Shown here: piece by piece, positions 1-64,000 of the stretch | Numbering within the stretch: the stretch's first letter is position 1 | Layout of the letters: the number at the start of each line of letters is the position of its first letter | From: Sanguinoderma infundibulare | Lineage: Eukaryota; Basidiomycota; Agaricomycetes; Polyporales; Polyporaceae | Direction of reading: 5' to 3' | DNA: 64,000 nucleotides | Assembly: GCA_032821775.1 (NCBI GenBank) | Contig: JAVLRN010000003.1 | Location: 3,968,001 to 4,032,000, forward strand | Program-made: the position numbers and the translations under genes | Notes under the pieces: model-generated | Seen by the model: the letters and a program-made list of their open reading frames with translations, nothing else | What the model was told of the DNA's origin: nothing | The model's database searches: none

Positions 1-990
1 GAAGGGTGTTTTGCGTGCATGGAGGGTTGAGTCCCAGTCTGCAGAGCATCAACCAGGTGAGTTTCATCATACTCGTATTCGACCACCGCGCCCCTGGACC
101 CCTCAACCCATCGTACGCCCAGATACGCACGATTGACGGGGAGCAGGAGGTGCCGCACGATGGGGCAATCTGCAACCTATGATGGTCAGACCCTGACAGT
201 ACATCATGTTCTCTTCCGTCCCTGCATCTCCATCTTGTTCTCCCTTCGGACCCTGACCGACGGTCGATGTGGGGCAGACCTTACCGGTTGGGGGCTCTCC
301 CTGCGTAGCTGGCCGAGTTCAACGTCACCGTTGTCTTCCGGAAAGGCGACAAGAGGAAGAGCCGGGAATCGTCTGACGGTCCGACGAACATGTTCTCGAT
401 GCTCAGCGGGAACCCGGAGAATACTGCGGAGGTCACAGGCAAGTCGAGCCGTCTCCCGAGCAGGAAGCGCTTTACTGATCTTGGACCTAGTGGTGCTCCC
501 CAGGGCAGCGCTCCCCAGCGGAGAAGGCTCCAGCTGCTGCCTCGCACGGTTCCCCTGGACAACAAGTCAGAGTCTACCCCTGCTGCACCTACGGTCAACT
601 CCGAGGGCGAGGGCGAGGGCGAGGGCGAGGAAGAGCCGTCTGGCACGCCATCGACATCTGAGTCTGAGGCCAAGACGTGTATCATGGAGGACTTGAAGGC
701 ATTCTTCTCGATTCGTGATCTCGAGGAGGCAGAGGTGTACTTCACGAAGCTCCCGACAGAACACCGACATCTGCTGGTCGACAAGGGCGATCGAGTCGAA
801 GCAGGCGGACGCTCAGCTCATCGCGGACCTCTTCGGTCTTGCCATCGCTCGAATTCTGTGCTCACCAGCATCGTTCGAGGAGGGCTTCACGCGGATGGCG
901 GAGGTTATAGACGACGTCGTCGACGCGCCAAAGGCATCAGCTGACCTGGTAGGCTTCTTCGAAGCAGGGGTCATTGTGGGGAAAGCTTAA
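1..990 (+). pseudogene. eIF4G C-terminal fragment (decayed)
   Basis: A remnant of translation initiation factor eIF4G, covering only the linker and the start of the MA3 domain. From about 320 the frame reads a basic linker, NMFSMLSGNPE, PQRRRLQLLPRTVP, an acidic Gly-Glu run (about 600-640) and then the MA3-like helices EDLKAFFSIRDLEEAEVYFTK and LPTEHRHLLVDK. After VDK (about 785) the homology continues in another frame (IESKQADAQLIADLF), so there is a frameshift or small deletion. Homology fades at about 960. The MIF4G domain is absent, so this cannot replace the host factor. The assignment rests on my recognition of the conserved linker and MA3 motifs. It lies on the same strand as, and just upstream of, the TET/JBP gene. 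Confidence 0.7.
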
Positions 991-1216
991 ATTTCGGTGT
1001 CGGGACTCATCGGGGTAGATCTAGTATGACTAGTAGGTATCACAACTGCTCTGTATGTGTACTGGTAGGGTTACAAGCTACGGCCCCATATTGTATGGGC
1101 GCCCCAGGCCTTCCATTTTAGGAAATGTTGGAGGGACCTGCGAATTTCTGAACAGCGCACCCCTCGCAACCTAACGCCCACGCCGCCACTTTTTGGCACC
1201 ACGTCGTGCCCTCGCA

Positions 1217-4200
1217 ATGGAGGTAAGTTGTAAGCCGGCCTTATCATGTACTCATATTGACTATACTATATCCAACTGGAACCCAGAGTTACACATTGGA
1301 CGAAGAAGAGATTCGTGTTCTTAGGGTGCACCTCAGCAGCTCCCCAGACCTGGCTCACCAGCCAGTTCTGCAACGCCTACTGCATGCTTGGGGAGGGCCC
1401 TTAGGTGCCTAACTTCATTCTAAGAAATATTCTGCACTTATCGTTGATCAGACTTAGCCCCTAGGCCTGAGGAGGCGCAGGAGGACATGTCCATGCAGGT
1501 GACGGCTACGTCAGGCCAGTGTATTCCCCTTTGGCTGACAGAAAGCGCAGGATGTGTTCCAGCAACCTGTGAGTACAGTCTTGCGACTTTTTGCTTTTAC
1601 TTAGACAGCCTGAACTTAGGAACCTGTCGCCCAGCACACAGCGAGGGGAGAGGTCACCACTGAATTTTCTGGACCCCCTCAACGCGGTACGAAGCGCAAG
1701 AAGAACGACGTATCCAGGACAGGGATCCCTCATACCTCTCTCCCTGGCACTGAGAACGTATGGGCCTCTTCGAACGCTAATCCCAATGCTGCGGCGCAAG
1801 TGCCTGCCCTTCAGGCTAAGGCGACCTCGAGCAACACGAGGAACTCCAAGCCTAGAAGAAGACCACCCTGTGCCCGAGGCGGTGTGGCTTGGGAGCCTCC
1901 CATGAAGAGGACGAGGAGCAATGCAGAAGCCGCTGACAATGAAGAGGAGGATACTGTAAGGGTCAGATGGAACGTGGTGGCGGCGGATGGCGACCGAATC
2001 ATACCTGCACGTGACAAAGAGGCCGACGACATGCTCTTTAAGCTGTTGTCTGGTAAGACTGGTCACCTGGATGACCCTTCATGCCAGCGTTGGGTAAATC
2101 GTTTGGTCGAGGTGGTGGCTGACTGCTCCATGCTGGGTCGCGCCTTCCAGTGTGACACTCTGGAGACTCTCATGCAGCGAGTGCAGGGCATTCAAGGTGT
2201 AGGCAGCGCAGTATCTTTTACCCAGATGATAACCTGCGTTCAGCTGGTGATCAAGGCTGAGAGGTAGGTCTCTGCGTGTGCTATAACTATTACCGGTCTA
2301 ACGTCCATACCCTGGTAGCGTCTGTGCTGCCCAGAATATCAAATGGCAGGACTTGCACCATCACCTGCTTCAAGCCTACCCTGGAGCTACTCCACAGGAA
2401 GAAGAATTCGATAAATGGATGGCATGGGGGAGGAAGTACGTCACCCTGGCCGCCGGAGGTACGTGGTACAGGTACCACCTGTTTGTACTTTGTCACAAAT
2501 CGTTCTGTTATACAGGATCTGTATATTTTTTGCTTGTGGTCGCAGGACACAGTCAAATGTCATCGGTCAAACTTCTCCCTCGCAAGAGCATACGTGCCCT
2601 GAGTCACTACCTTCGTCAGCCCCAAGGTTAGCGCCCCGTCTTCGCCGTATTTTTTTCCACTAACTGAGAGGGGCAGGTGCTGGGGATCAAAACCGCGCAC
2701 TAATCTGTGATCGGCTTTTCCCCTTGCTACGGGAGTTTGGCCGTCGAGCTCCTCTCACTTTGGCCAACCTCTTTAGCACGGAACAGCTTGAGCAAAACTC
2801 CCTTCCAGAGACGATCACGTGCTCCAACCTTCAGCAGAGCGACAGGTTATGGGAGCAAATACCGATGCGGTAAGTATGCCCTCATAACGCTCTGGAATAT
2901 ATCAAGTGCCTTACTTTCCCATGCAACTAGGGACTTCATGCCTATCGATAGAGACTGGTCCCTCTGGGATCCTGTTTTTACAGCTCTGTCTCTAGAATCC
3001 AGCGGCCTACCTTGGGTCTCTCAGCCTTTGGCTGGACTGCAAAGGCGCATGCTTCTTCCTGGTCTAGGCAGCTCTCGGGCTTCGTCCAATCAGTCAACGC
3101 CGACTCTAAGCGAGCTCACACTTCTAACGCCCTCGTCGACCTCTCCTAGTCTATCTATCCCCCCGCTGGCCTTGGACTTCTCTGGTCGAGACCTGCCTGG
3201 ATTCGACTTTTCAGACGAGAACGACCTCATCCAAAGGGCAGAGGCTGCTGCCAGTGAGGTCACAGACTTGGAGGCCCTGCCTCCCCTCATTACGGTGCCT
3301 GTCGCTGTGAACCTAGGCCATCCGCACAACAACGTTCCTCTACCGCCAGTGGGTGAGGAACGTATGACATGGACATCGGCAGAACAACAATTTGCTGCCC
3401 AAGCTTACGTCCCAGCTGACCTGGAAGATCTCAAGGCGCAGGTAGGCTTTAGGGTGGTCTAGACCTGTACACGTAACCATTTACCATTTCTGCCTTCTAG
3501 CTCGCAGATAAACTGTTTGACGCTGACGGTGTCAAAGCCAAGGGCCGCTACCTAAGAGTTCCCGAAAGCGTAATTGATAAGTGCGTTCTGTTCCCGCGCA
3601 TGCCTGTTTGTTAGTTACTGAACAAACGCAGTCAAAGAGTGGCGTTCACCTCCGTCGACGGCTCCTTGCTGGCATTCGTCGTTGGTGATATCCCAAAGCG
3701 CATTGCCAACAACCTGGAGAAGAACCTGGAGAGCGCATTTGCAGCTGTGGAAGCTGACCATCCAGGAAGTGTTCTTCTTCATGTGGAGCATTCAATGCAT
3801 GACCAGACCTTTGAGAGTACTCATTGGAACACCTGGGCACGATGTGGTGCTCAGGTACGTCTCTGCCTACCTTGCCATGGCACTTAGGGTTTGACGCTAT
3901 GCCAACCCAGGGTGATGACGCGCCAACAGACGTCCATCCACAGCAGATGAAGCAGGCAAAACGCACCAACTATGGCCAATTCGTGCCCTACCCATCCAAG
4001 GATATTACGTCTTATCCAGAGCTATATCAGAAGTTGAGCCAGGCGTTCTCGGAATTCTTCGGTGAGATGAAACAGCGCGTAAGTATTGTGGGCTTTAAGA
4101 CCTCTGCAGTTGAGGCTCTGCAGCTAACTACCTTTGTATACGTCGCAGCTGAGGGCGCACTTCCCTGACCTTGTGGACAAGATCCAGTGCTATGCCAGTG

Positions 4201-4541
4201 CACTTCCAGGATACGAGAGCAGTCCTGCGAAGCCCTTCTCTGGCTTCATTGTTAATCTCAACGTTTCCACACGCGGTCATCGGGACAGGAAGGACCTCGA
4301 AGCATGCGTGGTCCTTCCAGTGGGCACCTTCACTGGTGGAGAACTGGCGCTTCAGGAGCTTGGCCTGGTGGTTCCTCTTCGATGCGGAGACTTCATTTTC
4401 TTCCTCTCCCATCGCATCACTCACTTCAATCTTCCCTACTCTGGAACTAGAGCGTCCCTGGTGTGCCATTCTGATAGAGAGGGAATGAAGTGGGTACGCA
4501 ACTGCATGGGCTGGGATAACAATGCCTACATGAGAGCTTAG
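1217..4541 (+). CDS. TET/JBP-family 2-oxoglutarate/Fe(II) dioxygenase
   Basis: Predicted nuclear oxygenase that would hydroxylate 5-methylcytosine or a related base in DNA, using 2-oxoglutarate, O2 and Fe(II). The last exon (4149-4541) carries the fungal TET/JBP signature: HRD metal motif at 4278-4286, a GG turn, GDFIFF, ITHFN with the distal His at 4422-4424, then GTRASLVCHSD with the 2-oxoglutarate-binding Arg at 4449-4451. All key residues are present. My model has about 12 exons and about 860 residues: ATG GAG at 1217 then an intron, exon from 1287 (SYTLDEEEIRVLRVHL), an uncertain small exon near 1470-1498, a long basic exon from 1620 to about 2264, and exons near 2319-2458, 2546-2627, 2678-2870, 2932-3438, 3501-3579, 3631-3854, 3912-4079 and 4149-4541. 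Frames join without stops from 1620 onward, so it looks intact. The N-terminal 700 residues match no domain I know. Next to a KDZ transposase. Confidence 0.82.
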
Positions 4542-4982
4542 CTACCCTTGTAGTTTGTTTATCCCTTTATCCCACTGGACACGTATCATCGCTGTTAATT
4601 GAAGAGGATACTTGAAATGACTGAAAGGGTGAGGGAAGAGAGACACGTCGCGATGCACGAGGGGAGGCACGTGCTGGAAATTAGATCGGGGAATGCCCGC
4701 AACTCGGCTTTCGGCAACAGACAGGCTAGCGCTTGCTCACTTGTGTACCACGGATACGGTTCTGACATTCATGGTGAGATGGTCTAGCTTTTCTGTGCAA
4801 AAAGGGCTGAATTCAGCGTCAGTGATCCGGAACAGCGGTCTCCACGCAGGTTCGCACAAGCATTCCTCAAGGTTGTCCCCATCCCGCAATGAATCAATCC
4901 CCTCACCGAACCAGGCTGAGCTAAACGTATAAAGGCATCCCAACTGCGTGGACTCCCATTGTACGCCTTCCATTTCCTCACG
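4542..4982. other. intergenic spacer, nothing recognised
   Basis: 441 bp between the TET/JBP stop and the first ATG of the viroplasmin-domain model. It should hold the 3' end of one gene and the promoter of the next. No repeat or gene seen. Confidence 0.5.
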
Positions 4983-6138
4983 ATGACGGTCAGCGATAGT
5001 GCAGTGGACGACGACGGTCACGGTACGCACGACCACAAAGGCCTTGGCCCTCAACCTGTTCCTCATCACACAGTTGTTGAGCTTCTAGAGCTCATACTCC
5101 GCCTCATAATCTGTCTCGTATGCAATGACTGCTGTAAGTGATCTCATACCCCTCCATCTATCCATTTTGACATAGGTACCAGTCAACGATTCTCGGGCTC
5201 GGCCATCTGTCTGCACGCACTGCTTATGGATGGCTCTCAATCGTAAGTTTGCTTCCCTTTTGGTAGCATCAAGGCTTCTGCTGGAGATTCACGCTACTCG
5301 CAGAACCTCAGTGTCCGCATGGCACCTTCAGAGATACCCATCCGCGTCCAACCTCATCCCATGACCAGGGGCCTCTTGCTGTCGAATCAAACGTGCGTAA
5401 CGGTAACGGCCGAACAACTCCTGCTCCCCATCATGGCACCTCTTTCTAGGTAGTCGTGTCTCTGTCATTTGGCTCGTCGTTGAGTGTCGCTACATCCTGA
5501 CTGACAGGGTTCTGACTTCAAGGCTTCTATTCATCCCATTGGGCATCAAGGATCCCCTTCGACGCCTTCTCAAAAGCATTCTTGTCCTTGGAACCACAAT
5601 CATAGTTCTGAGGAGAGTGCTGCTCGCTGCACTTCTCGTGTGAGTACATCGTGGGTCATTGACGCACCTCAGCCCCGCACTCGTGAACGTGCTTTCGCCC
5701 TAAGCTCAGCCAGTGCTTCGCCTTCCATTTCGTCTCACGTGAATCCGCAAGTTCAGTCTTGCTCCGACGCCGACGCCGACGCCACCGCCACAGACACCAC
5801 CACCGTCCCTGAGGTGACGCGAACTCCCCAACCTGTCTCCCTACCCTCATATTCAGCCCATATGGACAAATACAATGCCTCCACGAATGTCTGGTACCTT
5901 GTCACCGTTGGCACACGCGTCGGTGTCTTCCATCACCTGTGAGTATAGTCCGACCTCCGATTCAAATATGCAGCTGTCTCATTCTCCCAACGCAGGTTTG
6001 AAGCACACTGCTCGACTAATAGCGTGCCAGGACAGAGCTTTCATCGCTACACATCATATGATGAAGCTGTCCAGGATTTCCATAACGCAGAGGCCATGGG
6101 GGCTGTCATTCAGAAGGCACGATCGATAGATATGTAGC
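4983..6138 (+). CDS. protein with C-terminal viroplasmin-like / RNase H1 N-terminal domain
   Basis: The C-terminus matches the small nucleic-acid-binding fold shared by eukaryotic RNase H1 N-termini and the caulimovirus viroplasmin family (Caulimo_VI): WYLVTVGTRVGVFHHL at about 5890-5940, a 58-bp intron, then FEAHCSTNSVPGQSFHRY and a YDEAV helix ending at the TAG of 6138. Such domains bind RNA/DNA hybrid or dsRNA and are expanded in basidiomycetes. The region before it (about 5510-5880) is rich in Ser, Pro and His and includes a Asp-Ala run. The start is uncertain. ATG 4983 opens a short Asp/His-rich exon ending CNDC, and exons near 5176-5239 and 5310-5450 are plausible but their joins are not all in phase. 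No RNase H catalytic domain is present. It sits between the TET/JBP and KDZ genes on the same strand. Confidence 0.6.
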
Positions 6139-6738
6139 GGTACTGATGCCTTACTTGGGCGGTATATATTTTCTTGGAGATTCCCATTGACGTGACACGC
6201 GCGTACCCTGCTTGGAATCCGAAGTTGCATGACTCGTATCCAGACTGGTCCATCCTAATATATCTACCACATTTCATCGTTCCAACATTGGGGGTGATAT
6301 AATTGACATTTGCGAGACCTTGTTGTCAGTGGATGGCCTAGTCAGTGATTAGCCGAGCGATTCTCCGACGTCCGCTACCCCTTCAAATCGACAGGCTGTT
6401 GCGAAGCCTTATGGAAGCCCGCGAAGAGTACAGTTTTTGGCTAATTGGTACTATTAATGGTGATCTCGTCATGATCTTACGTGGGTTCCTTCACGTCGGG
6501 TCCAACTTTGAGAACGTTTACACTGCTGAAGTGGTGCTCGGTTCCCTCATTCCAAGAGGATTTCCGCATCAAAAATACCTCGTTGTGTTGTTTCATATAG
6601 TCGAACGATTTTTTCGCTCTTCCCAGCACTCTTCCTCGGCGCTGCTACCATGGGGGTCTCAGCGACTCTCGTGCACCTCCTCACCAATCTCTCCCTCCCA
6701 TTCAGTACCGCGAAACATTCCAAATTTCACGGAAACAA
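6139..6738. other. intergenic spacer, nothing recognised
   Basis: 600 bp between the viroplasmin-domain gene and the KDZ gene. AT-rich in places, including ggtatatatt at about 6160. No gene supported. An alternative upstream ATG for KDZ lies at 6650. Confidence 0.4.
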
Positions 6739-9700
6739 TATGGGCTCCTTCTCTCGTGATGGCAGCTACGGTGAGCGCAAGCTCCCAAGTTCCCCAAAGG
6801 CCACCATTCGCACCCTTACCGACAGTGGTACAACTGTCGCCTTTAGTTCTGCGTCCCTCAAAAGCCGGCTCCACCCTACATCTCCGTCGGCACCGACCAC
6901 GGTCACAACTTTGCTTGACGTCTCGGCTGAACCCTTGGCAACGGGCCACAACACCAACCATATCTACAATTATTTGTCTTCGGTAGAGTCAGACTTGCTT
7001 GTCCATGCCCGCATTGCGGCGGTGAGTTCAATTTCATAATCCGCATCTGAAATCGTATTCATTTATCACAGGAAACATCTGTCCAACAATGGCGAGAGCA
7101 CAACGACAACTATGTCGCTGAGCTCATGCGACTGGATGGGCGAGGCCACTTCGTCAGTAACAAGTGCGGTGGCTGTCGTGAGGTTCTCCCTGGCGGTGTT
7201 GGCCTCCGATGCGATGACTGCTTCGATCGGGCACTATATTGCTTGGGGTGCTGCTTGGCGATCCATACGCGTCACCCACTTCATCGCGTTCAGGTTCGTG
7301 TTCACGGATTCAGAACGTGTTGATGACATGCCAAATGACTGTATTTAACTTTCAGCGGTGGACGGGGAACCGGTTTCAGACCGAGGAGCTCAGTCTGCTC
7401 GGCCTGCGTTTCCAGTTGGGACATGACCTTGACGGGAAGTGTCCTCACCCCCATGTCTCCCTTTCTGGTCCCATCGTCGTGCTCGACCTGTCGGGCATTC
7501 GCGAAGTCATGGTTATGTTCTGTAGCTGTGAGGGCGCTGCTTCACCGTCTCTTCAGCTGCTCCGCCAGCGCTGGTTCCCCGCAACCGCCACGGCTCCCTG
7601 CACTGTGGTGATGTTTCGCCTCCTTGAACACTTCCATGCACTGTCTGCTCTGTCGAGCATATCTATCTTGGGCTACTACCGCTCCTTGCTCCTCGTCACC
7701 CACAGTACCGGTGTTAACGCTTCGATGGTGTGTCATTACCTTCTTCTTTTTCAACATTACTATACTCACACACCTGCGTAGAACCAACTGACTGCTTTTC
7801 TTACCATGATGAGACAATGGCAACTCTTGAAGGGGTTGAAGAGGTCTGGGACACAGAAGGACCCCGACGGTGTTGCTGCAACTCTGGAAGGCCGCGAAGA
7901 CGCACCCCATGATCATAGCGAGGTATCTCCCAAGCACAGGTTCGTCTTGAGTTCGCCGTGATAGTCCAACCCTGATATATCGCGATACAGCCGGCTGCGC
8001 CATTTCTCTCGGACTCCGGACTCCAATGCCCCGAAGCGCAAACTCTTCGATGGAGAACACGGTAACCGAGGCCCTAATCTTCCATCTGGGAGGGACGGAG
8101 GTTAGGAGTTTGCAAAATCACGTCATGCGCGATCACGCTTACTGACGTGCTTTCTCAGGCCTGATGACCATCGCATGTCCCCACCATGAGGTGTGCGCTT
8201 GCGCAGTAGAGACTGGGAGGTATGTCAGCCGATCGTGTCGACTACATATCTTTGTTATCGTTCACCTATTCCGCCACCCTACAGCGACTCCGCATTTCCT
8301 TCGAGCGTGCTTCTTCCTGATCTCGTATACGACTGTGAAGACCCGGATGGTAACTGTCAAGAACTATCTCGCGTCGCCGACTTCTCTCGCCAGCGCAACG
8401 CCATGGACGTTGTATGGGGAACCCCGACCATCCCGATTGACGGAGGCTGGGGCGAGGATGTCCTTGAACATACCCTTAGATGTTGGAACTGGACCAAGGT
8501 CACCATGCTGCGTACGTTTCGTTTAGTCCAAATTTGATGCTGTAGTTGTGACCTGAACCGCATGCAGCCATGACTCTTCTTATGGACGCCGAACACGCCG
8601 TCTCCCAGCGTCGGTTATACGACAAGGTTTTCCATGTTCTTACCGAGTGCGTTCCTTCCCGCCATGCGGAGTCGTGGCGGGAAATGATAGCAACGTGGGA
8701 GACGGAGGGCAAGACGGCTACCAACCCCTTTGAGACAACATGTAGTCGTGCGTATACTTGTCTTAGGCACCATGGCCCGGTCTCACGAGTGTTACTGCAG
8801 ACTTAACCCAGAAGACCGTTCGTCTTGAGCTATACCAGCGGGATCTGAAGGCGATCCATTGCGGCGAGGCTACGTTTGGGTCTCCCAGTGGGGAGACAGC
8901 CAGCGAGATCATCGCTATGGGACTAGATCTCGAAGACGAGCAGTAAGTTATTCTTAGCTATAGCAGTTAAGTCGTTTCTCAATCCCATCGTACCTAGACG
9001 ACGGCTGCGTGCTGCTTTGGCCGGGTCAGAATCCCAGTCTGTCGACCTCCATTGGGTGAGGCTCGTGGAGGATCAGGGCCGCCTGCAACACCGAATTAAC
9101 GTGTGGCACGACCTTGTGCAGCACCTCATGCCCATCGTCGCGTCACTGCAAACGAAACCCGCCTTCAATGCTATCTCGGCCTCCCAGGATTTGCCACTAT
9201 TTTTCCCCTCAGTCGTTTTTTCCGAATCACACCTCCCCAACAATCTCCTCGAATTCGAATGGCGCATGTGGGAGGCCCAGGCCTTTGATGCTCTCGCTTA
9301 TCTTCGCGATCATATTCAGGTCACCAAGTACATCCGCGCATGTGCCTATAGGTATCCCAACATGGAAGGGAAGGCGAGGCGTACCAACCTGGTTGCCGAC
9401 ATTGTCCAGGCAAAAATGGGGATGGACGTAGCTCGTTACCGTGGCACCTACGCTGGCCTTAGAAAGCTCGCCGCTGCTCTCGGCAAGACCATCGTATATC
9501 TCGAAGAGTTGAGGGACAGCGACGTGCGTGGCATTCCAAAGGCTGATGGGAGTGCCAGCGAACTTGACGTGTCATGGATCTGGCGCTTTTGCCGAACTGG
9601 GGTCCTGGATCAATCTAAGCTGCTGGATATTCGTGCCAATGGGGACTTGAACGACGGTACGTCATTTAGCTTGTCGCGGCTGCGCTTGTGCATTAATAAC

Positions 9701-10073
9701 ATTCTTTGCAGCCTTGCGCGTTGAGTGGTGCGAGGCTCGCGCTCAGGCATTCACCAGCACGAAGAAGTGCAAATTGCTTCACGACGAAATGTGTCGTATC
9801 GTCAAGCACCATCAGCGACGTGAGCACTGGTGGGAGCAGCAGGTAGGCCGCCACTTTGAGGACCAACCGGATTATTCTGAGGGGGTCGACTCCTATGCCA
9901 ACTGACAGGCCTTCACCCGTCTTTCTATGAAGGAACACTGCCTCAGCTTGTGGGCCTCGATGAAGCACTGTTTGTCTGGTCGTCAGCGTGACAGTGGCGA
10001 CTCGTTGGAGAGCTTCCCGTCGTATGACAAAGAAGGTTACGTGGATGTTGTTCGGACCGCAGGGGCGGAATGA
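6739..10073 (+). pseudogene. KDZ transposase with CxC2 cysteine cluster, catalytic core eroded
   Basis: N-terminal exons are well preserved: 6739-7021 (Ser/Thr-rich), 7072-7293 with the CxC2 zinc cluster (CGGC, then CDDC, then CLGC and HTRHPLHRV), 7356-7727 (LGLRFQLGHD, VVLDLSGI, QLLRQRWFPAT, FRLLEHFHAL) and 7782-7922 (MMRQWQLLKGLKRSG, LEGRED). The C-terminal half is also preserved: WNWTKV near 8490, WREMIATWETEG near 8680, GLDLEDEQRRLRAAL near 8930-9010, a long coiled helical exon to 9656, then VEWCEARAQAF and a final exon ending in TGA at 10073. Between 7923 and 8460, where the RNase H-fold DDE core of about 350-400 residues should be, there are only fragments: CPHHE near 8170 in place of a C-x-R-H motif, and LQRLRISFERA near 8290 where YDIAC is expected, followed by a stop. 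I infer a deletion that removed the core. Whether transcripts still make a binding protein is open. Confidence 0.8.
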
Positions 10074-11084
10074 TCCCAACGTGCTTAGCTAAAATCACCA
10101 TCGTCTCTGATGCATCCTTCGGGCCCTCATCGCTTACATGTCAAGTTCTTGTCGACTCCGAGCAGGATGTATTTGTACGTACGTGTGTATGGGAATGGAC
10201 GAGAATAATGCGTCAAATCCGCGGAGCCCACACGAGCGCTTTCAGAGAGGCAGTGCTCATGCCCCCGTTTCTTCTCCTTGCTAACGCGGTCACCTCCGAT
10301 ACTATACTTCCTGCGCTTTCTCTAAGGTAGGGGGCTCTTGTGGTGTTATGAATCAAAGGTGGCCAACTGGACTGACAACGAGGTTCGATGTCAAGTCTAT
10401 GGGTGTAACGTTACGTGGCGTTCACATGTTAACGCGATTCGTCGTCTGTGGTATCCTCCGTTCGGCCACGGATGTAACTTTCAAGGTAAGACAATTCACA
10501 TAACGAGTTGCTGTGCCTTCCCCAAGATCGAACCAACTGACTGTTGACTGGAAGACGACTCACCTGTCCAAAGGCATACCCCTGCGAATTAATGTGGTTG
10601 GGAATGAATCGCGTGCTTATCTTTGATGTTTGTAGGCCGGTCGCATTTTGTCCCCAGGCTGTTAGTTAATCAAGTGAGCTGTACATTTTATCTCTGGCTC
10701 TTGTCATCTAAATGGATGGGTGTAGAGCTCTCGCAGATGTGTTACGGCTCCTTGCTGTCTGGAAAAAAGAGAAGCATCCGTCTCTGATGCCGCCACTGTT
10801 CGCAAGATGTCTGCCCTCATGGCATATTGACCTCCCTGTTATAGCAGTCGGGTGCGATCTCGCATATACCCGCGTTTGACCAAATGCTCAATGGTACCCC
10901 GGGATTCTAGCGCGTGCTTCGGGGAGCGGCCTTGTCACCCCTCTCTTGGTCGTCTCCCGTTTCTGCTCCATGCTGCAAATTTCTGCGTTGTCGTGTTCAA
11001 CTCACCTGTTTCAACCAGTATAAGCTTATGGTGCGTTCATTGCAGAGCTGTTCTATTTCTACTGCTTGACCTGATTTCTCGCAG
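10074..11084. other. intergenic / unresolved 5' part of the next gene
   Basis: About 1 kb without a supportable gene. The first exons of the repeat-rich gene probably lie here (a splice acceptor gcag at 11081-11084 precedes its first clear exon), but I could not fix a start codon. A 14-base string at about 10523 (gaaccaactgactg) also occurs in KDZ exon 4 at 7781, probably by chance or a small duplication. Confidence 0.35.
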
Positions 11085-14000
11085 TCTGAACAAGGTTCAA
11101 GCATTCCTGGTCAGGTGCCAGAGGCGCACTCTAGCCCGACACGTCCGCAACATGGCTCCAAAAACCGAAAGTGGCATCTAAACGCACCCGCTACATCCAC
11201 TCATGATATGCACTTGAGGGGGCGTTCCAAGGCACCTGACTCCACGAATGTTCCGCCTGCGCCAACCCTTGTCCCTGGCATCCAGATTCCACCCCCACTC
11301 CAGCGGGGCGGGCGGAGGCGCAAGGCTAACGCGTCCGCTGTCAAAGTAGAAGGTGCAATTTATTTTTGGAGTAATTGTCTTCTTGGTGTGACATCGAGTT
11401 CTGTAGATGCTGTAGGGTCCTGTGACGGTGGATGTGGTGGAGCGTCTACGGCAAGATCAAGTGCGACCTCCCTGCTGGCCAGCTCTGAGGATCTGGCAAC
11501 TCGAACACAAGCAACCACTCCTCTGTCTACCATCCCTCCCGTGGGAGCCATGGTTGGACGGCAGGTTGGTAGCAGCTCAATCAGGATGACGCGTTGTGAG
11601 TCTCGTTTTTTGTCTTGTCTGCTACACATTGTGTTTGATGTTGGGAACGCACAGCACCGTCGTCGCCCCTATGTATTCCTGGGATGGGTCCGCCGCCTGC
11701 CTCTGCGCATGTAGAAAGCCCCACTGTGACTCCTGAAAGCGTCCTTGGTCTAAACACCGGTGTAATTGGCCACCGTTCCTCCAATGGAGGTGCTGCAAAG
11801 GAGAGCGGGGACATGGATGGTGGTCGAGGCGTGGACCTCAGTCACGTGGGCATTAGCCGGGACGTTACACTTCCGCCGTTGGCGTGGCTGCCTGCTGAAT
11901 TGTCCCATCTCCGTGGTGATGGGTAAGTTGTTTGAACTTCTCTTGTAATGGCGGTTTGACTTACTTGGGCGATCACACTTGAAGATGCGTGGATGATGTG
12001 GCAGGTGTCAGCGAGGATGGTCGCGCTCACGGCAGTGCGGAGAGCGAGGCGAAGGGTGTCTCAGGTGTTCAGATAGAGAGTCTTACTGAAGGTTCGTATT
12101 GTTAGTGGCATTCATGGGAGATTTTTGGCTAACCAACCTGTACATACCTAGGTCCAGATATCAGCCTCGCAGACTGTCATGCGAACGATCGTGAAAACTG
12201 TCGCGCAAACGGTCGCGCAAATGGTCACGCAAATGGCAGCGCAAACGGCAGCACGAACGGTAGCGCGAACGGTAGCGCGGATGGTAGCGCGAATGGTAGC
12301 GCGGATGGTAGCGCGAATGGTAGCGCGGATGGTAGCGCGAATGGTCGCGCGGACGGCAGCGCGAATGGTCGCGCGGACGGTGGCGCGAACGGTAGTGCGG
12401 ACAGTAGTGCGGACGGTAGCTTAAATGGTAGACCGGAGGGTTTCTTGGAGTTCCAGTTTCCAGTGGAAGGTTGGAGTGAAGGTTCATTTGGCACATAGCC
12501 TTAGCAGGCAATCCATGGCTAACAAGCCTGTACATCCTTAGGTTATAAGAGCGGGTGTGCCGAAGGGGGCGCTGCCGGTCGCGTCGATGGCCGCGCTGAA
12601 GGGGGCGTCGATGGCCGTGCTGAAGGGGGCGCTGCCGGTCGCGCTGAAGGGGGCGCTGCCGGTCGCGCTGAAGAGGGCGCTGCCGGTCGCGCCGATGGTT
12701 GCGTCGATGGCCGCGCTGAAGGGGGCGCTGCCGGTCGCGCCGACGGTTGCGTCGATGGCCGCGCTGAAGGGGGCGCTGCCGGTCTCGCCGACGGTCGCAT
12801 CGATGGCCGCGCTGAAGGCCGCACCGACGATCACGCTGACGGTCGCGCTGACAGTCGTAGCAATGCCTCCAAGCAGAGGTTCTCAGAGTCTACGCAGTCA
12901 TGGGACCTTGATTCAAATGATGGACAGGACAATGACCAGAAGGCTGTTGGCCGCATATCGGATGCAAACATTGCCACCATCAATCAAGCATTTAGCACAG
13001 TTCATAACCTTGCAAAGGATGTGGCGTTGAAGACCGGCTTGCATGTATCCCAAGTTCTCGACCTCTGGAACTCGACCACTCAGCGTACTCACGTCAAGTT
13101 GAATCTATGGAACCTGTATGGCGCCTACTTCAAGGACCATCAAAAGGAAGAACTAGCACGTCTCCAAGATTGTAAGTATTCCTGTATGTTGTATAACAGG
13201 GCACTTTCTCAATTATGGCATTCTTTTATAGCTGAACCGCGTAAGTTCCCGCAATACGGTATGTGAAAGAGACATCGCATTAATTGACAAAACCTCAGAT
13301 AATGCCATCGACGTTCACCTTCATCGGAGATGCTACCAAGCGTTTCTGGAAGTGTATGGCGAAGAAGATGCCAAGACGTTGTTGGGGAACCATCGAAGGT
13401 TGCAAATGGTCCAAGGCAGCCAGACGGCTGGCGAACATAAAAGCTCGTTCAGGAAAGCCGCGGGCAAGCTGTCAGAACTCGTAAGTCGTGGTGGTGATAG
13501 CATGTATATGGCTTCTCATGCATAGTGGCTGTACAGCTGAATACGTACGAGTCCATGTATGGCTTTAGTGGCATAGTCACCCTTGTTGGCAATAATCCCA
13601 ATTCCGATGGTGGGCTCGCCACCGTGCATGAGACGAAGGACGCGACTGGCATAAGTAATCAAAGCTAATCGTTTGCGATTTGTCCGATCAACTCATCTTT
13701 TGCAGTTCTTCGAGATGCGGTGTCGCACAGATCGAGACGGCGTCCTCTCGCATCTTAAGGCACACATTTAGTAAGTCTATCTGTCGCCCCATCCCCCTAC
13801 GTTCTTTTCAAGTCCTAACCAACGTGTTACATAGTCATAATGGCTCCTTGGATCGCGTCGAGAAGGCCTTCGACGCGAGTTGCACTGAGGGTTCGCGCGC
13901 AATCCAGATAGCCGATGACTTCGCGTGTGGATACGCTAGCAAGCGGGTCGAGGCGCGGGCTGCCGGTTCTTCCAAAGTGACGCGAACGACCAAAGAGCAG

Positions 14001-15894
14001 GATCTTCCGAGTCTCAAGACACTTCTGGCGTTTGATCAGAAGGAACTAGCTTCGTGGTGTTCCGAACACCTCCTCAAGGAGCTGAGTATGTGTGATATTC
14101 CTAGGATGTTCAAATGCGTCTTGTAGCTAACCATCATTGCGCGTTCCAGATGGTTTGGGAATTCCGGGTGACAAGTTCAAGAAGCTCCCCTGGAAGTCGG
14201 CCAGGCCCACATTTGTGAGCAGGAAGGTCCACTGGCACAACTGGCCGGAAGCTGTGCCTTTACCACCGATCGCCGTGCCTAAAGGCGATAAATTGAACCG
14301 ACGGATCGCGAGGAGCATTCACAACCTCCTGCGCAACAACTTGAATTTCCTTGTCCATGGGATTTTAGACACAGAGCATCCCCTAGGCTTTGAGCGGCTC
14401 GACGACACCATTGTGGAAGGCGAGCATTTCCTTGAACCTTTACAGGCGTTTCACTAACGCAGTGCGCTTTGCGTTGTAGGGATGGATGACGGGATTGAGG
14501 CTGTTGTTTTGGGCGCGCCACCAGAGCACACCTCTTCGCACTTATGTGGTCGTCGCCTGTTCATCGATGGTCGTGTGGACCGCTTGGGTCCGGCACGTAA
14601 ACGACGGCCTGCCGGCTATGACTCGGACGAAGACCAAGACCATTCTGACGGTGGCAATGACAGCAGCGGCGCCCAACGTCTTGACGGTGCGCACACTACC
14701 TTAGGGAAGAGGGATAAGGGGAAGGAGAAGGAGAGGGAGAGGGAGAAGGAGAGGGAGAAGGGGAAGGGGAAGGGGAAGGGGAAGGGGAAGGGGAAGGAGA
14801 AGGAGAAGGCCAGGAGGAAGAGGAACGTAACCGCTGACACATCTGAGACCAAAAACTCGTCGGACGATTACTCCTCTGACTCGGACGTTTCCCATTCGGA
14901 CGGTCGGGCTCACCAGCAAAAGAAGCAATGGGACACCTTGTTCCGTCCGTTGACTGTTCCCATCCGGACTTCACCCGTTATGGCGAAGTCGAGACCACGC
15001 CAGGAGTACATGGAGATCTCGGACGATGAACCAACCCCACAGCCCCAATCTTGGAACAACCAGGCTGCGCCATCTGGCAGTCCGAAGCCGAAGCCCGTTT
15101 TCAAAAGAAAAATCCAACTTTTGGAGACATCCTTGGGATCAACTGGAGCTTCGTCGTCGAAGGAGATGTTGAAGGAGCACCCTGGCGATCCTGGCATCAA
15201 CCGACCTAACAAGCAGTCCCGCACCCTTGAGCCCCAACACCCAACACCACTACTTGGTCAGGATACCACTGGAGGACCGCGTTCCAAGGATGCATCTACG
15301 GGCCACCCGAACTACCACGCAGACTACCCCGCAGACTACCGCACGGACTATAGCGCGGACGATCGCGCGGACGGTTGCGGGGACGGTCGCGGGGACGGTT
15401 GCGGGGACGGTCACGCAGACGATCGTGAGAACGGTCACGCAGACGATCGCTTGGGCTTGAGCGCTACAGTGCAAGAGCCAGGCATGCCTGGGCCTTCCAT
15501 TAACCCTGCCTTTCAGGAAGGAGGCTACGGTCTGCAAGTCGCAGCTCCCCCGGCACACAACCACCCCGCGCTCAACGGCAGACACCAGGATGGAACCCAT
15601 CACCTGTGGAACAGCGTCCCTCACTGCCGGTTCACAGGAGCATACATGTATGGTCCTCCTATCATACAGCACACTCCGAACGCTCCTCCCTACATGCCTC
15701 ACAATATCACAGCAGGCTCGAGCGTACCATTAATATATTATCCCACAACGCCTATCCAGGCCCACGTGCAGCCCCCGGCAGGAACACAACTCGGCCAACC
15801 TCCGCCACCGCCGCCCATGCCACCCTCGACACCCATCCATCCATATATGCAACTACCACCCGCTGCTAGCCATCCATCTGTACCTGAGATGTAG
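11085..15894 (+). CDS. large repeat-rich protein of the KDZ block, unknown function
   Basis: Multi-exon gene, start unknown. Visible exons: 11085-11351 (Pro/Ser/Thr-rich, GGRRRK), about 11420-11588, 11656-11921, 12012-12091, 12154-12481 and 12542-13171, the last two holding tandem Ala/Gly repeats, followed by a non-repetitive helical stretch (NLAKDVALKTGL, LWNSTTQR, LNLWNLYGAYFKDHQKEEL). Further exons run through 13200-14130, then 14150-14419 and the last exon 14480-15894. The last exon includes a Lys/Glu run (14710-14820), acidic and nuclear-localisation-like basic stretches, a third Ala-Asp-Gly repeat block and a Pro-rich tail. Frames stay open across repeats when introns are removed, which argues for selection. 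I do not recognise a domain. I infer a nuclear, partly disordered partner of the transposon, and the helical core resembles proteins I associate with basidiomycete repeats, but without a firm family name. A GC..AG intron is inferred at 14420-14479. Confidence 0.55.
12179..12440 (+). repeat. 12-bp coding repeat, Ala-Asn/Asp-Gly-Ser type
   Basis: About twenty degenerate copies of a 12-base unit such as gcgaatggtagc / gcggatggtagc. In the gene frame it encodes A-N-G-S and A-D-G-S alternately. Several wrong frames are also open because the unit lacks stops. Lies inside an exon of the repeat-rich gene. Confidence 0.85.
12550..12860 (+). repeat. Ala/Glu/Gly/Arg coding tandem repeat
   Basis: Tandem copies built from gggggcgctgccggtcgc and gcgtcgatggccgcgctg. 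In the gene frame they read as AEGGAAGR and VDGR/ADGC units. Follows the first repeat block after a short intron, in the same reading frame of the repeat-rich gene. Confidence 0.85.
14708..14820 (+). repeat. purine-rich gagaag/gggaag run (Lys/Glu/Arg/Gly)
   Basis: Strand-asymmetric purine tract of 6-base units in the last exon of the repeat-rich gene, coding KEKERERE then KGKGKG. Such tracts can slip in replication or form triplex DNA. Confidence 0.8.
15300..15450 (+). repeat. Ala-Asp-Gly/Tyr coding repeat in the last exon
   Basis: Third repeat block in the gene: 12-base units encoding ADYP, ADDR, DGCG, DGRG and HADDRENG. It is related in unit size and in the Asp-Gly core to the blocks at 12.2 and 12.6 kb. 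Confidence 0.75.
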
Positions 15895-16933
15895 TATTCA
15901 TGTCGTTATTTGTGTCTCCAAATGTGGTGATACTTTGGTCAATTGTCATGCGAATGTTTCATGTCTTGCTGTAGCACTGAATGATGCAAACTCTTTTGAA
16001 GCTGATTAATTGTAGCTTTCGTTGTTCAGAGAAATAACCCTCAATGAATGTGTGTCATCCATCATCGGAAAATTCGCCGCAATAACAACAGCTATATCGA
16101 CATCGCAAGCTCGGGCTAACGGTCGTGCGGACAGTGTTGTGGACCCACGCAAGGAACTAATTCTGGACAGGCTATTTTTCGGGCGTGCGGATGGCCGCGC
16201 TAACAGATGGTCGTGCTAACGGTCGTGCGGACGGTCGCGCTAACGGTCGTGCGGACGGTCGCGCTAACGGTCGTGCGGACAGTGTCGGAGGAAGCAATTC
16301 TGGACAGACTATTTTTGGGCTACAGGGAGAGCGAACAACTGGGTGGGAGGTCTCTTTGACTAGTTTCACACGGCACTGGAAGGAGTCTTAGAGAGGCGTC
16401 AGGGTCCTGCCTGGGGTGCAATATACGGTCACCGGCGCGATGCTAGGCGAAGTGCGGCGAGCCGCATTTCGAAAGGCGCCACCGCGTCATGACATCACTA
16501 CGTCTCGTTGATTCTATCGCTCAGAATTGAAGTCCACCGAACGGGGGCGTCGGTCATGGAGTCCCTCGACCGCCTGGCATCGCTGATACCGCGATCCGAT
16601 GACGCCGCACACGAAACCAGGTAAAGGACTGACAGAATCCAGCCCAATGCAGTGCGCAGCGGCGGACAGTCAGATGAAAACGGATGCCCAGTTGGCGCAG
16701 CTCCCCAATTCTAGCACTCGTGCTGCCAATGACGGGCAGTCCGCGGTGCGTTCTTGCTTTTCAAGACACGCCGAACGGCTCGGATGTAAGCAGATTCGGT
16801 AACTGCAATATGCCCGCAATCATAGCCGCCAGCATTCAAACACTTCATAAACGAGACACCCGCATGCCGAAGGTAACAGTCAAGATCCTCCTCGCAGTCC
16901 TCTCTCACCGACCCAAAGCCAGCTACCCATCAT
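15895..16933. other. intergenic between the KDZ block and terpene synthase 1
   Basis: Holds the 16.1 kb repeat, annotated separately, and the 5' region of terpene synthase 1. The last 330 bp share segments with the DNA upstream of terpene synthase 2 (for example ctcgcagtcctc close to each start), so the promoter was duplicated with the gene. No other gene seen. Confidence 0.5.
16112..16325 (+). repeat. 24-bp tandem repeat outside any gene, matching the coding repeats
   Basis: Repeats of gctaacggtcgtgcggac with gtcgc linkers, for example at 16201-16281. A flanking segment is also duplicated: aattctggacaggctatttt near 16157 and aattctggacagactatttt near 16297. The unit is the same alternating (gct aac ggt cgt)(gcg gac ggt cgc) pattern that codes the Ala-Asn-Gly / Ala-Asp-Gly blocks of the repeat-rich gene, but no gene covers it here. 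Confidence 0.75.
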
Positions 16934-18266
16934 ATGGCTGCGCTTTCTTACCTTCGCATTCCAGACCTACTCGCAGACTGGAAATGGAAGGGGAAGAGCC
17001 ACCCACAGTATGAAGAGGTCGCAGCCGAGGGGAACGCTTGGTTCCGCTCGTTTACTCCGTTCACGTCGAGATCACAGCACGCCTTCGATCTCTGTAACAT
17101 CGGCCTACTCGCCGGACTTCTCCTTCCGGGTGTTCCGAAAGGTATGTTTCCTCCAGAGCTACAGCCCATCATTCATTCTGGTCATCTGAGATGCGTTTCA
17201 ATGCGGTATAGAACACCTTCGCGCGGGCGTCGACTTGCTCAACATATTCCTCGCCGTCGACGAGTACACCGACCTCCAGCCAAGGCATGCGGTGCGCCAG
17301 ATGATGACGGCCTGCATCGACGCCGTCCGCAACCCCAGCAAGGCCCGCCCCAAGGAAGAAGTGATCCTCGGGGACATGGTCCGACAGTACGTTCCACCCG
17401 GGACTCGAACAGCCTCACAAACGAGTACTTACTTTCACTCGTGACATGTTGTTTTCGTCTTCCCCAGATGTTGGGAGCGCGCTCTCAGCTTCACGACGCC
17501 GCTGGGGGCACAACACTTCGTCGCGTGCTTCACCGAGTACCTCGACAGCGTCGTCGAGCTGGCGAAATGGCGCGACCAGGGATCGCCGCCGTTGACCGCG
17601 GACGAGTACATGGCGATCCGCCTCAAGGACCTCGGTGCATATCCGACGTACGCGATCGGCGGACTGCACCTCTCCATCCCCGAGGACGTCATTTCGCATC
17701 CGGCTATCTGCGAGGTGACGAGAATCGGTTGCGAGTTGGTCATACTCGATAATGTGAGCCGCTTAGCCCTAGCGAATTATGACCCATAGACTAGGCGACG
17801 GATGTTGACGCTGGAGCCGTGACCCCGTCAGGATATCATTTCGTACAACCGAGAACAAGTTAAGGGAATCACCGCCTTCAACGTAGTCACGATCGTGATG
17901 CACGAGTTCGGCCTTGACCTCGACGGCGCCATCCAGTGGGTCGAGAGGCGCAACGGGGAGCTCACGGAGAAGTTCTACGCGCAGCTCCGCGCCGTTCCTT
18001 CGTTCGGGCAAGAGATCGACGAGCACCTGCAGGCGTACCTTGACCACGTCGGGCACACGCGGCGCGCGAACTGGGACTGGTCTTTCGCGAGCGGGCGGTA
18101 CTTTGGTGACAGAGGGGCGGAGTACGCGAGGACGGGGCTGGTGCCGCTTCTTCCGGCGGCGCCGATGAACCGGGTGGGGTGTGCAGGTGAGGCTCGAGTC
18201 GAGCTTGAACTTGTGCTGTCGATGGAGGAGCTGGCGAAGGAGCACGACGTTGAAGTTTCAAGTTAG
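16934..18266 (+). CDS. sesquiterpene synthase 1 (class I terpene cyclase)
   Basis: Would ionise farnesyl diphosphate and cyclise it to a sesquiterpene in the cytosol. Exons 16934-17141, 17212-17386, 17468-17753 and 17832-18266 join in frame to 367 residues, a normal size for fungal sesquiterpene synthases. The aspartate-rich motif is DEYTD (17259-17273). The NSE triad NDIISYNRE spans the third intron (17751-17858). The C-terminal Arg-Tyr pair is in GRYFGDRG near 18100. The DEYTD form and the N-terminal WFRSFTPF / FDLCN segments resemble the basidiomycete clade that includes delta-6-protoilludene synthases (1,11-cyclisation). That product is an inference. Tandem paralogue of the gene at 19344, with the same intron positions and an identical length of exons 1, 2 and 3 (208, 175 and 286 bp). 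Confidence 0.93.
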
Positions 18267-19343
18267 CGCGAAGTGTCGATGGCGTGGCTCATGCGGGCGA
18301 TGAGTAGTACTTAATAGAGATGGAACAGCCACAGTGCAACTGTTAGAGGAAACACCGCATCGTTGAACGGAGAGTCCGCTGTAAAGCCGCAGGCCGAGGC
18401 GGGCGATGCTTACTCCGGGATAGTGGCGACCATTATGTGGCTGTGGCTTGGAAGGACTTCACGCAGTTCGATACCAGACTTCCACCACTCAGTTAGCACC
18501 TTCCTGGCACAAGACCTATGAAGCTTCAGGCTTGCGTCGGGTTCCATCAATTCCGGATTGAAACTTACTCATCTTCCGGCTCATTGTAGGGGGTAATTCT
18601 ACGCTTCTGGATTTTCACAATCATCGCCGGCCGTCAACGTCAACTCTGCAAGGGCACATTCCTCGGTAGAATTCTAGGTTTCTCCGCGATTCAACACTAT
18701 CAGTGCACCTTCCCCAACCATACTAACTTGGTAACTGCAGGCTTCCGAAAATCCCGACGACGCGAGTACATACTGCATACTAGAAGAGCTGTAAAATATT
18801 TGGAGGTAGAACCACTGGAGCTTTTGCCGGGAGAGGCTCATCTAGCGTTCATCACGCCAAATTCCAAGCCCCCAACTTTAACACACTCTGGCAGCACGAA
18901 CGTAAATCTCATCCAACACGCTGGAAGCGCTGGTTCACAATAGGTGCGGACTTTTCGAATACATGAACGTGTCACCTTGATGGCAGTGCCTATAACCCAG
19001 TTTGTGTCTTTGCATTATCGTCATCCAATTAGACACCAAGCTCAAAAGTCTAAGAGACCGACAGAATGCATTGAAGGGTAACTAGCAGTCCAATGAACGC
19101 GCGTCCGGATCGGCACTGCTCCGCATTCTAACATTCATGTTGTCAATATTGACGAGCAGTCCGTGGGCTGCGGTTAATTCCTGAGACATATCGATGATAC
19201 CGCTTCGACGACTATATGTACATCCGCGATAGCGAGTGTTCGAATATTTTATAAATGAGACACACATGGCGGTATACCAGTCCAGATCTTGCTCGCAGTC
19301 CTCCCTCGCCGAGCCCACCCATTCCATCGACTCTATAGATTCC
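18267..19343. other. intergenic between the two terpene synthases
   Basis: 1.08 kb. The right part carries the promoter and leader of terpene synthase 2, similar in patches to that of synthase 1 (agcagtccg near 19157 against gcagtccgcgg near 16736). No other gene supported. Confidence 0.5.
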
Positions 19344-20600
19344 ATGGCTACGCATTCTTACCTTCGCATGCCAGACCTGCTCGCAGACTGGAAGTGGAAG
19401 GGGAAAATCCACCCACAGTATCGAGAGGTCGCAGCCGAGGGAAACACCTGGTTCCGCTCGTTCACACCATTCACGTCGAGGTCCCAGCACGCCTTCGATC
19501 TCTGCAACTTCGGGCTATTCGCCGGCCTCCTTCTCCCCGGTGCTCTCCGAGGTATTTTTCTTCAGGCTTCAGTGCTACACGGTTTTCAATGTGGTACGGT
19601 GCAGAACACCTCCGCACGGGCCTCGACCTGCTCAACTTATTCTTCGTCATCGACGAGTACACCGACGTCCAACCGGCACACGTCGTGCGCGAAATGATGA
19701 CGGCCTGCATCGATGCCGTCCATGACCCCAGCAAGGTTCGTCCGGAGGGAGAAGTAATCCTCGCGGAGATGGTTCGACAGTACGTTCTTCTTCTGCACTC
19801 ATGGCTGCTTGCCTCGCAAAATATCTTGCTCATGCCCGTTTCACTTTCATTGTCTAGGTTCTGGGAACGCGCCCAGAGCTTCACGACGCCACTTGGCGCG
19901 CATAGGTTCGTGGCGTGCTTCACCGGATACCTCGACAGCGTCGTCGAAGTGGCGGAATGGCGCGACAGAGGTTTCGCCCCGCTCACGCTCGACGAATACA
20001 TCGCGATTCGCTTGAAGGACGTTGGTGTCTACCCAACGCAGGCGATCGGCGGCCTTCACCTCTCCATCCCCGAGGACGTCTTTGCGCATCCGGCGGTTTC
20101 CGAGGCCATGAAGATCGGTTGCGAGTTAACCATGATTGACAACGTGAGTTAGCTGCAGCCGTACGTATAGGGCTGCGGTTCATCGCCGCGTTTCTTTTCT
20201 TTTCCAGGACATCACGTCGTATAACCGAGAACAAGCGAGCGGGATCGGCGGCTTCAACCTGGTCACCGTCGTTATGCACGAGTTCGGTCTCGACCTCGAC
20301 GGAGCTGTCCAGTGGCTCGAGAAGCGCAACGAGGAACTCATGGCGAATTTCTACGCACAGCTCCGCGCCGTTCCTTCGTTCGGACAGGAGATCGACGAAC
20401 ACCTGCAAGTGTATCTTGATCACGTCGGGAATACGCGTCGCGCCGTCTGGGATTGGTCTTTCGCGAGCGGACGGTACTTCGGTGATAGGGGACCCGAGTA
20501 CGCGAAGACGGGGTTGGTGCCGCTTCTTCCCGTGAAGGTGGGGTGCGCGGGCGAGGCGCGAGTCGAGGTGCTGTCGGTGGAGGAGCTCTACGGCGTTTAA
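19344..20600 (+). CDS. sesquiterpene synthase 2 (class I terpene cyclase)
   Basis: Paralogue of the preceding synthase, same predicted reaction class. Exons 19344-19551, 19605-19779, 19858-20143 and 20208-20600 join in frame to 353 residues. It has DEYTD at 19652-19666, the NSE motif NDITSYNRE across the third intron (20141-20234) and GRYFGDRG near 20470. Differences from copy 1 include FFVIDEYTDV in place of FLAVDEYTDL and a shorter tail: copy 1 has about 14 extra residues after LLP. Both copies look intact. Sequence around the metal motifs is conserved while the N- and C-terminal surfaces vary, so different products are possible. A 5' ATG at 19266 is in a different context, and 19344 was chosen because it aligns with the start of copy 1. 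Confidence 0.93.
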
Positions 20601-21311
20601 CGCTGGATGCGAAGGATATAGATGTGTTCGATTTAGAAGACTTGGGTGTTATCATGTCAAATACCATAGATCGTCCATAAGTGACGCAGTACATCTAGAC
20701 TCAAGATCTATTAGACATCCTTGGTCTATGCACACATCCGTTGGGCAGGGCAGAAAGGTCTGGATTGCGTCGCGCGCGAAGAGCCAGCGCGGGACAGGAC
20801 TCCGGGCCGAATCCGCGTCGCTACCGCTCTCTCGCGCGACCCGGAAGGGGGCCGAGCTCAAGCCGGCGGAGGCGAGTGTACATGAGTCGTAGCTACGGAA
20901 TAAAAACCACAGAAGAGGGATAGCGGATGGGAGGGTGCAAAAAGAGAAGCTCGAAGCCGATGACTTTCGAGCGAGCGGGTGAGAAAGGAGGTGGTGAGAA
21001 TAATGAGTACTATCTACCTTTCGAGCGAGCGGGTGAGAAAGGAGGTGAGGGGGAGAGACTGCGTCCCGGAACCTATATACTAGTAAATACAATAGCTACG
21101 CATCGTCCGGAGCATAGTAGAGAGCAAAAGGAATATATGACAGGATAAAGACCGAAAACAATGCAAACGTCAAGCTTTTCAGCCTAAGCGCTTGACTTGT
21201 GGCGTCGGAGACAACTCCTTTCGCATAGACCCTGGACGAGTAATAACTCGTCCACAATAATGAAGGCTTGAGAGGGTTTCGTACTACGTACATCATGTAA
21301 ACGCGGCGCAT
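20601..21311. other. intergenic with a short direct repeat
   Basis: 710 bp between convergent genes (terpene synthase 2 and aldo-keto reductase 1). Contains the 30-bp direct repeat annotated at 20964-21047. No gene supported. Confidence 0.5.
20964..21047 (+). repeat. 30-bp direct repeat
   Basis: The 30 bases beginning ctttcgagcgagcgggtgag occur at 20964-20993 and again at 21018-21047, identical and separated by 24 bp. Purpose unknown. Confidence 0.9.
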
Positions 21312-22765
21312 TCAGTTTTTGGGAGCGGGCTTCACGGGAGGTAAAAGGGGCTGCGCCTCGATTTTCGCGACCGAAGCCATGAGCCGCGACACCTTTCCGT
21401 ACGGGCCCTGTTGCAGAAAGGAAGGTCAGCCAGGAATTTCTGCACGCGCGCGCATCAGTGCGAAACGAAATACTGACCAGGACGGTCCACGGATAACCTG
21501 GCGCGAACGGAGCGGCGTCCTCGATCATCTTGATGTGCTCGTCCGTCAAGCGGATACTCAGCGCCTCCACGTTCGCGAGCAAGTGCTCGACCTTCCGCGC
21601 ACCGATGATGGGGAACACGTACGGCGCCTTCTGCATCACGTACGCGATCGCGACCGCGGTGATGTGCTCCGCGCCGACCTCCGCCGCGACGCGCTCCAGC
21701 AGCTGACACACCGCGCGCTCCTCGGGCGTGCGCTCCCACTGCTGCCCAAGCGCGGTGCGGCCGCCTTCGCCGGACGTCCGCCGGCGCTCCTCCTCGGCGT
21801 CGGAGCGGATGTGGCCCGCAGCCAGGAGGCCGAAGGGCGCGAGAGCGAGGCCCTCGTGGATGCACATCGGGAGGATCTCGCGCTCGACGTCTCGGAGGAG
21901 GATGGACCAGCGGGCTTGGTAGATGACGAAGGGCGTCTTGCCGTGGTGCCGGGCGTACTCGTTCGCTTTCACGACGAGCCACGCGGGCATGTTCGACACC
22001 CCCTAGCAGGGGTACGCACTCGCGTCAATAGTCGTTCATGCGAATGCAACGCAGTCAGGCGAGTAGACGTACGAGGTAGAGGACTTTGCGAGCCGCGATG
22101 AGGTTGTGGAGGCTGTCCATGATCTCTTCGATATCGGCCGCATTGTCCCAGAAGTGGACGTAGAGGACGTCGATGTAGGTCGTGCGCAGCCTTCTCAGAC
22201 TGGCTTCGACCGAGAGGGTGAGGGACTTGGCATTGTTCCCCGCGAAGTTGACCTTTTGCGCGACGGAGGTGTCGGCGCGGCGCCAGTTCTGCGAATACTA
22301 GAACCATTCGGGGTCAATCCCAATACAGATGCCCGAATTTCCAGAAGGAACGGGAAGAAGAGATGAGATGCGTAGGTAGAATGTCGACGAACCTTCGTGG
22401 CGATGACGAGCTGGTCGCGAACGCCTCGCGCCTGCGCCCACTCACCGATGAATTCTTCGGAGCTGCCATCCTGGCTGCAGGGTGGAGAATGCGTGCATCA
22501 ACACAGGAACGTTTATAGAATTGCCAGAACATACTCACTAGTTGTTTGCGGTGTCGATGAAGTTCCCCCCGGCATCAAAGTACGCGTCAAGAAAGCGGAA
22601 GGACGTTTCCTTGTCCATGCCGCCAGCACCGAAGGCTTCCCACTTGTCCCCTATGGTCATGCCACCAAGGCATATGGGAGAGACGTGGATGGCAGCACGA
22701 GGCGCGAGCTTGCGGTAGTAGCCGAGACGGGTGGGCGGCTCAGCCGCTGGGGCGTAGATGGACAT
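21312..22765 (-). CDS. aldo-keto reductase 1 (aryl-alcohol dehydrogenase-like)
   Basis: NADPH-dependent carbonyl reductase of the AKR TIM-barrel family, nearest to fungal aryl-alcohol dehydrogenase / norsolorinic acid reductase types. Exons on the minus strand: 22765-22539, 22474-22393, 22297-22073, 22002-21478 and 21407-21312, giving 384 residues. Visible landmarks: VSPICLGGMTIG at the N-terminus, LDAYFDAGGNFIDTAN with the catalytic Asp and then YQDGSSEEFIG with the Tyr formed across intron 1, QLVIATK with the Lys, YIDVLYVHFWD with the His, VSNMPAW, FVIYQARWS, and the cofactor-loop segment FPIIGARKVEHL. All tetrad residues (D, Y, K, H) are present. The substrate cannot be read from sequence. 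It has the same exon lengths as the copy at 55265-56679. A TATA-like box lies about 85 bp upstream. Confidence 0.93.
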
Positions 22766-23244
22766 GGGTGGTATTCTAGGTCGAGTCAAGCATGAGCTCG
22801 GGATGATGATGATGATGACCGTGGTGGTACTAGGGAAAGGTGTTGGGTTTATATACCCACAGCGTACCTATTTCATATGAGCCAGTACAAGGAAGAGGAG
22901 GCCGCGGGCGCGATGGGTGGCATTTGCGTTGAGCTCAATCTGCAAAAACGCAGAGACCCACCTCTGCGCTCCGAACGAAAGATGGCCAGTCGCTGGCGAG
23001 GCGCCTGTCAGCTCGGGATTGCAGTGGGTCGACCTGCGGGCTTGGGGCTTCCACTCGAGATCGCAGACAATGCGGGATGGACGTGTTCATGAGACGTTTT
23101 GAATTCTCATCGACATCACGTTATATTCAACTACCAGTCAAAGTACCAGAAAGCATGGATATAGGCGGCACTCCGATAGATCACTACTCACCGGCCCAAT
23201 ACCTAGGCCATCGGAAGGGACTACGCTCGTTTACTTTCCGACGC
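22766..23244. other. aldo-keto reductase 1 promoter / PDA 1 downstream region
   Basis: 479 bp. Holds the TATA-like site at 22848-22855 and a gat trinucleotide run near 22803-22818. No gene supported. Confidence 0.5.
22848..22855 (-). promoter_or_regulatory. TATA-like box of aldo-keto reductase 1
   Basis: TATATAAA on the minus strand, about 85 bp upstream of the ATG at 22765. The second reductase has the same box in a matching context (gggtatataaaccc), so it was kept after duplication. Confidence 0.5.
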
Positions 23245-24893
23245 CTACACCGCGAGGCCCCGAGGCATGATAGCGGTGGGCGCGGGGGCGACGCGAGCGC
23301 GAAACTCGTTCGCCATGTCGATCATCCGCACCCAACGCACGTCTTCATGGGTGTTGACCCATTCGATGAAATGTTCCTTTCGAAGCCGGAAGAGAAACAG
23401 GTATCAGTTAGGGGCCTGTCCAGTATGCAGCCGTCGTGAGAGTGACATACAAGCATGAGAAGTACGTGTGGCCGGCTGACGCCAATCGGGGGTCAGGAAT
23501 GACGGTCAGACGGGCCGGATGGATAGATTCCGACGGAGTGCTCACCCGCTGACATCTGGATGGATCGTAATGGGAAAGATGAAGTTCTCTTCCTCTCTGC
23601 AAAGCCAGGTCAGCCAAGCCATTCATGGCACTGAGGCCGGCCAAGTCACTCGCCGGTAGAGATAAGTGAACATGTCCTTCCATAGCTGCTCCACGTCCCG
23701 TGTGTTGACCTGAGACAATTGTTCAGAAGGCGGAATGCGTCGGTCCACCCTCAATTGACGACATACCCAGCCGTTTGCGTTTCCAGCCGTCCTCACAAAC
23801 CTAGTCGGCTTTCACGTTCAGCGGTCTCGCTCTAAGGAAGGTGATAAATCCGTGCTTACACCAGAGGCGGCCAGTCGTCCAGATACCTAAAACGCATCGT
23901 TCAGCTTGGTTCCACCAACGGGTCCGTACATGTACCGCTCACCAATTCGCCGGAATCTCTACCAGGCCAGTATCCGCGCCACGAACAAGGGGTTTCATCC
24001 ACGTCTCCGCTTTCGCCTGGTAGTCGATCTTCGTCCAATCGTCGCCCACACGGAGATAGTACGCCTGCGAGCTATTATTACACACCGGCGGTCAATCGCA
24101 CATTCTATGACGTCAGTCAGAGCCAAAGACTTGCTCGTGAGCCATGTCGGAGTGGTCTATCGGGCAGCTGTGTGAGCCGTGGTCGAGGACACTCCTAGGA
24201 GCGGGACACACCGTACTCGATGCCCTTTTCGATCAGCAGGCGAGCACTGTCTCGGGTTGTGTCCCAGCACGGCGCGCAGCTCCCCCTTGGAGGATTGCCG
24301 TTGTTGAACTTCGTGAGGACGTCGTACGCGCGGTCCAACACGTCTTTCTGCTGCTCGACGGTCAGCTTCGATTGTCGCTCGTGAAGGTAGCCGTGTAGCC
24401 CACTGTATGCGCACGTGTCACATCAGATTGAGAGCATCTCGCGGACGCTCCAGAAAGGTACTTACATTTCGTGCCCCGCGTCTCTGACTGCCGCCAGCTG
24501 CTCCGGGAACGTCTCAACGCTGTGCCCTAAACGAGGATCACGACGATCAGGCCTCGATCAGCTTGGTACATACGATACCATCGCTTACCCGGGATGAACC
24601 AAGTTGTCTTGATGTCGTACTTCGCAAATAGCTTCAACAAGCGAGGGATGCCTACTTCGCCAGCATACATTCCCTAAGGTAGTACTGGATCAACCAAGGT
24701 TGAACTCTGTAGACGATATGACCGAAAGCGTACTCTCGAAACGTCCGTCGGGGAATTCTCCGCTCCCAAAGAGCCAATCCTAAACAGTGTTCCGCATTAG
24801 TGTGTATGAATGAACGTCGCGGTCTTTCACCACATACCATCCAGACGCGGCATCCGCGTCGACTCCGAAGCCGATCAGGATCTTGCGTGGCAT
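23245..24893 (-). CDS. polysaccharide deacetylase-like protein 1 (CE4 / HpPgdA-like)
   Basis: NodB-fold hydrolase of the CE4 superfamily. Members remove N-acetyl groups from polysaccharide or act on small amides. The minus-strand start at 24893 reads [19 protein letters not shown] with the metal/base Asp pair. Then exons give [96 protein letters not shown] and the last exon [13 protein letters not shown], ending in TAG at 23245-23247. About 11-12 short exons. Compared with the copy at 47902, the motif after HGY is HGYLHERQ instead of HGYSHENP, and there is an extra intron inside IPANW|YLDD. All frames can be joined, so it may be expressed, but the changed motif next to the metal His could lower activity. 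Lies upstream of aldo-keto reductase 1 on the same strand. Confidence 0.75.
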
Positions 24894-25577
24894 CTCTGGC
24901 GGTCTGCAGTTCTGAAGGGGCAGAGGACGCGACCTGTGCAGTCCACGGTATCAATATCGCGAACATATATACTAGTAGTCTTACACAGGCACGTAGAGCG
25001 CGGGATCCCGTTTCAGTTTGAAGAACTAGGAACCAGTCGGGTGACTTCGACGTTGCCACTGCATTTCGCATGCGAAGGCCCTCCGCATTGCGATAAGAGC
25101 TGCCAAGCGTGAGGTTCAGTCCCACAGTGACGTCTGCCTGCGGGTCATCCGGAGCGAAAGTTGTGAGTGTGAATGCTTCTCGTTACGGATGGATCGGATC
25201 GGGAGCCTGAGCAAGAGAGACGAGGCAAGCGAGCCTGTGGGGGCACGAGGTCGTCCGAATTCGCGGGAAAGGCGGTATGGTGATTTCAGGGACACGTTAC
25301 GACAGACTCGCATAACTAGTACAACCAGGATTCTGGAGTGAAAGCGAGGCAGAACTATAAGTGATGTACAAGGCGGATTCGAGCAAAGAGCCGTGGGTGC
25401 TTACATCTAAGGCAGGCTCGAGAACTCGATATCAAGTCATGCATATACGATACAAAACAATATCTTCCGGCAGTTTCAATGGTCATCACACTGAAAACGA
25501 TTTCGACGTCAGTGGCATTCTGATCGTCTCTCCCGCAGATTCACTCACTGCGTACCATCGTGACGGATCATGACGGA
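24894..25577. other. intergenic, nothing recognised
   Basis: 684 bp upstream of the deacetylase-like gene 1 and downstream of MYND gene A. No gene or repeat seen. Confidence 0.5.
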
Positions 25578-26762
25578 TCACAATTGGGGAAGCGGGTAAG
25601 GGTTCTTCAGCAGTCGCGTGTACTTGGTCGTATTCGGCGCAAGCTTCACAAATCCCTTCATGTACTCCAACAGCTTCCCCTGGATGCAAGCTGCGTGTAA
25701 GTCGAGCGGGTCCGCATGAGTCTGGGTGAGGAGTCTCTTGTAAAGGTCGTCCAATAGCTTCCGATCCGACGCATTTCTACAGTTCGCGAAGCCGTAGTCG
25801 AGCGACGCAGACGGCACAAGCTCTGGGAGCTCGTCAGATGGTGAGCAGATGAGGATGTCGATGTACTGCTTTAGGTCCCATACGGACTTGTTGACGCGCG
25901 GGGTACCTGCCATGATGTCGCGGAAGAGGCGCGGCTCCAAGATGCCAACGGGGATGCTGTAGCGGTCGAAGAGAGCGGGAATGGATGATGTCTCGAACGC
26001 CGCGCAGAACTCGTCAAAGGTGCAGCGTCGTAAGAGCCCTTCGTAATTGCGACCAAGCTCTTGCTCGTCTCCGGAGACAAAGCCAAACTGCAGCCACAAG
26101 CTCTGGGCAGGGTGAGGGTGTGTGCTGGATACGAGGAGGGTATAGAAAGTGAAGCAGATCTGACGTTCCTGGGGGAATGCCGCAACCTTGTCCCGCACTT
26201 CCTCAGCGGTGTCACGAGGGGAGCCCCCGATGCGAGCCCATGCGTCCAAAAGCGCCTTCTCGACGAACGCAGCCGAGTTCCCGTGGACTACAGCTTCATC
26301 GGCAGGCTTCCCATCGAGAAGGTACTGGTGCTGGAGGAACCACGGGTAGTACGCGCCTCTATTTCGGGGAGGAATGGCTTCGAACACCCGCTTGATACCC
26401 TCGACGAGCCTCCCCTCCTTCCTCCACTTGCGAACCTCCTGCGGAGAAATGGAGTTGTAGACGATCACTCCTCTCCACACCCCGCAGATCATGGTCTCAG
26501 CTTCGCCACCCAGCATCTCCAACGCCTTTTTGAACCCGTAATCGAGCCGGGTTTGGGCGTCGACAGGGACGAGGTCGCTGTAGCAAGCGCGGACGAGGTG
26601 GTAGGCGGTGTCGATGGGCTTGTCGGTCTTGCAGTCGAAGATGTGCCACGGCCAGTGCTCCTTCTGGCAGGTGGTGCTGCAGTACCAGACAGCTTTGCAT
26701 CCCGAGCAGCGCTTAGCGTCGGAGGACTCTTCGTCGCAAGAGATGCATTTGTGAGCGACCAT
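25578..26762 (-). CDS. MYND zinc-finger protein A
   Basis: Single-exon protein of 394 residues. The N-terminal MYND finger is complete: C6-x2-C9, C19-x2-C22, C28-x3-C32 and H40-x3-C44, with WYCS and HWPWH between. MYND fingers bind short proline-containing peptides and act in protein complexes. The remaining 350 residues are helical with no SET motifs that I can see, so I do not call it a methyltransferase. The start ATG directly follows a splice acceptor (ttacag|g), so a 5'-UTR intron is likely. It is the intact member of a three-copy group with 27986-29140 (plus strand) and 29599-29865 (plus strand). Confidence 0.85.
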   Translation of the reverse strand: MVAHKCISCDEESSDAKRCSGCKAVWYCSTTCQKEHWPWHIFDCKTDKPIDTAYHLVRACYSDLVPVDAQTRLDYGFKKALEMLGGEAETMICGVWRGVIVYNSISPQEVRKWRKEGRLVEGIKRVFEAIPPRNRGAYYPWFLQHQYLLDGKPADEAVVHGNSAAFVEKALLDAWARIGGSPRDTAEEVRDKVAAFPQERQICFTFYTLLVSSTHPHPAQSLWLQFGFVSGDEQELGRNYEGLLRRCTFDEFCAAFETSSIPALFDRYSIPVGILEPRLFRDIMAGTPRVNKSVWDLKQYIDILICSPSDELPELVPSASLDYGFANCRNASDRKLLDDLYKRLLTQTHADPLDLHAACIQGKLLEYMKGFVKLAPNTTKYTRLLKNPYPLPQL

Positions 26763-27985
26763 CCTGTAACTTGAACGTCGCTATGAGATGATAGATCTGT
26801 ACCAAGAATGCTCAGCAGTGGGAACGCACCCTGCGTAGTAACGGACGAAGACAAGTTGCGATGGCGCTTGTCCGGTGGGAAGACAACAGATTAAGTTATC
26901 AGTTGTGTTCTGTGATCAAGGGGAGTGCCGAACGCCGTCGCATCTTCCCTCGTGCATCACCCGGGACGCGAATCGGTCATGGAACCCAACGGTATTTTGG
27001 AGGTGCCAACTGGCTCGCCAGCGGGTCGACCATGGGGCACACTCCTTGGCTGTATACTATACATTTACTCCGCGCTCTCTACTCACCTGCACTTTGATCG
27101 TCATATTCGCGAGCAGTGTACCTTCAGGAGACAAGAAGGTGGTTTGACCCGGCCGGATTGAATAGCGGTGCAGGTCCGAGTTGTGCAAAAGCGTAGGCGC
27201 CCATGCTACGTGTCCGCCCGATATGGCGACCCTGGTCTTTTCTGTCTCACCACTGCGCCGACTTGAAAAACTTCCCCCTTCCCCGACATGCAGCGTCCAG
27301 AGTCTATAAATATGACAACGATGAAGCCAAAACTTTCACTGGTCAATTCGATCTCAGCCTAGTCCGCTGAGCGGACTTCTCAGCTGTATGCGTCCGAAGC
27401 AGCATCTCTTCCTCGACGTCATGGCTGGCTCCCCGAAATCGCTTAAGTCTGTCTAAGACTTGAAGCACTACATCTTGCGGGAATGTTCAAGACAGGAAGC
27501 TACTGGATAATCTCCACCAGTGGATGTTCGCCGAAACCGCTGCCGCCCCCCCTCGACCTGCTCGAGGCGTGCATCCCTCTCAATTTATTTCCTTCGCGAG
27601 CTCGGGTACATCTGCGAGTTCTTCACTGACCGCCTCTCTTCAATCAGATTAAACCTCATTCTCGCATTCCAAACCTACACGGTCGTCCGAAGTTTTCGTC
27701 CTCCACAGTAACGCCTGTATTACACGTGGTCTCATGCGGAGAAGTGCCATATTACGTGCAGCGAGATGATCAAGAATTGTCCAGAAACAAAGGGCTCCGT
27801 TTAGATGTTCGGCACTCGCCTTCCGAGCCAAGGAACCTGCTGTCTTCTCACAGACGAGCGTCATGGCCACTCGCCTTTCTTCAGGTTTTTACCCGCCGCT
27901 TGCGCGCCGCCGTATACGCAAGGTGCGCCCCCTGTCTGGATTCATGCTACAGGCCAACTTTCAACAATAGCTTTCAAGTTCCAGG
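26763..27985. other. intergenic between divergent MYND genes A and B
   Basis: 1.2 kb containing the 5' regions of both genes. A TATA-like tataaata lies at about 27305-27312 in plus orientation and could serve gene B. A splice acceptor (ttccag) directly precedes 27985. No other gene supported. Confidence 0.45.
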
Positions 27986-29140
27986 ATAATCACTCAAATA
28001 TGTGCTTCCTGCGACCGGGAGTCCCCCGACGCCAAGCGCTGCGTAGGATGCGAACGCATCTGGTACTGCAGCACCACCTGCCAGGAGGATCACTGGATGC
28101 ACCACATCTTCGACTGCAAAACGGACAAGCGGATCGACACTGCTTATCATCTCGCTCGTGCCTGCCGCAACAACCTCATCCCCATCGACCCGCAGACCAG
28201 AATCGACTACGGGTTCGAAAAGGTCTGCAAGGTGTTCGGTAGCCGAGTCCAGCCTGTGCTGTTAGCGCTGTGGATCGGAGTCTTTGCTTCCAATTCCATC
28301 TCTCCCCAGGAAGTCTGCAAGTGGAGGGAGGAGCGCAGGCTTGTAGAGGGTATCAAGGGCGTGTTCGAAGCCCTTCCACCCGATAACCGAGGCGCCTTCT
28401 ACCCGTGGGTCCTCCAGCACCAGTGGCTCCTCGACGGAACGCCCATCGACTCAGAAATCGTTCACCAGAGCTGCGATGCGTTCATCAACAAGTGCTTCCT
28501 AGACGTCTGGGCTTTCATCGGCGGCTCCTCCGCCACCATCGAGGACGTGGAAGAGAAGGTCTACGCATTCCCCAAGGACCGACGGATCTGCTTCGAATTC
28601 TACGTCATCCTCCTACCCAGAGCACACCCTCACTCCACGCAGGGCTTGTGGAAGGAGCTCGGTTTCGTGGCCGGCGACGAACAAGAACTCGCCCGCAGAT
28701 ATCAGCAGCTCATCCGCAGCTGCACCTTCGACGAGTTCTGCGCTGCGTTCGAGACGTCGTCCGTCCCCGCGCTTTTCGTCCGCCACGGACTATCCATGTC
28801 CCACTCGCGCCACTTCCTCGACGTCATGTCCCACTCGCCAAGGAGCTTCAAGTCCGTCTGGAGCCTCAAGCAGTACATCGATCTCCTCCTCCGCTCGACG
28901 CCGGAGGACCGCGAGTCGGACCCACCGCAGCTCGAGCAGGTCGCCTTCGTCGACTATGAGTTCGTCAACTGCAAGACCCCGATGGACCGGAGGCTGTTGG
29001 ACGGCCTCTATAAGAGGCTGTTTACCAAGACTCGTGCGGACGCCCTCGACCTGTATGCGGCATGCATCCGGGGTCGACTGTTGGAGTACGCGAAGGGGTT
29101 CGTTGATCTCGGGCCGTACACGACGGAGAAGGAAGTGTAG
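27986..29140 (+). CDS. MYND zinc-finger protein B, start codon lost
   Basis: Open reading frame of 384 codons co-linear with MYND gene A: CASC, CVGC, CSTTC and HHIFDC make a full MYND finger, and the body aligns throughout (ISPQEVCKWREE, GAFYPWVLQHQWLLDG, CTFDEFCAAFETSS, KSVWSLKQYIDLLL, ending KEV). At the position of the gene A start (ATGGTCGCTCAC) this copy has ATAATCACTCAA at 27986, so the initiator Met is replaced by an ATA codon. An in-frame TAG lies 18 bases upstream. Either translation starts at an internal Met after the finger (about 28097), or an upstream spliced exon supplies the start, or the gene is dying. The body has no stop or frameshift. Confidence 0.75.
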   Translation: MITQICASCDRESPDAKRCVGCERIWYCSTTCQEDHWMHHIFDCKTDKRIDTAYHLARACRNNLIPIDPQTRIDYGFEKVCKVFGSRVQPVLLALWIGVFASNSISPQEVCKWREERRLVEGIKGVFEALPPDNRGAFYPWVLQHQWLLDGTPIDSEIVHQSCDAFINKCFLDVWAFIGGSSATIEDVEEKVYAFPKDRRICFEFYVILLPRAHPHSTQGLWKELGFVAGDEQELARRYQQLIRSCTFDEFCAAFETSSVPALFVRHGLSMSHSRHFLDVMSHSPRSFKSVWSLKQYIDLLLRSTPEDRESDPPQLEQVAFVDYEFVNCKTPMDRRLLDGLYKRLFTKTRADALDLYAACIRGRLLEYAKGFVDLGPYTTEKEV

Positions 29141-29598
29141 TCACCTAAAGGCTTGCTTAGTCTCCCGTTATTGGTGTGCTCGGAGTTTTGGGCGGAGAAC
29201 TAAAACCCACGGCAGACACGCCTACTCTTCTCTTTTTCATTCTCCGACTGGACGTTCGATAAGACAGATAAGTTGAAAGGTTTGGTTACGAGACCTTTGA
29301 AGGCCGGCTCTGTTGTCCCCGCACCCTCGAGCTTTCCAGCCGTGAGCAATGAAGAATATACAGGCGTCATTGATCTGCAAATAGCACGCAATTGCCATGC
29401 AAGGAAATTCGTGGCACTGAAGATGATATCACCGAAGACGCGACGGCATTTGGCACTCGCCTTGATCAACCCGAACACAACCAACTCTTCATCACAACTT
29501 GCCCTCCTCCAGTCCGTCATTAAACAGGGTACGTCCCACCATTGGCACTCCGAGCCATCGTACGAACCCATCTCTTATGGCAGCGTTCAAGTTACAGC
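29141..29598. other. intergenic, 5' region of MYND copy C
   Basis: 458 bp. Ends in a splice acceptor like that of copies A and B (gttacag at 29591-29597). No gene supported. Confidence 0.4.
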
Positions 29599-29865
29599 AT
29601 GGTTGCTCACAAATGCGCCTCTTGCGGCCAAGAGTCCTCGGATGCCAAGCGCTTTGCGGGTTGCAAAAGCGTCTGGTATTGCAGCATCCAGTGCCAGAAG
29701 AGCCATTGGCGGTGGCACATCTTTGACTGCAAGACTGTCAAGCCCATCAACACCGCCTACCACCTCGCCATTGGGCTCTTACCGCAATACGGCAACTGGG
29801 CTAGCACAGGCGCTCCGAGGGCGATCACCGACAAACAAATCGTCCGTTCAACGTTTCATCCCTGA
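29599..29865 (+). pseudogene. MYND zinc-finger protein C, truncated
   Basis: ATG at 29599 opens MVAHKCASC with a full set of MYND ligands (CxxC, FAGC, WYCS, C and HIFDC), then DTAYHLA-like sequence (INTAYHLA) to about 29776. After that the homology to copies A and B stops, and the frame runs on into unrelated sequence to 29865, overlapping the end of the WSC gene on the other strand. About 60 of 390 residues remain. It may be a truncated duplicate cut when the WSC gene neighbourhood was rearranged. Confidence 0.7.
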
Positions 29866-30632
29866 TACTTATACACCATCAACCTCTCCACCCCGCCACA
29901 GTACTCGTTCCCCGCCCCAGGCGCCAGCGGACACGTCGAGTTGCACTCGCTCTCCGACACCTGGACCGCCCCGGCCCCGCCCGCCGCGTACCCGGAGCTG
30001 CACTGGCAGTCGCTCGCGTCCTCGACGCCCGCATACGGGTACCCGACGTGCGTGCAGTAGTTGACGCACTCGTCAACGAGGTCAAGGTTGGACGCGAACG
30101 TCGTGTGCACGACCGGCGCGGTGAACGCGGGCGTGGACGGCGTGTCGACGAAGCAGCCTTGGAGGGCCCACGCGCCCGGGGCGAGCGCAGGGGACTTGTA
30201 GATCTGTCATTCAAAGACGCGTTCGTATCGCGTCAATCAGCAAGTATCGAGAGAGCGCGCAAAAGATGGCCGGCGAACCTGGATGCGCCAAGATCCCCCA
30301 CAAGACAGGGTCGGGTCGCCCGTGCAGGCCAAGTTGCAGTCCGTCACCGGCGCGGCAGCGGGCGTGCCGACGACGCCCGTCCCGCAATGGCACTCGTTGC
30401 TGTACTCGACGCCGGCGTACGCGTAGTTAGCCGCGTCGCAGCGCTCAACGCACGACGCGGGCGTGTTGTCCGTGTACTGCGTCGTGACATCGTGAGCGAT
30501 GACGCGGGACGGAACGTCCACCGCGCACGCGTAGAGGGTGGTCCAGTTGAGAGGGAGGGCGGGCGTGTTGAATGCAGCACCGCAATAGGCGAATGTGAGG
30601 GCTGCAAAGATAAGCGACGGAAGCTGGTTCAT
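29856..30632 (-). CDS. secreted protein with two WSC domains
   Basis: Two exons, 30632-30279 and 30203-29856, give 233 residues. MNQLPSLIFAALTFAYCGAAF is a signal peptide. Each of two WSC domains has the usual cysteine pattern: CAVDVPSRV, CVERC, YAGVEYSNECHCG, CNLACTGDPTLSCGG in the first; GCFVDTP, CVNYC, YAGVEDASDCQC, CNSTCPLAPGAGNEYCGG in the second, ending VYKYQG. WSC domains bind carbohydrate and occur in cell-wall sensors and in secreted enzymes. There is no transmembrane helix, GPI signal or catalytic domain, so I infer a secreted wall- or glucan-binding protein. The intron lies exactly between the two domains. Confidence 0.9.
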
Positions 30633-31106
30633 AGTGATATGGGGGTAGAAGTCGGGGGTGTGGACGCGAGAATGCACATTATATGCGCCACGATTACAGC
30701 CAGGGACGCTAGATCTTCAAGGTTCAGTCAAGCTGGAGCCGTAAGTGCTCTCTAGGCGAACACATGAGCAGATTTCGAAGACCACTGGCTGACGGCTTCG
30801 ATCCGAGGGGGGCAGCGCGACATACCGAGTCGAAACTCGAACATGGATTACTTGTCCCTTCGTGATCGTCGTGGGAAGTCGTCGAGGACACTCGAAGGCT
30901 TCCTAGATCCGACAATAGTGCTGGAGGACGGTTGGCCCTGACCGAATGAACTCGAATCTGCCATTGCGGTCATAGGAAGGCTTAAGTCAACGGGGGGCCC
31001 GGAGGAGTTCGAGGCGTACATAACCAGCACCATTTACCACGCGATCGACGAAGGCGTCTTGCCAGTACGAGACCTCAGAAACGAGAGCGTGAGACTCACC
31101 CCGACT
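30633..31106. other. intergenic, WSC gene promoter
   Basis: 474 bp between the WSC start and the left inverted repeat of the 31.1-38.0 kb element. Nothing else recognised. Confidence 0.5.
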
Positions 31107-31272
31107 CCATCAACAAAAGCGCAACCTGCCTGCAAGGCTATTCTAAGCGCTAGGGGGCTATGCAAGGTTTCGCCGGATCCGACCCTCACCTGCAGGATTC
31201 TGTAGCAAGTCGCCGGATACGATAGAATCCTGCAGGATTCCGCCGTATATGATCAATGATTGTAGAGTACTA
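31107..31272 (+). repeat. left terminal inverted repeat
   Basis: Inverted partner of 37812-37976. Shared blocks include gctagggggctatgcaaggt and tgtagcaagtcgccggatac. Confidence 0.8.
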
Positions 31273-33412
31273 TAATACTGCTGACGGGTGCTAGAAATGA
31301 TTGCAGAGCAATGCAGCTGTTCCTACGGATATGATAAATCACTGCAAATGCATGTAATTCATCCCACACATACGGCCAATTATTCAGAGCAATACAACAG
31401 GTATAGCCTGGAAGATTTCATAAGGGCACATAGCCCATACATGCAGATACTGTATCTACCCCATCCTCATCGTCATACTCGGCACCACAACCGCCACCGC
31501 TTGAGCAACGCCCATCTCGTCACCACCGCCCAGTCGCCAAACGCAAGTTGCAAGCCACGATTCGGACGCGCGCTTGAGGATATTTACATGGCAGACACCC
31601 ACTGGGGTAAGCCCGCGTGACGCATCTCTCAAAGCTTCCCTCAATGACTTACTCGCATTTTGAACTTATACTCCCACTATCCTGCTTGCTTGTTCTATCT
31701 ATTACTACAGCCGCCATCCAACATGCTCAGTCACGGCCTCACGCAGACCAACGGTGCAAGCGTACAGCAAAACACGACACGCTACTCCACTTCGCAAGCC
31801 TGGTGCAAACGCGCATGACACGAAAGCACCTGCACCCGCATCCACCGTCACCAAGGCCTCGGCTCCTTCGAAATGTGAGTAAATCTTTCTTCCTTTCGTA
31901 CTCCGGTCAGAAACAAAAGGGTCGAAGCTGGGAAGAGCAGCGCAACCGACAAGGAGGATGCGAAGGCCAGGTGAGTCCCCTCCCTAGACATTTCTATATG
32001 CGTCCTCATGTTCTACCACCTCTGCTTGGCCAACATGGCGGTCAGTACCACCACCTCGTGCTTCCATCAGCAAAAGTGCAGAACACGCGGGCTTCAACAG
32101 GTGTGAACCCACTTAAGTACGCTCCTTGGAATCAGCCCAATTTTCGGCCACAAACCTAAGGAGTTTACTCAAATCTCGCTAAAACCCGCCTGAGCCCGTT
32201 TGAGGTGCTGGAAGCACATTTCAAGCTGTGTGGGCCTGTTTGGCCCAATTCAAGCCAATTGACGTGATTGAACGGCGTGATTGGGAGCAATTGGGCAGAT
32301 TGCGTGCCAGTGGGGGCACACACGTACAAATCGGACAAATCTACAATACAATAAATTAGCTGGTATATTCAGATGTATATATGCGGTGTGCAATTGCAAT
32401 AGTGAACATCAAATTAAATTATGTTGCAGCTCTACTACGCATACATGCATATAGGATGGCACAAGTACAGGAAGTATGACGAGGGGGCGGCATGGCGCCG
32501 CTTGGGAAGAGGGCACTCACCGGGCTCAGAATGCATCCCAGAAGAATGATGAGCATGCACTGACATACCTCGGTTGTCTACAGGGCGTCCTCATAGAAGG
32601 AAATGGACATACCTGATACAACAACAAGCGGTAGGAAACTCACCTTGCCTTGGATGCGTGAAAAAGATACTTACGACGCACATATAAGCAGCGCCGGCGC
32701 TCGGACCTACCAGTAGTGCGGCCATGATCAGATGGACTTGAAGAAACTACGCACCTTACTGTACCCCGAGAGCAACGCTAGAGTCCGAGGGGTCGAGAGG
32801 AGAGGAGAGAGAGGTGGGGGTTGAGGTCGAAGGTGCAACGATGCAAGTTTGGGGACGGGCGACCGGTTTTATGATGGGGCGGGACGAAGGTACGTCATAC
32901 ATCAGGGCGCCGAGCCAAATCGGGAGGCGCCTCGGCCAAATCGGGAGGAGCCTCGGACATCGGGCGGCTGCCTCCACGTCGTGGACGCCCCCGCGAGCGT
33001 CGGTCTTGGCCCACGAGTAATAACAGTGCAGACATTTGAACGACCTTATTTCTATCAAGTATGGCTTGTTAGTGAGCCTCAGAAAGTACATAGATACTCA
33101 AATTGAGCGCCTTCGCACCCATAAGAGTAGGATTTGTCCCGAGCAATTCTGTCTGACCCGACCTCTCCGGCAAATCGAGCTCAATCGGCCATACAACGAT
33201 CAATCGGCTCCAATTGTGTGTGAGCGCAAGTTGCCCAATTTGGGGCCCCAGACCCGATTGGCTCAATCTGAGCCGAGCAGTTTGCACTTTTGCTGATGTC
33301 TCGCTCAGGCGACAATAGCCTTTAGCCTTCGGCCATTTCGTCGTGGGCAAGAGTCCCGCTGATCTATTCCTGGGTTCGCGCGTGTACTGACGTCGTGTTG
33401 CTGCCTTCTCTT
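31273..33412. other. non-coding filler of the 31-38 kb element
   Basis: 2.1 kb with no supportable gene. It has short internal repetition: ccaaatcgggagg twice at 32919-32955, and caattgggca-type motifs near 32290 and, inverted, near 33227. A sequence like the element tip occurs at about 33286-33303, just before the malic-enzyme remnant. Confidence 0.4.
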
Positions 33413-34470
33413 AGAAATTCACGCCTCTCATCTACTCGCCCGCCGTTGGCGATGCCTGCCTCCAATACTCCCATATCTTCCGCCGCCCTGAGGGCCTCGT
33501 CCCTGCCCTTTCTTTGTTTCCTACCGCACTGCGTCTGATCGATACTCGCCATCTAGTACATCTCTATCAAGGACAAGGGTAAGATCGGCCACGTCCTCCG
33601 CAATTGGCCTCGCAAGGATGAGGCCCGCATCTCGGTCGTCACCGATGGCTCCCGCATCCTCGACCTCGGCGTGAACGGTGTGCCCATCTCGATCGGCAAG
33701 CTCTCGCTCTACGTCGCCGGCGTCGGCATCCGCCCCGAGCCTACCATCCCCATCTGCCTCGGCCTCGGCACGGACACCCAACGGAACCTCGACGACCCGC
33801 TCTGTCTCGGCCTCCGCCCGAAGCGCGTCCCGATGCCGATCATGGACGAGTTTATAGACAAGTTCATGGACGAGATGGCCAAGGCCTTCCCCAATCCTGA
33901 TCCAGTTTGAGGACTTTGCGACCGACAAGGCCTTTGCGTACCTCGACCGGTTCAGGGAGCGCTATTCGCTCTTCAACGACGACATCCAGGGCACGGGCGC
34001 CATCGTCCTCTCGGGCTTCATCAATGCAGCGAAGCTTGTGAGTGCGGCCTCTGGTCGCCCGCTGTCAGAACACCGCATCCTCTTCTTGGGTGCTGGCTCG
34101 GCTGGTGCCGGTGTCGCGATGCAGCTGCAGAGCTTCTTCGTGCTCCAGGGTATGTCCATGGACGAGGCGCGCTCCCGCATCTACCTTGTTGACTCGTAGG
34201 GTCTTATCTTTGACGGCCATGGTTCCATGGCCGAGCACAAGAAGTGTACGTGTATTTCTTCCGTGGTTTGTTCTTTTTGTGACGAGTGGGTGTTTACGAG
34301 CCGATCTACTCTTTGGCACAGGAGGTGCGGAGCCGATCGAGCTCCACGTTCTGAGGTGGCTACAGATGCCGAGCACCCTCAGAACACCGTGCGCGAGGAC
34401 GTGGATGACATGTATTCCGAATAGAGTACGCACGCATGTCTGAGCGCGCACACTTGACTGACGTGCCTAT
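33413..34470 (+). pseudogene. malic enzyme fragment
   Basis: Remnant of NAD(P)-dependent malic enzyme, which oxidatively decarboxylates malate to pyruvate. The opening [20 protein letters not shown] and RRPEGL match the N-terminal domain. Next come WPRKDEARISVVTDGSRILDLG, VGIRPEPTIPICLG, DPLCLGLR, then FNDDIQGTGA with the metal-binding Asp pair, and ILFLGAGSAGAGVA, the nucleotide-binding loop. A TAG interrupts YLVDS|GLIFDGHG at 34197-34199 and frames shift repeatedly. The C-terminal third is missing and the sequence runs into the palindrome. Clearly non-functional. Confidence 0.85.
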
Positions 34471-35860
34471 GTTGCTATAGGTTGTCGCCGCCCCCTTCAG
34501 GATGTCCCCGCGGTCGTATTTGTCTGTCTGCTGACTCTCTTGACGGCTGTCTGTGTTCTGCTCACCCGTTCTCCTTCTGGCTGTCGATTTGCAAGTGCCT
34601 CGGTCTCTGTTTTTCTCGTGATGTTCTCACGCTATCTCGCTGGTGACGTCCATGGTCGACACGTCTTGCGCGCGCTCTCATTTTGCAGTAGATGTTGTGA
34701 TGTATTGTTGTCGTGCGCTCTCCGCCTGGAGAAATTGATGATTTTCGACCATTATTAAATCTCGTGTGCATTACATGGTCGTGGGCGAGTACCAGAGCAA
34801 TCCCTGCCAGGGAACCCACCGTACGCCATACAGTAACTACTGCCATTCGCCTTATACTACCATACGCCGGGGGACTATTGCAGTCCTCTACAATATCCCC
34901 CTTGGTCATACATGGTACTACAGGGACCATGCACCTATCCTACAGGCCACTACAGTATTTCCGCCGGCTCCGACGAAATCCTACAGGGCTCTGCAGCACA
35001 CTCCGCTATAAACTGCAGGATACTGGCCTATCCGCCGGAACGCTGCAGAGCCATATGCTGAATTGCAAGATATCGTGAGGAACCTACTAATGGCTACGAT
35101 GGCTACAGAGCTATATGGTATATGTAAACCTCAAACCCGGTTTGCTGATGTCCACAATGACACCGCATCTCCATCGGCAAACCGGGTTTGAGGTTTACAA
35201 AGACCTGTAATAATGCATATAGCTCTGTAGACGTCGTAGTGGTTCGTAGGTGCCTCACGGCATTATGCAATTCAGCTTCTGGCCCTGCAGCCTTCCGGCG
35301 GACACGCCGATACCCTACAGTTTATAGCTGAGCGTGCTACAGGGCCCTGTAGGATTTCGCCGGAGTCGGGGGAAATACTGTAGTGGCCTGTCGGATAGGT
35401 GTGCGGTCCCTGTAGTGCCATGTAGGATCGATGGGGAGATATTGTAGAGCACTGCAATAGTCCCCTGGCGTATGGTAGTATACGATGAATGGCTCCAGTT
35501 ACTGTATAGCGGGCTCCCGGGCAGTCATCACTTTGGCACTCGCCCACGGTCATCCAAAGCACACGGAAAGTGATAAAGGTCAAAAATCATCAATTTCGGT
35601 GAGCAGAGAACACACGACAATAATACACCACAGCATCTATTACGAAATGAGACCACATGCGCGATGTGTGAACCATAGACATCACCAGCAAGACAGCGTG
35701 AGAGCACCACGAGAGAAACAGAGACCAAGGCACTTGCAAATCAACAGCCAGAGCGAGATAAGGCGAGCAGGACAGAGAAAGCCGTCAAGCGAGCGAGCAG
35801 ACGGACAAATGCGACTATGAGGACATCCTGAAGGGGAGGCGACAACCTATAGCAACAAGG
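34470..35860. repeat. 1.39 kb imperfect palindrome (long foldback)
   Basis: The left arm (34470-35150) and the reverse complement of the right arm (35165-35860) align over their whole length at roughly 80 percent by eye. Matching anchors include gttgctataggttgtcgcc at the outer ends, gatttgcaagtgcc, gggactattgcagt, ctacaggccactacagtatt and, next to the centre, gtaaacctcaaacccggttt. The loop is only about 15 bp. It carries no gene. A transcript across it would fold into a long hairpin. Confidence 0.88.
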
Positions 35861-35879
35861 TCTATGGCACTTCGCTGTT

Positions 35880-37211
35880 CAACAGGAGGAGCAAAGGGTC
35901 GGACATACTTGTCGTAGGCAGGGAGGTTGCGCATGCTTCGGGCGGGGGCGCTTGTGCTAACAACGTAATACGTCGGTGAAGCTTCACGTACTCCTCGGTC
36001 TTCTGGCATCCCAGTGTTTTGTAATTATATACTCCTCGGTCTAGGCGGGACGCACGAGCTTGCAGTACAACCCGCACGAGTTGTAGTTCAGTTCGTCGTT
36101 GAGGCCCCGACGCCACAGGGGAGTGCGGATCGCGTCTTGCAGCACTCGGCTTTGACGCCGCCCAGAGCGGAGTTGCTGTTGCTGTTTTGCTGGGAACAGT
36201 TGACGGGAGTGGCGGATGGACCCGTCGAGCGAGTGCTCACGGACTGCGTGTGGACGCTCAGAGACGGACGTTTGCCAGTGGTCGTAGTGGTGTTGGCGTC
36301 GGGACCGGAGTTGGGATCGATGCGCGAGGGGGTGATGGTGCGGGGAACGACATCCTCCATTGCGCTGAGCACGGAGGCGTTGCGGAGGGCGACGGACTTG
36401 AATAAGATCTCGTCGTCGTGGGCGGATTCAGATCTGGCGGCATGACGGGGGGAAGGGCATGTCAGCGGTAGCAACCTTCGTCTCGACGTCTTCCTGAGAG
36501 TCGAGACGGTCGGCTTGCCAGGTGTCGGGGTGGTGGAAGCCCGAGGACCAGCCTCCTGGACTGTCGGTGTTGAGGAACTCGTCAAGGCGAAGTTCGATGC
36601 TGGGGCGAACGATGCTGAAGCCATCGGAGGAGTTGTTTGTGGAGCTGACACCCTCACCATAGGTCATAGAGGTTCGTGATGGATGGAGTGGGGTAGAGGA
36701 GAGCGGCGGGGCCGAAGTCATTAGAGAAGAGGGAGGGGAAGCGGAGGGAGGCGACATGGTATGCGTCGTATTTGTTCTGGTCAACCTTGTTAGTCGAGAC
36801 CTTGCGGCTGCGTTGAGTGAGTGGCTCGCCGACGGCACTGGAGTCCTTGGCCGCAGCTGACTCCTCAGCGGCGGTGGTGGAATGAGTAGCTGGGCGTCCG
36901 CGCTTGGAGATGTCCTTGAGCTCTGCAGAAGGCTTCATGTCGGGCGTCTTGGCCGGAACGGTGGAGGGAGTGTTGGCGGCGGGCTGGTCGACAGAGAAGG
37001 TGAACTGCATGCGGTGGATCGTTCCCGGGACGGCCGTTCTGACTGGCCTCGCGCTCGCGCTCGAGGTCGAAGCGTTTAATAAGATCCTCTGTACTGCTGA
37101 AGTAAGGAAGTCGTCCCCGGGGACCTGAACGCAGCGCAAGGTCAGGGAGATCAGGAAGGCTGGCTGCGAAGACGGGCGCGCGCATATAGTCATGTCCATG
37201 GAGGGACTCAC
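35880..37211 (-). pseudogene. GATA-type zinc-finger transcription factor remnant
   Basis: On the minus strand, a Ser/Pro-rich region (37.2-36.2 kb) leads to GGVKAECCKTRS at about 36165-36130 and then, in another frame, TPLWRRGLNDELNYNSCGLY at about 36127-36068. This is the core of a fungal GATA finger. In intact fingers the second zinc pair reads CNAC, and here it is YNSC, so one zinc ligand is lost. The first Cys pair is also damaged (ECC followed directly by KTR) and there is a frameshift between the two halves. After CKL the frame stops at TAG (36040 region). A similar basic tail (RSMRN) recurs near 35940. The C-terminus ends at the palindrome. The N-terminal exons can be read (37211-36655 and 36610-36457) but are not recognised. 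Confidence 0.6.
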
Positions 37212-37811
37212 CTGGCTTTCACATCCTCGTCCTCGCGATGGTCTTCACCATCCTCTACCTCGCCTACGCAGTCTCCTCAGTAGGAAAGCAAGAAAAGATT
37301 TACTCACATTTCGAAGCGGTGGATGTGGGTGCAGGTGCTTTCGTGTCATGCGGGTTCGCGCCAGGCTTGCGAAGTGGAACAGCATGTCATGTTTTGCTGT
37401 ATGCCTGTACCATCGGTCTGCGTGAGGCCATGACTAATGCTGGATGGCGGCTGTAGTAATGGTTGAACGAGCAAGCAGGACAGTGGAAGTATAAGTTCAA
37501 GACACGAGTAAAGTCATTGGGGGAAGCTTTACGAGACGCGTCGCGCGCGCTTACCCCAATGGGTGTCTGCCGTGTGAACACCCCCAAGCGCACGTCCTAA
37601 TCATGGCTTGCAACTTGCATTTTCGAGTACTAGTCTCAGGCTGGTCGTGCGATGTCTAGTAGTCTCCACATCTGGCACGGTGTATCCCCACCGGGTAGTA
37701 TTGGCAGCCAAGTGTTTCTCCCGGCCAATATGACTGCTGTATCGTTCTGCAATACCTGTCCACTGCCATATGCGATCAATGGATTATCATGCAGGTGCGT
37801 CGGATGAGCGG
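37212..37811. other. right filler of the 31-38 kb element
   Basis: 600 bp between the GATA remnant and the right inverted repeat. No gene supported. Confidence 0.4.
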
Positions 37812-37976
37812 GAATGCTCTGAAATCATTTATCGTACACGGCGAAACCCTGCAGCATTCTATCGTATCCGGCGACTTGCTACAGAGTCCTGCAGGGTGGG
37901 GCCGGATCCTGCGAAACCTTGCATAGCCCCCTAGCACTTAGGAAAGCCTTGCAGGCAGGTTGCGCTTTTGCTGATG
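37812..37976 (-). repeat. right terminal inverted repeat
   Basis: Inverted partner of 31107-31272. Its outer end abuts the APN1 stop codon (TCA at 37977-37979 on the plus strand). Confidence 0.8.
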
Positions 37977-39953
37977 TCAATGATCCGCACAACAGCTATC
38001 GTCCTCATCCCCTTCCTCCTCGTCCTCCTCGCTCTTCTTTCGCCCCCTGCTCTTCGCCCCCTTCTTCCCCCTCGTCCCATCCGCGGATACCTTCCGCCCT
38101 TTTGCGTCCCTATCCCCACTCGCCTTCTTTACCGCCGTCCGAACCTCCTCCCGCCACGCCTCGTACCCGCTCTCCTCAATCCCCACATCCCCGTCTTCCG
38201 TAGACAGGCGGCCCGACAAGCGGTTCAGCACCGACACCTCCGTCCGCCACACCGTCATGCCCTCCTTCGCCAGCCGGTCCCTCGCAGCCCCGCTCGTCGA
38301 CGGCACGTCGTACGCGGGCGTCTCTAGGATAAGCGGCATGTCGCGCGTCCGCGGGTCGGAGAGGACGTGCGCGAACGTTCGCAGACCGAGGTGTCCGCTG
38401 CATCAGATAGCATTAACGTGTTAGCAAGGACTGTACGAGGGGCAAAGAGAGGGGAGGGCGCGTACATCCCGATGTTCTCGTGCCGGTCCTTCTTGCTCGC
38501 GAGCGCGGCCTTGGAGTCGTTGAGATGCATGCCGCGGAGGTAGGACAGGCCGACGTCACGGTCGAATTCTTCCACTGGGGTGGACATATGCGCTGGTCAG
38601 AAGTGGCTGGGAGCATAAAAATACCATTTGTACGCACTAGTTGCACTTCCGACGACAATTGGTCAGTCTCAAGTTCCAGCGCGAAATTGCAAACGGACTT
38701 ACTCCCATCCCTCTCTCGTCGTGATATCATATCCCTACATCGTGTCAGTCTGGGATGAAAATCGACCACTGCAAGGTGCGACCTACGGCAGCAAACATGT
38801 GGCCTTCGGTGTGGATGAAAAAATGGACGAGTTGAATGGAGCCACAGTACAGGCGTAAATCTGGACTCACAAGTATCCAAACACACCCCCACTCGCGTCT
38901 TGTCATCCACTCGTTTGATGATATCGCCAAGTTCTGAGAATTTGGATCCAACGACGTTTCCTGAGCCAGCCTACGAGCTGTGAGTGCTGAGTCGCATATA
39001 CATTGGTTAAAGCTCTACGCACCATGTTTTCAAGGACAATTACGACCCGCTCTGTTTCTTTGTGGGCGCGATTTATACACTCCGCGATGAGAGTCTGAGA
39101 TTCTTCCAATGTCGCGGCACCGACCGTAGATCCCGGACTAGTTCACAAAGATCTCAGCGATACGGAACCGAGACCTCGGAGGGAACTCACTGAAAGTTGT
39201 AAAGCAGCAGTCCCAACTCCTCGCAGCGCTTGAGATCATCCAAGAAACACGCGTACGACTTTTCCCTCTTGTCTCTGCGAGGGTCACGCATGCATGAGCA
39301 CGGGAGACGTGACACGAGGACTGGCGCGACTGACAACGGTGAGGGCGCACTCACTTGTCTGGGTTTCCCAAGTTCACGAGGTAGCTTCCATGCGGAAGGA
39401 CGTGGGACGGGGAGTAACCGAACGCCTGCATGCGCGCCTTGAACCTGGAGACGGACTCCTCCTTCAGCGCGTCCGACTCCCACTTCCGCTGAGACTTGAG
39501 GAAGATCGCGAACGCGTTGGCACTGCAACAGAGCTCCATGTATGCGCGGATTTACTATGTCGATTTGACGTACCCGACGGCGGCGGCGTTAATAATGCTA
39601 TTCTCTACCCCTCCTCCAGAAGAGACATGTGGCCCTATCTTCCATTGGTTCGTGACCCGTGGCAGAAAGTCGTCAGGGGTTGGCTCTGGAGGTTGGGCTG
39701 TCTTCCGTGCAGTCCGCTTCTTGCCCTTCGGTTCGATCTCGTCTTCGCCATCCTGAGTATCGTCCGCTTTGACCTTGGCGCGCTTCGTGGGTCGGGGATT
39801 GTTGTCAGACTCGGAAGAAAGAGAACTCAGAGGCGTGAGCGTGGCGAGGCGAGCCCTGGACCTGGCAGTGGTAGTGACTGTGCTAGTTTCGTGCTTCGCT
39901 GTATTCGAGGCTATGCCGGTGGCGATTCTGGAGCTCCTCCTGAGAGCCATCAT
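37977..39953 (-). CDS. APN1: AP endonuclease 1 (endonuclease IV family)
   Basis: Zinc-dependent base-excision-repair enzyme that cuts 5' of abasic sites and clears blocked 3' ends in nucleus and mitochondria. ATG at 39953 (a second ATG follows at once) begins [14 protein letters not shown] basic, probably targeting, N-terminus ends in [12 protein letters not shown], the family's first motif. Further exons give [64 protein letters not shown] (zinc ligands), the short [29 protein letters not shown] and a last exon with [10 protein letters not shown], the conserved Glu, and a Lys-rich acidic tail to the stop at 37977. About ten exons on the minus strand. All metal-ligand motifs are visible, so it looks intact. 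It is sandwiched between two mobile elements. The 3' end touches an inverted repeat, so its 3' UTR must lie inside the element. Confidence 0.92.
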
Positions 39954-40202
39954 CGAGAAATCAGCACAGAAGAGTTGTTGACTGGGTGCAAGCGCGTCGT
40001 CGATGACTCGACGTATGCAGGCGTGACAGAGCGTCACACACACACACGAAGCACCTGACCAAGACGCGACAGTCACAGCGTCACTCCGAGAACTTCGGAC
40101 TTGGCCTGAGAGGGCGAATCTGGCCGCAGGAGTCGACGGCGGTCTTATCCCCCATGCCATCACTCTATTCGGAGCTTCAAGATACTTATTATGAAGGCAA
40201 AG

Positions 40203-41257
40203 ATCAGGCCTCAGGCCCAGTGAAAACCCCGTCTATTGACAGCGATTGCTAGTCATTCTGGGCAATTGCCATCTTTTGCCATCTTTTGCCGTCTTTTTCC
40301 AGCCATTCTCGGCGCCTGATGGAGCTATTTTTGTTTCAAAACTGTCAATATAGTTATAGTTTTTGCCCTTGGTCTATAACAACTTCGTCCAACTTATACA
40401 ACTACGCCGGGCGCTTGGTGCATCCCAACCTCGAAACTACAACAACTGGGCCCAGTTGTTATACTCGTTCGCTCGCCGGCGCCTGTCTCGCCCCATCCGA
40501 TCGCGAGCCCACCGATGACGACATCGACCTGCCCGACATCCTCTTAAGACTCGGACGACCGCCTTTCCTTCCCTGCCTCTTTCTCTTTCTTCCCCCCACC
40601 ATCTACCCGGTCGACTCCCTGCACGCCCTCGCCCTGACCTGACTAATTCTCCAGGCTAGGACAGTTTCGTCGAGGTGCGCGCATGCGCATGACATAGGTA
40701 CGTAAACAGACAGGATCTGCGCGTGATGGCATCAACTAACAATTGTTTGGGTGTCCATTTGCCAGCGCAACTCGCTACATCCGGTGGCAGCAGGTGAGCA
40801 GGATGCAAGCGCGTCAGGCTTCTTGCGGGCGGGATAGGTGCACGGACGCGGGAGCGGGGGCGGGGCGCGTTCAGGATGAGCGAGAGTGGGCCGCGCGCGA
40901 GAGCGGATGGCGACTGCTGTACCTATTTTTAGTTATCCCAATAGTACGCTTTCAGCGACAGATACCTGGCGATCCGGAAGACCGGGTGCGAGTGCCGTAT
41001 ATGAGCTTACCTGGCGTTTGCTAGCTTTTCCTATCTTTTTGTGGCATGGACGACAGCTGGCAATAGACTGAATTTGATGCCAAAAGCTTGAGATGGACGG
41101 AAAAATCTGAATGATGGCAAGTGGCTTTTTGCATGCATTTCCATCCATTACTGTCCATTTCTAATCAAATTACATCGATTGCTGGCTACATGGCATACGG
41201 AAAAAGACGGGAATCGCTGGAAACAGCCGGGGTTTTGACTGGGCCTCAGGCCTCAGG
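40203..41257. mobile_element. 1.05 kb non-autonomous DNA transposon
   Basis: Ends are inverted: cctcaggcccagtgaaaacc at 40209 inward and, reverse-complemented, cctgaggcccagtcaaaacc from 41250 inward, 21 of 23 positions matching over the full tip. Subterminal parts also resemble each other (gccgtctttttccagc near 40287; cccgtctttttccgta on the other strand near 41209). Interior has no transposase. Family not assigned, and the target duplication is unclear. Starts about 250 bp upstream of the APN1 start. Confidence 0.7.
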
Positions 41258-41570
41258 CGCATGAACTCGATCCCGGACCTTCTGTGGTTGGTGGTTTTGC
41301 GTTGCATCTACACAAGCGGGGCGCGTTAAACCAAAATATACTACATGGGCGTGTTGAGCACTGTCGAGACGGTAGCGAGGGTGAGATTGACCAGGTGGGA
41401 ATACACCCACATACACGAGCGTTGACAAGAAATAGAGGGTAAAGCGGTACATTTCCAAAGTCTACAATCCATGAATCAAAATCAGTACTCTTCCAAAAAC
41501 TAATCAAGGAGTTGCAACACACGAAAACATACCGCATCGCGACAAGCCCTCGATCTTCAAGCATCATTCC
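41258..41570. other. intergenic, 3' of the membrane-protein gene
   Basis: 313 bp between the transposon end and the stop of the membrane-protein gene. Nothing recognised. Confidence 0.5.
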
Positions 41571-42077
41571 TCACTCCCCCTTGACCTTCGCCTTTGCCCT
41601 TTCCTCCTTCGATCCAAATCCCACGCCGAGCAAGAACGCCGTCCTCATCGTCGCGCCCGCATACACGAACCCCACACTCCCCCACTCCATCGCGTCCCAC
41701 GCCCAAAACTTGCCAAACACCTCCCCAAGCCCCTTCTCCAGCCCCAGCGGGACCATCGTCGCGAGGTGCCCCAGATCCGCGATGAGCAAGCAGAACAGCA
41801 GCACGCGCCACGTCCGGAGCGACGCGGTCGAGCGGAGGACGAGCGCCTCGTTGAGCGCGAAGAGCAAGTAGAGGTTCGAGAGCTGGTACAAGGAGATGAG
41901 CGTCGCGGTCGGCGTGGGCGGCGGCGTGGCGGAGGGGGTGGGGGTGAGGTACGCGAGGTACTCGGCCGGGAGCCCGCCGGCGTAGCAGGAGCCGACGAGC
42001 GCGGAGACGGGCTCGAGGTAGAGGAAGAAGAGCCGGTAGGCGAGCGGGATCGCGCTGAGGTCCGTAGGGGTGGTCAT
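41571..42077 (-). CDS. four-helix membrane protein (DUF7704-like)
   Basis: Single-exon protein of 168 residues starting MTTPTDLSAIP at 42077. An in-frame upstream ATG at 42167 would add 30 residues without membrane character. Four hydrophobic helices are visible: YRLFFLYLEPVSALVGSCYA, LISLYQLSNLYLLFALNEAL, RTWRVLLFCLLIADLGHLAT and WGSVGFVYAGATMRTAFLLG, followed by a short charged Lys-rich tail. The pattern (YRLFFLYLEP, NLYLLFALNEALVLR, LLIADLGHL, FVYAGATMR) matches a fungal family annotated as DUF7704. Function unknown. Confidence 0.8.
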   Translation of the reverse strand: MTTPTDLSAIPLAYRLFFLYLEPVSALVGSCYAGGLPAEYLAYLTPTPSATPPPTPTATLISLYQLSNLYLLFALNEALVLRSTASLRTWRVLLFCLLIADLGHLATMVPLGLEKGLGEVFGKFWAWDAMEWGSVGFVYAGATMRTAFLLGVGFGSKEERAKAKVKGE

Positions 42078-42693
42078 CGCAGGTACGACGTGGGGGCCTC
42101 CGTGCGGACGCGCGAGATCGTGGAGTGTCGCACAGAAGGACGCGGTGAAGTCCGCAGTATCCCCCACCGTCGTGATGCAGGGCGTCGGTGGTCACAATAT
42201 GTGACGCCGTGCGACCGACGCCCTATCGTGTCTTGTCTCGCATGGCCGTCGACGGCGACTCCGTTCTTACACCTTTTCCACTCAAGGGTCAACACGCTCG
42301 CACCCTCCGCCATCCCAGATCTCTCCGTAAGCCACAGTACCCAGACATGTCAGAACACCAAACCGCTCCATCTGACGCGACCGCTCACACAGCTGTCCTC
42401 GCTCGAATATAGGTCGCGATATTTCTGGGCACAGAACCTCCCCGAATACAAGTGGCGGATAGTTTTCCCCCAGAGATTAGAGGTGCGCCGCACCGTCCTC
42501 GGCCAGAATCATCAAGTGGTACGTTGTAATCGTGGACATCAAGTGGACGGGTGCATGTGGGGATATGTATCCTAGACGATGGGTGGAATCTCAACGAAAA
42601 CATGGGCCACGGGGGTCACTGTCGCTACCAGTTGGACACCTGCGCGATGCGGTTCAGAATCAACGTGGCGACGATTTCCGTAATAATCGGTAG
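42078..42693. other. intergenic, nothing recognised
   Basis: 616 bp containing the promoter of the membrane-protein gene. No gene supported. Confidence 0.45.
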
Positions 42694-43238
42694 CACGGCA
42701 GGCAACTGGGTGTTCTCGACGGGCGAAAAGTGGGTGAAAAGGGGACGCACGTGGTAGTCTTCATGGGAGCTCATTAAGATATTTCTATCTCGGTCAAAAA
42801 GTAAACCGTTAACCAAATTTACGTATGTTTTTGGTCAAGCGAAAAGAATATCTCTCCAGGCACCTTTCCGACCGTCGAAAAGTCTTCTCTTACTAAGGCG
42901 AAATCAAGCAGGGCGTACCGCGAGAAGCTAAATAGGAGAACCTGAAACTGAAAGAGCATTGTCGTTGCCGTGCATCAAGACAAAGAACTTAATCGGCCGA
43001 CGCCTTTCGGACGCGACAAAAGGGGCAAGGACGGTCAGCTCAGTAAAGACTTTTCGACGGTCGGATGGGTGCCTGGAGAGATATTCTTTTCGCTCGACAA
43101 AAAACATACGTAAATTTGGTTAACGGTTTACTTTTTGACCGAGATAAAAATATCTTAATGAGCTCCCATGAAGACTACCACGTGCGTCCCCTTTTCACCC
43201 ACTTTTCGCCCGTCGAGAACACCCAGTTGCCTGCCGTG
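42694..43238. mobile_element. foldback element with two 193-bp near-perfect arms
   Basis: The left arm 42694-42886 is matched in reverse complement by 43046-43238 with only a few mismatches (for example gtttttggtcaagc against gttttttgtcgagc). The spacer is 159 bp and non-coding. Both outer ends are followed by TAG (gtag|cacggc and gccgtg|tag), which could be a 3-bp target duplication. Low divergence of the arms means a recent insertion or arm homogenisation. Confidence 0.85.
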
Positions 43239-44421
43239 TAGGGCGGCGTGCCTGATGGTCCCTTTCGCGCCTACGCACTGGATCGGAACACGGGAGGCGG
43301 GTAAGCTCTTCTCCACCGGGTTGCGTTCCCGCTGCAATCTAAATACGGCGAACAAGGGTCTTCGCTCGTCGGCTTGATCGTGAGTCGCAAACCGACTGAT
43401 GGCGGTCGAAATGCTGACGTTGACCCTCAAGCGCGCAATATACGCACCGCAATGCACCTGCCGCCGCCGGGCCAAAACACTTCGAGAGAGACAGAATGGC
43501 AGACGATGTCTGCCGGCCTGAGGTATAGAGAGGACAGCACGGCGCGCAAGTCCGTCCAACTCGGAAGAGTTTCACTCGAAATGCATCCGCAGCCAGTGGG
43601 CGGGCTGAGCGTCGGGATGGTGGCTGAGGCTAAGCGCAATATCGAACTTCGGGAAAACGGTTAACGGCGAGAGGTGCACAGCTTCGGGCGGGCGTGGACA
43701 TCGCCATCAACTTCACCATTCCCGGCCGCAGTGCGTCGGGGGCGGGAGCGGACAGCCCGTCGCTTCCAACTTCAAGTATATTTTGAACGCGACTTTGCCA
43801 GCTAGGCCCGCCGCAGCTCAGTGCTCAGCAGCGATCGATCAGGGACCAGGGGGGCCGCACAGGTGTCGCAGGCTGCTGAGGAAAGACTGATACAGTAAAC
43901 ATGCTTCAAAGCTCTCGGTCAGTATTTGTTCTATCCGGTCTTGGATTGGAAACAATCTGCATCGCACTGAAACGCCACGACTGCGCGCCGAGATGTCGCT
44001 GCGACAGACAGACACTTTCTCCGTCAGACCCCTGTCTTGAGCTGAAATCATATGTGGTGCGATGGGGGTGTAGGCGTACAATTAACATTGAGAACAAGGC
44101 AATTGTTCCGTCTAGAGACCACTACGACATATGCACGGAGCGAATACTGCAGTACAAGTACGGTGGGTTCATGGTTGATGGGATAGTGATACATGTTAAT
44201 GAGCGACGACGATGTGACGGTGGGCCTGCAATACGATAATTAGGTTACTGTACTAGCGAGTACGGACGATGCAGAAATCTATCGTGATATAGTACAGCTT
44301 GAACGTCTGGGGACGTTCAGTGACGACAGCAACTACGAAGCAGAGGCCATTAGCAAAGGTTTTGGAGGGACAGAGAGCGGTAACTCACCGAGACATACAG
44401 GATGGTCGGAACACGGATCCT
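43239..44421. other. intergenic, nothing recognised
   Basis: 1.18 kb between the foldback element and the low-complexity gene. Short open frames only, no family recognised. Confidence 0.45.
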
Positions 44422-45534
44422 TCACCGGAGTTTGCGCAGCTGGGAGATGATCTCCTCGAAATCCTCCTCGGTCCACCGCTTGCCCTTGCGCTCGCGGATC
44501 CACTTGCGGCTGAACCGCCGCTTCGTGCGCGCGACAGCCTCCTTGGCGACGACAGCGACCGAGATATCCACGCGGACCTCGGCATACACTTGCTCGTGGA
44601 CGTGCGCGGGTGAGCTGGAGGAGCTCCTCTGATCGCCCGAGCACTCGTCGTCGTCGTCGTCGTCCGAGAAGAGGGTGAGCATCGCAGCCCGGGACGCGCT
44701 GCGCGTCGGAGCCTCCTCGACGTCGGACTCGTGTTCGACAAGCAGGACGACGTCCAGCTCGTCGTCTGAATCCCCCTTGCTGGACACAGGCTCCTTGGCC
44801 TTGGCGCGGGACGGGAGGAGGGACCCGGACGTGCTCCCACTGGCGCTGGGTGGACGTGTGCGATTCGGCCCCTCGGTGCGCGGAGATGGTGCTTCGACGA
44901 AGCCGAGGTCTTCCATGTGACGCGCGAGCTCTTCCTCGCGGCGTTTCCGGACGTCGCGGGGTCCGGGAAGGTTAAACGTGATGGGAGACAGCGGCGTCGC
45001 GAACGTCTTGGACGCGGGAGCAGGGCGAGGTATGTCCACACGGATGGATGGCCGTTCAGGCAAAGGGAGGGAAGGCGCAGACACGGGCGTGGGTGCGGGT
45101 GTTTGAGGTTCCGGCGAATGGGGAGGGGGAGGAGTCGGAAGGGGAGTCGAGCGGAAGGATTGTTGTGACTGAGTGCGGTGGACTGGCGGACGAGGAAGTG
45201 GGCGCGGAGGGAGCGAAGAGCGCACATGCAGCCTGGGCGTAGTAGGAGGAGTAGGAAGAGGACGCACGCGAGTCATCAAGGGGGACCCGGCGTAGGAAAA
45301 GCATGCTACGGGCGAGGGCTGCAGTGAGGAACATAAGTAGGGCGAGCTCGTACTTGCTCGGAATGCGTAATAGCTTGAATTTGACGAGGATGAGGAGGGA
45401 CGCGACGAAGCAGGCGAATACGGGCTAGATCCCATGCCCATGTCTTGGAGATATGTCGCTCCGGGTGAGCTGCCCCCAGGACTCGTCGCAGGATGGTACG
45501 CGGGGGAAGCCGGCGAGAGGCAAGCGAAGGCCAT
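44422..45534 (-). CDS. low-complexity protein with basic C-terminus, unknown function
   Basis: Open frame of 370 codons from ATG 45534 (MAFACLSPASPAYH) to TGA at 44422. The frame continues upstream to 45864, but the composition there is not protein-like, and 45534 opens the Ser/Pro-rich body. Order: Ser/Pro-rich disordered half with PLPTPPTTPRLHVRSSLPPR, an MEDLGFVEAPSPRTEG segment after RKRREEELARH, an acidic patch (FSDDDDDDE), then a short globular tail with RRFSRKWIRERKGKRWTEED and EIISQLRKL at the very end. The tail looks conserved and helical, and could bind nucleic acid or a partner. No known domain recognised. Intron-free, unlike most neighbours. Confidence 0.65.
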   Translation of the reverse strand: MAFACLSPASPAYHPATSPGGSSPGATYLQDMGMGSSPYSPASSRPSSSSSNSSYYAFRASTSSPYLCSSLQPSPVACFSYAGSPLMTRVRPLPTPPTTPRLHVRSSLPPRPLPRPPVHRTQSQQSFRSTPLPTPPPPHSPEPQTPAPTPVSAPSLPLPERPSIRVDIPRPAPASKTFATPLSPITFNLPGPRDVRKRREEELARHMEDLGFVEAPSPRTEGPNRTRPPSASGSTSGSLLPSRAKAKEPVSSKGDSDDELDVVLLVEHESDVEEAPTRSASRAAMLTLFSDDDDDDECSGDQRSSSSSPAHVHEQVYAEVRVDISVAVVAKEAVARTKRRFSRKWIRERKGKRWTEEDFEEIISQLRKLR

Positions 45535-47901
45535 CGGGAGAGGATCGTCGGAGAATCGGGTGGGCGACGGGTGTGAGGGAGGAGGAAAGGAGATGGTCAG
45601 CGGAACGGCAGGCAGACGTGCGGGGACTAACGGGTGGGGATTTATTGCGGGGGGCCATGGGTGGCCTTGGTTGTGAAGACTGGACGAATTGAACGTGCCA
45701 CGGCCCGTCACGTCCAGACGCCACTTTCGCGCGTTGATGGGGGCGTGTCGCGTGTCGCGCGCTTCCCATATCGGGATGCCTGTCCAGATCCACGTCGGCC
45801 ACCGGACTGGTTTCAAATTGTCTCCTTGACGTCGTCCTCCGACGTCCTCGCGTCGTTTGTCCACACATCCAGCCCAATCGAGAACCAGGACAGCTTTCCC
45901 AATGGCCGAATACTAAGCATCCAGCCCGGTAGGTTGTCTTAATCATCTCACTAGTAAGTCCTGGCGAACTCACGCCGTGTCTCAGGAGCTTCGCGACTGC
46001 CGCCCACGTATTCGAGGGATGGAAACAAGGGAGCGTACCGACTGCGATCAAAGCGATGTATCCAGGCGCCGGACGAGGCCTGCGGTTCGTTGAAATGTTT
46101 ATTTCGTGACCCACATTGACAACTTGGTGTAATGTTCATGGCGTAGGTACAATCACCGTCTTCGGTTTCTTTCGCCTGAGGTGAGTCGTGTAACACAATC
46201 ATCTACACTTACCATGGTCTGTTCTGCTCCGTCGAAGTTATTGCAGAAAAGGCTGGGACGTCGAGGACTAACCGCCTCAATCCCAAAGCGCATTACCTCC
46301 ATCATGATATGCCCTTCTTCAATGACGACAGTCACTGCGCTAACCTTTGTTTCCCCGCAGAACATTATTCCTGATCCTTCGTTTTCGATTATCGATGTCG
46401 TCAGGTTCGTTGCGCCCAAAGCCATCTTAGAGAACCCTGATTTCGTTTGATGGTCGGTTCCTTGTCCCGATCTAGATCTCATCGTCCAGTGCCCTGTAGA
46501 CTTTGTTCCCGACCGCGCAAATATTAGGCTTGGAGGGAGCTTTCTACGCTCACTACACGGTTCAAAGGTCTACGACTGGGCTGAGTCGCAGCAAGCCGCG
46601 ATGCGCATCGACAACGATCATCATCAGGCTTTTGCGGCTGTCTTTGGAACGAGGTGCGGATTTCCACTAGCTTATTTTCGATCGCACTCACCGTTGCTTG
46701 CAGGCCGCCTACGCTGCCGTCGATAGCCGCGCAACCGTCGCGCACGGCGAGCCTGAGGTATCCCACTGTAGCTTCACGACCGGCGTGCTGCGCTCTGCGA
46801 ACAGCTCCAAACGTCCTACCCCGACCTCCGCTTCGGGCACGGCTCCCCCTCCGGTCGTCCATCAGCCCACCCGAGTGCGCAAATGCTACTCGATGAGGAT
46901 AAGGAGTGGCACGACAACTGCCTCGCCCCCGTGCCGGAAGGGATATGGAACCCAAGCCCAGGAGCATTGGCGTCCTTGCGCGCAGCAAACGTCGTCGTTG
47001 CAGGGGACTTCGACCACTTTTCTCCTTCAGTTCCGATTGTCGTCTTGAAATTTGGCGAGGCTTCAGACAGACATCACATTTTAGTGGTTAATAGACAGTT
47101 CCGATAGTGCGAACGGTCCCGAGTGCCCATTGCGTGCAGTCCTGGGTCCTTCCAGTGTCCTTCTGACGTGCGCTTCACTACCAGCAAGACAACCATGTAA
47201 CCTTGTAACGTTGCTCCAATGTCGCGATGATAGCCAACCTCCTTCCACCGAACGCTACACCGAAAAAGGAACTCACGACATAGCCTCACGGCTTCCGAGG
47301 CTCGGCAGGCCATCGGCGACGATAATCGCTTCAGCAAACTGAACACGTGTCGGGCAGGCGGCAGCCCGAGACTCTGAAAAGATGGTCGCGGCGGTCTTAC
47401 GTGCTCTTGACGTCGAAGCCCTCAGGCTTCTTCACAACGCTATCATATACCGTAAAGCTTGATGCATTGTTGATGCACGGCAGAAGGCGGCCATCTTCTC
47501 GTGCACCCACGGACAGTCCTGGTACAACATTCCGGGGTCTGGAGGACACGAACGCTAACTTGCAAGGGAATCCAGCTGCCTTGAGTAACGTACGATTCTC
47601 CTTCCTGCCCGTTGCGGTGATTGCGCTTTGGTAAGCACGGAAGCAAAATTCATTTACAGAGCGACCCTCCCCGACAAGAACGACATACACATGTCGCAGC
47701 CCTGCCCTGGATCACTCAATCAAACCAATCCAACTCTGCCACCGGAACCCGAAGAAGATGGATGGGTAACAGTGGGTAAACTTAGACGTTCAATTGTATC
47801 CTGCCGGCGGGATCCGACCTGCGCTCGAAAGTCTAGTAGCCGACCAGAGCCGACCAGTCCCTGCGCTCGAGTATCCAAACGACCCGGAAATCGGCGGAAT
47901 C
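45535..47901. other. intergenic with possible degraded coding sequence
   Basis: 2.4 kb. Between about 46460 and 47090 on the plus strand several stretches look coding (IVQCPVDFVPDRAN, RLGGSFLRSLHGSKVYDWAE, EWHDNCLAPVPEGIWNPSPG, LASLRAANVVVAGDFDHFSP) in more than one frame, with a possible intron near 46650-46705. I recognise no family and cannot assemble a complete gene, so it is left unnamed. The rest shows nothing clear. Confidence 0.35.
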
Positions 47902-49757
47902 TCAGAGCTTGGCCGTGAACTTCGCGGGCGCAGTCGCAGGGTTGGGTACGGGTACGGGGCCAGGCACGAAGCCTCGAGGCATGAGCGCACCCAGTGGCGG
48001 GGCGACGCGCGCGCGGAACTCGTTCGCCATGTCGATCATGGGCACCCAGTGCACGTCGGCGTGCGTGTTGACCCACTCGATGAAGCGTTCCTAGTAGGTC
48101 AGTGTCAGCGCGGATTTGTATCGTGTGAGCAGGGGGGCGTAGAGACCGCTCCGAGCGCGGCACGAGGCAGGGTGGTGATGAACATGGGAAATTGTGGCGC
48201 GGGAAGGGAATGGGCGGGGCGGGGCGTTGAGTAGAAAAGGTCGGGGAAAGAGCGGATCATCGCCGCGGAGCGGAGCGCTCAGCCAAGTCGGAAGACGAAC
48301 TTACCAGCATCAGGAGGACGTGGGGACGGCTAGCATACGAATGTCGAAGTGAGCATTTTGTTGAGAGGACTTGAATGAAAGAGTAACATGTCACATACCC
48401 ACTGACGTCAGGATGAATCGTGATCGGAAAGATGAAGTTCTCTTCCTCCCTGTGCGGAGAGCGCAAACAAAATCAGTTCTTCATGCTCACAGCAGACCCA
48501 AACGCGGGACGGGAGGAAAGCGACGGCTGTTCGCACGATGATAATCTCGGATTCAGTGTTCATTGACTAACCTGTAAAGGTACGTGAACATGTCCTTCCA
48601 GAGCTGCTCGACGTCCCGAGCGTTCACCTGTGGGGCACGTTGAGCATGGGTCGTCGGCAGTTATGCGTTGGGGCTCACCCATCCATGAGAGTTAGGGCTC
48701 GACTTGATGAACCTGGTACACTGTCTGTGAGCGCCCTACAAACTCGAAGAACGAGAAAGGTAGTTCGTACATACATCATGGGCGGTAGGTCGTCCAGGTA
48801 CCAATTCCCAGGGATCTCCACGAGCCCCGTTGCGTTCCCACGTACAAGGGGTTTCATCCATGTCTCTGCCTTCGCTTTGTAGTCGATCTTGGTCCAGAGG
48901 TCTTGATCGCGTAAGTAGTAGGCCTGTGAACTGAGTGGAGTATCCATAAGGGGATGCTTCAGTAGCACTAGCAACCGGGTTACTTACTCGCGCGCCATGT
49001 TGGAATGGTCTGTGTAAAGAGGTACGGCATGAACGTCGCGAAGAACACTGGCAGCACTATTTTTAGTGGGTTTGGCAGCATACCGTATTCAATGCCTTTC
49101 TCAAGCAGAAGGAGGGTGCTCTCGCTACTCGTCTCCCACCACGGCGCTACGCTGCCTTTGGGGGGGATGCCATTGTTGAACTCGGTAAGGAGGTCGTAAG
49201 TGTGATTGAGGATGTCGCGCTGTTGCTCCAACGTCATCGAGAGCGGATTCTCGTGGGAGTAGCCGTGCAAGCCGCTAAAACACGCAGCCAGCTATGCACA
49301 CGTCGTACCGGTTCGTGCAAGAGAGCGACGTACATTTCATGGCCAGCATCCCGAACGGCGGCCATCTGTTCGGGAAACGTCTCCAGGCTATGACCTAGCG
49401 GAGAACATCGTATTCAAAACGCAGCGGATATTGGTTGGAAATGTCCGTACCCGGGATGAACCAAGTCGTTTTGATATTGTACTTAGCGAACAGTTTGAGG
49501 AGCCGGGGAGTGCCCACCTCCCCGGCGTACACCCCCTACACCAATGCAGACGGAATCACGAATGTCAAGACATGAGATGCATCGAATAACACATCGTGGA
49601 CGCACCCTCGATATTTCCAGTGGCGAATCTTCTCCCCCATACGAACCGAGCCTGTATGGTCTTCAGAGACAACAGCTAAACGAGGGCGCAGCGTGGCTCA
49701 CCATCCCGCAACAGCGTCCACGTCGACACCGAAACCGATAAGGACCCTGCGCGGCAT
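47902..49757 (-). CDS. polysaccharide deacetylase-like protein 2 (CE4 / HpPgdA-like)
   Basis: NodB-fold hydrolase, paralogue of 23245-24893. Start [19 protein letters not shown] at 49757 (exon 1 is 49757-49702), then [188 protein letters not shown] and [20 protein letters not shown], ending in TGA at 47902. About eleven short exons. The metal Asp pair (GVDVDA), HGYSHE and HPDVSGRPH are all present, so it should be active. No signal peptide, so likely cytosolic. This argues for a small-molecule amide or sugar substrate rather than wall chitin, as an inference. Confidence 0.82.
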
Positions 49758-50774
49758 GTCTCAAAGATATGCAGTCTGGTGGGGTTGGATACTGGGACTG
49801 CCGGCCTAGACTTTGAGAGATAGCGTAAAAGTTCGTGAGATACGGATGCGGGGCTCCGGCGATGACGATAAGCCCCTTCGTGAGATGGACAATTATATCA
49901 GTGCCTAGCCGTGCAAGAGATAGAGTTTGGTGGGAGACCTCACACTTCGGTACTGCACCTCTAATGCCGCAACTGACCACTGTTCGGAAGACATTGGCAC
50001 TTCGAAAGGCTTGCTCGCTCCGGAGTCGAAATCCTGCCATCATAAACCTGCAAAACACGGCTGTAAGAATACATTAGATATGTTGCGGGACGGACCGAGT
50101 GAAGGGTAGAAGCAGACAAGAAGCAGATAATAATCTCAGATATACACCTGGTCGGCAGGCGCAACCGAACAGATCGAGATCGGGTATCAGGGCGCTTTAC
50201 ACTCCCGCCGCTGACGACTCCGAGCCATGTTGGCCTCGTACACCGTGGTCATACTGCACAATGCCGAAAAAAAAGGCTGAAAATTATGGGCATAACAGCG
50301 CCCAGGTATTTTACCCAACTTGTTGTCCCAGTTCCAAACGCTCACTTCCGCTCATGGAACCTGTAACCAGTCATAGCCGACTCAATGGGACGACTCCACT
50401 GATAAGAGCATTCGAAATATTCCCTTCAACGGCTTGATCGCAAGGACTTACCGTGAGTGTCATTTTTTCACAGCTTCAATCTTGATAGAGTCGTCTCATG
50501 TCATTTGTCGTCTAGCTGTCCAAACGCTCGGTTCACAAGTCTTCTCCCCGAGTCCCGGAGCCTTATCCTGCGCCACGAGCTCTTCCTGTCCACGGCGCAC
50601 GCGGTAGATAGGAAAATCGTTCTGTGCAGCTGACTGCGGAGATATCAACGGGACGCTTCCATCACCGCTCGTGTGGCATAAGGCCATGCACCCCGAAGCT
50701 TCGCGAGCGGACGGTCGCTCTCATCTCCACGCCTGCTTCTCACTCTTCCCGCAAATCCTCGGTTCCCCACAATC
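49758..50774. other. divergent promoter region, deacetylase 2 / permease
   Basis: 1.0 kb between two divergently transcribed genes. No other gene or repeat recognised. Confidence 0.5.
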
Positions 50775-53239
50775 ATGTCAGACGATGGCAAGTTCGTCAA
50801 CTCAGCCTCTCATAGCCTAAAGAATGCCGAAAGCGCCGCAAAATACGGGGACAACGAGGACCTCAGTGCGGTAAAGCACGCCGACGATGCGCTCCTCGCG
50901 AAACTGGGCTATCAGAGCGTCTTCAAACGCGAGTTCTCCGTACGTCGTCTCCCCTCCGTCCCGTACACGGCTATGGAGGCCAATCGTACTGAGTCCCTGA
51001 CCTATTGTGCGCTATGGAACGGGGCAGTTGGTGGAGACGATCGCCTTTGCCTTCTCGATCATGGGCGTCGTCGCTTCGGTCTCTTCGACAATGTCCTTCC
51101 CTCTCGTGTCCGGTGCGTCCCTGCTGTCACACAATTTCGCGACACGCCCACGCTGACCGAAAGATCGATGTCTCCACACAGGCGGGCATGTTGGGATGAT
51201 ATTCGGGTGGCTGATCCCGTCCCTGTTCGTAATGGCGATAGCTGCTTCTCTAGCCGAACTCACGTCTGCCATGCCGTACGTCTTTTTTAACACACACACT
51301 GGTTTGTGTACTCATCACGCTGTCTCCACTCATTAACCCTGCCGCAACGGTCTCGATGCTTCACATAAACATGGCATTGGGGCAACTGAACAGAACGAGT
51401 GCAGGGCTGTACTACTTCTCGGCGAAGCTTGCGCCGCCACGCTGGGCCCCCCTCGCAAGCTGGATTACCGGCTGGGCGAACGTCACGGGCCAGGTCAGTC
51501 TGGTATGCTCCATCGACTTCACCTGGTAAGAACGCTTCCTCGTGTTATGCGCAGGGACTGTCATGCTCACTGCCTTTCGTCGCTGAAGCGCTCAAATGAT
51601 TACGACGGCCCTCAACGTGGGTTCAGACGGCGCGATCGACCTAGGCGCGGGTCCCACCTTCGGTATCTTGCTTGCGATTCTGTTCACGCACGGGATCGTC
51701 TGTTCCTCGGCTACGGCGATCCTCGCTCGCTTGAACATTTTCTATGTCATTGTCAACGGTGAGTTTGTACCACACATCTGCATCAGCAAAAGCTCCCTTC
51801 CCTGATGGCTCCTGAGCATTCCTGATGCCCAGCGTAAGCGCGACAGATTGTGTCAGGCTCTCAGGCTGGTCTACTCAGGGACCAGCCTGAGAGCCTGACG
51901 GCTCTCTGAACCGCTTAGGAGGCGCCTCAGGAAGCTCAGGGACTGTCAGGAATTGGTCAGGGAAGTGAGCTTTTCATGATGTGCCACTGTCGTCCAAGGT
52001 TTATTAACGCTTTTGATAGTTGGAACTACTATCGCAGCCATCATTGCTCTGCTCGTTTGCAGCGGCGATCAGAGGGTGTCGACGGAGACTGCGTTCACGT
52101 TGTTTGAGAACAACAGCGGCTGGACGAACGGCATGTCGCGACGCCGCCGTCTCTTTGGCAATAATATTGACCATGACCTGCAGGTGGATGGGCGTTCCTG
52201 CTCGCGTTTACGTCCCCAATGTGGACTCTCACGGGCTGTACGTCGACCTCCGCAGCCTTTTCACGCGCTTGCTCACGGTGGCTCTCCATGCAACAGACGA
52301 CTCTGCAGCCCACATTGCTGAGGAGACGGCGGGAGCAGCCCGCGCCGCCCCCATCGCGATGCTCGTCGGGGTCGGCGCGACAGCTTCGCTCGGCTGGCTC
52401 CTGTACATCGCAGCCTCGTTTGCCGCCGCGTCCGTCCCGCAGCTCCTCGGCACCTCCCTGCCGCTCCCGATGGGCCAGCTCTTCCTCGACGTGCTCGGAA
52501 AGCGCGGCATGCTTGCGATCTGGAGCCTCATCATCGTCGTGCAGTACGTTACGGGCGCCGCGCAGGGCGTCGACGCGTCGCGCGTCGTCTTCGCGTTCGC
52601 GCGGGACAACGCACTGCCGGGCTCGAGGTGGTGGAAGGCGATCCATCCGCGCACGTCCACGCCCGTGAATGCAGTCTGGCTCGTTATGGTCATGGCGGGC
52701 GTTTGTGGGCTGCTTGGGTTCTCGGAGACGGCGCTGTCATCCTTGGCTGGGTGCGTGCTTGGTGTACAAGTGTGAATGGATCGCTCATGCATTTTGCGTG
52801 CAGAGCCTCGGTGATCGGGCTGTACGTTTCTTACGTGACCCCGATCTTCCTGCGAATTACCTCTGGGCGCGACAAGATCCAGAGGGGACCCTTCTCGCTC
52901 GGGCGGTGGTACGTGCCCGTGGGCGCCGTCGCCGTCTCGTGGGTCTGCTTCATCACCGTTCTCCTTGTGTTCCCTTCCGAGAGCCACCCCACGGCAGATA
53001 CGATGAGTACGTTCCCCGCTTGTGCATTTCTCCGACCCACATTCACGAGATCGACTGCTGTAGACTATGCGATCGTGATCATCATGGCCGTGTTCGTCTT
53101 CGCCTCTGTCTGGTGGGTCGTTTCTGCGCGGAAGTGGTTCAAGGGCCCAGTACGGACAGTAGAAGAGGCGGAGGGGCATTCGCACGAGAAGCAAGGCGTA
53201 AGGGTAAACGAGAAAGAGGTCTCCGTCGACGATCGTTGA
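50775..53239 (+). CDS. amino-acid/GABA permease (APC superfamily)
   Basis: Plasma- or organelle-membrane transporter related to fungal UGA4-type permeases. ATG 50775 begins MSDDGKFVNSASHSL, a soluble N-terminus ending ALLAKLGYQSVFKREFS. The first membrane helix follows a splice (LVETIAFAFSIMGVVASVSS). Next are GGHVGMIFGWLIPSLFVMA, AELTSAMPTSAGLYYFSAKL, WITGWANVTGQVSLVCSIDF, CAQMITTAL, ILLAILFTHGI, NVGTTIAAIIALLVC, WAFLLAFTSPMWTLTGYDSA, AHIAEETAGAARAAPIAMLV, LIIVVQYVTGAAQGVDASRV, FAFARDNALPGS, TPVNAVWLVMVMAGVCGLLG, ASVIGLYVSYVTPIFLRI, VGAVAVSWVCFITVLLVFPS and YAIVIIMAVFVFASVWWVV, about 12 helices, with a charged tail to TGA at 53237-53239. About ten exons. All joins are in frame if the intron at 52131-52183 uses a GC donor. 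The intron at 51761-52019 carries a hairpin element. Confidence 0.9.
51852..51899. repeat. 20-bp perfect hairpin in a permease intron
   Basis: gtcaggctctcaggctggtc at 51852-51871 pairs with 51880-51899 across an 8-base loop. The surrounding intron (about 51795-51960) repeats tcagg/cctga motifs many times, as in a miniature element, and is five times longer than its neighbours. Confidence 0.9.
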
Positions 53240-53580
53240 ATGTGTCTAGTCTAACCGTGACAGATACTTCAACAGAAGAAGTTTTTCGACTACGTCGGTG
53301 CATCCCAGCCAAGCGCCCTACTTGGAGGTCTACTAATGCGCCGGCCAACTCCAGTCTCGTTTGGAGCGCATATCGCCACATGCTCGTATTACATCCAAGA
53401 ATATACCTTGCCTACTGCACCGAAACCGTGTCTTTTACCAGAAACCACGCCTCCCCACACCTATCAGGCATTCATCGTGCCGAGACGCCCTAGACATTCC
53501 TGCAACTTAGGGCAATTCGAAGAGACCGTTCTAAACAACGAAGTCGAAGCCGGTGCTGGTAATGCTACTAACAGTACATA
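53240..53580. other. 3' spacer between convergent genes
   Basis: 341 bp between the permease and the hypothetical gene on the other strand. Nothing recognised. Confidence 0.5.
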
Positions 53581-54557
53581 CTAAGGCTCTTGGTAGACAT
53601 CTACGTGAGGTTCATACGGCGCTGCTGTACCTGTATCGTGTGTTTCTCCTGCCTCTGCCGTTGGCGCCATCTTGCGCTGCACGTGCCGCCTTCTCTTCGG
53701 CCTCTCTCCCCAAAGACTTCGGACGATCACCATATACCCGCTCTCCGGAGGCAGGTAGCGGAATTCCGCTTTGACGGGCAGCACATCCCCGACGGTATCA
53801 TAGATTCTTGCGCCTTGCAGCGCCGAGGGCATCAGCCAAGGGTCGCTCGGCATATGTCGGAAGGCTTAGTGGTCCTCGAGGACCGTGCACCAAAACACTC
53901 CTTCCGTCACGGCGTCTGATCCTCCGCTCGGTTCTCCGGGGAGAGTCAAGTGGACGTAGCTGACTGTGTTCAGCCGTCGCGTGTTCTTCACCACCACCTC
54001 GACTGACCCGTTCGCAAAGTCTCGTCTTCCTACTACCGCTCCGGCGACGGCTGGGTCGTATGTATCAAATTTAAACTCGGCGGCTGGTGGGATCTCCTTC
54101 TGTGGAAAGGATGGGCGGCTCGACGAGGCGGAGGCGCGGGGGTCGCGTTTGGCCCGAGACACGGATGAGAGAGAGAGCAACAAAGGGGGAGGTCTCGTTG
54201 CAAACGCGTAAGGTACAGGGATACAGCGGTACAAAATATAAGTAAAACGGAGACTTCTGTAAACGTATATACGAGCGGAGCTGAACGTAAATGAGGCGGG
54301 TCCGAGCGGAAACGTTCACCAAAGCGCCCGAAAGCCAACACCTTCCGTCTGTAAAATCGGGGTGAGATCGCGATGAGACGGACGATCGATCCTTGTTGCG
54401 GTGGTAGGGTGGGGGCGATTGTGACCTCGTAGTAGTGGACGAGTATGTCCTCGTCCTCAGCAGTCAAAGTCGATTGCTCTCGCCAGCGGACGTAGAGCTT
54501 CCGGATAGTGTGGTCCAAGGAGGGGAGGGACGCAGTACAGGGATGCGTGGGGGACAT
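53581..54557 (-). pseudogene. hypothetical protein gene with in-frame stop
   Basis: ATG 54557 opens SLPSLDHTIRKLYVRWREQS and an acidic helical stretch (TLTAEDEDILVHYYEVTIAP). After a probable intron near 54200-54370 the frame resumes with FPQKEIPPAAEFKFDTYDPA, VEVVVKNTRRLNTVSYVHLT and EGVFWCTVLEDH. A TAA at 53866-53868 follows, and the same frame continues without other stops through PWLMPSALQGARIYDT, VLPVKAEFRYLPPESGYMVI and a basic end to TAG at 53581. The text on both sides of the stop looks like one protein, so I read it as a gene with a nonsense change, or as two short genes. Family not recognised. Confidence 0.5.
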
Positions 54558-55264
54558 TGGTTGGCAGTTCGCGCCGAGTCAGGCTGATTCCTCCTGTTTC
54601 ATGTGTTTGTCTTTTCTTTCTTCCGATCCGGAGACGCTGACTTACGTTAACCTCCCAGGTTCTTCCCTAGTCATTTATCATATGGCAATCATAAAACAGC
54701 CTCTTGTCAGTGATGTCTACGTCGTTTTACCTTCTTCGACAGCGCCTTGGTCCACAATCTGGTTCCCCTCCGGCTCGAGGGCCCAACGCAGCTGTTCAGC
54801 CCCACACGAGTCGAGCCTGACTAGTTCCCGTAGAAGACCTAGTCATGGAATCGTTATTGTGGACGCCACAACGATGGAGGTATGGGCTCAGAGGATGACG
54901 GAAGCGGATACGAGTCTGTCTTGGATACGAGCGAGGAGTGTGTTATGTCAGATCAACGTGAAGGCTGCTGCGCGAGTGTGAAAGGATGCCGCATCGCTGA
55001 CGGGAGAATCCGCCGTAGAGCCACAGGGCATATGGCCGCGCTACGTAACGGTAGCGAGTAAGTTAACTTCTCGGAATTCTATCTCTTCGCGGGACCGAGT
55101 CCTGCTCCGAGATGCATACATCCATTTAGAGCGACGTTCTGAAATCCTTTTAATAACGCACAGAATACCGCTTGCTTGTTTTGTTTTTTGTCATCAACGA
55201 CATATATCAGACATCTACTGGCATGATAGTGCTGCGTGCTACGTCGTTTAAGCATGCCACTCAT
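54558..55264. other. intergenic, nothing recognised
   Basis: 707 bp between the hypothetical gene start and the end of aldo-keto reductase 2. No gene supported. Confidence 0.5.
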
Positions 55265-56679
55265 TCAATTCTTGAGAGCAGGCTTCACGGGTGGCAAAAG
55301 GGGCTGCGCCTCGATTTTCGCGACCGAAGCCATGAGCCGCGACACCTTTCCGTACGGGCCCTGTTGCAGAAAGGAAGGTCAACCAGGAATTTCTGCACAC
55401 GCGCGCATCAGTTCGAAACGAAATACTGACCAGGACGGTCCACGGATAACCTGGCGTGAACGGAGCGGCGTCCTCGATCATCTTGATATGCTCGTCCGTC
55501 AAGTGGATACTCAGCGTCTCCACGTTCGCGAGCAAGTGCTCGACCTTCCGCCCGCCAATGATCGGGAACACGTACGGCGCTTTCTGCATCACGTACGCGA
55601 TCGCGACCGCCGTGATGTGCTCCGCGCCGACCTCCGCCGCAACGCGCTCCAGCACTTGGCACACCGCGCGCTCCTCGGGCGTGCGCTCCCACTGCTGCCC
55701 GAGCGCGGTGCGGCCGCCTTCGCCAGACGTCCGTCGGCGCTCCTCCTCGGCGTCGGAGCGGATGTGGCCCGCAGCCAGGACGCCGAAGGGCGCGAGAGCG
55801 AGGCCCTCGTGGATGCACATCGGGAGGATCTCGCGCTCGGCGTCGCGGAGGAGGACGGACCAGCGGGCTTGGTAGATGACGAAGGGCGTCTTCCCATGGT
55901 GACGGGCGTACTCGTTCGCTTTCACGACGAGCCACGCGGGCATGTTCGATACGCCCTGGCGGTGGCACGCAATCGCGTCAGCGGTGGCTCGCTTGAATAC
56001 GGTGAGGAGAGTAAACGTACGAGATACAGGACCTTGCCGGCAACGACGAGGTTGTGGAGGCCGTCCATCATCTCTTCGACACTCGCGACCTTGTCCCAGT
56101 TGTGAACGTAGAGGATATCGATGTAGGTCGTGCGGAGCCTCTTCAGGCTCGCTTCGACGGAGAGGGCGAGCGACTTAAGGTTGTTCCCCATGAAGTTGAC
56201 CTTCTGCGCAACGGAGCTGTCTCCGCGATGCCAGTCATGGGAATACTGGCATGTTAAGAGTCTTAATCGAAGGTGCATGGATTTTGACAGAAAAAAGACT
56301 ACTAACCTTGGTAGCGATGACGAGTTGGTCGCGGATGCCTCGCGCCTCTGCCCAATCGCCGATGAACTCCTCAGAGCTTCCGTCCTGGCTACAGGTCAAA
56401 GTAACGGCGCATGAGCATGAGAGGGTGCGAAAAGTTTGGAAGATACGCTCACTAGCTGTTTGCGGTGTCAATGAAGTTCCCCCCGGCATCGAAGTACGCG
56501 TCGAGCAGACGGAACGAGCTCTCCTTGTTCATGGCTCCCATCCCAAATGCGTCCCATTTATTTCCAATGCTCATGGCCCCAAGGCATAGGGGAGATACAT
56601 GGATGGAAGCACGAGGGGCGAGCTTGCGGTAGTAACCGAGGCGAGTAGGGGGCTCAGCCGCAGGAGCGTAGATGGACAT
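55265..56679 (-). CDS. aldo-keto reductase 2 (aryl-alcohol dehydrogenase-like)
   Basis: Paralogue of 21312-22765. Exons 56679-56453, 56388-56307, 56245-56021, 55955-55431 and 55360-55265 have exactly the same lengths (227, 82, 225, 525 and 96 bp), giving 384 residues. The tetrad is kept: Asp in NFIDTAN, Tyr in YQDGSSEEFIG across intron 1, Lys in LVIATK and His in VHNWD. Differences cluster in exon 2-3 (YSHDWHRGD for YSQNWRRAD; NLVVAGKVLYL for NLIAARKVLYL), while exon 4 is nearly identical. Introns 3 and 4 are also similar, which points to recent duplication or gene conversion. It has the same TATA context as copy 1. Predicted NADPH-dependent reductase of aldehydes or aryl ketones, substrate unknown. 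Confidence 0.93.
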
Positions 56680-57274
56680 GGTTGGTATTCTAAGAGGAAT
56701 TATGGATGAGCTCGACGTAACAATCAGCGACTCACCAGAAGTGTTAGTTTGTCGGAGGCGATAACTCAACGTCTGAGAGGAAGTGCAGAAACGTCAGTAG
56801 TCCAGAAGGGTTTATATACCCTAGTAGAGCTGTACAGGGACCCACATCTACACCGTCAATGAAAGATAGCAAGCCTCCTTGCTTATAGAGTATGTTCGGA
56901 CTACACTGTGGCACTGGGAGAATGATTGGCTGAGACATGCCCACCTTGATATCGAAGCACTGGAGCCTCAGTAGAGAATATATTGGATTATATGTTATAT
57001 CTCTTGATATGTGTGAGGCCTAAATCAGGCGCCTCGGATCTGCTGTGGGTCACAAGAAAGTGAAACTTGGGGCACGCACGCTAGAATTGCAGACCGTCCT
57101 GGGCCGATGCGTTGGTATGGTGTTTCTACATAGCCGAGGTCCAACGGCGTGCCCCAGCCCTTACGCGGGCTGCAGTGGAAAGTATACACGATAGGTTCGT
57201 TCTAGACGTAGTTTGTTATTGATCCAATGAATCGGGGAGGTCCGAACTGTACGGTAAACTAGAAGCCGCACGTA
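56680..57274. other. aldo-keto reductase 2 promoter and spacer
   Basis: 595 bp. Contains the TATA-like site at 56811-56818. The rest up to the F-box gene stop shows nothing recognisable. Confidence 0.5.
56811..56818 (-). promoter_or_regulatory. TATA-like box of aldo-keto reductase 2
   Basis: TATATAAA on the minus strand, about 135 bp upstream of the ATG at 56679, in the same ggtatataaaccc context as in copy 1. Confidence 0.5.
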
Positions 57275-59003
57275 TTAGTCACGGATTCCAAAAAACCAAC
57301 CAAAAAAATACTGCGAGCGAATCGCCACAGCCGTGAACCCGTTGTGGTCCATCGCTACCGCCTGCGCCGACTGCTTCCTCCCGTTGCCCGGTACCTGCGG
57401 CCCACTGATCACAAGACGCGGCAACTCCGATGCGTCCTCGGTCCTAAAGATCGCCCGCGGGTCCTCCACACCGTTGCTCCGAGGGAACAGCGCGTAATGA
57501 GCATGGCGCGCCGCCCACGAGTTCATCTCGTAGACAATGACGCCGCTGCGCGGCACGTCCTCCTGCATGATGGGCGCACGAGAGCCGTAGGGGTAGCAGT
57601 GGCGGAAGAACCGAGCGTGTGGCGCATAAAGCACGAGGATGCGACCGGGACCTGACCATTCCTCCTACTCGAGCTCTAGGACAGACCCCAATTCGTTCGG
57701 TAAGCGCTCGTTGTAGCGTGCTGTACGGGATGAGTGTGGCCGGTATGCCCACCGTGGTGACCACGAAGACCCTCAAGTCGAGATCTGGCCAGAACGGTTC
57801 ATCGGGAGAAGATGGCGCGGGGATCGGTGTCGGTCGTACGTGCACTCCGATAGTGTCCGGGGGGAATTTCAGGAGCAAACAGGCCCCGTCGATAGGTCGC
57901 TCGGGAGAAGCGAAGCGGAACACCTGGAGCCCCTCGTAGAATAGCGCGACAATAATGTGTTCAGCGTCGAGGAACGTGAACGAGGCCTCATGGTGGAAAT
58001 TCGAGCCCTATCGCACTGCCATTAGAATACGATCTCGCGGATGTCTGATTACTAGCTTACCCAAGGTCGTCGGCTGGCCCGCCAGTCCCAGACCTCGATG
58101 TGGGAGAAGCAGTTGTCGTCGGGGAAGTCGTCGTCATCGGAGAAGTCGTTATGGTGGGGGTGCAGTGTGAGTGCGACATACCGACCGTGGATCTGAATGG
58201 CGGGGACGCTTGTGGATGCGCCGGTATCCGCCATCTGAAGGGAGTCACCAGACGGACGCGTGCGTAGCGCAGGTTCACCGGCGAGAGGGTGCTTGATCGC
58301 CGGATTGCTGAGCGATCGCAGGTGCATCACTACCTCGCTGTGCATCACAAATGCACCATCAGCGGCGCAACAGTGGGACAGACGACGTTGGACAGACTTA
58401 CAAAGTATCCGCTATCTTCTGGACGACCACCAGGAGATCCTGCGAGAGGTCCGCCGACACGGTGACAACGGCTCCCCCTAGAGAAAACACGTCCAAAGGG
58501 ATCGACCATTGCCGCATCTTGCCCTCGCCAGCGAACCCAGGCGGCGCGCATGTGTCGATGACCCCCTGCGGCGGCTTGACCAGAGCGAACGAGAGGGAGG
58601 CTCCGATGCCTACATAGCCATCGGTGGGCATCTCCGCGACCATTGGCCATCGCTGGAATTCGATTCCAGTTTCTTTGTACGGACTAGAACGGAACTTGGC
58701 GCTCCGCTCTCGCAGCTTCGCCAGTCGTTCCGAAACCGTGAGGGGACAGGTCGACGGCCCGTCGACCATGCCGTTGATGGCGAGCTCGATCTTGTACTGC
58801 AGGTAGAGATTGGTGCAAATGATGCGCTCGAGAAGACGGCAGACCTGTGGGCACGTATGAATCAGTCAGGTGGGTTCGTACAGGCATAAGAAGACACGAT
58901 GAGATACCTATTGACATACGAATAGTGTCTCGATGTCGCAAGCGATCAAGATACGAACAAGAACGCTTTCAGGTAGAGCATCGAAGACAGACCCATTGGA
59001 CAT
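57275..59003 (-). CDS. F-box protein, possibly frameshifted near its 3' end
   Basis: Substrate adaptor type of SCF ubiquitin ligases, from a family greatly expanded in Agaricomycetes. Exon 1 is 59003-58920 (MSNGSVF then LPESVLVRILIACDIETLF, an F-box), exon 2 is 58844-58402 (VCRLLERIICTNLYLQYKIE, then NGMVDGPSTCPLTVSERLAK, the typical continuation), and exon 3 is about 58341-58076 (LAGEPALRTRPSGDSL, IQIHGRYVALTLHPHHNDFS, HIEVWDWRASRRPW). Exon 4 from about 58023 reads FTFLDAEHIIVALFYEGLQV. Near 57700-57660 the frame changes: upstream TERIGVCPRAR, downstream EEWSGPGRILVLYAPHARFF, with a TAG between in the second frame. No good intron fits, so a small indel is likely. The end GWFFGIRD reaches TAA at 57275. 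Confidence 0.75.
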
Positions 59004-60082
59004 GTCTGGGAGTGTTCGCTTTCGGAGAGCAGGTTTAGATAAGAAGTTGGTATGCATCCAATCCAGGACCGGTCAAGTATATAAGTATCGCTTGAGAGAA
59101 GAGGCTCAGGGGATCATCTATGAAATTTCTCGACAGTTCCCAGAACTCCGCAATACCTCAATGTTGTTCATTGCATCCGTGAGGCCTCACACGTCAACTT
59201 CACGGATGCAATAAACAATTGATCGTGCCGCACGTCCTCTCGCGTAACTGCGGCCCAATCTACCCGGTCATGGCGATCTCTGTCTTTCCCATCATCTGCT
59301 ATCCATCGTGTCGATGCACATACGGAAATCGGGGCGGTGGAGCACGAGTTCAAGATCTAGACTGGCGAATACCAATGCGCACATCATAAAAGACAAGCCA
59401 TATGGTACTGACCATTGTATGAGAATATTTAAAGGCTCTCATCGAATGCTGACCCTCCTCCATCGCTTGCGCACAGCCCGCTGGAAGCTGGGCGCATGCT
59501 AAAGATACGCAATGGCGAGACATGGCAAGACCGTAGGCCGGGTTGGATGTTTTGCGATCAGCATCTTCTCGAGGGCGAAGTCGCTGGTGGAGAGGTTGCA
59601 GTACGTCGCCCTTGGCCGCCTTGACACGGAGCCGTTCGTTCATCGACGGTAGCGGTCTTAGGGCGACTTATCGCTCTTTGGCTGGGGAACCTTGTGAGCT
59701 TTTAACACGTGTGGGGCTCCGTTTCGCGTTGTTGAGCTGGGCGAGGAAGTTAGTGCGCCGTTCTTTGGAGAGGGTGACCTCACTCACCGAGAGAGCTTGC
59801 ATCGAAACTGTGATTGAATTCATCGCAGGACATAGATAGACAACTCAGCCAAAATGACTGTGAAAAGCTCGAGGGCGTAGCAAATGCAGGGAGGTGGTGG
59901 GCGAAAGAGACAAGCCGCAGGATGAGGCAGGCGCCTCTTGGCAAGTCGTGGGCGCCTCATTTAGGGCCATCTTTGCCGTTGACGTCCATCATCCTCCCCT
60001 CGCCGCGGTCTTGCTCGCTGCTCCGTCCACTTGTACTTGCTCTATCATAATGCTCAGTGACATTCGTCTACAAATCCATCCT
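59004..60082. other. intergenic with one small hairpin
   Basis: 1.08 kb upstream of the F-box gene. Contains the hairpin at 59164-59218. No gene supported. Confidence 0.45.
59164..59218. repeat. 21-bp hairpin
   Basis: ttgttcattgcatccgtgag pairs in inverted orientation with 59198-59218 at 19 of 21 positions, around a loop of about 13 bases. Possibly a solo miniature element or transcript end. Confidence 0.7.
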
Positions 60083-60415
60083 GGTCCGACTTAGCTCTTT
60101 ACGCGTCTGACAGACAAATCGAGCAACTTCTGCGGTGCGAGCCCAAGCCCGAAACGCAAGTCAAGCGACTCTGTCTCAAGGCCCACGAGATTCGCATCGA
60201 GGAGCCCATATTCAAGTGGTGGACTCCGAATTACATAGCGGTGAGTACGTTTCGACTTGGCCGTGTACTAGGACGATCGCAGGTAATGACATTGGGTTCA
60301 ACGTGTCGGAGGTCCTCAAAGTCGGCAGACGATGCTCAGAGAAGGATTACCGGTTCACGGGTATGTGCACACGTAACGCGTCGGACACGTCTTTGCGCTG
60401 AGCTCGCACCCAAGG
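60083..60415 (+). pseudogene. PP2A-family protein phosphatase fragment
   Basis: The first stretch (60083-60240) reads SDRQIEQLLRCEPKPETQVK then RLCLKAHEIRIEEP, the N-terminal helices of PP2A/PP4/PP6 catalytic subunits. It ends at a good donor (gcg|gtgagt). From about 60289 another frame reads FNVSEVLKVGRRCSEKDYRF, matching the FYDL-x-ELF-x-VGG-x-x-PxTNYLFMGD region, but the GDIHG and GDFVDRG metal motifs are not present. Nothing of the remaining 200 residues was found downstream. A decayed fragment with no activity expected. The assignment is by motif recognition and is moderately sure. Confidence 0.55.
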
Positions 60416-61985
60416 CGAATTCGTGAACCGTATTTTCGTTCTTCGCGCTTCCCTCCTTGCACTCGTCACATCCTTGCTCGCTGTCAGCATACCCCGTCCA
60501 CCGTTTTTTGTGACATGTGAAAGTATAGTCGGGTCTCTCAGCTTCGGTAGCAATCCCCCGTCATCCTACCGCGATGCCAGATGCCGATCCTAGTGGCCAG
60601 TCCCAGGCCGCCGTTGCGTCACCGAGGATCTTCGCGTCGTCGGGAACGGGTCAAAGGCCGGGGACGTCGCGCGATACCAAAGTTCGCCGGCCTTGGGACC
60701 CATTCTGCTTGCGGCCACGATTCGAGGCAGGACCCCTCCAGCACTGTGAGCAAATTGGCGACGCTGCTGACTGTTGTTGTACCCCTGGAGCGGCGATGAG
60801 GGTCAACGCGAACAGGCACTGGCCCAGAACGCGAGATTAATCGGAGGAAATCCTCGTATCCCTCATATTCCACGTAATTGTCCTCAACGAACTCACGTCC
60901 TGGTGGCAAGAAGGTCTTTCGGGTTCACTGCCTGTGCGTACTCCCTATCCGCTCACCCCTTAGGCTCCGCCAGAGGACACTTCGCCCTCAAGTTCGTTCT
61001 CGTCCCGAGTCGTACAGGGCATCGTAGCAGACGACATTCTACGAAATCACAGGACGTCTGATTCCGTTCTGGACTGGATCCATGCTATCGAGGGTGACTC
61101 GATGTTCTGCGCGATGCCCTGGCTGCTCTCATCGCCTTGGGACTTGGAACGTTGACTCTGACCCCTCTACTTACACTTGGTACCCACAGACACATCCGAA
61201 ACATTTATCCTCGCTTGCCCACCGTCTGCAGTTCGGTGTGCCAAGCGCTACCCTCGACCGGTCGAGGATTCCAGATGTGACACCCCAAATTGAACCCTGG
61301 TTCGTTCTACCATACGAACGCGCGTTGCTATCGCAGTTGATGACGTACTCGACCTGTACATCGCCCACTTAGCTCTGCTCCCTATATCCGGCCTACGGTT
61401 ACAATGCACTTGTTCTACCATCACGGGTGACGTCTCTTGTGTCCGTATGGCAGGCTTTTACGCACGCTCCATGGCAGCTGCTGGCATGGCAAGAAATTTA
61501 ACTGGACGGACCACAGGGTGAGTCGGTTGGGCAGATTCGGAGGCGGCTGGTTGACATCCCGGACCGGACAATTGACGTCGCGTGTGCCATCATCAACATG
61601 CGTTTCTGTATCTGAGTAGCTGCTCTCCGAAGCGAGGAAGAATGCAAGAAGGCAGACGAGTTAGGTTCTGACATTGAATATTTTCCTCCAGATGGCTTGT
61701 CAACGATTTAGATACCAGGGACGTGTTGCGAGGGTTACGATAATGCGAAAGCGATCCGCATTTCTGCGTTTCCTAGTATCGCGAATAGCATGCGTGCCGA
61801 CCGAAACGATTCGTGGTGAATATTATGAGACAGTTCTGTCCACCATGTGACCTTCACGTCCTCCGTCGACAGCAAACGCCAGGAAAACGAGGAACAAGGC
61901 GCTTTGGTCTCCTCGTCCCGTCTTCCTCTATCCCTCTCCCTCATCTAGGTCGTTCGCCTCCACCCAAGCCCTTCAAACATTCCCC
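60416..61985. other. intergenic, no gene supported
   Basis: 1.57 kb. A minus-strand open frame at 60619-60909 (MPPGREFVEDNYVEYEGYED at its start) looks protein-like in its first third, but has no recognisable family, start context or continuation. The rest holds only short frames. The 5' region of the F-box/WD40 gene is at the right end. Confidence 0.4.
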
Positions 61986-64000
61986 ATGTGTCTTACGCTT
62001 CCTTGGGAGGTCATCGAGAGGATAATCGGCCACTCCTCCGACGTCTCGACTCTCTACAGCTTTGCCCTCACTTGTCGCCAGCTTCATCCGCGCAGCGTCG
62101 TTGTCCTCCTCCGCGACGTCCGACTCAAAGACCGGGACCAGCTTTTCGGCCTATGCGACGTGCTCAAAGCTAAGCCTCATCTGCAGCCCTTCGTTCGATC
62201 AGTCAAGATACCCTCCCGGGAATTTGCTCCCTCCCCCCTCCTTTGCATGCTCCACAATCTCTCAGAGCTCAGATTGGAGGATTCAGGCTTGGAAATCCGT
62301 ACTGTCCCCTTCCACGTCTCTGTCCTAACGTGCTGCCGGCGCTTCGGGGAACACATTCAGCACCTCTCCCTTTGGCGTCTAACATTCCCTACGTCCTCCG
62401 CACTTTATCGGATGCTCTTGTCTTTTCCAAGGATCCGGTCTCTCACGTTAAACGGGGTGATTCGACGGGATGACGTGCACGGGGGTGTGATGAGGCAACG
62501 CCTATCCGAACGACTACATCTGGAGACGCTGATGGTGGGTGCAGATCATCCTTTCCTGGTATCACAAGTCCTTTTCTCAACCTTGGACACTGACCGCTTG
62601 TTTTTAGTTCGGTGCATCTTTATCCGATGCAGTGTTTGCACTCTTGTGCGAAGTGGCAGCCAACACCGTTGTGAACTTGTCTTCCGATCGCTTCTACCCC
62701 TGGCACATCAAGAAATATGAGGAAAGCAAAACGTACCGCTGGTAAATAGACTGGACGAAACTTACTCATTCTGTTCATTGTAGCATTAGCCATACTACGC
62801 TCCCCAACAAGTTGGATTCGCCTGAACTCATTGACACTGCGATCTAATGCGAGTACGGAAGGATTTCGATATATCATCGAGGTCTTGAAACACTTCCGTC
62901 CTCCGAATCTACGAGAAGTCACCGTAGAAATTTCCACTCCTTCGCTTGCGGCACTCGTCGGGAATTTACAAGTTATTCTCGTCGAGAATTTACAACTTGA
63001 AGTTACTCCCAATCCCGAGCTATGTGCAGAGTTGGAGCGGAACCTCCTCACCTTCGCGTGCCCGATGATATCCATTGTCCCCAACGATCCGCCCACCATC
63101 TTCAGACACAGCTTTTGGAAGGACCAACTCAAGACGTACTTCCCTGGCGCGCTGAACCTTCTGACAATTGACTCGGGTGGCGTTGAATCAGGTGCGTTAT
63201 TTCACTTATTCCGCATGCAAAGGGGAAAAAGTCAAGTGGCTGATAAACTGTTGTCACTCAGTCATACAAGGTGGAATTAGGCATAATGCTGAAGTTCGCG
63301 CTCTCGTCACGTCCGGAGACGGAAGATGGGTCGCCACGGGGTCAGAAGACGGTACCATCATCATATGGGATTCCGAGAATGGGCGTGTCTCCCAGGAATG
63401 GGTCACTCACCACCACCGGCCTTGCCTTGCATTCTCCTCAGACAGCCAATGCATCATGTCCGCCAGCAGCCGATCTGGGCGGGTTAAAATCTGGAACATT
63501 TGGCCATCTGTAGACGAAATCGCCTCTTTAGAGATGGACACTCGGGATATCGACAGCTGTGCGTGGTCCAAGGACGGAGCATTCATCGTAGCGGGATCTC
63601 ATTACGAGGGGACCATCTGTGTCTGGGATGCACGCACATTCCAGCAGCTGCATGTCTGGAAGGCAGAAGACGCGGAGCATGAGATGCGGTTCATGGATTC
63701 CTCTTCGGACAGACGCGCGATCGTTACTACCCACTCGCGCCATGCTAACTTCGTCACGATCTGGGACATGGCATCAGGCAATCAGGGAGAAGGTCGTCCT
63801 TCGAGGGCACACCCGCCTCATCGCCGCGGCTAGGCTCAACCCCGAGTGCACGCGCCTCGTCACCGGGTCGTACGACGGCACCACCCGTATTTGGGACATG
63901 GAGACGGGCGAGGAGCTCTTGGTGATCCAGGAGCGGGGTGAGGTATTCGACGTGGCGTATTCACCCGATGGACGGCTAGTCCTATCGTTGGCAATGACCC
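61986..64000 (+). CDS. F-box / WD40-repeat protein (runs off the window)
   Basis: Predicted SCF-type adaptor. ATG 61986 starts MCLTLPWEVIERIIGHSSDV then STLYSFALTCRQLHPRS, an F-box. Exon 1 continues to about 62532 (ERLHLETLM) with leucine-rich text. Exon 2 (about 62608-62740) reads FGASLSDAVFALLCEVAANT and NLSSDRFYPWHIKKYEESKT. Exon 3 from about 62811 gives GFRYIIEVLKHFRPP and LREVTVEISTPSLAALVGNL. An intron at 63192-63270 joins GVES to GGIRHNAEVRALV in frame, so the F-box part and the WD40 part are one gene. WD40 blades follow: GDGRWVATGSEDGTIIIWD, SRSGRVKIWNIW, HYEGTICVWDARTF, FVTIWDM. At about 63778-63785 the frame shifts by one base before REKVVLRGHTRLIAA and SYDGTTRIWDMETGEEL. The 3' end lies beyond 64000. 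Confidence 0.75.

Follow-up and report, generated by a model that had tools for sequence, protein, structure and literature searches.

Genes and other features at the locus

The window that we analysed is a 64,000-nt stretch of contig C3; positions in it are written w, and negative values lie to its left (C3:3927561 is w-40439). A first-pass annotation had described four genes following one another on one strand, and all four were recovered in that order on the plus strand (Table 1). The motifs it had listed for the TET/JBP dioxygenase (HRD, ITHFN and GTRASLV) and the CxC2 cluster of the third gene are all present, as are the 12/24/48-bp arrays of the repeat-rich gene. The spliced TET model, whose exons were placed by eye and whose start codon is uncertain, scores 39.1 bits against the Tet_JBP profile PF12851 (curated cut-off 34.9). 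This profile match is combined with an HxD motif, a distal H and the R of GTRASLV, which we take to be the 2OG-binding residue. Homologues were found in Ganoderma and Fomitopsis, among them P0001 of Ganoderma adspersum and P0002 of Fomitopsis betulina; HRD, THFN and GTRASLV recur in P0001, which scores 17.4 and lies under the Pfam cut-off for Tet_JBP. The roles given here to HxD and the distal H follow the available text of Kojima 2025 (PMC12730594), and we predict that the enzyme would oxidise methylated DNA. Comparison of the TET protein with solved structures gave chance-level matches only and reached no solved TET structure, and an AlphaFold model of P0001 built from a four-sequence alignment was unusable (mean pLDDT 32.7).

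Table 1. Features at the locus, in window coordinates (w)
Feature	Position	Strand	Remarks
Element A, right part	1..16418	.	Homology of copies C2, C10, C12 and C18 stops at w16418/16419
Captured, decayed PP2A-type phosphatase catalytic-subunit gene, 3' part	1..450	+	PF00149; begins at about w-640; right limit approximate
TET/JBP dioxygenase gene (predicted), 418 aa	3049..4541	+	Exons 3049-3441, 3501-3580, 3632-3854, 3911-4078, 4149-4541
Viroplasmin (RNase H1 N-terminal)-like gene, short, 72 aa	5862..6137	+	Exons 5862-5938, 5996-6137
Putative relic of a second KDZ-type gene	7108..9721	+	PF18803; three-frame reading
Repeat-rich gene, several exons, function unknown	12133..15891	+	Genome-wide, only in the seven element A copies
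12/24/48-bp tandem arrays	12203..12857	.	Repeats in sequence
Further 12/24-bp repeat array	15311..15450	.	Repeats in sequence
Subterminal 12/24/36-bp repeat array	16180..16280	.	Some 140 bases inside the right end
Right terminal inverted repeat CACCCCAGGCAGGACCCTGA, written inwards from the end	16399..16418	-	Pairs with the left end CACCTAAGGCAGGTCCC
Target-site duplication CAATATAC	16419..16426	.	Same 8 bases directly outside the left end
Nested element B	-39498..-15931		Inside element A, left of the window

The viroplasmin domain of the second gene is present as annotated, with a marginal score (PF01693, 21.2 bits against a cut-off of 21); an exon-by-exon search of the genome with this profile gave seven matches, none of them the viroplasmin-like gene described here, and says nothing on linkage. 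The third gene had been called a KDZ transposase. Its CxC2 zinc cluster (PF18803, w7389-7712) scores 100.8 bits and the stretches at 8570-9658 resemble, by eye, the part that follows a KDZ domain, but a genome-wide search with PF18758 (87 matches at E≤0.001) placed no KDZ domain in the 7.1-9.7 kb gene, and no Pfam profile matched the three plus frames of w7700-8601 at E≤1. Its CpG sites show no constraint. Because it has neither a recognisable KDZ domain nor a sign of selection, this gene is, as far as its sequence can tell, a dead relic and not a whole KDZ transposase.

For the repeat-rich gene, no homologue was found at E≤0.001 among 7997 candidates scored; one of its arrays (12254-12397) matches, at 78% and in inverted orientation, an array close to the left end of the unit described below (w-15399..-15256). 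The matches of one piece of the PP2A gene are PP2A catalytic subunit chains (6.9e-20 for the best). An ORF to the left of the window is weakly kinase-like, and no Pfam profile reached E≤0.01 when plus frames 1 and 2 of the window were scanned whole.

The mobile unit and its copies

The four genes occupy the right half of a larger KDZ DNA transposon, which we call element A. The annotation had taken 1.2-15.9 kb as a composite element of four genes; the right end lies at w16418 and the left end 40.4 kb to the left of the window (C3:3927561), with the nested 23.6-kb element B counted. The four-gene composite is the wrong unit, because the element measures about 33-35 kb (four copies span 33.6-34.6 kb between their ends), its catalytic transposase lies outside the block and the KDZ-like gene within the block is a probable relic. 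That the four genes travel together was borne out: TET, the CxC2 gene, the repeat-rich gene and the KDZ-Ulp1 gene map to the same seven loci, and the viroplasmin-like exons are found in all seven aligned copies, in six of them without a stop. Pieces of a GDSL host gene also lie within element A, and its recognisable host-gene cargo looks decayed.

The copy search and flank alignment that had been proposed as a check revealed at least seven copies in this genome. Both ends were located in seven, and all of these are bounded by imperfect inverted repeats (CACC...GGTG) and flanked by target duplications, of 8 bp in six copies and of 7 bp in one, which include CAATATAC at the copy studied here and TGCTCATC. 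At the former, CACCCCAGGCAGGACCCTGA and CACCTAAGGCAGGTCCC match at 14 of the 17 outermost bases. The right boundary is the same across copies sitting at different sites, and four young copies diverge by 0.34-0.44%. A KDZ domain lies close to the left end in every one of the seven (PF18758, at C3:3952929-3953626 in the present copy). Element A, with a KDZ domain inside a mobile unit that has defined ends and a target duplication, is thus a large, recently mobile member of the KDZ superfamily, although the chemistry of its movement is deduced. The point L028:4070 was rejected as a left end, since other copies share sequence beyond it; it marks the border of the nested element.

The catalytic transposase of element A is a CxC1-KDZ-Ulp1 gene close to the left end, beyond the limits of the window and 18.6 kb from TET. 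In the present copy it is interrupted by element B, itself a TET+KDZ element whose termini, in one of two possible readings, are CA...TG with a TTACAAT duplication. The closest relatives of the transposase (62-67% identity) come from Trametes pubescens, Ganoderma sinense and Dichomitus squalens; it is co-linear with P0017 across KDZ and Ulp1 and with known KDZ-Ulp1 proteins, and has the domain line-up of the CxC1-KDZ-Ulp1 transposase family of Agaricomycetes, the relatives being compared as proteins. Within the one stretch compared, a stop interrupts its exons in C12 and C6.

Two other accounts of this architecture can be considered. The copies might have arisen by segmental duplication instead of transposition, and the right ends C4:4212412 and C67:9544, which have one common flank, indicate that duplication or double assembly occurs here; seven copies with seven distinct flanks and matching 7-8 bp duplications at both ends make this origin scarcely credible for the family. 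Nor do we give much more credence to the block being itself a complete, compact TET+ Kyakuja element. It does carry TET and then CxC2 on one strand, as do compact TET-CxC2-KDZ units elsewhere in the genome, but it contains no KDZ domain, and the ends and duplications enclose 33-35 kb.

Selection on the TET/JBP gene

The TET model has no in-frame stop or gap in five of the seven copies, which are the five younger ones; stops are found in C4 and C6. Its dN/dS is 0.17-0.39. Open frames picked arbitrarily from the middle part gave pooled ratios of 0.22 to 1.83, so that a ratio of about 0.4 by itself proves little, and dN/dS per open frame is too noisy for gene calling; the KDZ gene was comparable between two copies alone, a comparison with no statistical power. 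The contrast between synonymous and nonsynonymous changes in TET and in the relic was nevertheless marked (p=2.3e-4). In a test confined to CpG sites, the five copies free of stops had changes at 13 of 62 synonymous TET sites and at 6 of 89 nonsynonymous ones (p=0.015); the corresponding ratio was 1.17 for the relic and 0.88-1.10 for untranslated controls. Over all seven copies the test was weaker (37/62 against 36/89, p=0.061), and on exons 4-5 alone it gave nothing (p=0.38). We consider, with moderate confidence, that purifying selection may keep TET working.

It could be argued that TET is a mere passenger, of no more use to its carrier than the PP2A and GDSL pieces are. The element does retain useless DNA in these pieces and in the CxC2 relic, and the stops in the two older copies and the two weaker CpG tests agree with such a fate. 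We nevertheless think it unlikely, given that the model stays open in each of the five younger copies, that nonsynonymous CpG changes among these are fewer than synonymous ones and that TET contrasts with the relic. The company that TET keeps also counts against it: among 29 TET matches in the genome, 16 have a KDZ match no more than 2.5 kb away and seven more are the element A copies. Part of what the annotation had named as evidence against linkage was seen, in that TET relatives 92, 84, 76 and 48% identical occur at loci without the element A transposase or repeat-rich gene.

CpG decay of the copies

Most of the differences between copies are transitions at CpG, with transition-to-transversion counts of 200:8, 994:20 and, for C10 against C18, 65:0; young copies differ by zero to two transversions per 17.4-kb pair. 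In neighbouring host paralogues the counts are 115:86, and CpG transitions make up 20 of 201 differences. C>T changes at CpG account for 82 of the 93 singletons of the present copy, 331 of 408 in C4 and 402 of 514 in C6; in C2 and C10 they reach only 9 of 16 and 10 of 16. The decay is spread over the aligned 17 kb and has affected, per kilobase, 0.30-0.51 of the ancestral CpG sites in C4 (up to the break of this copy at w11.6 kb) and 0.37-0.59 in C6. This mutation pattern is one of attack at CpG, probably through methylation followed by deamination. Most Agaricomycotina use a DNMT1-class CpG methyltransferase, as stated in the accessible part of a review (PMC13297926), and CpG is where such a fungus would be expected to methylate its DNA. 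Copies that bear TET are still mutated at CpG; therefore, any protection must be incomplete or temporary.

Slow, ordinary deamination at methylated CpG, without help from active hypermutation and unrelated to TET, is a serious contender, although we lean against it. The lack of any transversion among the 65 differences between C10 and C18 is hard to reconcile with it, as is C4, in which 331 of 2,600 CpG positions have changed against nine transversion singletons in about 17 kb. The contrast between CpG change and transversions is less steep in methylated animal genomes. In favour of slow deamination are the spread of the decay along 17 kb without a sharp cluster and, from the available text of PMC12730594, the near confinement of CpG methylation to transposons in A. 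bisporus.

Discussion

Taken as a whole, the observations are probably best explained by a mobile 33-35 kb KDZ unit with a selected TET gene that counters CpG attack. The CxC1-KDZ-Ulp1 transposase at the left end would move the entire unit via the short inverted ends, and transposition would duplicate 8 bp at the target. Besides a TET/JBP gene probably kept working by selection, the unit carries the viroplasmin-like gene, the repeat-rich gene, fragments of host genes and the CxC2 relic, which is dead. The copies are attacked at CpG, probably by methylation and then deamination, and TET would most likely oxidise 5mC of the element DNA, lowering silencing, mutation or both until transposition; TET may thereby counter silencing. 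The annotation had suggested that the element may edit 5-methylcytosine to control its own silencing, an idea that agrees with the strongly supported CpG decay of the copies and with the moderately supported selection on TET.

TET+KDZ transposons are already known, as the available text of Kojima 2025 (PMC12730594) makes clear; within the literature searched, the size of the element, the detached TET, the relic and the captured host-gene pieces are apparently new. The same text describes TET+ Zisupton elements of Agaricomycetes, in which a KDZ transposase and TET/JBP share one unit with terminal inverted repeats and 8-bp duplications, and the likeness of element A to them rests on these ends and duplications. 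There, however, TET+ Zisupton is reported from Auriculariales and Agaricales and, for Polyporales, only TET+ Kyakuja, whereas the nearest relatives here are polypores. With TET+ Kyakuja, element A shares CA...TG ends, and in this genome TET usually lies beside a CxC2-KDZ gene. The Kyakuja families described in that text combine these ends with 7-bp duplications and no inverted repeats, a combination that element A does not show overall, in contrast having mostly 8-bp duplications, an imperfect inverted repeat, a KDZ gene with a CxC1-like cluster and Ulp1, and a distant TET. Element B, in the reading given above, fits Kyakuja better. The giant Starship elements of Pezizomycotina, in the portion of PMC12134995 available, resemble element A as large units with genes unneeded for transposition; element A differs in its KDZ transposase, its inverted ends and the decayed look of its cargo, and no Starship-type tyrosine-recombinase domain was found in the frames scanned, which in the outer parts were those of the plus strand and took in all but some 0.6 kb at the left.

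We speculate, as a tentative reading that is rather less likely to hold than to fail, that wood-decay basidiomycetes harbour a class of giant gene-capturing KDZ transposons, and that element A swallowed an older TET+CxC2-KDZ element whose transposase then died and whose TET was kept against CpG methylation and hypermutation. If so, element A would preserve a halfway stage in the transfer of a counter-silencing gene from one transposon lineage to another, and would be a carrier of cargo, like a Starship, beyond Ascomycota. A vague gene neighbourhood has become a defined mobile unit, of which a single genome contains seven copies that differ in age by degrees. Because some of these have an intact TET and others have stops, and all are decaying at CpG, the question of why transposons carry TET becomes directly testable. 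KDZ elements, as this one shows, can be longer than 30 kb and can include fragments of host genes.

Boundaries and copies of the transposon

The four-gene block of the first-pass annotation forms the right half of a 33-35 kb DNA transposon of the KDZ superfamily, here termed element A, a mobile unit with defined ends, a set gene content, recent copies and CpG-biased decay. The check that had been proposed, for further copies, terminal repeats and target duplications, yielded seven copies with imperfect inverted ends and duplications of 7-8 bp. We name the copies by contig and call the one running into the window the own copy; window positions carry the prefix w and are negative to its left.

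The window corresponds to C3:3968001-4032000 of the genome (48.9 Mb, 87 contigs). A search of this genome with 3 kb of the block returned at least seven loci, the own copy among them; the matches number eight, the copy on C6 being split. The C2, C10, C12, C18 and window copies share a right end at w16418/16419. Its terminal 20-mer has nine exact occurrences, each with identical terminal bases followed by flank; allowing three mismatches added four places, and a reversed-pattern control gave three. At the C4 right end, the common sequence reaches about 45 bases inward and then gives way to other sequence. The right ends at C4:4212412 and C67:9544, known from that end only, have one identical flank, which suggests that this region is duplicated or doubly assembled. 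On the left, the own copy is interrupted at w-15930, beyond which the six other copies share sequence, and picks up again 23.6 kb further left. The left end, bracketed to about 1.1 kb by stepwise 80-base probes in two copies, was found in all seven using a 1,120-base piece. The termini are CACCTAAGGCAGGTCCC and, inverted, CACCCCAGGCAGGACCC, with 14 of 17 bases in agreement. The target duplication of the own copy is CAATATAC (8 bp); others of 8 bp are TGCTCATC, CTTCCAGG, GACGGTAT, CAATGGGA and GACGTCCG, and that of C12 is GCGGCGG (7 bp). In the left part, the own copy was aligned with C12 only, and the other copies rest on ends, lengths and gene matches. The C6 and C4 copies owe their length to later insertions. 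Their matching target duplications lie 88 kb (C6) and 141 kb (C4) apart, a deep nesting of insertions in old copies.

Copies of element A and other features, with coordinates and lengths
Feature	Coordinates	Length	Remark
Element A, C2 copy		33,854 bases	end to end
Element A, C10 copy		34,238 bases	end to end
Element A, C12 copy		33,644 bases	end to end
Element A, C18 copy		34,592 bases	end to end
Element A, own copy		56,858 bases	end to end, element B included
Element A, C6 copy	C6:777514-865437	~87.9 kb	end to end
Element A, C4 copy	C4:1024669-1166143	~141.5 kb	end to end
Element B	w-39498..-15931 (C3:3928502-3952069)	~23.6 kb	left of window
GDSL esterase gene	w-2431..-1477		decayed; PF00657
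PP2A-type phosphatase piece	w-640..450		decayed; catalytic subunit
Terpene synthase tandem pair	w16877-20149		PF19086

Element B, nested in the own copy, is inserted in the CxC1 region of the transposase gene. It has a separate set of Tet_JBP, CxC2 and KDZ matches, all on a single strand, and several other matches, with identity up to 98%, were obtained for its right-hand 4 kb. The borders read as CA...TG with a 7-bp duplication, TTACAAT, or equally with an 8-bp one, TTACAATC; the 7-bp reading agrees with the pattern of the KDZ-superfamily group Kyakuja, as given in Kojima 2025 (PMC12730594). The TET of element B is absent among the matches of an A-type TET query at E<=0.001, and the two TETs are therefore far apart.

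Gene content

Domain matches and reading bore out the annotated order of the block, TET/JBP, viroplasmin-like, CxC2 and repeat-rich, all on the plus strand. The five-exon TET/JBP model scores 39.1 bits against the Pfam profile (cut-off 34.9), its closest listed relatives being in Ganoderma and Fomitopsis; the viroplasmin match barely exceeds its cut-off (21.2 versus 21), and CxC2 is matched strongly (100.8 bits). The name "KDZ transposase" for the CxC2 gene had to be given up, as no recognisable KDZ domain was found in it, either at E<=0.001 in a genome-wide profile search or at E<=1 in three frames of the interval where the domain is expected. Against 120 KDZ proteins, a mild test because these came from a CxC1-type query, the region matched weakly, the 25 best matches having a best E of 0.002 in the zinc cluster and 0.009 outside it. 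We refer to this gene as the relic.

Leftmost among the recognised genes of element A is that of the transposase, whose product combines a CxC1-like cluster (22.7 bits, under the cut-off of 26.9), a KDZ domain and a Ulp1-type protease, in which the H, D and C motifs typical of this protease are retained. It is co-linear with the known KDZ-Ulp1 protein P0017 over w-15239 to w-11900 and, at its CxC1 end, with a second, P0013; the closest listed relatives are from Trametes, Ganoderma and Dichomitus and, with those of TET, point to a polypore as the probable host. Within residues 442-580 of the query (139 residues), C12 and C6 each have a stop and the other five copies none. This KDZ-Ulp1 transposase would be the enzyme that moves element A. 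To its right lie minus-strand open frames, one weakly kinase-like. The GDSL gene scores 31.8 bits for the joined piece and has a visible frame break; this and the PP2A piece, both host-type, fall in a stretch common to all seven aligned copies. A distance of 18.6 kb separates the KDZ and TET matches in the own copy and in C2, C10 and C18; in C12 it is 18.5 kb.

CpG-biased decay and evidence for selection on TET

Over w-5.0 to 12.4 kb, C2, C10, C12 and C18 diverge mutually by 0.34-0.44% and from the own copy by 1.2%; C4 differs from these five by 3.8-4.3%, and the figure for C6 is 4.6-5.0%. Apart from the element boundaries, the mutation pattern is our strongest result. C>T changes at CpG account for 82 of 93 singletons in the own copy, 9/16 in C2, 17/19 in C12, 10/16 in C10, 19/21 in C18, 331/408 in C4 and 402/514 in C6. 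Transitions and transversions number 200:8 (own-C10), 994:20 (C4-C6) and 65:0 (C10-C18), and unpolarised CpG transitions make up 165 of 208 differences (own-C10) and 585 of 1014 (C4-C6). Two terpene synthase paralogues, older and partly coding, give 115:86, and 20 of their 201 differences fall at CpG; this tandem pair is located to the right of the insertion site, at distances of ~0.5-1 kb and 2.8 kb. CpG observed/expected is 0.75-1.04 in four element pieces in the window versus 1.03-1.24 in five host pieces. The changed fraction of CpG in C4 and C6 is 0.50 for ACG, 0.39 for CCG, 0.37 for GCG and 0.28 for TCG; these are fractions of ancestral sites. Differences among the copies are thus mostly CpG transitions with a preference for a 5'-A, a RIP-like pattern that departs from the TCG preference cited in Kojima 2025 (PMC12730594) for Puccinia and Microbotryum. 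Transposons of Tricholoma matsutake are CpG-hypermutated according to PMC6980582, which contradicts an earlier report that such hypermutation is absent from Agaricomycotina. Methylation probably drives the CpG decay of the copies, and the TET would act on that methylation.

The TET model is free of stops in the own, C2, C10, C12 and C18 copies; C4 has one stop and C6 has two. For this model dN/dS is 0.17-0.39, and for the relic exons 0.4-2.6. Because arbitrary frames in element A give ratios from 0.22 to 1.83, we adopted a count restricted to CpG transitions. Among the five copies without a stop, TET changes fell at 13 of 62 synonymous versus 6 of 89 nonsynonymous sites (p=0.015), and in all seven at 37/62 versus 36/89 (p=0.061); TET exons 4-5 alone gave p=0.38 and the viroplasmin gene p=0.23. 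The CpG-only ratio is 1.17 for the relic and 1.10 and 0.88 for two intergenic frames, and TET differs from the relic with p=2.3e-4 (two independent comparisons, rounded counts). Taken together, the CpG-only tests and the TET-relic contrast lend moderate support to the view that selection acts on TET.

Known elements and the linkage of the genes

TET-bearing transposons are established in fungi, those of Agaricomycetes including Kyakuja and Zisupton (Kojima 2025, PMC12730594). A survey of openly accessible papers by title or start of abstract returned no giant TET-bearing KDZ element; within that literature, element A is a variant of already known TET-bearing KDZ transposons.

The proposal that the genes travel together holds for the 33-35 kb unit in this genome, but TET occurs outside the unit too. 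Since the gene-match searches score the best candidates only, genome counts are lower bounds. CxC2 and the viroplasmin exons are present in all seven aligned copies, as is the repeat-rich gene, with no other locus among the candidates scored; the KDZ-Ulp1 transposase is likewise in all seven, every other match among those scored having at most 37% identity. A-type TET matches all seven copies and also C2:3252, C2:1015, C13:639 and C4:966 (best-stretch identity 92%, 84%, 76% and 48%), with three further, weaker matches. At least 29 Tet_JBP matches were found: 16 have a KDZ match no more than 2.5 kb away, seven are in element A copies, and for six the distance is 11 kb or more. This count used 82 of 87 KDZ matches, condensed to 56 places; the omitted five were the weakest, and all lay beside counted ones. 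At C2:1014784-1027505 (84%) and C5:64058-76601 (37%), an A-related TET is followed 10-11 kb downstream by a CxC2-KDZ gene of the same orientation, and these loci are perhaps further large elements.
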